36,622 bases of DNA, from NCBI GenBank assembly GCA_009840625.1, contig VXNJ01000004.1, positions 1 to 36,622 of the forward strand, read 5' to 3'. Position numbers and translations under genes: made by a program. This DNA is from Chloroflexota bacterium. Lineage in GTDB: Bacteria; Chloroflexota; UBA11872; VXNJ01. Positions 1-36,622 of this stretch are shown here, piece by piece; the first letter of the stretch is position 1; every line of letters starts with the position of its first letter. Under the pieces are notes generated by a model that was given only the letters and a program-made list of their open reading frames with translations, was not told the DNA's origin and made no database searches.

Positions 1-48
1 CAGTCGGCTGAAACCGGGTCGTCCGCGCTCTTCCTGCGGCGCGGGCTC

Positions 49-1209
49 CTAGCGCACGCCCAGCAGAATCTCCACCGCCAACTGGTCCAGCCGTTCGTAA
101 CGGTACCCCTTGGCGGCGAGCATTTCCAGGTCGAATTCGGCACCCTTGACTTCATTTGCGCGGTCGCTGCTGTAGCCGGCCGCAATTTCGTCCCATTCGT
201 CGGACTGTTCGCGCAACCCGGCCAGGATTTCGGCGATTTCAGGGTCGGCGTTGAACCTGGACACCTTCTCCTTCAGGATCAGGTAAGTCCGCATGCAGCC
301 GGCCGCGAAATCCCAGACACCGTCTTCGTCCTCGGTGCGGTAAGCGTGGGCGTCGAAGTGCCGCATGCCGTCCCAGCCCGAATCCTCCAGCAATTTGACC
401 AGGAAGAAATTCGACTTTAACTGCACCGAACCGAAGCGAAAGTCCTGGTCGTAGCGGTCCATGTCCTGGTCGTTGAGGTCGATGTGGAAGAGTTTGCCGG
501 CGTCCAGGGCCTGGGCGACCGCGTGCGGGAAATTGAGCCCGGCCATCGTCTCGTGGGCGACCTCGGGGTTGACCCCCACCATTTCGGGATGGTCCAGGGT
601 AGCGATGAATCCCAGCATCGAGCCGACCGTCGGCAGGAAGAGGTGCCCGCGCGGCTCGTTGGGCTTGGGTTCGAGCGCAAAGCGCATCCCGTATCCCTGA
701 TCGTTGCAGTATTCGCACAAGAAGTTCAGCGCCTCGCGAAAGCGCGCGTAGCCTCCGGTCAGGTCCTTGGCGGCGTCTACTTCAGCGCCTTCGCGGCCAC
801 CCCAGAACACGTAGGTGGTCGCGCCCAGCTCGGCGCCGAGGTCGATCGAGCGCATCGTTTTCTGCAGCGCGAATCGCCGCACTGCGGGATCGTTGGCGGT
901 GAACGCGCCTTCCTTGAACACCGGGTGCGTGAAGAGGTTGGTGGTCGCCATCGGGACCTTGAGGCCGTGGTCGGAGAGGGCCTGCTTGAAGGAGGAAACT
1001 ATCCGGTCGCGTTCGCGTGGAGTGGCGTCGAAGGGAACCAGGTCGTTGTCGTGCAGGTTGACCCCGTAGGCTCCAAGTCCGGCGAGTTTCTCGACGATTC
1101 GCTCCGGCGGAATCGGATCGCGCACTGGGTCGCCAAACGGGTCGCGACCGATATTGCCGACGGTCCAGAGACCAAAGGTGAATTTGTCAGCCGGGGTCGG
1201 ATCGTACAT
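49..1209 (-). CDS. xylA: Xylose isomerase, class I
   Basis: Interconverts D-xylose and D-xylulose (and glucose and fructose) in the cytoplasm, using two divalent metals. The 386-residue length is that of the short class I (Streptomyces-type) enzymes. The expected catalytic and metal residues are all present: His53 and Asp56 in HDND, Glu180 and Lys182 in LEPKPNEP, Glu216 and His219 in NPEVAHE, Asp244 in HIDLND, Asp254 and Asp256, and Asp286 in HFDAHAYR. The ATG at 1207-1209 has AAGGA about 10 bases upstream. The gene is divergent from the acetyl-CoA synthetase gene across a gap of about 160 bp. No xylulokinase or sugar transporter is visible in the window, so the rest of the pathway must lie elsewhere. 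Function is confident; the physiological sugar is inferred. Confidence 0.95.
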
Positions 1210-1320
1210 TGGGGCAAATCCTTGGCCACAGTACTGGAGGTGGCGCCCGCCCGTTGCGAGGCGGCGCGGATTGAGCGTTCACAGTCTAGTGGGGACGGGC
1301 GTCGTCAAGATTTGCACGGC

Positions 1321-1326
1321 TAGAAT
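1321..1326 (+). promoter_or_regulatory. Possible -10 element for the acetyl-CoA synthetase gene
   Basis: TAGAAT (five of six matches to TATAAT) lies about 47 bases before the acs ATG, inside the xylA-acs divergent gap. No convincing -35 hexamer is seen at 16-18 bases. Weak candidate. Confidence 0.25.
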
Positions 1327-1372
1327 TTTCGCCCCAGCTTCAGAATCCGCCCGCCCGCGACCGGCTCCCCAC

Positions 1373-3355
1373 ATGACCGAAACCAACCCGCAGCTGTTCC
1401 ACCCGGACCCCGACGATGCCCGCGGCGCCCCTATTTCTTCGCTGTCCGAGTACCAGCGCCTGCACCGCCTGAGCCTTAACGACCCGGAGCGCTTCTGGCG
1501 CGATCAGACGGACCAGTTCGAATGGGACCGCCCGTGGACCAATCTCTGCGACTGGAACCCTCCGTTCGCCCGTTGGTTCACCGACGGCGCCCTCAATATC
1601 ACGGTCAACCTGCTGGACCGCCACGTGGCCGCTGGCAACGGGTCGCGGGTGGCCTACTTCTGGGAAGGCGAGCCGGGTGACCGCCGCACGATCACCTACG
1701 CCGACCTCCTGGATGACGTCTGTCGGGCCGCCAACGCGCTGTCCGCGCTGGGCCTGGAGTCCGGCGACCGCGTGATCATCTACATGCCGATGGTCCCGGA
1801 GCTGGTAACCGCGATGCTGGCCTGCGCCCGCCTTGGGGTGGTCCACAGCGTGATATTCGGCGGGTTTTCGGCTGATGCGATCCGTGACCGCGTACAGGAC
1901 GCCGGCGCCCGAGCGGTCATAACCGCCGACGGCGGATGGCGGCGAGGCAAGGTCATTGCCCTCAAGGACAACGTCGACCGCGCGCTGGCCGATGGGGCCT
2001 GCCCCAGCGTCGAAAACGTGCTGGTGCTGCGCCGCTGCCAAAACGAAATCGGGTTCGAAGCGGGTCGCGACCGCTATTGGGACGAACTGCTCGCCGAACA
2101 GACCGCAACCTGTCCGCCGGTGAGCTTGAGCGCAGAGCACCCGCTGTTCATCCTCTACACCTCCGGCACGACCGGCAAACCCAAGGGGGTGGTGCACAGC
2201 TGCGGCGGATACATGGTCTACACCGCCATGACGTCGAAGCTCGCTTTCGGCCTCGACCAGGACGACATCTACTGGTGCACAGCCGACATCGGCTGGATCA
2301 CCGGCCACAGCTACATCGTCTACGGGATCCTGGCCAACGGGATCACATCCGTGATGTACGAAGGCGCTCCGGACTATCCGGACTTCGGCCGGTTCTGGCA
2401 GATGGTCGAGCAGTACAAGATCACTGTCTTCTACACCGCTCCGACGGCGATCCGGGCGTTCATCAAGTGGGGCGATGAATGGCCGGCCGGGTCGGACCTG
2501 TCCAGCCTGCGGGTCATCGGCACGGTCGGTGAGCCGATCAATCCCGATGTCTGGCTCTGGTACCGCGAACACATCGGCGGCGGCAATTGCCCGGTAGTCG
2601 ACACCTGGTGGCAGACCGAAACCGGCGGATTCATGATCACCCCGCTGGCGGCGGCGACCCCGACCAAACCCGGATCGGCGACCCTGCCGATGCTCGGCGT
2701 GGACACCGAGGTGCTGGCCGAAAACGGCGAGCCGGCCGGCCCCGACCAGCGCGGTCTGCTGGTAATCCGGCGACCCTGGCCTTCGATCATGCGGGGAATA
2801 TACGCCGACGGCTGGGGGGTGACCGGTCACCCCGGCGAATTCGGGGACCTCGACCGCTTCAGCGAGACCTATTTCGAGCGGTTTCCGGGGTTGTACTTCA
2901 CCGGTGACGCCGCCACCCGCGATTCCGACGGCTATTTCTGGATCATCGGCCGGGTCGATGACGTATTGAACGTTTCCGGGCACCGCATCGGTACCGCGGA
3001 AGTCGAGAGCTCGCTGGTGAACCACCCGTCGGTCGCCGAGTCCGCCGTCGTGGGAATTCCCGATCCCCTGACCGGCGAGGCGGTGGCCGCGTTCGTGACC
3101 CTGCGCGCCGGAGTGGCCGAATCCGACGACCTGGCCAGCGAACTTCGGGCGCACGTGGCCCAGAGCATTGGTGCGTTCACCCGGCCGAAGATTCTGCGTT
3201 TCGCGCCGGCGCTGCCCAAGACCCGTTCGGGGAAGATAATGCGGCGGCTGTTGCGGGAGATCGCCTCGTCGGGGACCGTCGCCGGCGACATTACCACGCT
3301 CGAGGATGCGACCGTGGTAGAGGCCCTTGCCGCGAGCGGCGACGACGAGGACTGA
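1373..3355 (+). CDS. acs: Acetyl-CoA synthetase (AMP-forming)
   Basis: Activates acetate with ATP to acetyl-AMP, then transfers it to CoA. The open frame extends upstream to 1154. The ATG at 1373 gives 660 residues, the usual length, and the MTETNPQLF start leads into the Acs N-terminal domain, so I chose it. Visible motifs are the phosphate-binding loop YTSGTTGKPKG from residue 262, WWQTETGG, the adenylate-forming hinge region YFTGDAA followed by GRVDDVLNVSGHR, and the C-terminal KTRSGKIMRR. The catalytic lysine of that last motif is residue 621, the site acetylated in characterised Acs enzymes. The gene is convergent with the dehydratase gene, with only 12 bp between stop codons. No clear Shine-Dalgarno sequence precedes the ATG. 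Confidence 0.95.
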   Translation: MTETNPQLFHPDPDDARGAPISSLSEYQRLHRLSLNDPERFWRDQTDQFEWDRPWTNLCDWNPPFARWFTDGALNITVNLLDRHVAAGNGSRVAYFWEGEPGDRRTITYADLLDDVCRAANALSALGLESGDRVIIYMPMVPELVTAMLACARLGVVHSVIFGGFSADAIRDRVQDAGARAVITADGGWRRGKVIALKDNVDRALADGACPSVENVLVLRRCQNEIGFEAGRDRYWDELLAEQTATCPPVSLSAEHPLFILYTSGTTGKPKGVVHSCGGYMVYTAMTSKLAFGLDQDDIYWCTADIGWITGHSYIVYGILANGITSVMYEGAPDYPDFGRFWQMVEQYKITVFYTAPTAIRAFIKWGDEWPAGSDLSSLRVIGTVGEPINPDVWLWYREHIGGGNCPVVDTWWQTETGGFMITPLAAATPTKPGSATLPMLGVDTEVLAENGEPAGPDQRGLLVIRRPWPSIMRGIYADGWGVTGHPGEFGDLDRFSETYFERFPGLYFTGDAATRDSDGYFWIIGRVDDVLNVSGHRIGTAEVESSLVNHPSVAESAVVGIPDPLTGEAVAAFVTLRAGVAESDDLASELRAHVAQSIGAFTRPKILRFAPALPKTRSGKIMRRLLREIASSGTVAGDITTLEDATVVEALAASGDDED

Positions 3356-3367
3356 CCGGCCCGGAAA

Positions 3368-4507
3368 CTACCAGTTGGTGACCGCCCCGTCGGCGCGGCG
3401 GTATTCGGGGTTGCGGCGCATCCGAAAGGGATGCCGGGCGGCCGCTTCCAAGTCGATTTCGATGCCCAGACCGGGAGCATCCGACACGCTCAGGTAACCG
3501 TCCTCGAACCCGACCTGGGCCGGGAACACCTCGGACAGCTCACCGGGCAAGCGCGGCATCTCCTGGACTCCGACCAGCGGACTCGCCAGGCACAGGTGCA
3601 CGCAGGCGGCGGCCGAGACCGGCCCCAGCGGGTTGTGCGGGGCCAGGTACTGGTAGTGGGTCTCGGCCCAGCCGGCGATCTTGCGGGCCTCCGAGATTCC
3701 GCCGGCGATGCACAGATCCACCCGCACGTAGTCGATCAGGTCGCGCTCGATCAGCGGCTTGAATTCCCATTTGCTGGCCAACTCCTCGCCGCCCGCGATC
3801 GGGATGTTGGTGTGGCGCCGCACGTGCGCGTAGGCGTCCGGGTTTTCGGATCGGGCAGGGTCTTCAATGAAAAAGAGGTCCAGGCCCGAGAGGCGATCGG
3901 CCAATCGCACTGAATCGTGAGGGTCCAATCGGGTGTGGAAATCAACGCAGAGCTCGATATCGGGGCCTATCGCGGATCGCACCGCCTCGGCCCAGGACTG
4001 GGTCTGGCGCACGATGTGGCGAGGTTCGAAGATTCCGTTTGAGGCATCGGTTGTCGAAATCCGAACGAACTTGTAACCCTCCCCGACCGCGCGGCGCGCG
4101 TCGTCGGCGACCGCCTCGGGCGTGTCGCCGTTAACGTGCGCGTAGGCGACCACGCGTTCGCGGCATTTGCCGCCCAGGAGCTGGTAGACGGGCACGCCAA
4201 GTGACTTGCCGAGGATGTCCCAGAGCGCAATGTCGATCGCCGAAACGGTCGCCGAGACAATCTGGCCGGCCTTGAAGAAGCCGCCCCGGAAGAGCCGCTG
4301 CCAGAGGTGCTCTATCCGGCGCGGGTCCTGGCCGACCAGGACATCCCGGAAGTGCTCGAGGCAGCCGGCGATCGCCAGCTCCTTGCCGGTTATGCCCGAC
4401 TCGCCGACCCCGGTGATCCCGGCGTCGGTTTCCACGACAACGAAGTTAAAGTTTCGCCCGCGTTCGGCGTGGTAGACGGGGACCGCGCGGACATCGGTGA
4501 TCTGCAT
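3368..4507 (-). CDS. Enolase-superfamily sugar-acid dehydratase (mandelate racemase group)
   Basis: 379 residues from the ATG at 4505-4507; the frame stays open far upstream, but the family N-terminus (MQITDVRAVPVY) starts here. It has an enolase-like N-terminal cap and a beta/alpha barrel. Metal ligands and catalytic residues can be read off: Asp189 and His191 in CVDFH, Glu215 in FIEDP, Glu241 in GGEE, Asp264, and His291 in APHNPLGP. The VDFH and APHNPLGP signatures resemble D-galactonate dehydratase and related mandelate-racemase-subgroup enzymes, which remove water from aldonic acids to give 2-keto-3-deoxy acids. The exact substrate cannot be read from sequence, so no symbol is given. The gene stands alone, convergent with acs and divergent from the potassium transporter. 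Confidence 0.85.
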   Translation of the reverse strand: MQITDVRAVPVYHAERGRNFNFVVVETDAGITGVGESGITGKELAIAGCLEHFRDVLVGQDPRRIEHLWQRLFRGGFFKAGQIVSATVSAIDIALWDILGKSLGVPVYQLLGGKCRERVVAYAHVNGDTPEAVADDARRAVGEGYKFVRISTTDASNGIFEPRHIVRQTQSWAEAVRSAIGPDIELCVDFHTRLDPHDSVRLADRLSGLDLFFIEDPARSENPDAYAHVRRHTNIPIAGGEELASKWEFKPLIERDLIDYVRVDLCIAGGISEARKIAGWAETHYQYLAPHNPLGPVSAAACVHLCLASPLVGVQEMPRLPGELSEVFPAQVGFEDGYLSVSDAPGLGIEIDLEAAARHPFRMRRNPEYRRADGAVTNW

Positions 4508-4533
4508 TAGAAACGGTGCTCCGGCACTGGGCG

Positions 4534-4563
4534 TTGTCGGGTTTTGGGCGGCATGCTTATTAT
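4534..4563 (+). promoter_or_regulatory. Candidate promoter for the potassium transporter gene
   Basis: TTGTCG at 4534-4539 and TATTAT at 4558-4563 are separated by 18 bases, a sigma70-like arrangement. They lie in the divergent gap between the dehydratase and the transporter, about 90 bases before the GTG start. Recognised by eye only. Confidence 0.35.
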
Positions 4564-4651
4564 TCTTGCGGCAGCGAATTGAGAGGGGTCGGACGCGGTA
4601 GCTAGCACCAGGACCAACGGTCCGCCGCCGCAGCGCGGTTCTCGCGACACG

Positions 4652-6220
4652 GTGCCGGTCCGATTGGGCCGCGCGATCCAGGTCGAGATCATCGACACCG
4701 TCACGCTGCGGCGGCGGCGCTCGCCCCAGTACACGCTGGTGATGGGGTTCCTGGCGATGACACTGTTCGCCGCGGCCCTGCTTGCATTGCCGTTCGCCTC
4801 CGCCGACGGTACCGCCACGCCTCTCTGGGACGCCCTCTTTACGGCCACCTCGGCGGTTGCCACCTGCGGACTGGTGGTCGTGGACACCGGCACCCACTGG
4901 AGCCAATTCGGCCGGATCGTGATCCTGCTGGCAATGCAGGCGGGCGGGCTCGGGTTCATGGCCGGCACGATCATCCTCTTCCAGGCGCTCGGGCGCCAGA
5001 TCAGCCGTCATCAACGCCAGACCCTGCAGGAGCAGCTGGCGCTGCGGTTCTTCGGCGGAATGTCGCGCACCGCGCGGTACTTCCTCGCCTACACGCTGGT
5101 CCTGGAACTGATCGGATGGGTGCTCCTGGGCTGGCAATTCGCCAATTCGGACGGGCCCGGCAGCGCCGACCCGGTCTTCTACGGCCTCTTTCACGCGGTC
5201 AGTGCGTTCACCGGATCGGGGTTCGACTTGATGGGCGGCTATTCGTCGATGGCCGGTTTTGCCGCCACCCCGGTCTTCCTGGTGATCATGATGGCCCTGA
5301 TCATCCCCGGCGACCTCGGTTTCCTGGCCGTGTTCGACGGATTGCGCAGCCGCTCCTGGCCGTATGCGCTGGAATGGCGATTCAAGCGGGCGGAAACCGG
5401 GTTGGTCAATTTCGCCTCCCGCACCGTCTGGCGGATCAACTCGGGAGCCCGCTGGATGCGCGCGCGCTTCGGCAGGCAGGCCGAAACCCTGTCGCCACCC
5501 GAGCCCGAACGCGCTCCAACCCGACCACGGCGTCCGCCCAACATGCGAATGGAGACCAAGCTGATCCTTGCCGGAAACGCAATCTGCTGGCCGCTGGCGG
5601 CGGTCGGATTTCTGATCCTGGAGTGGGGCAATCCCGACACCCTGGGAGCGCTTCCGGCGATCGACCGGGTATTCAACTCGGCGTTCCACGCGGTTACATC
5701 GCGCAACGCCGGTTTTTCGACGGTAAGCGTCGGGACGCTAAACGAGCTGACCCTGATTCTGCTGGTGCCGTTCATGATCATCGGGACCGCCTCGGCGTCG
5801 ATGGGGGCGGGGCTGAAAATCAACACCGTCGGAGTCCTGTTCGCGACCGCCATGTCGCGCCTGCGGGGACTACGGCAGACCGAAATCTTCGGGCGCAGCA
5901 TCCCGGTCGACAGGGTCTACGTCAGCGTGACCCTGCTGGTGCTGTTTCTAGCAATGGAGCTGATAACGCTGTTGGTTGTCCATGCCACGTACTCGAATCC
6001 GGAGATGGTCAATTCGTTGTTCGATTCGGTCTCGGCGGTAAGCGACATTGGACTCTCGACCGGCGTACCTTCGCAACTCAACCCCGGCGGCAAATTCTTT
6101 ATGTGCCTGATCATGTTCATCGCCCGGCTCGGACCGCTGACCATCGTGCTGGCATTGCTGAGTCCGCGCATGGTGGGCGTGGGCGTCCGGATGCCGGCCG
6201 AATCGCTGCGGGTGGGTTAG
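4652..6220 (+). CDS. TrkH/KtrB-family potassium channel subunit
   Basis: A 522-residue integral membrane protein that should form the K+-translocating pore. The four-repeat (M1-P-M2) TrkH/KtrB fold is visible. Each repeat has a pore helix ending in a filter glycine: TATSAVATCG (to residue 73), HAVSAFTGSG (to 190), HAVTSRNAG (to 354) and SVSAVSDIG (to 467). Between the second and third repeats, residues about 231-300 form an unusually long cytoplasmic linker rich in Arg, Trp and Pro. The GTG at 4652 is the only ordinary in-frame start after an upstream TGA at 4580; no clear Shine-Dalgarno sequence precedes it. No RCK/TrkA-type regulatory subunit gene is adjacent, so the partner must be encoded elsewhere. 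KtrB versus TrkH cannot be settled, so no symbol is given. Its stop overlaps the stop of the convergent plsY. Confidence 0.9.
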   Translation: MPVRLGRAIQVEIIDTVTLRRRRSPQYTLVMGFLAMTLFAAALLALPFASADGTATPLWDALFTATSAVATCGLVVVDTGTHWSQFGRIVILLAMQAGGLGFMAGTIILFQALGRQISRHQRQTLQEQLALRFFGGMSRTARYFLAYTLVLELIGWVLLGWQFANSDGPGSADPVFYGLFHAVSAFTGSGFDLMGGYSSMAGFAATPVFLVIMMALIIPGDLGFLAVFDGLRSRSWPYALEWRFKRAETGLVNFASRTVWRINSGARWMRARFGRQAETLSPPEPERAPTRPRRPPNMRMETKLILAGNAICWPLAAVGFLILEWGNPDTLGALPAIDRVFNSAFHAVTSRNAGFSTVSVGTLNELTLILLVPFMIIGTASASMGAGLKINTVGVLFATAMSRLRGLRQTEIFGRSIPVDRVYVSVTLLVLFLAMELITLLVVHATYSNPEMVNSLFDSVSAVSDIGLSTGVPSQLNPGGKFFMCLIMFIARLGPLTIVLALLSPRMVGVGVRMPAESLRVG

Positions 6221-6861
6221 AGCGATTGACCGGGCACGGTGTCTTCGCCCAGCGCCAGCCAGTAGGCTGCGGGTCGGCCGATGCCGGTCGCGATCGCGGA
6301 CGGGAGCAGGAACGCACGCCGCGCCAGCAGGAGCGCCAGGGCCGCCACGCTGCCGGCCGTGACCGGAGGAGCGGCGCCGGCCAGTGGAGCGAAAGCTATC
6401 GTCCCGATGACCATGATCAATACGGCGAACCCCGGCTTGCGTGCTATCAATCCCGAACCGTAGCCGCAAACCGCCCCTAAGACGTACAGGCCCGTACCCT
6501 CGAAAAACCCGAACGCCACATACATACCGGCCAGCACCGCAACACCCCGGCCGGCGGTGGAAAACCCGAGCCATATTGGCCAGCAGTGCCCAAGAAACGC
6601 GCCGACGGCCCAGAGCACCGGTCCCCATTCCGAATCCCAGAAGTAATGCAGCGCCAGCATCGGCACCAGTGCCTTCAGCAGGTCCAGCAGCAGCACCAGC
6701 GCACCCCAGAGCTTGCCGACTTGGCGGTAGGCGTTCGAGGCGCCCAGGTTACCGGTGCCCAGCCGGCGCAGGTCGCGCTTGCGCCACCGTCCGACCAGGT
6801 GCGCGAAGGGAATCGCGCCAACCAGATAGCCGCAAAGGAAAGCCGCTATTTCAACTGACAA
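6217..6861 (-). CDS. plsY: Glycerol-3-phosphate acyltransferase PlsY
   Basis: Membrane enzyme that transfers an acyl group from acyl-phosphate to sn-glycerol-3-phosphate, the first step of phospholipid synthesis. The family motifs are present. The GTGNLGASN block follows IPFAHLVGR near residue 36. A second block, GHCWPIWLGF followed by a glycine-rich GRGVA loop, lies near residues 91-108; most homologues have Lys where this has Arg. Several hydrophobic segments follow. No ATG is available. I chose TTG at 6859-6861 because it follows GGAGG by four bases and gives the usual short lead into the first membrane helix (214 residues). An earlier TTG at 6904-6906 would add 15 residues. Its TAA and the transporter's TAG overlap at 6217-6220. 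Confidence 0.9.
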   Translation of the reverse strand: MSVEIAAFLCGYLVGAIPFAHLVGRWRKRDLRRLGTGNLGASNAYRQVGKLWGALVLLLDLLKALVPMLALHYFWDSEWGPVLWAVGAFLGHCWPIWLGFSTAGRGVAVLAGMYVAFGFFEGTGLYVLGAVCGYGSGLIARKPGFAVLIMVIGTIAFAPLAGAAPPVTAGSVAALALLLARRAFLLPSAIATGIGRPAAYWLALGEDTVPGQSL

Positions 6862-7006
6862 GAGCCCTCCAGGTGCGCCGTCAACGGCTCCCGCGGCAGG
6901 CCGCAAAGAAGTCGAGGTGGCCTATTCTTGGCTACCGAATCCCTTGCGGCCGATTCCAGTGGCCGGACCCGCATCGCGGCGGGCCCCGAGTTGAAAGCTT
7001 GAGTTC

Positions 7007-7621
7007 ATGGATCAGATTTTCGACCTTGTCGGATCACTGGTTGGAGGCATAGCGTTGGTCTGGGTCACCGCGGCGACCGCCTTGGTGGTGTCGATCCTGT
7101 ACCTGCTGGCCCGCGCCCACAACATGGGCACGATACGCTTTTCGGTTGCCGGGCTGCATCTGCTATTTGCCCGCCTGGTGGCCCTGGTCATGGTGCTGAT
7201 CACTTTCCTGGCCGTGGTCAAGATCCTCACTGCGGTGCTCTCGCTGCTGTTCGGCGACGCATTCGCCTACGGGGGCGGATCGGACGTGGACGAGCTCGAG
7301 GTGCTTGCCCGATGGGTCGTTTACGGGGCCCTGGCGGTGGTGATCTATATCTTCATGCTGATCCGGGCCCGGCAACTGGCCGACTCTCCGCCGGCGCAAT
7401 TCATCCGCACTGCGTATTTGACGATCGCGTCCGGGATTTTCTGCGTCACTTCGATCATCTACACCTTCCGCCTGGCCGGCGCGATCATAGACACCGCCAT
7501 CGAACCGAGCAGCATTTTCGACCGCAGTCCGGCGATCGGGCAGCCGCTGGTGATCCTGGTGGCCGCCGTCGCCTTCTTCTTCGTTGCCGGCTATTTCGCG
7601 CGCCGGGAAGGCAGCGCCTGA
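7007..7621 (+). CDS. Unrecognised multi-pass membrane protein
   Basis: A 204-residue protein with about five hydrophobic segments, near residues 8-35, 48-82, 102-120, 135-160 and 178-197. I recognise no family, no catalytic motif and no signal peptide apart from the first membrane helix. A soluble acidic stretch (GGSDVDELE) lies between segments two and three, and short charged patches (RARQLAD, ARREGSA) mark probable cytoplasmic ends. The hydrophobic pattern and codon usage, typical of neighbouring GC-rich genes, support a real gene. It is divergent from plsY, and nothing is encoded downstream for about 500 bp. Function unknown. Confidence 0.75.
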   Translation: MDQIFDLVGSLVGGIALVWVTAATALVVSILYLLARAHNMGTIRFSVAGLHLLFARLVALVMVLITFLAVVKILTAVLSLLFGDAFAYGGGSDVDELEVLARWVVYGALAVVIYIFMLIRARQLADSPPAQFIRTAYLTIASGIFCVTSIIYTFRLAGAIIDTAIEPSSIFDRSPAIGQPLVILVAAVAFFFVAGYFARREGSA

Positions 7622-7737
7622 CCCAGTCGGCGCAGGCCTGGCCCGCTTGGCGGTCGGTAAAGCACCTCGATCCGTATTCGGCTCCTCAAAACGATGTGAT
7701 CATCGGGTCCGGCCGCAGACTCTGATTTGGGCAGTAA

Positions 7738-7751
7738 GGTTCGATCGAACC
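7738..7751. repeat. 14-bp perfect palindrome
   Basis: GGTTCGATCGAACC is perfectly self-complementary. It lies five bases outside the left copy of the island-flanking direct repeat. It could be a recombination or protein-binding site; no function is established. Confidence 0.5.
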
Positions 7752-7755
7752 GCGG

Positions 7756-7775
7756 CCCCGCTGGCGCGGCGCCAC
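7756..7775. repeat. Left copy of the island-flanking direct repeat
   Basis: CCCCGCTGGCGCGGCGCCAC matches 12703-12722 at 19 of 20 positions in the same orientation. The two copies bracket the mod-res genes and their AT-rich flanks, about 4.9 kb. This is the arrangement expected of an attachment-site or target duplication. Confidence 0.55.
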
Positions 7776-7798
7776 TGTGCAGTCATCGAATCCGACGG

Positions 7799-7825
7799 CT
7801 AAATGACCCGCAGTTTGGCATTTAG
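7799..7825. repeat. Inverted repeat with 7-bp arms
   Basis: CTAAATG and CATTTAG are separated by 13 bases, just inside the left direct repeat. A shorter dyad, ACAAACTTTGT, follows immediately. There is no T-run typical of an intrinsic terminator. Confidence 0.4.
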
Positions 7826-7988
7826 ACAAACTTTGTTGATGCTGGCAGCCTCAATCGGATATCAGCCCGTTTGGGCCTACTATTTCGGGCATGTCGATTC
7901 CGTTTACGTCAAATAAGCTCGAATTCATTGCGTGCGGCAAATTGGATCCCGGCAACTAGGAATTTCGGTGGGGGCCAAGCGGGGGCAG

Positions 7989-8014
7989 ATCGGGCTGGGG
8001 AAACTCTGCCCGAT
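7989..8014. repeat. Inverted repeat with 7-bp arms downstream of res
   Basis: ATCGGGC and GCCCGAT arms surround a 12-base loop. This could act as a weak bidirectional terminator, since TTTA follows on the plus strand, but there is no real T-tract. Confidence 0.35.
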
Positions 8015-8037
8015 TTAGGTCAATGCCATGGCTTCAA

Positions 8038-8049
8038 TTCGACGTCGAA
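8038..8049. repeat. 12-bp perfect palindrome downstream of res
   Basis: TTCGACGTCGAA sits inside a looser dyad (TCAATT and AATTGA outer arms). It lies about 90 bases past the res stop codon. Confidence 0.4.
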
Positions 8050-8139
8050 AAATTGACCTTAGAAACTACCTGAGTACCGCATCACAACCGATTCACATCG
8101 AATGAACGATCGCTTGTGTCGCCAGAAATCACACTGCAA

Positions 8140-10719
8140 TTACGAAACCCGTCGGCCCAATATCCCGTTCAATTTTTCTTGCCATTCATCCTCGTCAACG
8201 ACTTCATAAGTGACGGCTTTGCTGCGCATCGCCGGTACAAGGTCGGCCCACTTTGCTTCGCGCGCGTGTTCGCAGCAAATATCAAACACCGACCGCTTGT
8301 AATTCGAGTCTTCTGATTCCTTCAAATGAACGCCTTTTGTTTCGACTACAAATATTTGGTCAAACTCTTCACCACTCGCGGTCGCATCCCCACGCATAGT
8401 CACGATGAAGTCAGCGTAGATCCGTTTTCGTTTCCAACCTTGAACGTAATGGTCCTTGCGGGCGCGATTACGGTACCAAAAGTAGAGCTTCTCTTGCTGA
8501 TCCAAATAAGTCGCAACTTGGCTCTCGAACTGATTGAGGTCATCCTCCATCGTTGAATCGAATAGATTTCGCTGAAAGGGGCGTCCATCTTCGCGATTTG
8601 CTCGTTTCGCACTCGGGACATCGATTTGACCGGGAATTCGATTGAATTCGAGGTTTTCTGCAACAACTAAGAATCTCATCTCTCCCGAATTCAGCAAGCT
8701 ATGGAACACCTCGCGAGAAAGACGATCCCGCACATCTTCGACGTGTCGGCGAAGCGATTCCAGGACAAAAACCTGATTAGCCAAAACGATTTCAACCGGG
8801 TAGCGCTCAAGCAGGGCCTCGAATGTGCACCGAACAATTTCGTGGCCGCGCCACGGATTGGAAATCAAATCCACAAGGTGGCTAGTCGCGTAATAGAAGC
8901 AATTTGAAAGTTCGAGGCCAGGGTCGGCTTGTGGTCCATCCGGCTTAGCGGTGGCGATCAAATTTTCTTCGGTGACTGCTGGCGGCATTACACGTACCCC
9001 CGCAGTTAGGTTGGCAAGCAGCTTGACATCCCCATATATGCCTTCACCCAAATGCATATGGTCCACCTCTGGGGGAGTCAAATCATCCCAGGGCACCCTC
9101 GAAAGAATGTCCGCCTCGTAGTGCACCGGTCGCCAACCATCTTCATCCCGAATAACGAAGGCAGGTAGTACAAGATTGCGCGTAGAAGCTCTAAACCGTG
9201 ACCGCTGACTAGTTCTGATCGTACTTTTTGAGGCGGCCGAGTCGACTTCAGTTACAACTTTGCCTTCGAGGCCCTGCAATCCTTCAAGTCCAAATCCCTT
9301 TCTGATTTCTTTCAACAGCTCGGTACCTCGCCGGCTGAAGCAGAAGACATAGCTTTCATCAAGCAAAGGCACACCTGTTTTGCGCGCATATGGCTGTCGC
9401 AGGATTCGGCCAACCAATTGCGTAATTCCAGTCTTCGACTGTGGGTTCGTAAGGATCGTCAGAACGTATGCGAACGGGCAATCCCAACCTTCTTGCAATG
9501 CCTGCTTGGTGATGATGAAACGGATTGGACAGTCGCGCGACAACAGTCCCCCTACGTCGTCCACATCCTTGAGCTCGTTCTTGGAACTCGTTTTAATTGC
9601 GACATGCTCCGCTTTTATTCCCGGGTGGCGAAGCAAGCTTTCGCGCACATCTTCCGCGTGGATGTAACCGGGTCTTCGCTGTTGGGCTCCCGTTCTTTCC
9701 ACTTGAATGACGCACAGTGGACGAATGTACGTCCCGGATTCAGCAATGTGACGATTAGCTTCAATTTCAAGTCGCTCACGATGGTCGATCGACGCAAAGA
9801 GTGTGTCTTTCCAATCGCCGCTCGATTTATTGATGACGTGCAAATCGAGCTTGATCATTTCTTCAGCGTGTAATTCCAATCCCAGAATCTCGACCAGTAC
9901 GTTTGCTCCCGAAGCTGGGGTTGCCGAAAGCTCTACGATCATGCAAGGATTGAATCCCTCGAGGGTCGCTTTCGCGTTGTCGCTGTACGCTTTGTGCCCT
10001 TCATCCAGGATGACAAGAGGGTTAAGGAGCCGCACTGTATTCCCGAGTGAGGTCTTCGCTAATCGACCCCAAAATCCATCCGGATGCTCAAAGGTATCTA
10101 AATTCGGGACCTCGTCGAGAAGTTTCTTGTGCGCAACAGGATCATCGTCAGCGGGGAAAAACTCATCGAATCCGCCGCTGTCTCGAAATATACGAAGAGT
10201 GTCTCTTGTTCGCCGATTTGCAGACGGGAGCATCAGCAGGAGAATGCAGAGATTCTCGGAAACATCACTCGGCCCAAAGGTCGCGGTTTTCTCGAAAATA
10301 TGCGTGCGTTGGCCAGATGTTAAATCGAGGTTTTGGCGGTAAGGGTGATCGCGGTCTCTTAGTGCTCTAAGCGTTTGATCGTATATCTGCTGCGTGGGTA
10401 CGATCCACAGTACCAAACCGCGCCGACTCCCCCGAAAGCGCGCGTTAACAATATCAATGACGCGCGTGGCGAGCAAAGTTTTGCCGCCGCCAGTTGGAAT
10501 CTTTAAGCAAAACGCTGGCAGCCGTTCGCCAAGTCCGTTGCGCCGCGGATTGTAAGGCCTTGTTGGCACCGTCTTTTCCCACGCGCGCTGCACCCAATCG
10601 AATCCCCAATCAGGGTCTAGTCTCTGCGCCGCCCAATCCTTCTCCCGCCATTCAGCAAGCTGCTGAACAAAAGTCTGGACCGTCGCCAATGCTCGATTCT
10701 GATAGTCCTTCAATATCAT
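8140..10719 (-). CDS. res: Type III restriction enzyme, Res subunit
   Basis: The 859-residue ATP-dependent translocase/nuclease that pairs with Mod to cleave DNA at unmethylated sites. An SF2 helicase core is clear: Walker A PTGGGKT (75-81), motif II DEGH (239-242), motif III SATP (265-268), motif V EGWD (410-413) and motif VI GITQLVGRILRQP (431-443). The C-terminus has a PD-(D/E)xK-type nuclease signature: Asp770 in YADFI, then Glu793 and Lys795 in VETKG. The ATG at 10717-10719 overlaps the mod stop as ATGA, so translation is coupled. The gene is full-length and undisrupted. Base composition is clearly lower in GC than its surroundings (42% by hand count at 8281-8340, against 60% at 2341-2400 in acs), consistent with transfer. 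Confidence 0.95.
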   Translation of the reverse strand: MILKDYQNRALATVQTFVQQLAEWREKDWAAQRLDPDWGFDWVQRAWEKTVPTRPYNPRRNGLGERLPAFCLKIPTGGGKTLLATRVIDIVNARFRGSRRGLVLWIVPTQQIYDQTLRALRDRDHPYRQNLDLTSGQRTHIFEKTATFGPSDVSENLCILLLMLPSANRRTRDTLRIFRDSGGFDEFFPADDDPVAHKKLLDEVPNLDTFEHPDGFWGRLAKTSLGNTVRLLNPLVILDEGHKAYSDNAKATLEGFNPCMIVELSATPASGANVLVEILGLELHAEEMIKLDLHVINKSSGDWKDTLFASIDHRERLEIEANRHIAESGTYIRPLCVIQVERTGAQQRRPGYIHAEDVRESLLRHPGIKAEHVAIKTSSKNELKDVDDVGGLLSRDCPIRFIITKQALQEGWDCPFAYVLTILTNPQSKTGITQLVGRILRQPYARKTGVPLLDESYVFCFSRRGTELLKEIRKGFGLEGLQGLEGKVVTEVDSAASKSTIRTSQRSRFRASTRNLVLPAFVIRDEDGWRPVHYEADILSRVPWDDLTPPEVDHMHLGEGIYGDVKLLANLTAGVRVMPPAVTEENLIATAKPDGPQADPGLELSNCFYYATSHLVDLISNPWRGHEIVRCTFEALLERYPVEIVLANQVFVLESLRRHVEDVRDRLSREVFHSLLNSGEMRFLVVAENLEFNRIPGQIDVPSAKRANREDGRPFQRNLFDSTMEDDLNQFESQVATYLDQQEKLYFWYRNRARKDHYVQGWKRKRIYADFIVTMRGDATASGEEFDQIFVVETKGVHLKESEDSNYKRSVFDICCEHAREAKWADLVPAMRSKAVTYEVVDEDEWQEKLNGILGRRVS

Positions 10720-12425
10720 GGTTCGAGGCCAGAAATCGTTTCGTAAATCTGGAACGGAAGTTGCTGAAAGTCAATCTGGTAGTAGTGAAGGAATTCGCGA
10801 TCAAGGTACTTTGTTGGCGCGAATACCAATTTGCGTCTATCACTGGCGGGTAACTCCCGGGCCACTGCAAGCGAGAGCGCGAGGTCTTTCAATTTCTCGA
10901 CGTCGGGCTCATAAATGAGAAAAACATCATGTGATGCGGTGCGCCCAATAAGCCCCAAATTCTCATTGGCCTCAGTCGGATCGAATTCCAGTCCAGTTGC
11001 GGTGAAGAAAACATATTCCGCCAGTTTCTGCCATGAGGGTAGGTGAGAACCGTCCAACAAGTTCTCTTGGCGCATCGGTAATCCGAGTTCGAAAAAGCTG
11101 AAGCTGCCTCCGAATCCCGATTTGACGGCATCAACTCTAGAGTTGGGCACTCCATTGATGACACGTCTAACCCGTTCAGCAGTAATCGAATCGGCGTATT
11201 CCTCGCATTCGACAAGAATGAATCGCCTGTTGCCGCCGTCCTGGCGATTCAGGGTGAGTACAGCATGGGCTGTCGTACCAGATCCGGCGAACGAATCAAG
11301 GACAATGGCGTCTTTGTCAGTTGAGAAAGAGAGCAGTTCACTGATCAGCGTTGATGGTTTCGGATTCTTGAAGATTCGGGGGTCCTCAGGGAAGATTTCC
11401 CGGATTTCATTTGCTCCGAGCCTGGAATCAATTCCTTGAATCACGCTGCCGAGTTTTGCCATATATTCGTCGGCGTATACCTTTAGTTCAATAATTTTTG
11501 ACTCATCTGATCCGAATAAAACGCGGTTTTCTGCAATCAATTGGGCCATCGTTGCTTCCGGGAAGCGATATCCCATCAACGGCTGCTTGCAAGGCTTGCC
11601 GGTAACCGGATGAAGAACGTCATAACGGTATCCTTCGCGCCCCGGGTTATGAACACTTTGGCTTCCCGTAAAAACGCCCGCGTCATCGATGAATTTGTAG
11701 CGGTCTAGCGGCTTAAGCTGCATTTTGTGAGATTTGAGCCAGCGCGTGTACTCGCGTTGGCGTTCGACCGGTTCAGGGTGAGCCTCCAATAGCTCAGCAC
11801 CAATCTGCTGAAGCGCTTCTTTCGGCCCAAACTCGGCGGAATTCCACACTCCCTCGAGGGCGGTTTTGTTGGCGGCATAGCAAACAATGTACTCGTGTTC
11901 GACCGCAATATTTGTCGGGTTGTTGTCAGTCGAGCCATGCCATACGATCTGTCCGACAAAGTTGCTTTCCCCGAACACCTCGTTCATCAAGCTCCGCAAA
12001 TGGTGCATCTCGTTGTCGTCGACAGACACGAAAATCGCACCATCTTCCCTAAGTAACTCTCTCAGCAGATTGAGTCGGGGCATCATCATGCAGCACCACT
12101 TGTCGTGACGGGTGAGGTCATCACGGTCCACGATCCGGCCCAACCATTCCCGCATGAGAGGCGAATTCACTTTGTCGTTGTACGCCCAACCTTCTTTGCC
12201 AGTGTTGTATGGCGGGTCAATATAAATGCACTTCACTTTCCCTTGATATGTCGGCAAAAGCGCCTTTAAAGCCGCTAAGTTGTCACCGTGAAGTACCAGG
12301 TTGTCTTGCAGGCTGCATCTCTCACCTACCCCTTTCCCTCGAATCGGCACCAATTCGTGGAAAGGCACAGCTACATGGTGGTTTTCGACGAAGACCCTTC
12401 CTTTAAATTGGAGCCTCGGCAACAA
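10716..12425 (-). CDS. mod: Type III DNA-adenine methyltransferase, Mod subunit
   Basis: The 569-residue modification and specificity subunit of the type III system; it should methylate N6 of adenine within an asymmetric site. Catalytic motif IV DPPY (70-73, in IYIDPPYNTG) comes before the AdoMet-binding motif I FAGSG (379-383), the beta-class order of type III Mod proteins. The region between them (about 150-360) is the probable target-recognition domain. There are two adjacent TTG codons and no ATG. The frame begins at 12425, but the second TTG (12420-12422) is better spaced, five bases after GGAGG. It overlaps res by four bases. The recognition sequence cannot be inferred. No simple-sequence repeat that would suggest phase variation was seen. 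Confidence 0.93.
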   Translation of the reverse strand: MLPRLQFKGRVFVENHHVAVPFHELVPIRGKGVGERCSLQDNLVLHGDNLAALKALLPTYQGKVKCIYIDPPYNTGKEGWAYNDKVNSPLMREWLGRIVDRDDLTRHDKWCCMMMPRLNLLRELLREDGAIFVSVDDNEMHHLRSLMNEVFGESNFVGQIVWHGSTDNNPTNIAVEHEYIVCYAANKTALEGVWNSAEFGPKEALQQIGAELLEAHPEPVERQREYTRWLKSHKMQLKPLDRYKFIDDAGVFTGSQSVHNPGREGYRYDVLHPVTGKPCKQPLMGYRFPEATMAQLIAENRVLFGSDESKIIELKVYADEYMAKLGSVIQGIDSRLGANEIREIFPEDPRIFKNPKPSTLISELLSFSTDKDAIVLDSFAGSGTTAHAVLTLNRQDGGNRRFILVECEEYADSITAERVRRVINGVPNSRVDAVKSGFGGSFSFFELGLPMRQENLLDGSHLPSWQKLAEYVFFTATGLEFDPTEANENLGLIGRTASHDVFLIYEPDVEKLKDLALSLAVARELPASDRRKLVFAPTKYLDREFLHYYQIDFQQLPFQIYETISGLEP

Positions 12426-12509
12426 TTCCTCCCATAGTCAAATCTTGCGTTTGAGATTCGCAAAGCGGACGCATCGAGTCAACACATATCCGCGAAACAA
12501 ATCCCAGTT

Positions 12510-12529
12510 ATTGCGTTCGGTCACGCAAT
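12510..12529. promoter_or_regulatory. 20-bp dyad upstream of mod, candidate operator
   Basis: ATTGCGTTCGGTCACGCAAT has perfect 7-bp arms around a 6-base centre, about 85 bp before the mod start. It would suit a dimeric regulator, but no controller gene is present in the island. A TTGACT hexamer lies at 12477-12482 on the minus strand, without a good -10 partner. Confidence 0.35.
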
Positions 12530-12680
12530 TGAGCCGATGATCTAGCGCGGCAGAACTGAATCGGCCCCGGTCCCGATTTCATTGCCGGTGCGGTCGCCGC
12601 ATTTTCATCGATTGCGCCAACCACTCCTAAGTTTGTCGATCTATTTGGGCAATTGTCATTTTCAGCAGGCGGTCCAACGA

Positions 12681-14063
12681 TCAAGTCTGCTCGTACCAGG
12701 GCCCCCGCTGGCGCAGCGCCACCGGATCCAGCGCCGGGATTTCACCGCCGGCGTCGGCGCGGATCCTATCCGTGGCCAGACCCAGCGCGGCGGATTCGGA
12801 TCCGGCCACGTTTTTGGCGCATGCCGGATAGTCGCGCAGAACCGAGAAAAGCTTCGGATCGGAACCGTCACGGTTGACGATCAGCCACCAGTCGCGATCA
12901 CGATAGAAGAACTGCTCGCCCATTGCCGAGGTGACGTATTCGCGGCCGCTGGACGATCCGCCAAGGTCGATTCCGTCAATCGGCAGCGGCGCTTCGATTC
13001 CGAGCCTTGCAAGGATCGTCGGCAAAACGTCGGAGTGGTAGACGAAGTCCTCGCGGACCTGTCCGGCGCCTTTTCCGTTCGGGTCGCGCACCAGCAGAAT
13101 CACGTCCATCAACTCGGGGTGCATGTAAAGTCCGTCCTTGCCGATGTAGCCGTGCTCGCCCAACGGGTGGCCGTGGTCGGAGTTGATCACGACCAGGGTG
13201 TCGTCGGACAACCCCAGGACATCCAGATGGTCCAGGAACCGACCCAGCCAGCGATCGGTCATCGTCACTTCGCCGGCGTAAAGCGAACGAATGTGTTCCA
13301 GCTCCACGGCGCTGATCGTGTTCAGATCGATGCGCGTCGGCCAGATGTAGTCGCGGCCCGAGTAGTCGGGATCATATGGTTCCCAACGCCAGGGCGGCGG
13401 GTCCCAAGGTTCGTGCGGATCAAAACAGTCCACGCTGAGAAAGAAGGGGCGCTCGCGGTTTTCTTCCAGAAATCGCATCGCGGCCCTGAATACCTGCGGC
13501 GCAAAGCAGTCTTCCTCGTGCCGGCGCGAATCGACGTTGGCAAGGTACTGGCGCAGCATCTGGTCGCGAACGCTGCCGACGTCCGAATCGGGCTGCACGC
13601 GCCGGACCTGCTGCATCGGGATGCGGAACCGCGATTGAAAGAGGTCGTTTTCCTGCCCCCGGATCCAGCGGAACTGGTTGAACCCGCGGTGAAAGTTCAT
13701 GGCCGGCTTGAACTGGTGGTAAACGTCGGTTACCAATCCGGTGTGGTACCCGTTATGGCGCAGGATCTCGGCCATCGTGACCCGCGCATCGTCCAGCGGG
13801 TGCCATCCGGGCCAGCGGACGAAATCGCCCTTGCGGCTGAAATGGTCGGCGAAGGGAAAGATCCTTCGGCCGGTATAGAGCGCCTGGCGCACCTCGATCG
13901 TGGGCAAGCTCTCCGGGTAGGGCTGGGCGAATCGGAGCGACTGGGTCGCAAACCGGTCCAGGCAGGGGGTGTTGGCGCGCCCGCCATAACAGCCAACGTG
14001 GTCGCGGCGCAGCGAATCGAGCGTGACCAGGACGACGTTGGGCGCTTTTTGCAGGGACGGCAT
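12681..14063 (-). CDS. Sulfatase-family hydrolase, paralogue A (Thr in place of formylglycine Cys)
   Basis: A 460-residue alkaline-phosphatase-superfamily protein with a sulfatase-like fold. Metal-binding elements are visible: Asp16 and Asp21 in LDSLRRD, His217 in DPHEPW, Asp296-His297 in SDHG and His304 in GEHG. In sulfatases the nucleophile lies in C/S-x-P-x-R before LxTG. Here the aligned stretch is TIEVRQALYTG, with Thr55 in the nucleophile position, Glu in place of Pro, and Arg59 kept. Formylglycine cannot form from Thr, so a Thr-nucleophile phosphoesterase-like activity or a changed role is possible. No signal peptide is seen. It starts three bases after the stop of paralogue B and is last in the operon. 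Its 3' end contains one copy of the island-flanking repeat. Confidence 0.85.
   Translation of the reverse strand: MPSLQKAPNVVLVTLDSLRRDHVGCYGGRANTPCLDRFATQSLRFAQPYPESLPTIEVRQALYTGRRIFPFADHFSRKGDFVRWPGWHPLDDARVTMAEILRHNGYHTGLVTDVYHQFKPAMNFHRGFNQFRWIRGQENDLFQSRFRIPMQQVRRVQPDSDVGSVRDQMLRQYLANVDSRRHEEDCFAPQVFRAAMRFLEENRERPFFLSVDCFDPHEPWDPPPWRWEPYDPDYSGRDYIWPTRIDLNTISAVELEHIRSLYAGEVTMTDRWLGRFLDHLDVLGLSDDTLVVINSDHGHPLGEHGYIGKDGLYMHPELMDVILLVRDPNGKGAGQVREDFVYHSDVLPTILARLGIEAPLPIDGIDLGGSSSGREYVTSAMGEQFFYRDRDWWLIVNRDGSDPKLFSVLRDYPACAKNVAGSESAALGLATDRIRADAGGEIPALDPVALRQRGPWYEQT
12703..12722. repeat. Right copy of the island-flanking direct repeat
   Basis: CCCCGCTGGCGCAGCGCCAC differs at one base from the copy at 7756-7775. 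It lies within the last 15 codons of sulfatase-like gene A. A repeat in the 3' end of a gene, with foreign-looking DNA just beyond, resembles a site-specific integration target. No integrase is present. Confidence 0.55.
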
Positions 14064-14066
14064 GGC

Positions 14067-15440
14067 CTAAAGCATCTCGTACCAGGGGCTGGCCCGGCGC
14101 AGTTGTTCGGGGGTGATGTCGGGAAATTCCCCGCCGGCCTGGCGCAGGCAGATTTCGAAGAACCGGTCGCAGCGGTCCGCGTTGCCGGAGGCCAGGTTGT
14201 TGCGACAATCCGGGTCCGAACGCAGATCGTAGAGGTGCTGGTCTGAGCGCCCGTGGTCGGAAAAGTACCAGTATTCGGAATCGGCGTAGGCCACGTAGTT
14301 GTGGAATCCGGTCACGGCGTGATCGCGGCCCGGCGCACTGCCGTCGGCGATTGCCAGCAGGTCCTGGCCCTCGACCGGCAACGGCGCTTCCAGGCCCAGT
14401 TGGTTCAACACAGTCGGCATCAGGTCATGGGTGTAGACAAACGAATCGCAGGAGGCGCCACCACCTTCGCCGCCGGGCCGCCGGACCATCAGGAATATGT
14501 CGACCAGTTCGGGATAGAGGGACCTGGGGAGCTTGCCCATGACCCCGTGCTCGCCCAGGCTGTGCCCATGGTCGGACAGCACAATGAGCAGCGTGTCATC
14601 CATGATTCCAAGATCGTGACAGTGTTCTAGGAAGATGCCCAGCCAGCGGTCGGTCATGGTCACCTCGCCCGCGTAGAGGGCGCGTATCAACCGCAGTTCC
14701 TCGGGCCCGAGCCCATCGCAGGGTCCGTAGTTGGGCCAGATCAGGTCGGTACCACGGTAACCGGGCGCGTAGCGATCGAGGTACCAGCGCGGCGGGTCCC
14801 AGGGTTCGTGCGGATCGAAGCAGTCGACAAATAGCAGGAAGTCCTGTTCGCGGTTGTCTTCTATGAACCGCATCGCCTCGGAAAATACGCGGGGGGCGAA
14901 GTAGTCCTCTTCGTAGCGGCGCCAGGCCACATTCGCAAGGTAGCGCTGGATTCGCTCGCGACCGGCATCGGTGTGCTGGACGGGGTAGCTGTGCGCGGTT
15001 GCCGTGGCCTCGTCAATCAAGTGCCGAGATTGCCAGCGATCGCTCTCTTGGCCGCGAACCCAGATGAACTGGTTGAACCCGCGGTGGAAATTCATCGCCG
15101 GTTTGAACTGGTGGTACACGTCGGTTACGAGGCCGGTGTGAAACCCGGAATTTCGGGCTATCTCAGACAGCGTCACCGCACTCTCCGGATGGGCCTCCCA
15201 GCCGGCCCAGGGGACCGCGTCGCCCTTGGGAGTCTGGTGGCCGCCGAACGGGAAAACCCGGTTGCCGGTATGAATTGCCCGGCGCGTCTGGATGGTGGCC
15301 AGCGCCTCGGGCTTTGGGTTGGTGAATCGGACCGCCTCGCGACTGAGCTGGTCAAGGGCGGGCGTGTGGATGGCATCGGCGCCGTAGCAGCCGACGTGGT
15401 CGCGCCTCAAGGAGTCCAGGATCACCACGATCGCCTTCAT
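14067..15440 (-). CDS. Sulfatase-family hydrolase, paralogue B (Thr in place of formylglycine Cys)
   Basis: 457 residues from the ATG at 15438-15440, preceded by AAAGG about eight bases upstream; an earlier in-frame start would add 12 residues without family support. It has Asp9 and Asp14 in LDSLRRD, a DPHEPW histidine, SDHGHSLGEHG, and Thr49-Ile-Gln-Thr-Arg53 where C-x-P-x-R is expected. The following RRAIHTGNR matches the RxxLxTGR that follows the nucleophile in sulfatases. It has the same length as paralogue C and near-identical blocks throughout, so the two are probably a tandem duplication. It is separated from C by 136 bp and from A by three bases. Substrate unknown; sulfate, phosphate or phosphonate esters are all possible. 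Confidence 0.85.
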   Translation of the reverse strand: MKAIVVILDSLRRDHVGCYGADAIHTPALDQLSREAVRFTNPKPEALATIQTRRAIHTGNRVFPFGGHQTPKGDAVPWAGWEAHPESAVTLSEIARNSGFHTGLVTDVYHQFKPAMNFHRGFNQFIWVRGQESDRWQSRHLIDEATATAHSYPVQHTDAGRERIQRYLANVAWRRYEEDYFAPRVFSEAMRFIEDNREQDFLLFVDCFDPHEPWDPPRWYLDRYAPGYRGTDLIWPNYGPCDGLGPEELRLIRALYAGEVTMTDRWLGIFLEHCHDLGIMDDTLLIVLSDHGHSLGEHGVMGKLPRSLYPELVDIFLMVRRPGGEGGGASCDSFVYTHDLMPTVLNQLGLEAPLPVEGQDLLAIADGSAPGRDHAVTGFHNYVAYADSEYWYFSDHGRSDQHLYDLRSDPDCRNNLASGNADRCDRFFEICLRQAGGEFPDITPEQLRRASPWYEML

Positions 15441-15478
15441 GTCGGGCACCTTTCTGCGTGCGCAGCTGGCGGGCACCG

Positions 15479-15505
15479 AAAAATCATAGCCGCCAATCGA
15501 CGGCT
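15479..15505 (-). terminator. Possible weak terminator between paralogues C and B
   Basis: On the minus strand, AGCCG and CGGCT arms surround an 8-base loop and are followed after four bases by TTTTT. The stem is only 5 bp, and an alternative GGCTG/CAGCC pairing lies upstream. It could attenuate transcription into paralogue B. Confidence 0.3.
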
Positions 15506-15576
15506 GGTAGCAGCCAAATCATCGCCGCCACTGCCCCGGTGCCAAAGAAGCGCTGCCGCCAAAAGCGCCGCGCGGT

Positions 15577-16950
15577 CTAGACCAACTCGTACCAGGGTCC
15601 GGCCCGACGCAGTTGTTCGGGAGTGATCTCGGGAAACTCCCCGCCGGCCTGGTGCCGGCAGATTTCAAAGAATCGGTCGCAGCGGGCGCGATCCCCAGCG
15701 GCCAGGTTGTTTCGACACCCCGGATCCTCGCCGAGGGAGTACAGGTGCTGGTCGGAGCGCCCGTGATCGGAAAAGTACCAGTATTCGGAATCGGCGTAAA
15801 CGACATAGTTGTGGTATCCGGTTACGGCAAACTCGCGTCCCGGACGACGGCCGGAGGCGATATCCAACAGATCCCGGCCCTCGATAGCCAGGGGCGCTTC
15901 CAGACCGAGGTGGGCAAGCACAGTCGCCGGGACATCATGCGTGTAAACGAACGGGTCGCAACTGGATCCGCCGTTCTGGCCCCCGGGCGGCCGTACCATC
16001 AAGATTATGTCAATTAACTCGGGATAGCTCGAAAACGGAAGCTTGCCCATGACCCCGTGCTCGCCCAGACTGTGCCCGTGGTCGGAGAAGACGACCAACA
16101 GGGTCTCGTCCATGATCCCCAGACAGTGACAATGCTCCAGGAAGATTCCCAGCCAGCGATCGGTCATTGTCACCTCGCCCGCGTAGAGGGCCCGGATCAG
16201 ATCGATTTGATTTTTTTCCAGCCCTTCACAGCGTCCGTAGCTGGGCCAGATCAGATCGGTCCCGCGATACCCGGGAGCGTAACGGTCCACGTACCACCAC
16301 GGCGGGTCCCAGGGCTCGTGCGGATCGAAGCTGTCGACCACCAGCAGGAAATCCCGTTCGCGGTTGTCTTCGACGAAACGCATCGCTTCGGTGAAAACCT
16401 GCGGGGCGAAGTAATCGGCTTCGTAGTGGCGCCGGGCGACGTTTGACAGATAGCGCCGGAACCGGATCCGGCGGTATTCGTTGTGTTGGGCAGGATAGCT
16501 ATGGGCTTCGACGGAATCCCGGTCGACCAATTGGACGGACCCCCAGTGGTCGTTTTCCTGGCCGCGAATCCAGTGGAACTGGTCGAATCCGCGGTGGAAA
16601 TTCATCGACGGCTTGAACTGGTGGTAGGTATCGGTGATCAGGCCGGTGTGAAAACCGCTGTGACGGGCTATCTCGGCCATCGTCACGACGGACTCCGAAT
16701 GCGGTCCCCAACCCGGCGTACGGTTGATGTCGCCCTTATAGCTTTGGTGATCTCCGAAGGGGAACACGCGGTTGCCGGTGTGTACCGCGCGACGCGTCTG
16801 CAGGGTTGCCAGTGCCTCGGGCTTGGGGTTGTTGAACCGAATGGATTCGCGGCTGAATTGGTCGAGGGCCGGCGTGTGAATGGAATCGGCGCCATAGCAG
16901 CCGACGTGGTCGCGACGCAACGAATCCAGAATCACGACGATCGCCTTCAT
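15577..16950 (-). CDS. Sulfatase-family hydrolase, paralogue C (Thr in place of formylglycine Cys)
   Basis: 457 residues, from the ATG at 16948-16950 with AAAGG a few bases upstream. The domain layout matches paralogue B: LDSLRRDHVGCYG at residues 8-20, Thr49-Leu-Gln-Thr-Arg53 at the nucleophile site, HTG at 57-59, DPHEPWDPP in the middle, and SDHGHSLGEHG. The C-terminal ITPEQLRRAGPWYE is shared with B. No secretion signal is visible: the N-terminus MKAIVVILDS is the first strand of the fold, so the enzyme appears cytoplasmic. This is the first sulfatase-like gene after the TPR gene (82 bp gap) and probably heads the enzyme part of the operon. Confidence 0.85.
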   Translation of the reverse strand: MKAIVVILDSLRRDHVGCYGADSIHTPALDQFSRESIRFNNPKPEALATLQTRRAVHTGNRVFPFGDHQSYKGDINRTPGWGPHSESVVTMAEIARHSGFHTGLITDTYHQFKPSMNFHRGFDQFHWIRGQENDHWGSVQLVDRDSVEAHSYPAQHNEYRRIRFRRYLSNVARRHYEADYFAPQVFTEAMRFVEDNRERDFLLVVDSFDPHEPWDPPWWYVDRYAPGYRGTDLIWPSYGRCEGLEKNQIDLIRALYAGEVTMTDRWLGIFLEHCHCLGIMDETLLVVFSDHGHSLGEHGVMGKLPFSSYPELIDIILMVRPPGGQNGGSSCDPFVYTHDVPATVLAHLGLEAPLAIEGRDLLDIASGRRPGREFAVTGYHNYVVYADSEYWYFSDHGRSDQHLYSLGEDPGCRNNLAAGDRARCDRFFEICRHQAGGEFPEITPEQLRRAGPWYELV

Positions 16951-17032
16951 TGCAGATACCTTTCAGGTGGCGGCAATTTGTTCCGCGCGCAATCGAGCCG
17001 ACGCCCGCCGCGGGCAATTTCAGAAACGCGAG

Positions 17033-17893
17033 TCAATCGGGCTGGAGGTAGCGGCGCGCCCGGTTGGCGATGCTTCCGCTGCCGCCCAGGGCCACTGCCT
17101 GCGAAAAGTCCACCCGGGCCCGGTTCGAATTGCCCAGCCGACGGTGGATGATGCCGCGGTTGAACCGCGCCACTGCGCTGTCGCCCAGCTTGATCAGGCG
17201 GTCGTAGTCCAGCAGCGCCTCCTCAATCATCTCCAGCCGCAGCAGGCAGTTTCCCCGGTTCTGCAGGGCCCGGCAGTTTTCGGGCTCGATATCGAGGGTC
17301 AACGAAAAATCGTTGACGGCATGGCGCAGCTTCCCCAGGCGCATGTGCGCCACGCCCCGGTCGTAGCAGACTTCCGGTTCGGGGCCGAGCGCCTCCAGAA
17401 GGCGGTCGAACTCCTCGACGGCCTCCTTGAGCAACTCCGCCCGGGCCAGGCTACGGGCCATGCGCAGGCGAAGCGTGTCGGCCTCCGGCTCCTGTTTCAA
17501 AAGTTCGCTCAGGTCCCGGGCCGCCAGCGCGTGTTGCCCCATCCGCTCATAACAACTTGCGCGCAACGCCAGCGCTTGGGTGTTCTGGTCGTCGCCGGCC
17601 AGCACAACCCGGAGCTGTTCGATCGCGGCCGACCGGTTGCCCAGCTCGACGTGCGCATGGGCGCAGCCTATGCGGGCATCGACGTCGTCCGGGTCCAGGG
17701 CTATCGCGCTTTCGTAGGCGATAACCGCACCACCAAAATCACCCAGCGCGACCCGCGCCAGGGCCAGCGAATTGTGCGCCACCGGGTTGTCCGGGTCCAG
17801 GCGGATCGCTGCATCCAGATCGCCTACCGCCGCGGCATGCCGACCTTCCTCGATCTTGGCCAGCGCGCTGGTGATTAGCTCTTCAGGATCCAT
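17033..17893 (-). CDS. Tetratricopeptide-repeat protein
   Basis: 286 residues from the ATG at 17891-17893. About seven TPR-like helix pairs run through the whole protein, with the typical spaced small/aromatic pattern: AVGDLDAAIRLDPDNP, GGAVIAYESAIALDPDD, HAVNDFSLTLDIEPEN and others. TPR proteins are interaction scaffolds; no enzymatic domain is present. Two upstream in-frame starts (ATG at 17963-17965 and TTG at 17993-17995) would add 24 or 34 residues of non-repeat sequence, and I prefer the start that leads straight into the repeats. It probably begins the operon with the three sulfatase-like genes and is divergent from the M50 protease. A link to the hydrolases is inferred from position only. 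Confidence 0.8.
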   Translation of the reverse strand: MDPEELITSALAKIEEGRHAAAVGDLDAAIRLDPDNPVAHNSLALARVALGDFGGAVIAYESAIALDPDDVDARIGCAHAHVELGNRSAAIEQLRVVLAGDDQNTQALALRASCYERMGQHALAARDLSELLKQEPEADTLRLRMARSLARAELLKEAVEEFDRLLEALGPEPEVCYDRGVAHMRLGKLRHAVNDFSLTLDIEPENCRALQNRGNCLLRLEMIEEALLDYDRLIKLGDSAVARFNRGIIHRRLGNSNRARVDFSQAVALGGSGSIANRARRYLQPD

Positions 17894-18005
17894 TTGCCGA
17901 CCAGTAACTGCTCCTGTGGTTCCCCGGCCAACAGCGCTAGGGTAAACCGCGGATACGGCCCCCATTTTCAGATAATCCTCTGGCTTGGCAGGCAATTAGG
18001 CAACT

Positions 18006-18653
18006 ATGGGGCTTCTGCGCGCCGCCTCCGACCCGGTATTGCTGGTATCCCTGGCAGTGGCGTTCGTGGTGGCCATCACGATCCACGAATTCCTGCACGC
18101 ATGGGTGGCCGACCGGCTCGGCGACTCGACGCCGCGCCGCGAGGGCCGAGTAACGCTGAATCCCTTGCGGCACCTTGATCCGATGGGGACCGTTCTCCTG
18201 GCCCTGGTCGGATTCGGATGGGGACGGCCGGTAATCGTGAATCCCATGAATTTCGCAATCGGGCCGCGCACCGGCATGGCCCTGGTGGCGGTTGCCGGTC
18301 CGCTCTCCAACGTGGTTCTGGCGCTGGCCCTGGCGCCGGTTGCGCGATCGTTTGCGGGGGCCGGCGCGGATCCCTTGACCGAAGCGATGGGGCTAATCCT
18401 GGTCCTGACCGTCCAGGTGAACGTCCTGCTGGCGATATTCAACCTGATCCCGATACCGCCCCTGGACGGGTTCGCGGTGCTGGTCGGGATAGTGCCGAGG
18501 GAGATTGCCTACCAGCTGGACCGGCTGCGCACCTTCGGACCGTTCCTGCTCCTCGCGCTGCTGATCGCCGGTCCGTTCCTGGGACTCAACGTCATCGGGT
18601 TCCTGGTCGGCGGGCCGATTTCTTTCGTAAACGGCCTGTTGCTCGGGCCCTGA
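18006..18653 (+). CDS. Site-2-protease-type M50 metalloprotease
   Basis: A 215-residue membrane zinc protease of the small S2P group. The active-site HEFLH (27-31) lies in the first membrane helix, with NPLRHLDPMG following. The third zinc ligand, Asp154, is in NLIPIPPLDG (146-155), the family's second signature. Hydrophobic segments around 10-33, 88-112, 128-150 and 175-205 support a membrane location. There is no PDZ domain, so it resembles the minimal bacterial forms, whose substrates are mostly unknown. A GATAAT hexamer at 17971-17976 could serve as its -10 element. It is divergent from the TPR gene and convergent with the oxidoreductase (14 bp between them). Confidence 0.9.
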   Translation: MGLLRAASDPVLLVSLAVAFVVAITIHEFLHAWVADRLGDSTPRREGRVTLNPLRHLDPMGTVLLALVGFGWGRPVIVNPMNFAIGPRTGMALVAVAGPLSNVVLALALAPVARSFAGAGADPLTEAMGLILVLTVQVNVLLAIFNLIPIPPLDGFAVLVGIVPREIAYQLDRLRTFGPFLLLALLIAGPFLGLNVIGFLVGGPISFVNGLLLGP

Positions 18654-18667
18654 AGCCGGCAGCGAGT

Positions 18668-20032
18668 TCAGACCGCCCGCGGGCCGCGCGAACGTTGCAG
18701 AGATTCGCCGACCTGGCGGGCGCACTCTTGGGCGAGCCGGACATTGTAGTTGGTGCCGCGGTCTTCGGGGTAGATCTGCGAAGTGTTGCAAACGTAGAGA
18801 CCCGAGAGATCGGTTGCGAACGGCGGGCGCTGGCGCTGGTAGCCGGCGGTGATAACCGGCTGGGCGACCCGGTCGGCGGACAACCAGAGGTCCTTTACCT
18901 GCCCGGTCGCAAATCTCGGGAACACGCGCTTTATCGCCGGCGCATAGGTCGCGAGCAGTTCGTCGGCTGAATATTCGAAGAATTCGTGCCCGGGGTCAAG
19001 ATAACTGCCGGCATAAAGGAGTCTGGCGCCGCCGTATCGTTCGGGGCCGATCAGGTTGGTATGTTCGACCAGCACCGGGAAGGGAATTGCCGCATCGGCG
19101 ACGTTCGTCCAGTAGAAGCGCGACAGCTGGCTCTCCAACTGCAGCAGCAGGACCAGGGCGCCGCGGTATTGAATCTGCGGGATCCGTATCCAGTTCGCAT
19201 GCTCCGGCAGCAGCCGGCGCAGGATCGGCAGGCCGACCGTGGCCACGACCGCATCGGCGCGGTGCGTCTGGCCGCCCACCCGAACCCCGCGAACCCGGTC
19301 CCGTAGGCGTTCGATCCCCTCGATCGGGGTGCCAAGGTGGATCCGGGCCCCCTTGCGTTCGGCCGAGATCGACAGGGCCCGGGTCAGTTCGAGGAAGCTG
19401 CCGTCGATGTACCCCAGCATTTCTCGCAGCGAGCCGCGCGGCCGCGACCGGGCTCGGACGTGCACCCGGCTCCAGAACCAGGCCATCGAGATCGACCGCC
19501 AGTGCGGACCGAACTTGGCTTCAAGCAATGGCCGCCAGACGGCGTTGAAAGCTTCGCGACCGGAGAGACCGGGCAGCACGTCGGCGGCGCGGACGTCCTC
19601 GTACTTTGCGTAATCGGTCACCATCTGCAGGCGCAGGGCGGCCAGTCCCATCCGCAGCCGCGCGGGGAGGCTAATCGGAGAAAAATTCAGCAGATCCCAG
19701 GGAGTGTTGAAGGGAAAGAGGCGGCCGCCCGTAAAGTACGCCATCGGCGCGGTCTTCCAGGTAAGGCGATCGGCTACGCCCAGTTCCCGCATCAATCCCT
19801 GGATTTCCGGGCTGTCGAGAAAGAGGTGGTGGTAAAACCGCTCCACCGGCTCGCCGTTCACCTCGACAACGCCCAGTTCCCCGCCGATCGCCGGACCGGC
19901 CTCGAAGACTTCGGCATCGATACCGGAACCAGCCAGCTCGTGGGCAAGGGTCAGTCCGGTGATGCCGGCCCCGATGATTGCGACCCTGGGTCGACCCGTT
20001 TGATTGGTCAAGCGGTCATCCGCACTTTTCAA
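18668..20032 (-). CDS. NAD(P)/FAD-dependent oxidoreductase (amine-oxidase type)
   Basis: A 454-residue flavoprotein. The N-terminal dinucleotide-binding motif VAIIGAGITGLTLAHEL has its GxGxxG at 21-26. A second FAD contact occurs at the C-terminus, in IYPEDRGTNYNVRLAQ. The ERFYHHLF block after the first sheet belongs to the protoporphyrinogen-oxidase-like/amine-oxidase family, often found near polysaccharide or isoprenoid genes. The substrate is unknown. The assigned start is TTG at 20030-20032; there is no in-frame ATG before the GxGxxG motif, and another TTG lies seven codons on. With the first TTG, only 24 bp separate it from the divergent HD-like gene, so the true start may be the second. 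Confidence 0.85.
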   Translation of the reverse strand: MKSADDRLTNQTGRPRVAIIGAGITGLTLAHELAGSGIDAEVFEAGPAIGGELGVVEVNGEPVERFYHHLFLDSPEIQGLMRELGVADRLTWKTAPMAYFTGGRLFPFNTPWDLLNFSPISLPARLRMGLAALRLQMVTDYAKYEDVRAADVLPGLSGREAFNAVWRPLLEAKFGPHWRSISMAWFWSRVHVRARSRPRGSLREMLGYIDGSFLELTRALSISAERKGARIHLGTPIEGIERLRDRVRGVRVGGQTHRADAVVATVGLPILRRLLPEHANWIRIPQIQYRGALVLLLQLESQLSRFYWTNVADAAIPFPVLVEHTNLIGPERYGGARLLYAGSYLDPGHEFFEYSADELLATYAPAIKRVFPRFATGQVKDLWLSADRVAQPVITAGYQRQRPPFATDLSGLYVCNTSQIYPEDRGTNYNVRLAQECARQVGESLQRSRGPRAV

Positions 20033-20056
20033 TTTGCTGGTCGGGATAATCCGGAT

Positions 20057-20488
20057 ATGCGGCAGCGCCGACCAAGAAAATTATCGAATCCGGAGCGCGG
20101 CCGCAGGGACGCCGCGGGCGCGATCGCTGAACTGCTGTCGGAGCGTGAATTGGCGCTTTTCCGACGCATGAGCGGCGTCGAGCGCCACATTGCCCGCTTC
20201 CGCTTTCGCTACCTCCGCGGCCGGGACATCGGCGATGCCGACCGGCAACGGGCCCTGCTCCTGCGCGACGTCGGCAAAGGCCGGCCCAGTTTTATTCAGC
20301 GAGTCCTGGTGGTCCTGCTCGCCGCCTCCCCTGGAATCATGGCGCACTGGCGGCGCAGGGACGATAACTCTTATCTGGCCCAGGTGGCCCGCCTGGCGCA
20401 GCACAGCGAGGCCGGCGCCGAACTGCTCAGATTGGCCGGCTCAAACAATCGGGTCATCGAAATGGTGCGGACCCGAGACTCCAGGTAG
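20057..20488 (+). CDS. Degenerate HD-domain protein
   Basis: A 143-residue protein from the ATG at 20057. The stretch ELALFRRMSGVERH, then ALLLRDVGKG, then a hydrophobic RVLVVLLAA, then QHSEAGAELLRLAG follows the pattern of small HD-superfamily phosphohydrolase-like proteins. There the central motif is normally LLHDVGK, and the protein ends with a RxH motif. Here the HD doublet is Arg70-Asp71 and the late histidine is lost (VRTRDSR), while His44 and His116 remain. Two of the usual metal ligands are therefore missing, and catalysis is doubtful. The same frame continues upstream across the antisense oxidoreductase, but that part is not family-like. It converges on rpsI. Confidence 0.65.
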   Translation: MRQRRPRKLSNPERGRRDAAGAIAELLSERELALFRRMSGVERHIARFRFRYLRGRDIGDADRQRALLLRDVGKGRPSFIQRVLVVLLAASPGIMAHWRRRDDNSYLAQVARLAQHSEAGAELLRLAGSNNRVIEMVRTRDSR

Positions 20489-20536
20489 CGCTAGAAGGCC
20501 CCCAGACCGGCCGGCGCCGGGTGATTCGCGCCGCCG

Positions 20537-20938
20537 CTAGCGCTTGGTGAACTGCGGAGCCTTGCGGGCCCTTTTCAGTCCCGGCTTCTTGCGTTCTTTC
20601 ACGCGGGCGTCGCGGGTGAGCATGCCGGCAGATTTGAGAAGCGGGCGAAATTCCGGATTGAATTCGTTCAGCGCGCGGGCCAGACCCAGGCGGATGGCTC
20701 CTGCCTGTCCGGAATTGCCGCCCCCGGACACTTTGATCGATGCGCGCAACTGGCCCACGTCGCAGAGGCGCAACGGCTCGGTAGCCACGATTCGGTCCAT
20801 CGGGACCGAAAAGTACTCGTCCAAACGCTTGCCGTTGACGACCACGTTGCCTTTGCTGGAAAACAAGCGCACCCGGGCCGAGGCCTGCTTTCGCCTGCCC
20901 GTCCCGTAGTAGTACTTTTCGTCCGGCGCCAATGTCAA
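20537..20938 (-). CDS. rpsI: Ribosomal protein S9
   Basis: 133-residue small-subunit protein whose C-terminal tail reaches the P-site tRNA. The N-terminal YYGTGRRKQASARVRL, the central SGGGNSGQAGAIRLGLARAL and the ending KKPGLKRARKAPQFTKR are diagnostic. It starts with TTG at 20936-20938, overlapping the rplM stop as TTGA, so translation is probably coupled. It is the last gene of the long cluster. No clear terminator hairpin with a T-tract follows in the 48 bp before the convergent HD-like gene. Confidence 0.97.
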   Translation of the reverse strand: MTLAPDEKYYYGTGRRKQASARVRLFSSKGNVVVNGKRLDEYFSVPMDRIVATEPLRLCDVGQLRASIKVSGGGNSGQAGAIRLGLARALNEFNPEFRPLLKSAGMLTRDARVKERKKPGLKRARKAPQFTKR

Positions 20939-21381
20939 TCCTTTTCGTTGGAACTGTTCAGCTGGGCAGCGTGCGGATGCTGGGAGCCGGCGTACACGTG
21001 CAGGCGTCGCAGCGAGCGTCGGCCAATCTTATTGCGCGGGAGCATGCCCTTGACCGCCAACCGCAGCACCCGGTCGGGGTGCTCGTCCAGCTGGGCCTGC
21101 AGCGTTTTCTCGCGCAAACCACCCGGATATCCGGAGTGGCGGTAATACACTTTCTGCTCGCGCTTGCGTCCGGTGACGGAGATGCGCTCGGCGTTTATCA
21201 CCACTACGAAGTCACCCATGTCCAAGTTCGGCGAAAAGTCGGCCCGCCGCTTACCGCTGAGGATGCCGGCGATCCGGCTGGCCAGCCGCCCCAGAGTCTG
21301 GTCGGTCGCGTCCAGCAGGTGCCATTGCTTGTCCTGTTGCTGGGCGCGATCGGCCACATGGGTGCGAAAACTCTTAGGCAT
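20935..21381 (-). CDS. rplM: Ribosomal protein L13
   Basis: 148-residue large-subunit assembly protein. Characteristic stretches are WHLLDATDQTLGRLAS, GDFVVVINAERISVTGRK, YYRHSGYPGG and AVKGMLPRNKIGRRSLRRLHVY. The ATG at 21379-21381 overlaps the truA stop by eight bases. A TTG seven codons earlier is possible but gives an N-terminus atypical of the family. The C-terminus is followed directly by rpsI, the usual L13-S9 pair. Confidence 0.96.
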   Translation of the reverse strand: MPKSFRTHVADRAQQQDKQWHLLDATDQTLGRLASRIAGILSGKRRADFSPNLDMGDFVVVINAERISVTGRKREQKVYYRHSGYPGGLREKTLQAQLDEHPDRVLRLAVKGMLPRNKIGRRSLRRLHVYAGSQHPHAAQLNSSNEKD

Positions 21382-22159
21382 CTCCGGCCACCTCGTGGGC
21401 AATTCTGTCCGCCGACACCACCCGGCGGCCGTATTCGACCGACCGCAGCGTTAGCCCGTGGGCGGGCGCCGAAGGAGGGATCAATTCGCTCGCGCGGTCC
21501 ACATCTAGCAGGGAAGCGAATTCGGATTCCTGCCAGCGCGACGACCCAACGTTAACCAATCCGCCCACGATCCGACGGACCATGCGGCGCGCGAATGCCG
21601 AGGCCCTGATATCGACCAACAGCAAATCGCCACGGCGATGGCAGAAGCAGTCGAATAGGTGCCTGATCACCGGGCCGGGCTCGGATGCGAATCGGCGAAA
21701 GTCGTGCACGCCGCGCAGGCGTTCGGCAGCCGCGTTCATCTGGTCGCAGCGCAGCGGTGTCGGAACGTGCCAGGTGTACTCGGCCTGCAGAGGCGAGCGT
21801 GCCGGTCGATTCAGAATCCGGTAGCGATAGGTCCGCGCCGAGGCCTTGCGCCGCGGATCGAATCCGTTTTCGGCCGTCTCAAGCTCGCGGACCGCCAGAT
21901 CGGAGGGCAGTAACCCGTTCAACGCCCGTGCCAGTTCGGCATCGGCCAGCGGACCCACGTATTCGCAGGCCACGACCTGGCCTTCGGCGTGGACGCCGGA
22001 GTCGGTGCGACCGGCGCCCCAGATCCGTCCGGGCCGCCCGTTTAGCACCGCCAAGGCGCGTTCAAGCTCGCCCTGAACGGTGCGCGCTTTCGCCTGCAAC
22101 TGGAATCCCGCAAATCCGGAGCCGTCGTACTCAACGGTCAGCCGCAGACGTCGGGTCAT
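21374..22159 (-). CDS. truA: tRNA pseudouridine(38-40) synthase
   Basis: 261-residue enzyme that converts uridines 38-40 of tRNA anticodon arms to pseudouridine. The catalytic Asp53 lies in the GRTDSGVHA motif, and the N-terminal LTVEYDGSGFAGFQ is typical. The C-terminal FARRMVRRIVGGLVNVG matches the family's second conserved block. The ATG at 22157-22159 follows the rplQ stop by three bases. Position between L17 and L13 is common in bacteria. Confidence 0.96.
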   Translation of the reverse strand: MTRRLRLTVEYDGSGFAGFQLQAKARTVQGELERALAVLNGRPGRIWGAGRTDSGVHAEGQVVACEYVGPLADAELARALNGLLPSDLAVRELETAENGFDPRRKASARTYRYRILNRPARSPLQAEYTWHVPTPLRCDQMNAAAERLRGVHDFRRFASEPGPVIRHLFDCFCHRRGDLLLVDIRASAFARRMVRRIVGGLVNVGSSRWQESEFASLLDVDRASELIPPSAPAHGLTLRSVEYGRRVVSADRIAHEVAGDA

Positions 22160-22162
22160 TGG

Positions 22163-22513
22163 TCAGATCAACTCGATCTGGGCAAGGCTGGCGCCGTCGC
22201 CCTTCCGCATACCGAGACGGTAGATGCGCGTGTAGCCACCCTGCCGGTCGGAGAACCGTTCGGCCAGCTGGCCGAACAGCTTGTCGATGACAATCTCGTC
22301 CTGCAGCTGCGCGAACGCCTGCCGGCGCGAATGCTGGTCTCCCTGTTTGGCCAGGGTGATCAGGTGATCGGTCATCGGACGGATCGCCTGGGCCCGGGCG
22401 TGCGTGGTGGAGATCCGTTCATGGATCAGCAGCGAGCGCACCAGATTGCGAACCAGCGCCCGGCGGTGGCCGGCGCTGCGGCCGAACCGGCGTTTCTTCA
22501 CTCGGTGTTGCAT
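22163..22513 (-). CDS. rplQ: Ribosomal protein L17
   Basis: 116 residues. It begins MQHRVKKRRFGRSAGHRRALVRN, with the family's H-R-x-A-L-x-R-N-L core, then LLIHERISTTHARA, and ends with GGYTRIYRLGMRKGDGASLAQIEL. It lies 23 bp after rpoA and three bases before truA. ATG start. Confidence 0.97.
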   Translation of the reverse strand: MQHRVKKRRFGRSAGHRRALVRNLVRSLLIHERISTTHARAQAIRPMTDHLITLAKQGDQHSRRQAFAQLQDEIVIDKLFGQLAERFSDRQGGYTRIYRLGMRKGDGASLAQIELI

Positions 22514-22536
22514 TGGTTACCGGGGTTCCTTGCGGC

Positions 22537-23502
22537 CTACTCTTCGGTTGCCGCGTTCAGCGAGTCCAGCGCGCTTTCGATGTCGGCGGCGGCCTTCTCG
22601 CCAACCCCGCTCAGTGATTCGAGTCGATCGGCGCCGCGAAGTTCGATCAGGTCCTCGACGAACTGGACTTGGCCAGACCGCTTGATCGTATTCATGATCC
22701 GAGTCGAGAGGACGCCTTCCAATTCGGCCAGCGACGTTTGGGTCACGACTACCGGCTCGGCTTCCGGCGGCGGTTCGTCGCCGACCGACACGGTGGCGAT
22801 TCGCTGCAGCTCCTCGATGAGGCGTCCGGCGGCATCGGTTACCGCATCGAGCGGTCCGATGGTGCCATCGGTCCAGACTTCCAGGGTCAGGCGGTTGTGG
22901 TCGGTTGCCCGGCCCACACGGACGTCGTCGACCTGGTAGTTGACGGCTTTGATCGGCGAAAACAGCGAGTCCATCAGGATTTCGCCGATTTCGCGCTCTT
23001 TGCTCTCGTGCTGCAATTCGCTGCCGCGATAGCCGATACCGCGCTCGATGCGCATGTCAACCCGCAGCTCGCCCTCGCCGACCAGGCTGGCCAGGTGGTG
23101 GTCGGGGTTTACGATCGCGATTTCCGGCGGGACGCGTATGTCCTTGTCGGTCACGTCGGCCGGCCCCGAGATCTCAAGCGTCGCACCGACTCCCGGCTCC
23201 ATGCCGTAATCGGTCGAGTAGAGCTCGTCGGCCACCAGCTTAAAGCGCACGTCCTTGAGATTGAGGATGAACTGGATTAGGTCCTCGCGCATGAAGTCCA
23301 GGGTCGAGTACTCGTGCAGGCACCCTTCGACCTTGACCCGCGTGATGGCCACGCCGGGTAGCGAAGACAACAGCACCCGGCGCAGCGCGTTGCCGAGCGT
23401 GTGGCCGTAGCCGCGCGCCAGCGGGCTCGCTTCGAACCGACCATAGTTGTCGGTAACTTCCACCGCGTGTACGTGTGGCGTCTGCGCGGTTTGAATTGCC
23501 AA
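22537..23502 (-). CDS. rpoA: RNA polymerase alpha subunit
   Basis: 321 residues. The N-terminal domain dimerises and nucleates polymerase assembly; GYGHTLGNALRRVLLSSLPG and EYSTLDFMRED are diagnostic. An acidic, Pro-rich linker (DEPPPEAEP) leads to a C-terminal domain at about 255-315. That domain is rather divergent but keeps Arg and Asn of the DNA-contact helix (STRIMNTIK) and the SGVGEKA helix-hairpin-helix turn. TTG start at 23500-23502, with GGAGG five bases before it, so the start is well supported. It lies between rpsD (61 bp gap) and rplQ. Confidence 0.97.
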   Translation of the reverse strand: MAIQTAQTPHVHAVEVTDNYGRFEASPLARGYGHTLGNALRRVLLSSLPGVAITRVKVEGCLHEYSTLDFMREDLIQFILNLKDVRFKLVADELYSTDYGMEPGVGATLEISGPADVTDKDIRVPPEIAIVNPDHHLASLVGEGELRVDMRIERGIGYRGSELQHESKEREIGEILMDSLFSPIKAVNYQVDDVRVGRATDHNRLTLEVWTDGTIGPLDAVTDAAGRLIEELQRIATVSVGDEPPPEAEPVVVTQTSLAELEGVLSTRIMNTIKRSGQVQFVEDLIELRGADRLESLSGVGEKAAADIESALDSLNAATEE

Positions 23503-23563
23503 TTGGGCCTCCGTTAGCGAATTGGTTGGCTGTGAGGGCGCCGCGGCCGGAAGAGTTTGGCCG

Positions 23564-24199
23564 TCAGCGCGAATAGTATTCGACGATCAACTGCTCTTGA
23601 ATGGCCACATCCGAACTCTGCGGTCCGGGCAGACCGGTCACCCGCCCGCTCATTTCGCCGGGATTTACCTCGACCCAGCTCTGGATTGGGCGTTGGGCGT
23701 TGATTTCGAGCGCGGTCTGCACCACGCTCAAGTTGCGGCTGTTCTCGCGAACCCCGACGGAATCGCCGACCGCCAGGATTTGCGACGGGCTTTTGGCACG
23801 CCGGCCGTTGACTTCGACGTGACCGTGGCTGACTAACTGCCGGGCTTGTTTGCGCGAAGTGGCAAATCCCATCCGGAAGAACACGTTGTCGAGTCGCATT
23901 TCGAGCATCTGCAGGACGATTTCACCGGTCCGGCCGCTCTGGCGCTCAGCCATTTCGAAATAGCGCCGGAACTGGCGTTCCATCACCCCGTAGGTGCGTC
24001 TCAGCTTCTGCTTTTCACGCAACTGCTGGGCGTAATTGGAAAAACGCTGGCGCGGAGGGCGTCCGGTCCCGGGCTGCCCCGGCGGCAGGTTGCGGCGCTC
24101 GATCGCGCACTTGGGGCCGAAGCAGCGTTCCCCTTTCAGGAACAGCTTCACCCCCTCGCGGCGGCAGAGTCGGCAGCTGGGTCCGGTGTAACGTGCCAT
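23564..24199 (-). CDS. rpsD: Ribosomal protein S4 (zinc-binding form)
   Basis: 211-residue primary 16S rRNA-binding protein. The N-terminal zinc site is complete: Cys9, Cys12, Cys26 and Cys31. An S4 RNA-binding domain follows (LEMRLDNVFFRMGFATSRKQARQLVSHGHVEVNG), and the ending LIVEYYSR is typical. Its ATG shares one base with the rpsK stop (TAATG). In many bacteria S4 represses the alpha operon; no binding site was identified here. Confidence 0.97.
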   Translation of the reverse strand: MARYTGPSCRLCRREGVKLFLKGERCFGPKCAIERRNLPPGQPGTGRPPRQRFSNYAQQLREKQKLRRTYGVMERQFRRYFEMAERQSGRTGEIVLQMLEMRLDNVFFRMGFATSRKQARQLVSHGHVEVNGRRAKSPSQILAVGDSVGVRENSRNLSVVQTALEINAQRPIQSWVEVNPGEMSGRVTGLPGPQSSDVAIQEQLIVEYYSR

Positions 24200-24579
24200 T
24201 AGTTGCGAGGTCGCTTACGTGGTCTGGGTCCGTTGTGCGGTATCGGAGTCACATCCGAGATGCTCATGATCTGCAGCCCGGCCGCTTGCAAGGCGCGGAT
24301 TGCCGCATCACGCCCGCTCCCCGGTCCTTTGACGAAAACGGCGATGCGGCGCATGCCGAGTTCAAGCGCCTGGCGGGCGGCTCCGTCGGAGGTGATCTGG
24401 GCCGCGTAGGGCGTGCCTTTGCGCGACCCCTTGAATCCGCTGGTTCCGCCGGATGCCCAGGTGAGCACCGCGCCGGTGTCGTCGGTGATGGTCACGATGG
24501 TGTTGTTGAAGGTCGCATGGATATGCGCCTGGCCTTCGGTGACCATGCGGGTGAGGCGGCGTCGGCGCCTGGGAGGCAT
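24199..24579 (-). CDS. rpsK: Ribosomal protein S11
   Basis: 126 residues with [42 protein letters not shown] and [18 protein letters not shown], and the basic tail [11 protein letters not shown], all diagnostic. ATG start 21 bp after the rpsM stop. The stop overlaps the rpsD ATG by one base. Confidence 0.97.
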
Positions 24580-24600
24580 TGGGGCTAATTCCGTTCTGGG

Positions 24601-24981
24601 TTAGCGCTTGATCGATTTCTTGCGGATGCCGATGGCGGTCTTGCGCATCCGGCGCGTCCGAGCGTTGGTGTGCGTCCGCTGGCCGCGCACCGGCAGGCCC
24701 AGGCGATGGCGCAGGCCGCGGTAACTTCCGACTTCGCGCAATCGCGAGATGTTCAAACCGACTTCGCGGCGCAGCTCCCCTTCGACCTTGTGCTCGCGCT
24801 CGATGATGTCGCGCACCCGCGCAAGCTCGGCGTCGGTGAGATCGCGGACCCGAGTGCCGGGCCTGATCCGCGCCCGCCGCACGATCTCCTGGCTGGTAGG
24901 ACGGCCGATGCCGAAGATGTAGGTAAGGGCGATCCAGACCGGTTTGTCCACCGGAACGTCAACGCCCGAAATTCGCGCCAT
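24601..24981 (-). CDS. rpsM: Ribosomal protein S13
   Basis: 126-residue head protein of the small subunit that contacts L5 and P-site t[12 protein letters not shown], the helix-two-turn-helix region and the C-terminal [17 protein letters not shown] with a lysine-rich tail identify it. The ATG follows the rpmJ stop after one base. Confidence 0.97.
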
Positions 24982-24982
24982 G

Positions 24983-25096
24983 CTATCCCTGCTTCTGGTT
25001 GTGGCGGCGGTTGTCGCAAATCACCATCACCACCCCGCGGCGTTTGATGATCTTGCACTTGATGCAGCGTTTGCGGACCGATGCGGATATCTTCAT
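24983..25096 (-). CDS. rpmJ: Ribosomal protein L36 (zinc-binding form)
   Basis: A 37-residue protein read directly from the minus strand: ATG at 25094-25096, TAG at 24983-24985. The start [11 protein letters not shown] and the zinc ligands Cys11, Cys14, Cys27 and His32 (CIKC, then CDNRRH) are the L36 signature. It lies 11 bp after infA and one base before rpsM, the standard order. Confidence 0.96.
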
Positions 25097-25107
25097 CGCG
25101 AAAAACC

Positions 25108-25335
25108 CTAACGCTGGTCCGGCAGACGCCAGGTGATCCGGCCCCGCGTCAGATCATAGGGAGTCAGTTCGACGCGGACCTTGTCGCCGATCCCGATCCG
25201 GATGTGATTCATGCGCAACTTGCCGGAGAGATGCGCCAGCACCAGGGCGCCGTTTTCCAGCTCGATCTTGAAGTTGGTATCGGGCAGCGAATCGCGCACG
25301 GTCCCTTCGACTTCAATCACATCTTTTTTGGCCAA
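25108..25335 (-). CDS. infA: Translation initiation factor IF-1
   Basis: 75-residue OB-fold protein that binds the ribosomal A site during initiation. [37 protein letters not shown] and the ending RGRITWRL are diagnostic. The first codon is TTG (25333-25335); the frame is closed upstream by TAG at 25348-25350 and has no ATG, so TTG is forced. AGGA lies about nine bases before it. The gene follows a 175-bp gap containing promoter-like and hairpin-forming sequence. Confidence 0.96.
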
Positions 25336-25361
25336 AAGCCCTAAGTCCTAGCTGGTGGCTG

Positions 25362-25374
25362 GCAGCGCGGCTGC
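25362..25374. repeat. Small hairpin upstream of infA
   Basis: GCAGC and GCTGC arms surround a three-base loop, in the infA leader on the minus strand. Confidence 0.35.
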
Positions 25375-25389
25375 GGATTTCTTGCTGGC

Positions 25390-25461
25390 ACCCAACCCCG
25401 GTAGCGGGGGATTTGGAACCCGACCCGACCGGTCGAGTCCTTCCGATTGAACTGGTTGGGT
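25390..25461 (-). promoter_or_regulatory. Candidate structured RNA leader upstream of infA
   Basis: On the minus strand an 8-bp closing stem can form between ACCCAACC (25454-25461) and GGTTGGGT (25390-25397). Inside it, 25422-25439 is a near-perfect dyad (GACTCGACC with GGTCGGGTC, one G-T pair), and 25396-25409 is a CCCCG/CGGGG hairpin with a four-base loop. The last hairpin shares two bases with the closing stem, so the two may compete. No T-tract follows, so it is not a simple terminator. No known riboswitch or ribosomal-leader class is recognised. Confidence 0.4.
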
Positions 25462-25484
25462 CCTGCGCCTTGCCGAGCGAACGA

Positions 25485-25490
25485 ATTATA
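25485..25490 (-). promoter_or_regulatory. Candidate internal promoter -10 element for infA to rpsI
   Basis: A perfect TATAAT on the minus strand lies about 20 bases after the adk stop, in the only large gap of the cluster. No good -35 hexamer is visible; it would fall in the adk 3' end. If used, the transcript would begin just before the inverted repeats and run into infA-rpmJ-rpsM. Confidence 0.4.
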
Positions 25491-25510
25491 GACGGTGTAA
25501 GGAGAAATCA

Positions 25511-26158
25511 TCACCGGCAGCGTACCGAACTGCCCACTCCGCCGGCCGGCGCAGCAAGGGGGTCGCAGCCTTGGCTGCGCGCCGCAATCAACGCGTCAAT
25601 GTCGGCGCCGATCGCATCAACCGGACGGTCTCCATCGACGTCAAATATGAGCCCTTGTTCCAGGTAGTGGTCAAAGACCGGCCTTGTCGCCGCGTCGTAG
25701 ACGGCGATCCGGTGATCGATGATCTCCGGTCGGTCGTCGGATCGCCCGCGATGGAGTGAGCGGTTGACCTTGACCGCGTTGTCGACCTTCAGGTGAACCA
25801 CGGCGGCGATGCGACCGCCGACCGAAGACAGCCAATCGTCGAACAACTTAGCCTGCACCGACGTGCGCGGGAATCCGTCGATGACCACCCCGGGACCGAT
25901 TGCGCAAAGCCGCTCCACCTCGGCCGTGATCAACTGGGTGGTCAATTCGTCAGGGACTAGGTCGCCGGCCGATAGCTTTTCCTTTATCAGGCGGGCAAGC
26001 CGGTCCGAGCGCGATTCGAGCGCCCGGAACAGATCGCCGGACGATAGGTGGACCAGACCCATTCGCGACTGCAAGAGTTCGGCCTGGGTGCCCTTGCCGG
26101 CGCCCGGCCCGCCGAGCAGGACAAGCAGGAGTTTCCGGTCGATCGCTGGGTCGCTCAC
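25511..26158 (-). CDS. adk: Adenylate kinase (short-LID type)
   Basis: 215-residue cytoplasmic kinase that balances ATP, ADP and AMP. It shows P-loop GGPGAGKGT (16-24), the NMP-binding region SSGDLFRA, and DGFPRT (94-99). Where long bacterial enzymes carry a LID domain of about 30-40 residues, only a short RGRSDDRPE loop precedes the DHRIAVYDAATRP helix, so this is the short form. GTG start at 26156-26158, overlapping the secY stop as GTGA. The usual neighbour map is absent downstream. Confidence 0.93.
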   Translation of the reverse strand: MSDPAIDRKLLLVLLGGPGAGKGTQAELLQSRMGLVHLSSGDLFRALESRSDRLARLIKEKLSAGDLVPDELTTQLITAEVERLCAIGPGVVIDGFPRTSVQAKLFDDWLSSVGGRIAAVVHLKVDNAVKVNRSLHRGRSDDRPEIIDHRIAVYDAATRPVFDHYLEQGLIFDVDGDRPVDAIGADIDALIAARSQGCDPLAAPAGGVGSSVRCR

Positions 26159-27432
26159 AGGAAAGCTTCGTATTCCCGCATCATCAACTGCGATTCCAGC
26201 TGACGCATCGTGTCCAGGACGACTCCGACCGTAATCAGGAGGCCGGTGGAGCTGAGCGCGACCGTCGTTACCCCGGTCCCAAGGCCCACGAAAAACGGGA
26301 CTATCGCTATCAGCCCCAGGAACAGTCCCCCGGCCAGGGTGATTCGATTCAGAACCCGGTTAAGGAATGCGGCGGTCGGTCGGCCGGGCCGGATTCCGGG
26401 GATGAATCCGCCATTCTTTTGCAGGTTTTCGGGCAGGTTCTGCTGATTGAAGATAACGATCGTATAGAAGAACGTAAATGCCACTACCAGCAGAAACGTC
26501 ATGAACCAATAGGGAAACGCCTCGGGTCCGAACCAGCCGGCCAGAACACCGGATAGTTCGGCCAGCCACAGGGCGTCGGAAGTGGCGGCATACTGGGCGA
26601 TGGTGGCCGGCATCAGCATGATCGAAAACGCAAATATCAGAGGGATCATGCCGGCCGAATTGATCTTCATCGGGATGTGCGTGGATCGTCCTCCGTACAT
26701 CCGGTTTCCGCGGACCCGCTTGGCGTAACTGACCGGAATCCGGCGCTGGCCCTCGTGGACGAAGACGATCGCGGACACCATCAGCACGCCTATCACCGTA
26801 AAGGCAGCCAGACCGGTAAACGCTTCGCCGCCAAGCAGCGATTGGCCCAGCGCCGGTGGAACGCCCGCCACGATGCCGCCGAGGATGATGATCGAGACAC
26901 CATTCCCGATTCCGCGCTCGGTGATCAATTCGCCGAGCCAGTAGAGAAACATCGTTCCGCCGGCCAGGATCGTCAGCATGCCCAGGATCGTCAACGGCGG
27001 CAGATCACCGATCGGGGACGGGGAGGCCGCGCGCAGGATCTGTATCTGGGCATAGCCCTGCATCATCGCCAGCGGCACGGTGAACAGCCTGGTGTAGAAG
27101 GCCAGTTTGCGACGGCCGGCGTCGCCGCCCTCGCGCGAGAGTTCGCGCAACTGCGGCACGATCGGCACCAGGATGTTGAAGATGATCGAAGCGGTGATGT
27201 ACGGGTAAACGCCCAGTGCGACCACCGAAAAGTTCTCGAGAGCACCGCCGGACAGAAGGTTGAGAAAGCCCAGCAGCTGGTCGCCTTCGAATCGTTGCTG
27301 AAGCAACTCCAGATCGACGTTTGGCAGCGGGATGTGGGCCACGATCCGGAAGATTATGAGCATGCCCAGCGTAAAGAGGATCTTGTTGCGCAGATCCGGC
27401 AACCTGAGCGCTGAAATCGTTGCCTGAATCAT
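26155..27432 (-). CDS. secY: Preprotein translocase subunit SecY
   Basis: 425-residue channel of the Sec machinery with ten expected membrane segments. Diagnostic features include RIVAHIPLPNVD after helix 1, the plug-region LNLLSGGALENFSVVALGVYPYI, GNGVSIII, the cytoplasmic loop RRIPVSYAKR, PIKIN-like PMKINSAGMIP, and NLQKNGGFIPGIRPG. ATG start. It sits 66 bp after rplO and overlaps adk by four bases. Confidence 0.97.
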   Translation of the reverse strand: MIQATISALRLPDLRNKILFTLGMLIIFRIVAHIPLPNVDLELLQQRFEGDQLLGFLNLLSGGALENFSVVALGVYPYITASIIFNILVPIVPQLRELSREGGDAGRRKLAFYTRLFTVPLAMMQGYAQIQILRAASPSPIGDLPPLTILGMLTILAGGTMFLYWLGELITERGIGNGVSIIILGGIVAGVPPALGQSLLGGEAFTGLAAFTVIGVLMVSAIVFVHEGQRRIPVSYAKRVRGNRMYGGRSTHIPMKINSAGMIPLIFAFSIMLMPATIAQYAATSDALWLAELSGVLAGWFGPEAFPYWFMTFLLVVAFTFFYTIVIFNQQNLPENLQKNGGFIPGIRPGRPTAAFLNRVLNRITLAGGLFLGLIAIVPFFVGLGTGVTTVALSSTGLLITVGVVLDTMRQLESQLMMREYEAFL

Positions 27433-27498
27433 GAGTCAATCATCGAGTCGGGTGGCCCGGATGTACAGCGTGCACTCCCGCGGCGCAATCCAGGGCGG

Positions 27499-27945
27499 TT
27501 ACTCGATCACTCTCGCTGAACCACCGGCGGCCTCGATCTTGGCGATGGCGGCAGCCGAAAAGCGGGTGGCCGATACGGTGAGTTTGCGTTCCAGCGATCC
27601 GCTGCCCAGGATCTTGATTGGGCCGCGCTTGGCGATGCCGGCCGCGATCAATTCGTTGGGTCCAACTTCAGCGCCGTCTTCAAACGCATTCAGCGCGGAA
27701 ACGTTCACCGGTTCGAATTCGGTGCGATAGCGCGCGTTAGAAAAGCCGGGCAACTTCGGGAACCGGCGGAGGATGGGAGTCTGTCCGCCTTCGGCGTACC
27801 AGCGCCGATTGGCGCCGGACCTTGACTTGGCGCCCTTTTGACCCCGTCCGGCCGTCCGTCCGCGACCGGAACCGATTCCGCGTCCGATTCGCTGGCGGGC
27901 GCGCTTTTTCGACCCGCTGACGGCCAATCCGATGTCATTTGCCAT
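27499..27945 (-). CDS. rplO: Ribosomal protein L15
   Basis: 148 residues. The glycine- and arginine-rich N-terminal arm ([20 protein letters not shown]) and the RRFPKLPGF stretch identify it. The first ten residues differ from the usual MKLHEL start but lead into the motif at the right distance. The ATG overlaps the end of rpmD by 11 bases. Confidence 0.95.
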
Positions 27946-28138
27946 CGTCGGAGCCCTTTTCGACAGTGGAGACGTCGACGAGGTGGCTTACGCTGTGCGC
28001 CATGCCCCGGATCGCGGGGTTGTCGGGATGGTGGACGACCTGCCCGATTCGGCGCAGGCCGAGCGCGACAACCGTGTCCTTGTGCTGCTGCAGCGCCCCG
28101 ATCGGGCTGCGCCGCAGCGTGATTTCAAGAAGCGCCAT
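27935..28138 (-). CDS. rpmD: Ribosomal protein L30
   Basis: 67 residues. [11 protein letters not shown], the [22 protein letters not shown] core and VSHLVDV match L30. The ATG at 28136-28138 lies inside the rpsE 3' end (14-base overlap), and its own end overlaps rplO. Confidence 0.95.
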
Positions 28139-28646
28139 TTGAACTGGCGCGCTGCCGACGACTTGGCCGCCGCAGCTTTGCGTTGGCCGGAACGCTCAGA
28201 TCGTTGAGCGCTGCCATCGTCGCTTTGGCAAGGTTCATCGAATTCGACGATCCGAACGCTTTGGTCAATACGTTGGAGATTCCGGCCGCTTCCACGACCG
28301 CGCGGACCGCTCCGCCTGCGATTACTCCGGTACCGGGACTGGAGGGGCGCAGGACCACTTTCGAGGCTCCATAGCGGCCCTCGACATAGTGCGGAATGGT
28401 GCCGTCATCGCAGACCGGAACCGAGACCATGGCGGCACGCGCTTTCTCGTGCGCCTTGCGGATCGCCGAGGCGACCTCGCGGGCTTTGCCCAGTCCGAGT
28501 CCGACCCTGGTTTGCCCGTCGCCGACAACTACCACGGCGTTGAATCCAAACGTGCGCCCGCCCTTAACGACCTTGGCCACGCGCTTGATGCGGACAACGC
28601 GCTCTTCGATGCGCTGACCGCCGTCGACGTTGCTGCGTGCACTCAA
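28125..28646 (-). CDS. rpsE: Ribosomal protein S5
   Basis: 173-residue decoding-region protein. It has [40 protein letters not shown] and the [19 protein letters not shown] block. It appears to begin with TTG (28644-28646), preceded by AAAGAG; no in-frame ATG occurs before the conserved domain. It starts 15 bp after the rplR stop. Confidence 0.95.
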
Positions 28647-28661
28647 TTCAGATTGCTCTTT

Positions 28662-29021
28662 CTAAATCCGTAGACCCGCCGCGCGTGCGCCATTGGTGAG
28701 CGCCGCAACGCGGCCGTGAAAGCGATGTCCGCCGCGATCGAGCACCGCCGATTCGAGGTTGGCTCCGGCAGCCCGTTTGGCCAGCAGTTCGCCAACCTTG
28801 CGGGCGGCCTCGGTCTTGCTGCCGGATTCGCCCAGATCTTTGTCGAGGCTCGATGCCGACGCCAGCGTTACGCCGGCGTCGTCGTCAATCAATTGTCCGT
28901 AGATGTGGCGGTTGCTGCGAAACACCGCCAGCCGCGGACGCGCTGCCGAACCGCGCACTTTTTTGCGGATGATCCGATGGCGGCGGCGGCGGTCGGCACT
29001 ACGTGATCGCTTTTTCATCAA
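28662..29021 (-). CDS. rplR: Ribosomal protein L18
   Basis: 119-residue 5S rRNA-binding protein. It has a basic N-terminus (RRRRHRIIRKKVRGSAARPRL), then VFRSNRHIYGQLIDD and the ending DRGGHRFHGRVAALTNGARAAGL. The ATG overlaps the rplF stop as ATGA. Confidence 0.96.
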   Translation of the reverse strand: MMKKRSRSADRRRRHRIIRKKVRGSAARPRLAVFRSNRHIYGQLIDDDAGVTLASASSLDKDLGESGSKTEAARKVGELLAKRAAGANLESAVLDRGGHRFHGRVAALTNGARAAGLRI

Positions 29022-29566
29022 CCCGCCCCGATCGCTGCCTTGCCCGGCTTGAGGCGAACCACTTCGCCTGCATAGCGGATTCCCTTGCCTTTGTATGCGT
29101 CGGGCTTGCGCAGCGCTCGCAGATTCGCGGCGGTCCGCCCGACCAGCTCTTTGTCGATGCCGCGCACTGTCACCCGGTTGGCGCCTTCCAACTGAAGTTC
29201 TATTCCATCCGGGGCCGTGAAGATTACCGGGTGCGACATGCCGATCTGCATTTCGATGCCGTCGGCGTGGTCCTGGGCCCGGTAACCGGTCCCGACGATG
29301 TCGAGCGTGCGTGAGTATCCCTGGGTGACCCCGACCACGTTGTTGGCAATAAGCGAACGCGAGAGTCCGTGCAGCGATCGTTGCCGCGACGAGTTGTTGC
29401 GGCGCGTGACTTTGACCTGGCCATCCTCGATTGCGGCATTGATACCGGACTGGAGCTGTAGTTCGAGCTTGCCCAACGGACCCTGGACCACGACCCGCCC
29501 CGAACTCGAGCAGTCGACCTCGACCCCGTCCGGGATCGGAATCGGCAGCATGCCTACGCGCGACAC
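29018..29566 (-). CDS. rplF: Ribosomal protein L6
   Basis: 182 residues. SRVGMLPIPIPDGVEV and the C-terminal block DAYKGKGIRYAGEVVRLKPGK are diagnostic, and the two L6 repeats are visible. The GTG start at 29564-29566 gives the standard N-terminus, seven bases after the rpsH stop. Confidence 0.96.
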   Translation of the reverse strand: MSRVGMLPIPIPDGVEVDCSSSGRVVVQGPLGKLELQLQSGINAAIEDGQVKVTRRNNSSRQRSLHGLSRSLIANNVVGVTQGYSRTLDIVGTGYRAQDHADGIEMQIGMSHPVIFTAPDGIELQLEGANRVTVRGIDKELVGRTAANLRALRKPDAYKGKGIRYAGEVVRLKPGKAAIGAG

Positions 29567-29573
29567 TGTCCGG

Positions 29574-29999
29574 CTACCAGACCGAGCAGATGTGCTCGCC
29601 GCCGAGTTTGCGGCGATAGGCCTGTCGGCCGGTCATGATGCCCTGCGAGGTGGAGATGATCGCGATTCCGGTCCCGCCGCGAATCAGCGGGATTTCGCGG
29701 GCGCGCGTGTATTGGCGCCGTCCCGGCTTGGAAACGCGCTTGGCTGCCTTGATGACCGGCTGGCGGTCGGTGTCGTACTTGAGCAGGATTCGTAGTTGCG
29801 CCTGCGGGCCTTCGACCTCGAGCTGTTCGAATCCGGCGATGTACCCCTCGCGTTCCAGGATTCCGAGTATGCTGGCCTTCTGTCGGGACGCCGGAACGTC
29901 GGTGTGAGGGAGTCCGGCCTGGCCCGCATTGCGAATGCGTGCCAGCAGGTCGCCGATCGGGTCCGAGTGCGAATAGCGGAGTACGGAGGGGCGTGCCAC
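29574..29999 (-). CDS. rpsH: Ribosomal protein S8
   Basis: 141 residues from GTG at 29997-29999. The frame remains open far upstream through rpsN, but the family sequence (SDPIGDLLARIRNAGQAG, VPASRQKASILGILEREGYI) begins just after this codon, which lies five bases beyond the rpsN stop. The C-terminal IISTSQGIMTGRQAYRRKLGGEHICSVW is diagnostic. Confidence 0.94.
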   Translation of the reverse strand: MARPSVLRYSHSDPIGDLLARIRNAGQAGLPHTDVPASRQKASILGILEREGYIAGFEQLEVEGPQAQLRILLKYDTDRQPVIKAAKRVSKPGRRQYTRAREIPLIRGGTGIAIISTSQGIMTGRQAYRRKLGGEHICSVW

Positions 30000-30004
30000 G
30001 TCGG

Positions 30005-30190
30005 TTACCAACTCGACTTGATGATGCCGGGAATCTCGCCGCGAAGGGCCCGTTCGCGGAAGCAGATTCGGCACAGGCCGAACTTGCGAATGTAGCCGCG
30101 CGGTCGCCCGCACAGTCCGCAGCGGTGATGGAAGCGCACCTTGAATTTGGGCGGACGCTTCCACTTTTCAATCAGCGCTTTCTTGGCCAT
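30005..30190 (-). CDS. rpsN: Ribosomal protein S14 (zinc-binding, short type)
   Basis: 61 residues. Two CxxC pairs (Cys24/Cys27 and Cys40/Cys43) give the zinc site of the short form. [12 protein letters not shown] and the tail [11 protein letters not shown] match. The ATG shares one base with the rplE stop. Confidence 0.97.
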
Positions 30191-30747
30191 CAGTTCATGC
30201 TCCCCTCGGCCTGGAACGGGCAGCCCAGCGCTTCCAGTAGGGCCAGACCGTGGGCGTCGTTGATTGCTGTAGTCACAAAAGTCACCTGGAAACCCCGCAC
30301 GCGGTCGATCTTGGTGTAGTCGATCTCAGGAAAGATCAGTTGTTCGTCAAACCCGGTGGAGTAGTTTCCGCGGCCGTCGAATGACCGCCGGGAAAGTCCG
30401 CGGAAGTCGCGCACCCGCGGGATTCCAATCGAAAACAGCCGATCGACAAAGTGGTACATGCGATCGCCGCGCAGCGTAACCATCACCCCGACGCGCATCC
30501 CCTTGCGCAGCGAAAAATTCGAAATTGACCGTGTCGCCCGGGTGATTACCGGTTTCTGGCCAGTGATGATTCCCAGGTCGCGGGCCGCGTTCTCGGGCGC
30601 ATTCTGGTCGGAAATCGCCTCGCCGACGCCGCTGTTGACCACGACCTTGACCAACTGCGGCACTTCCATGACGTTGGCGATGCCCAGCTCGCGCGCCAGC
30701 TGAGGCCGGAATTCGTCCACGTATCGCCTGCGCAGTCGGGAAATCAC
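30190..30747 (-). CDS. rplE: Ribosomal protein L5
   Basis: 185-residue 5S rRNA-binding protein. It has [53 protein letters not shown] and the ending [13 protein letters not shown] start at 30745-30747, overlapping the rplX stop as GTGA. Confidence 0.97.
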
Positions 30748-31070
30748 TGGTTGTCTACTACCTCGCCCGACGATTTGGCGTAGCGGACCCGCCGTCCGTC
30801 CGCCAGCGTCTGCTTGCCGACGCGGGTCGGTTGCTGCGTGGCCGGATCGATCAATTTCACGTTGGAAACGTGCATCGGGGCCGCGAAATCGATGATTCCG
30901 GTTGGTCGACCGGGACCGGAAAAACGGGCGTGCCGCTTCCGCAGGTTCACGCCCTCGACGACGACCTGCCGGGTCTTTTTCAGAACCTGGGTCACCGAAC
31001 CGCGTTTGCCGCGCTCGGGTCCGGAAATCACGACGACCTCGTCGCCCTGCTTGATTCGAATCGACGCCAT
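30744..31070 (-). CDS. rplX: Ribosomal protein L24
   Basis: 108 residues. The KOW motif QGDEVVVISGPERGKRGSV, then VVEGVNLRKRHAR, GIIDFAAPMHVSNVKLIDP and a short C-terminal tail identify it. The ATG lies five bases after the rplN stop. Confidence 0.96.
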   Translation of the reverse strand: MASIRIKQGDEVVVISGPERGKRGSVTQVLKKTRQVVVEGVNLRKRHARFSGPGRPTGIIDFAAPMHVSNVKLIDPATQQPTRVGKQTLADGRRVRYAKSSGEVVDNQ

Positions 31071-31075
31071 GGGAA

Positions 31076-31444
31076 TCAGAGGACCTCGGGCGCCAGTGAA
31101 ATCACCCGTGCGAAGCGCGCATCACGCAGTTCGCGGGCAACCGGTCCAAATATTCTGGTTCCAATCGGCGCTTGCTGACCGTCAACCAGCACCGCGGCGT
31201 TGTCGTCGAAGCGGATCCGCGACCCGTCGCGGCGCTTGTATTCCTTGGCCACCCTCACGATCACTGCGTGGGCGACCCGGCCTTTAGGAATCGGGCTGTT
31301 GGGCACGGCGGATTTGACCGAACCGACAACCACGTCGCCGACCGATGCGTAGCGCCGACCGGTGCCGCCGAGAACCCTGATCACCAGGAGTTCGCGGGCG
31401 CCGGTGTTGTCAGCGATCTTGACTCGAGACTGTTGCTGAATCAC
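31076..31444 (-). CDS. rplN: Ribosomal protein L14
   Basis: 122 residues with [44 protein letters not shown] and the ending [15 protein letters not shown] start directly abutting the rpsQ stop (TGAGTG). Confidence 0.97.
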
Positions 31445-31726
31445 TCAGGCTTCCAAGTCTTCGATGTCGGCGGCGACGGCCGGGGCGGTGTCGACCACCT
31501 GGCGCAGCCGCCATCGCTTGCGCGCCGAGAGGGGACGACACTCCTCGATGACGACCAAGTCGCCATTCTTGGAAGCGTTGTCGGCGTCATGGATCATGTA
31601 GCGCTTGCGCCGTCGGACTTGCTTGCCGTAAAGCGGGTGGCGCACGACGCGGGTGTGTTCAACTACCCGCGACTTGTCCATCCGGTCGGAGACCACGATG
31701 CAGCGCAACCTTCGCTTGCCAGCCAT
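31445..31726 (-). CDS. rpsQ: Ribosomal protein S17
   Basis: 93 residues. It has CIVVSDRMDKSRVVEHTR, HPLYGKQVRRRKRYMIHDADN, GDLVVIEECRPLSARKRWRL and an acidic C-terminal tail slightly longer than usual. ATG two bases after rpmC. Confidence 0.97.
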   Translation of the reverse strand: MAGKRRLRCIVVSDRMDKSRVVEHTRVVRHPLYGKQVRRRKRYMIHDADNASKNGDLVVIEECRPLSARKRWRLRQVVDTAPAVAADIEDLEA

Positions 31727-31728
31727 GG

Positions 31729-31938
31729 TCAGACGCCTTCCTGGCCCGTCACGGGAGCGCTCAGCTTCGCCGAAAGTACGGTCAGCATGCGGGCAATATC
31801 CTTGCGCGCTTTGTGGATCTGTGAGTTGTCGTCGAGTTGGTGCGTAGCGGCGCTGACGCGCAACTGGAACAGGTCGTTGCGGCGGTCGGCGATCGCAGTC
31901 TCCAGCTCAAGCGGACTCATCGCCCGGAGCTGCTCCAT
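31729..31938 (-). CDS. rpmC: Ribosomal protein L29
   Basis: 69 residues. The ATG at 31936-31938, one base after the rplP stop, gives MEQLRAMSPLELE, the usual L29 start. A TTG three codons upstream would overlap rplP by eight bases and is less likely. The FQLRVSAATHQLDD and KDIARMLTVL helices are typical. Confidence 0.94.
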   Translation of the reverse strand: MEQLRAMSPLELETAIADRRNDLFQLRVSAATHQLDDNSQIHKARKDIARMLTVLSAKLSAPVTGQEGV

Positions 31939-31939
31939 G

Positions 31940-32365
31940 TCAGCCAACTACAAACTCCTCGGTGCGACTCAGAATGCGGGAGGCCACCGGCAGCTTGTTG
32001 GCCGCCAGCTGGAGCGCCCGCACGGCAACGTCCGATTCGACTCCGGAAATCTCAAATAGAACCCGTCCGGGCTTGATCGGCGCCACCCAGCGATCGGTAG
32101 CGCCCTTGCCGCCGCCCATGCGCGTCTCGATCGGTTTCGAGGAGACCGGCTTGTCGGGAAAAACGCAAATCCAAACCCGGCCCTGGCGGCGCATTTGCCC
32201 GGTCAGGACGCGCCGCGCGGCTTCGATCTGACGCGAGTCCATGAACCCGCGCTCGGTCGCCTGCAGACCCCAATCGCCGTGCCGAACCGAGTTTCCGCGG
32301 GTCGCCCGGCCACGGTTCTTCCCGCGCATTCTCTTCTGGTGCTTCAAGCGCTTCGGCATGAGCAT
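31940..32365 (-). CDS. rplP: Ribosomal protein L16
   Basis: 141 residues, with MPKRLKHQKRMRGKNRG, FGDWGLQA-like HGDWGLQATERGFM and the KPIETRMGGGKGATDRWVAPIKPGRVLFE core. Two nearby ATGs (32363-32365 and two codons on) are possible starts; the second gives the commoner N-terminus. It begins two bases after the rpsC stop. Confidence 0.96.
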   Translation of the reverse strand: MLMPKRLKHQKRMRGKNRGRATRGNSVRHGDWGLQATERGFMDSRQIEAARRVLTGQMRRQGRVWICVFPDKPVSSKPIETRMGGGKGATDRWVAPIKPGRVLFEISGVESDVAVRALQLAANKLPVASRILSRTEEFVVG

Positions 32366-32367
32366 GG

Positions 32368-33102
32368 TCAGCGCTCCAGGCCGGCCGGCAGGACATCGCC
32401 GATCCCCGACCGGTTCTGATCGGAGGCCCGGCGGGCGCGATCGCCACGATGCACCCAGGCCTTGACCCCGATCGTTCCGTAGGTGGTGCGCGCCACAGCC
32501 TGCCCGTAATCGATGTCGGCGGTCAGCGTCTGCAGCGGCACACGGCCCTCTATTTCATATTCAGTGCGCGCCATGTCGCGCCCGCCCAGGCGCCCGGCAA
32601 CCTGAATCTTGGCTCCTTCGGCCCAGGCCCGCAGGCACCGCTCGGCGGCCGATTTCATCGCCCGCCGGAAGGAAACGCGCCGTTCGATCTGATCGGCCAC
32701 CGATCTGGCCACCAAGTAAGCGTCAAGGTCGGGCGAAGTGATTTCGGTCACATCGACGTCGATGCGCTTGCCGATTTCCTTGGACAGCGCTTTCTGCAGG
32801 GCTTCGCGGTTGGAACCGCCTCGGCCGATTACGACGCCGGGGCGCGAGGTGTGGATGTTGATCCGGACCATGTCCTGCACACGCCGGATGAGGATGCGTG
32901 ACACCCCGGCGCTGTAGGAACGGCGTCGCCCGCCCCGGTCTTCGTGCTGTCCGGGCGGGTTCTTCAGCCACGTGCGGACGAAGTCGCGGATGCGCGCGTC
33001 TTCGATGACCAGATCGGCAAATCGCCGGTCGGCGTACCACTGGCTGTCCCAGCCGCGGTAGTTGCCGAGCCGAAATCCAACCGGGTGAACTTTACGACCC
33101 AT
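32368..33102 (-). CDS. rpsC: Ribosomal protein S3
   Basis: 244 residues. MGRKVHPVGFRLG, the type II KH motif VVIGRGG (90-96) and the C-terminal RLGGRDMARTEYEIEGRVPL identify it. A basic, glycine-containing stretch at about 48-63 precedes AGVSRILIRR, where many S3 proteins are shorter. The ATG abuts the rplV stop with no gap. Confidence 0.97.
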   Translation of the reverse strand: MGRKVHPVGFRLGNYRGWDSQWYADRRFADLVIEDARIRDFVRTWLKNPPGQHEDRGGRRRSYSAGVSRILIRRVQDMVRINIHTSRPGVVIGRGGSNREALQKALSKEIGKRIDVDVTEITSPDLDAYLVARSVADQIERRVSFRRAMKSAAERCLRAWAEGAKIQVAGRLGGRDMARTEYEIEGRVPLQTLTADIDYGQAVARTTYGTIGVKAWVHRGDRARRASDQNRSGIGDVLPAGLER

Positions 33103-33441
33103 CTACGCCTCGATCTCGTCTACGACCACGGTGATGTGGCACATGCGGCGCCGGTAAAACCCGGCCCTGCCGCGCGATTTGGCCCGCATTCGCCGAAGGC
33201 GCGGCCCGTCATCTACGAATGCCCTGGCCACGTAAAGCGACTCGGGATTCAGTCCGTAGTTGTTTTCGGCGTTGGCGACGGCCGACTTGATCGTCTTGGC
33301 GATCATCGCCGCCGACCGGTTCGGAAGGTAGGCCAACAACGAAAACGCTTCGCCAATCCCCAGACCCTTGAGCTGGTCGGTGACCAGTCGGGCCTTGCGT
33401 GGGGCGATGCGCAGGTATCGCGAGGTGGCTGCGACTTCCAT
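33103..33441 (-). CDS. rplV: Ribosomal protein L22
   Basis: 112 residues. RYLRIAPRKARLVTDQLKG, the central ANAENNYGL and the beta-hairpin with RMRAKSRGRAGFYRRRMCHITVVVDE, which lines the exit tunnel, are diagnostic. ATG start, 25 bp after rpsS. Confidence 0.97.
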   Translation of the reverse strand: MEVAATSRYLRIAPRKARLVTDQLKGLGIGEAFSLLAYLPNRSAAMIAKTIKSAVANAENNYGLNPESLYVARAFVDDGPRLRRMRAKSRGRAGFYRRRMCHITVVVDEIEA

Positions 33442-33466
33442 TCGCGTCCGCTATCTCCTGATCCGC

Positions 33467-33745
33467 TCAGCGGCCGGTGCGGGCCCGGGATCCCGAGTGC
33501 CCGCGGAATACGCGGGTGGGCGCAAACTCGCCGAGCTTGTGGCCCACCATGTTTTCAGTTATGTAAATAGGGACGTGGCGGCGGCCGTCGTGGACGGCGA
33601 TCGTGTGCCCGACCATCTCCGGGAAGATCATCGAGCGCCGGCTCCAGGTGCGCAAGACCTGCTTGACGCCCCGGCGATCGAGGGCTTTTACGCGACGCAG
33701 CAATTTGCGGTCCGCGTACGGTCCCTTTTTCAGCGATCTAGGCAT
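33467..33745 (-). CDS. rpsS: Ribosomal protein S19
   Basis: 92 residues. [64 protein letters not shown] is the family core. ATG start, 31 bp after rplB. Confidence 0.97.
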
Positions 33746-33776
33746 TTTTGTCCGGGGTTTCTTCTTAAGAGTTCAG

Positions 33777-34610
33777 TTAACGCCGCGTCCGGCGCCGGCG
33801 CAGGATCAATTTGTCGCTGCGGCGTTTGCCGATTCTGGTTTTGCGCCCCAGCGCCGAGCGACCCCAAGGAGTCTTGGGAGGCATCCCGGTGGGCGCTTTG
33901 CCTTCGCCGCCGCCGTGCGGATGGTCTTTGGGGTTCATCGCCGACCCGCGCACGCTCGGTCGGCGCCCCCGGTGGCGGGAACGTCCGGCCTTGCCCAGCG
34001 ACTGGTTCGAGTGATCCTCGTTGCCAGAGCGACCAATTGTCGCAAAACAGGAGCCGCTGACCATTCGCATCTCACCGGACGGCATGCGCAACGTCGCCAT
34101 GCCGCGATCCTTGGCCAGGACCTGCAGGTAGGACCCGGCCGCACGCGCCAATTGGGCGCCCCGGCCGGGGGTCAATTCGACGCAATGGACCACGGTGCCG
34201 TCCGGAATGTCCTGCAACGCCAGGGCGTTGCCCACGGTCAAGGCAGAACCGGGTCCGGACTGGACGGTGGAACCCAGGGCCAACCCGGACGGCGCGACGA
34301 TATAGCGTTTTTCGCCGTCGGCGTAGTGGAGCAGCGCCAAACGCGCCGATCGGTTCGGATCGTATTCGATCTGGGCGACCTTGGCCGGCACGCCCCATTT
34401 GTCACGCTTCCAATCGACCTGGCGCAGCTTGCGCTTGTGGCCGCCGCCCTGGTGGCGCACCGTGACCCGGCCCTGATTGTTGCGGCCGGCGCGCGATTTG
34501 CGCGGGCGGGTGAGTTTTTTCTCCGGCCGCCGGCGCGTGATGTCGGAAGAGTCGACCGAGACGTATTCGCGCCGCCCCGGCGAGGTCGGTCTGTAAGTCT
34601 TTACCGGCAT
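33777..34610 (-). CDS. rplB: Ribosomal protein L2
   Basis: 277-residue protein close to the peptidyl-transferase centre. It has [18 protein letters not shown], the OB and SH3-like domains, and the C-terminal [16 protein letters not shown] with the conserved His230. The basic tail ends in RRRRTRR. ATG start, 22 bp after rplW. Confidence 0.98.
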
Positions 34611-34632
34611 GTCTGTTCGCCCGAATCCTCGA

Positions 34633-34914
34633 TCAGGCGCCGAACACGTCGATGCGGTCGTCGGGGCCCAGGGTCACGATCGCTTTCTTCCAGTCCGACG
34701 TGCGGCCGGTATGGCGACCGAAACGCCGGCTGCGGCCGCGCTGTGAAATCACGTTGACTTTGACAACCTTGACTTCGAACATGCGTTCGACTGCTTCGCG
34801 AATCTGAATCTTGTTGGCCGATCGATCGACCTTGAAGACATATTTGTTTTCTTCGGCCAGGTAGGTCGATTTCTCGGTCACTATGGGAGCGATCAGCACG
34901 CTGGCGGCGTCCAT
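34633..34914 (-). CDS. rplW: Ribosomal protein L23
   Basis: 93-residue protein at the tunnel exit and docking site for signal recognition particle and trigger factor. [38 protein letters not shown] and the short loop [24 protein letters not shown] match. ATG three bases after rplD. Confidence 0.97.
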
Positions 34915-34917
34915 CGC

Positions 34918-35571
34918 TCAGCCGCTCCGGTCAACCAGCGTCGCCACCGCGTCAGCGGAAACGACCAGCGTGTCAGACACCAGCACGTCGTAAGTGGATA
35001 GGGTGTCGGCGCGGGCAACATCCACGTGCGGGATGTTGGCGGAAGACCGCAACAACGATTGCTGCGGGTCGCTGTCCACGAGGAGGACGCGCCCGCTGCC
35101 GGAAAGCCCGGCCTCTTTGAGCCAGGTGGCCCGGGTACGGGTCTTGCCGTCACCCAGATCAATCGGATCGGCCCCGCGGATGCTCCCGGATCGCGCCTTG
35201 AGCGCCAGTGCCTGAACGAACGCGCTTCGTCGTTCGCGTCGCGAGAGCTGGCGGGATTTCTTCAGGGGCTTGGGCGCGAACGCCAGGCCGCCACCGCGCC
35301 AGATCGGCGATCTGATTGATCCGTGGCGGGCCCGGCCGGTGCCCTTTTGGCGCCATGGTTTGCGTCCGCCGCCGCGGACCTCAGACCTCAGCAGCGTGGA
35401 CCGGTTGCCTTCGGCCGAATTCAGATGGTGGTCGGCGACCGCGCGTTTGAGAAGGTACTGGTTGATCTCGCAGTCGAACCAGGCCTGGGGCAATTCGAGC
35501 TTGGCTCTTTTCTTCCGGCCATTTGCCCCGATGACCGGGATACGGGTAGTGGCCGCGGGTTCCGAAGCCAT
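34918..35571 (-). CDS. rplD: Ribosomal protein L4
   Basis: 217 residues. The tunnel loop RSEVRGGGRKPWRQKGTGRARHGSIRSPIWRGGG is intact, with PKPLKKSRQLSRRERRSA following. In several bacteria L4 represses the S10 operon; the leader where this would occur lies at or beyond the window edge. ATG four bases after rplC. Confidence 0.97.
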   Translation of the reverse strand: MASEPAATTRIPVIGANGRKKRAKLELPQAWFDCEINQYLLKRAVADHHLNSAEGNRSTLLRSEVRGGGRKPWRQKGTGRARHGSIRSPIWRGGGLAFAPKPLKKSRQLSRRERRSAFVQALALKARSGSIRGADPIDLGDGKTRTRATWLKEAGLSGSGRVLLVDSDPQQSLLRSSANIPHVDVARADTLSTYDVLVSDTLVVSADAVATLVDRSG

Positions 35572-35575
35572 TCCG

Positions 35576-36202
35576 TTAGCTGACCTTCTCGATCGCCAGC
35601 AGCGAGCCGTTTGGCCCGGGAACCGCGCCCGAAAGCAACAGCAGGTTGCGCTCGGGATCGACCCGTACGACCTTTACTCGTGAAAGCGTCGTGCGCTGCC
35701 CGCCGGAGCGACCGGCCATCTTTTTGCCCTTGAAAACCCTGCCCGGGTCCGTGCCCGCCCCGATCGAGCCAGGTGCCCTTTCGCGATCGGACTGACCATG
35801 CGTGCGGCGGCCTCCGCGGAAGCCGTGCCGCTTCATTACGCCGGTGAATCCGCGCCCCTTGCTGGTGCCGACGACTTTCACGCGCCGCGCATCAGAGAGC
35901 ACCGAGACCGTTATTTCCTGGCCCCGTTCGACGTCTTCAAGGTCATCGGACGATGCCCGGAATTCGCGAAGGTGGTTGAACGCGCCCAGTCCCTCGAGGT
36001 GTCCCAGCTCGGGATTGCTCAGCTTCTGTTCGCGGGTCGCCCCGTAAGCCAGCTGGGCGGCATCGTAGCCGTCTGACTCGCGCGACTTGACCTGGGAGAC
36101 CACGCACGGACCGGCGCTGATAACCGTGACCGGCACATAGCGGCCGTCGTCATCGTAGACGTGCGACATGCCCAGCTTGGTTCCGAGCAATGCGGCGATC
36201 AT
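35576..36202 (-). CDS. rplC: Ribosomal protein L3
   Basis: 208 residues. LLGTKLGMSHVYDDDGRYVPVTVI, SKGRGFTGVMKRHGF and the long loop RRTHGQSDRERAPGSIGAG, then GRVFKGKKMAGRSGG, are diagnostic; the Gln of HGQSD is the residue methylated in some bacteria. ATG seven bases after rpsJ. Confidence 0.97.
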   Translation of the reverse strand: MIAALLGTKLGMSHVYDDDGRYVPVTVISAGPCVVSQVKSRESDGYDAAQLAYGATREQKLSNPELGHLEGLGAFNHLREFRASSDDLEDVERGQEITVSVLSDARRVKVVGTSKGRGFTGVMKRHGFRGGRRTHGQSDRERAPGSIGAGTDPGRVFKGKKMAGRSGGQRTTLSRVKVVRVDPERNLLLLSGAVPGPNGSLLAIEKVS

Positions 36203-36209
36203 GACCGGA

Positions 36210-36575
36210 TCAGGATTTCATTTCGATGTCCACCCCGGCCGGCAGATCCAGGCTCAGGAGGGCGTCCATCGTTTCTTGATTGGGGTCGGAAACGAATATG
36301 ACCCGGCGGTGGGTGCGCATCTCGAATTGCTCGCGCGAGTCCTTGTCGATGAACGGCGAGCGAATCACCGTCCACTTGTTCTTCTTGGTGGGCAGCGGGA
36401 CCGCGGTCACGGTCGCGCCGCTGCGCCGAACGCTGTCCAGGATCCGGCGGACCGACTGGTCCAGGATGCGGTGATCGTAGGCGTTGAGCCTGATCCGGAA
36501 GCGCTGGCGCCGCGGCCCGCCGCGGCGCCGGGGGCGCGGCCGGCGGCGGGGGGGCCGCGCCCGCGCCGCCCCCAT
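36210..36575 (-). CDS. rpsJ: Ribosomal protein S10 with atypical N-terminus
   Basis: The family sequence runs from [21 protein letters not shown] (about residue 25) to [11 protein letters not shown], with the normal [23 protein letters not shown] loop. The ATG at 36573-36575 adds about 24 Arg/Pro/Gly-rich residues not usual for S10, encoded by nearly pure G and C. No other start codon lies between it and the conserved part. Close to the window edge the DNA has G-runs and a short TG repeat, so the extension may be a contig-end artefact replacing the true start. Confidence 0.9.
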
Positions 36576-36622
36576 GGCCAGCCAGGGGGGTGTGTGTGTT
36601 AGCGCTTAGCGCAGGGTATCGG

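What the first reader, a model, noticed from the sequence alone, without database searches (positions are those of the whole stretch)
7756..12722. Type III restriction-modification island bracketed by a 19/20 direct repeat
The mod-res pair and its gene-free arms are AT-richer than both sides (hand counts: 42% GC at 8281-8340, 60% at 2341-2400). CCCCGCTGGCGC[G/A]GCGCCAC occurs in the same orientation at 7756-7775 and 12703-12722. A 19/20 match at two arms of an anomalous segment is unlikely by chance. The right copy lies in the 3' end of a sulfatase-like gene, as at attachment sites of integrating elements. No integrase or transposase is encoded, so it may be a stripped or passively moved island of about 4.9 kb.
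Basis: partly seen in the sequence, partly recalled or inferred. Interest (0 to 1): 0.65.

Follow-up and report, generated by a model that had tools for sequence, protein, structure and literature searches.

The report
Acquired type III restriction-modification gene pair

Summary
Two 20-mers (19/20) lie at 7756-7775 and 12703-12722 and are the only copies with at most one mismatch in the 2.27-Mb genome. They sit at the edges of a segment of 51% GC in a 64% GC host. The segment holds an apparently intact type III mod-res pair with no mobility gene. Chance alone would place such a repeat there with a probability of roughly 3e-5 to 5e-4.

The attachment-site reading does not hold. The right 20-mer is ordinary sulfatase coding sequence, and the bases after it still encode the family's conserved tail (GPWYEQT-stop). 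The true junction therefore lies past the stop codon. The sequence beyond the left copy cannot encode that tail.

Two same-family genomes have the same gene block with a DUF4032-like gene in this slot; the window's genome has none. This looks like an R-M operon acquired into a variable slot, probably by illegitimate recombination. The left 20-mer may be a small junction copy of the sulfatase end.

A side result: Mod's recognition domain is 58% identical to EcoP15I's (distal lobe 71%, checked contact residues kept) but unlike that of its Chloroflexota relatives. CAGCAG specificity is predicted.

The parts
7776..12680 (.). AT-rich, foreign segment carrying the mod-res operon; left limit taken at the end of the left 20-mer, right limit at the sulfatase stop codon (the limits are inferred)
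   Evidence: ML composition edges 7766-7823 and 12646-12706, 51.1% vs 64.1% GC; sulfatase tail native up to its stop at 12681
10716..12425 (-). mod: type III N6-adenine DNA methyltransferase, 569 aa, TTG start, EcoP15I-like
   Evidence: N6_N4_Mtase; PADLOC MTase_III 3.8e-185; EcoP15I Mod 1.8e-120
11463..11831 (-). target recognition domain of Mod (residues 199-321), EcoP15I-like
   Evidence: 71/122 identical to the EcoP15I TRD, distal lobe 41/58; 8-18 of 90 positions shared with Chloroflexota relatives over residues 246-335
8140..10719 (-). res: type III restriction subunit, SF2 helicase motor with a C-terminal PD-(D/E)xK-like motif, 859 aa
   Evidence: ResIII; PADLOC REase_III 2.8e-162; motifs read in the translation
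7756..7775 (+). left 20-mer, non-coding, at the left composition edge; S1-specific copy of the sulfatase 3' end
   Evidence: similarity to the sulfatase end fades after about 20-32 nt
12703..12722 (+). right 20-mer, part of the coding sequence of sulfatase S1
12681..14063 (-). sulfatase S1, intact, with conserved GPWYEQT-stop end; right flank of the segment
   Evidence: Sulfatase 2e-37; tail alignment
7007..7621 (+). 204-aa predicted membrane protein gene, left flank; convergent with the operon
   Evidence: a distant relative lies at the matching place in G003

Best explanation
The segment from about 7776 to about 12680 is a horizontally acquired type III restriction-modification operon. Shown: foreign base composition, an apparently complete mod-res pair, relatives scattered over unrelated neighbourhoods, and a slot held by a DUF4032-like gene in two same-family genomes. 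Inferred: it entered by illegitimate or homology-assisted recombination of incoming DNA between the sulfatase stop codon and the region downstream of the 204-aa gene, replacing the DUF4032-like gene or landing in an already variable slot, without an integrase. Inferred: the left 20-mer is a short copy of the neighbouring sulfatase end made at the junction during that event, not a recombination core. Function, inferred from homology: a Mod2Res1 complex methylates adenine on one strand of an asymmetric site, probably CAGCAG, and cuts unmethylated DNA after ATP-triggered sliding between two sites.
For: Composition and GC3; mod-res identity; no other family member has Res, while scattered Chloroflexota and plasmid relatives exist in different neighbourhoods; DUF4032-like gene in the slot in G001 and G003 and none in this genome, with the search shown to work on G001 and G003; native sulfatase tail beyond the right 20-mer; repeat unique and located at the edges; EcoP15I contact residues kept.
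Against: No genome of the same genus is held, so neither the empty site nor the replacement has been seen directly. G002 and G004 of the family also lack the DUF4032-like gene, so loss and gain cannot be polarised. The junction-copy step for the left 20-mer is not shown. Activity and specificity are untested.
Confidence: 0.65

Rival explanations
1. The 20-mer match is a chance coincidence at the edges of an ordinary acquired R-M operon; everything else is as in the best explanation.
For: The arms have several matches of 18-20 nt and equal or better score elsewhere in the genome. The right copy is plain coding sequence, and similarity beyond the 20-mer is not significant (about 10% of random stretches do as well).
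Against: It is the only non-paralogous 19/20 pair in the window, both copies touch the composition edges, and 0 of 5000 shuffles of the edges reach the score.
Confidence: 0.2
2. The R-M unit inserted by itself with a target duplication, as proposed for some R-M systems; the left 20-mer is what remains of a duplicate of the sulfatase 3' end.
For: Left copy is specific to S1, in the same orientation, with weak continuation to 27 of 32 columns; such insertions are described for R-M units (PMC3874152; PMC3031569).
Against: The duplicate must run past the sulfatase stop (at least 42 nt), but identity is 19/20 and then about half over the next 22 nt, which uniform decay does not explain. Relatives carry another gene in the slot. 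No significant terminal inverted repeats (219 of 3000 shuffles as good). Type III systems are described as less mobile (PMC3874152).
Confidence: 0.1
3. A stripped integrase-borne element with attachment sites in the 3' end of the sulfatase gene.
For: Repeats at both ends, one in the 3' end of a gene; unique in the genome.
Against: The element would have to bring a functional GPWYEQT-stop tail, and the displaced original tail below 7756 should be recognisable; in no frame is it. No recombinase in the segment. Mod-res relatives show no such repeats.
Confidence: 0.05

Closest known systems
EcoP15I type III restriction-modification system (PDB 4zcf, PMC4490356)
   Same: Mod of the beta class with DPPY and FxGxG motifs in the same order, TRD 58% identical (distal lobe 71%), all nine checked residues conserved; mod and res adjacent
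   Different: Res is only remotely similar (3.1e-6); Mod is 569 aa against 644; outside the TRD Mod is closer to Chloroflexota homologues
PADLOC REase_III / MTase_III subfamilies PDLC03653 and PDLC03640 or PDLC03644
   Same: Near full-length Res match (residues 50-849) and near full-length Mod match (3-561)
   Different: Nothing notable
R-M units inserted with short or long target duplication (Furuta 2010 and Nobusato 2000, as described in PMC3874152 and PMC3031569)
   Same: R-M unit without a mobility gene, short direct repeat near both ends
   Different: The repeat does not coincide with the right junction; relatives carry another gene in the slot; no significant terminal inverted repeats

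Membership tests
Type III restriction-modification system | Beta-class N6-adenine Mod with motif IV (DPPY) before motif I (FxGxG) and a TRD between them | tested here: met
   DPPY at residues 70-73, FAGSGTT near 380, TRD 199-321; EcoP15I Mod 1.8e-120
Type III restriction-modification system | Adjacent Res with SF2 helicase motor and C-terminal PD-(D/E)xK nuclease | tested here: met
   ResIII and REase_III matches; PTGGGKT, DEGH, SATP, QLVGRILRQP and a C-terminal ADF...VETKG read in the translation; nuclease assigned by eye
Type III restriction-modification system | Mod2Res1 assembly, one-strand methylation, ATP-dependent two-site cleavage | not testable with these tools
   biochemical property
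Site-specific integrated element with att repeats | Element-encoded integrase or recombinase | tested here: not met
   only mod and res fill the segment
Site-specific integrated element with att repeats | Repeats lie at the element-chromosome junctions and restore the target gene | tested here: not met
   right 20-mer is followed by the native sulfatase tail; left copy has no displaced tail
R-M unit inserted with target duplication | Duplication spanning the whole target, up to both junctions | tested here: not met
   similarity stops about 20-32 nt in, before the right junction at or below 12680
R-M unit inserted with target duplication | Empty site with one copy of the target in a close relative | not testable with these tools
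   no same-genus genome held; same-family genomes have a DUF4032-like gene in the slot

The most novel reading that the evidence does not exclude
A type III R-M unit moves on its own, without a mobility gene, by inserting at the 3' end of a gene and leaving a short target duplication.
Probability: 0.08. Interest if true: 0.45.

Novelty: new member of a known kind. Interest (0 to 1): 0.2.

Why it matters
It is one more case of an R-M operon acquired without any linked mobile element, in an uncultured marine Chloroflexota lineage. It shows that a unique direct repeat at the edges of an island need not be an attachment site. The EcoP15I-like recognition domain gives a concrete prediction (CAGCAG) in a phylum far from E. 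coli, which long-read methylation data could check.

Tried and rejected
Interspersed or REP-like element: the 13-nt palindromic core TGGCGCNGCGCCA occurs at 5 places in the genome, against 8 per strand for the reversed control. Terminal inverted repeats of a transposon: GACAAACTT arms at 7825 and 12637, not significant (219 of 3000 shuffles as good). tRNA or Rfam RNA at the edges: none. Structured att-like site: the minus strand of 7700-7800 folds with z -2.7 as RNA but only -0.6 as DNA. Remnant of the DUF4032-like gene in the window: none. Mobile parent in viruses or phages: no close relative. Repeats flanking four homologous mod-res pairs: none convincing. Furuta 2010 itself is not held.

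Full report
The window is part of a 60-kb contig of a 2.27-Mb, 97% complete genome in 20 contigs. Its closest named relatives are Chloroflexota metagenome-assembled genomes; that they are marine I infer from their titles. The right part of the window encodes ribosomal proteins, SecY, adenylate kinase and an RNA polymerase alpha subunit, so this is chromosome.

Observation. No other place in the genome has one mismatch or fewer. In the window, 17 of the 18 direct 20-mer pairs with 19 matches join the three tandem sulfatase genes; the eighteenth is this pair. A two-state composition fit puts the edges of the AT-rich segment at 7766-7823 and 12646-12706, with 51.1% GC inside and 64.1% outside. 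Third-position GC of res and mod is 0.54 and 0.57 against 0.73-0.84 for neighbours. The 200-nt edges align with a score that no shuffle reached. A caution: whole-genome BLAST of the arms gives several 18-20 nt matches of equal or better score elsewhere. Taking about three such hits per arm in 4.5 Mb of both strands, a match falling in the opposite 518-nt arm has a chance probability of about 3e-4, and one falling at both edges about 3e-5 (my arithmetic). The repeat is therefore probably tied to the segment, but not beyond doubt.

What the segment is. It holds a mod gene and a res gene that overlap by 4 nt on the minus strand. Mod matches EcoP15I Mod at 1.8e-120 and PADLOC's type III methyltransferase models. 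Res matches type III restriction models at 2.8e-162 and EcoP15I Res only remotely. Helicase motifs and a C-terminal nuclease motif can be read in the translation. Both frames are open. Nothing else of note is encoded between the edges.

Why the 20-mers are not attachment sites. The right copy is coding sequence of sulfatase S1, and the bases after it finish the gene with GPWYEQT-stop. The two paralogues in the window end PWYE plus two residues and a stop, and S1-like genes in G001 and G003 end GPWYEQV. The tail is therefore native, and the incoming DNA must start beyond the stop codon, at or below 12680. In a 20-bp target duplication or a 20-bp att core, bases 12681-12702 would belong to the element and the original tail would lie just left of 7756. 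Six-frame translation of that stretch shows no such tail. Similarity beyond the left copy continues to 27 of 32 columns with one gap, but an extension that good is seen in about 10% of random stretches.

What relatives have at the locus. In G001, the sulfatase is followed by a 312-aa gene and a G3P acyltransferase homologue, then homologues of the window's left genes in the same order. In G003, the sulfatase is followed by a DUF4032 gene, a distant relative of the window's 204-aa gene in the matching orientation (25%, E 2.3e-4) and the acyltransferase homologue. The G001 and G003 slot genes are related to each other (35%, 3.6e-49). The window's genome has no match to either, while the G001 query hits both G001 and G003, so the search works. 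Mod-res thus occupies the slot of this gene. G002 and G004, also of the family, lack the gene too, so loss or gain cannot be polarised. None of the four other family members has a Res match.

Where the operon came from. Among 301 Chloroflexota genomes, Res relatives are scattered (51% in G142, 38-40% in G006, G019 and G233), each in a different gene neighbourhood. Plasmid relatives reach 45%. No viral or phage relative was close. No direct repeats like these flank the other mod-res pairs examined.

Recognition domain. Over residues 41-190 Mod is 56-69% identical to its Chloroflexota relatives, but in residues 246-335 it shares only 8-18 of 90 positions with them, against 60 of 89 with EcoP15I. 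With the published EcoP15I borders (TRD 263-384, distal lobe 319-376; PMC4490356) the identity is 71/122 and 41/58, and Asp123-Tyr126, Asn232, Asn233, Pro324, Asn416 and Lys418 are all conserved. I infer CAGCAG or a near variant as the site. Movement of type III recognition domains between non-orthologous Mod proteins is already known (PMC3874152).

Mechanism judged most likely. Incoming DNA carrying mod-res recombined into, or replaced the gene in, the slot between the sulfatase and the 204-aa gene, with no element-encoded recombinase. The left 20-mer is best seen as a small copy of the nearby sulfatase end left at the junction; that step is inference. Complete R-M systems are known to be gained in small regions with few linked mobile elements (PMC4176335), and illegitimate joining of an R-M plasmid at 1-3 bp of identity has been seen in the laboratory (PMC3031569). 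Target duplication, as described for some R-M units (PMC3874152), is the main mechanistic rival; it would need the duplicate to run past the stop codon, which is not seen.

Verdict. A real but ordinary acquired type III R-M operon with a real but misread edge repeat.

Noticed in passing
11463-11831 (minus): The Mod recognition domain is EcoP15I-like and unlike that of its nearest Chloroflexota relatives, suggesting CAGCAG specificity and a recognition-domain swap.
   Followed up: yes
12681-16950 (minus): Three tandem sulfatase genes; the genome has 32 sulfatase-like matches, very many for 2.27 Mb.
   Followed up: no
L060:7291-8660: The S1-like sulfatase next to the slot in G003 is split over several frames, a pseudogene or an assembly error.
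   Followed up: no
L061 (G001:C1:24000-43000): This same-family locus shares the gene order but has 45.6% GC against about 64% in the window, a large composition gap within one family.
   Followed up: no
7711-7799 (minus): The minus strand across the left edge folds better than all 200 shuffles as RNA (z -2.7) but not as DNA; possibly a terminator-like structure between convergent genes.
   Followed up: partly
7825-7846 and 12616-12637: Imperfect inverted repeat (GACAAACTT core) near both edges of the segment, not significant by shuffling.
   Followed up: yes
L148 (G037:C83:4437-5900): A homologous Res gene in G037 matches with an in-frame TGA, so it may be broken or read through.
   Followed up: no
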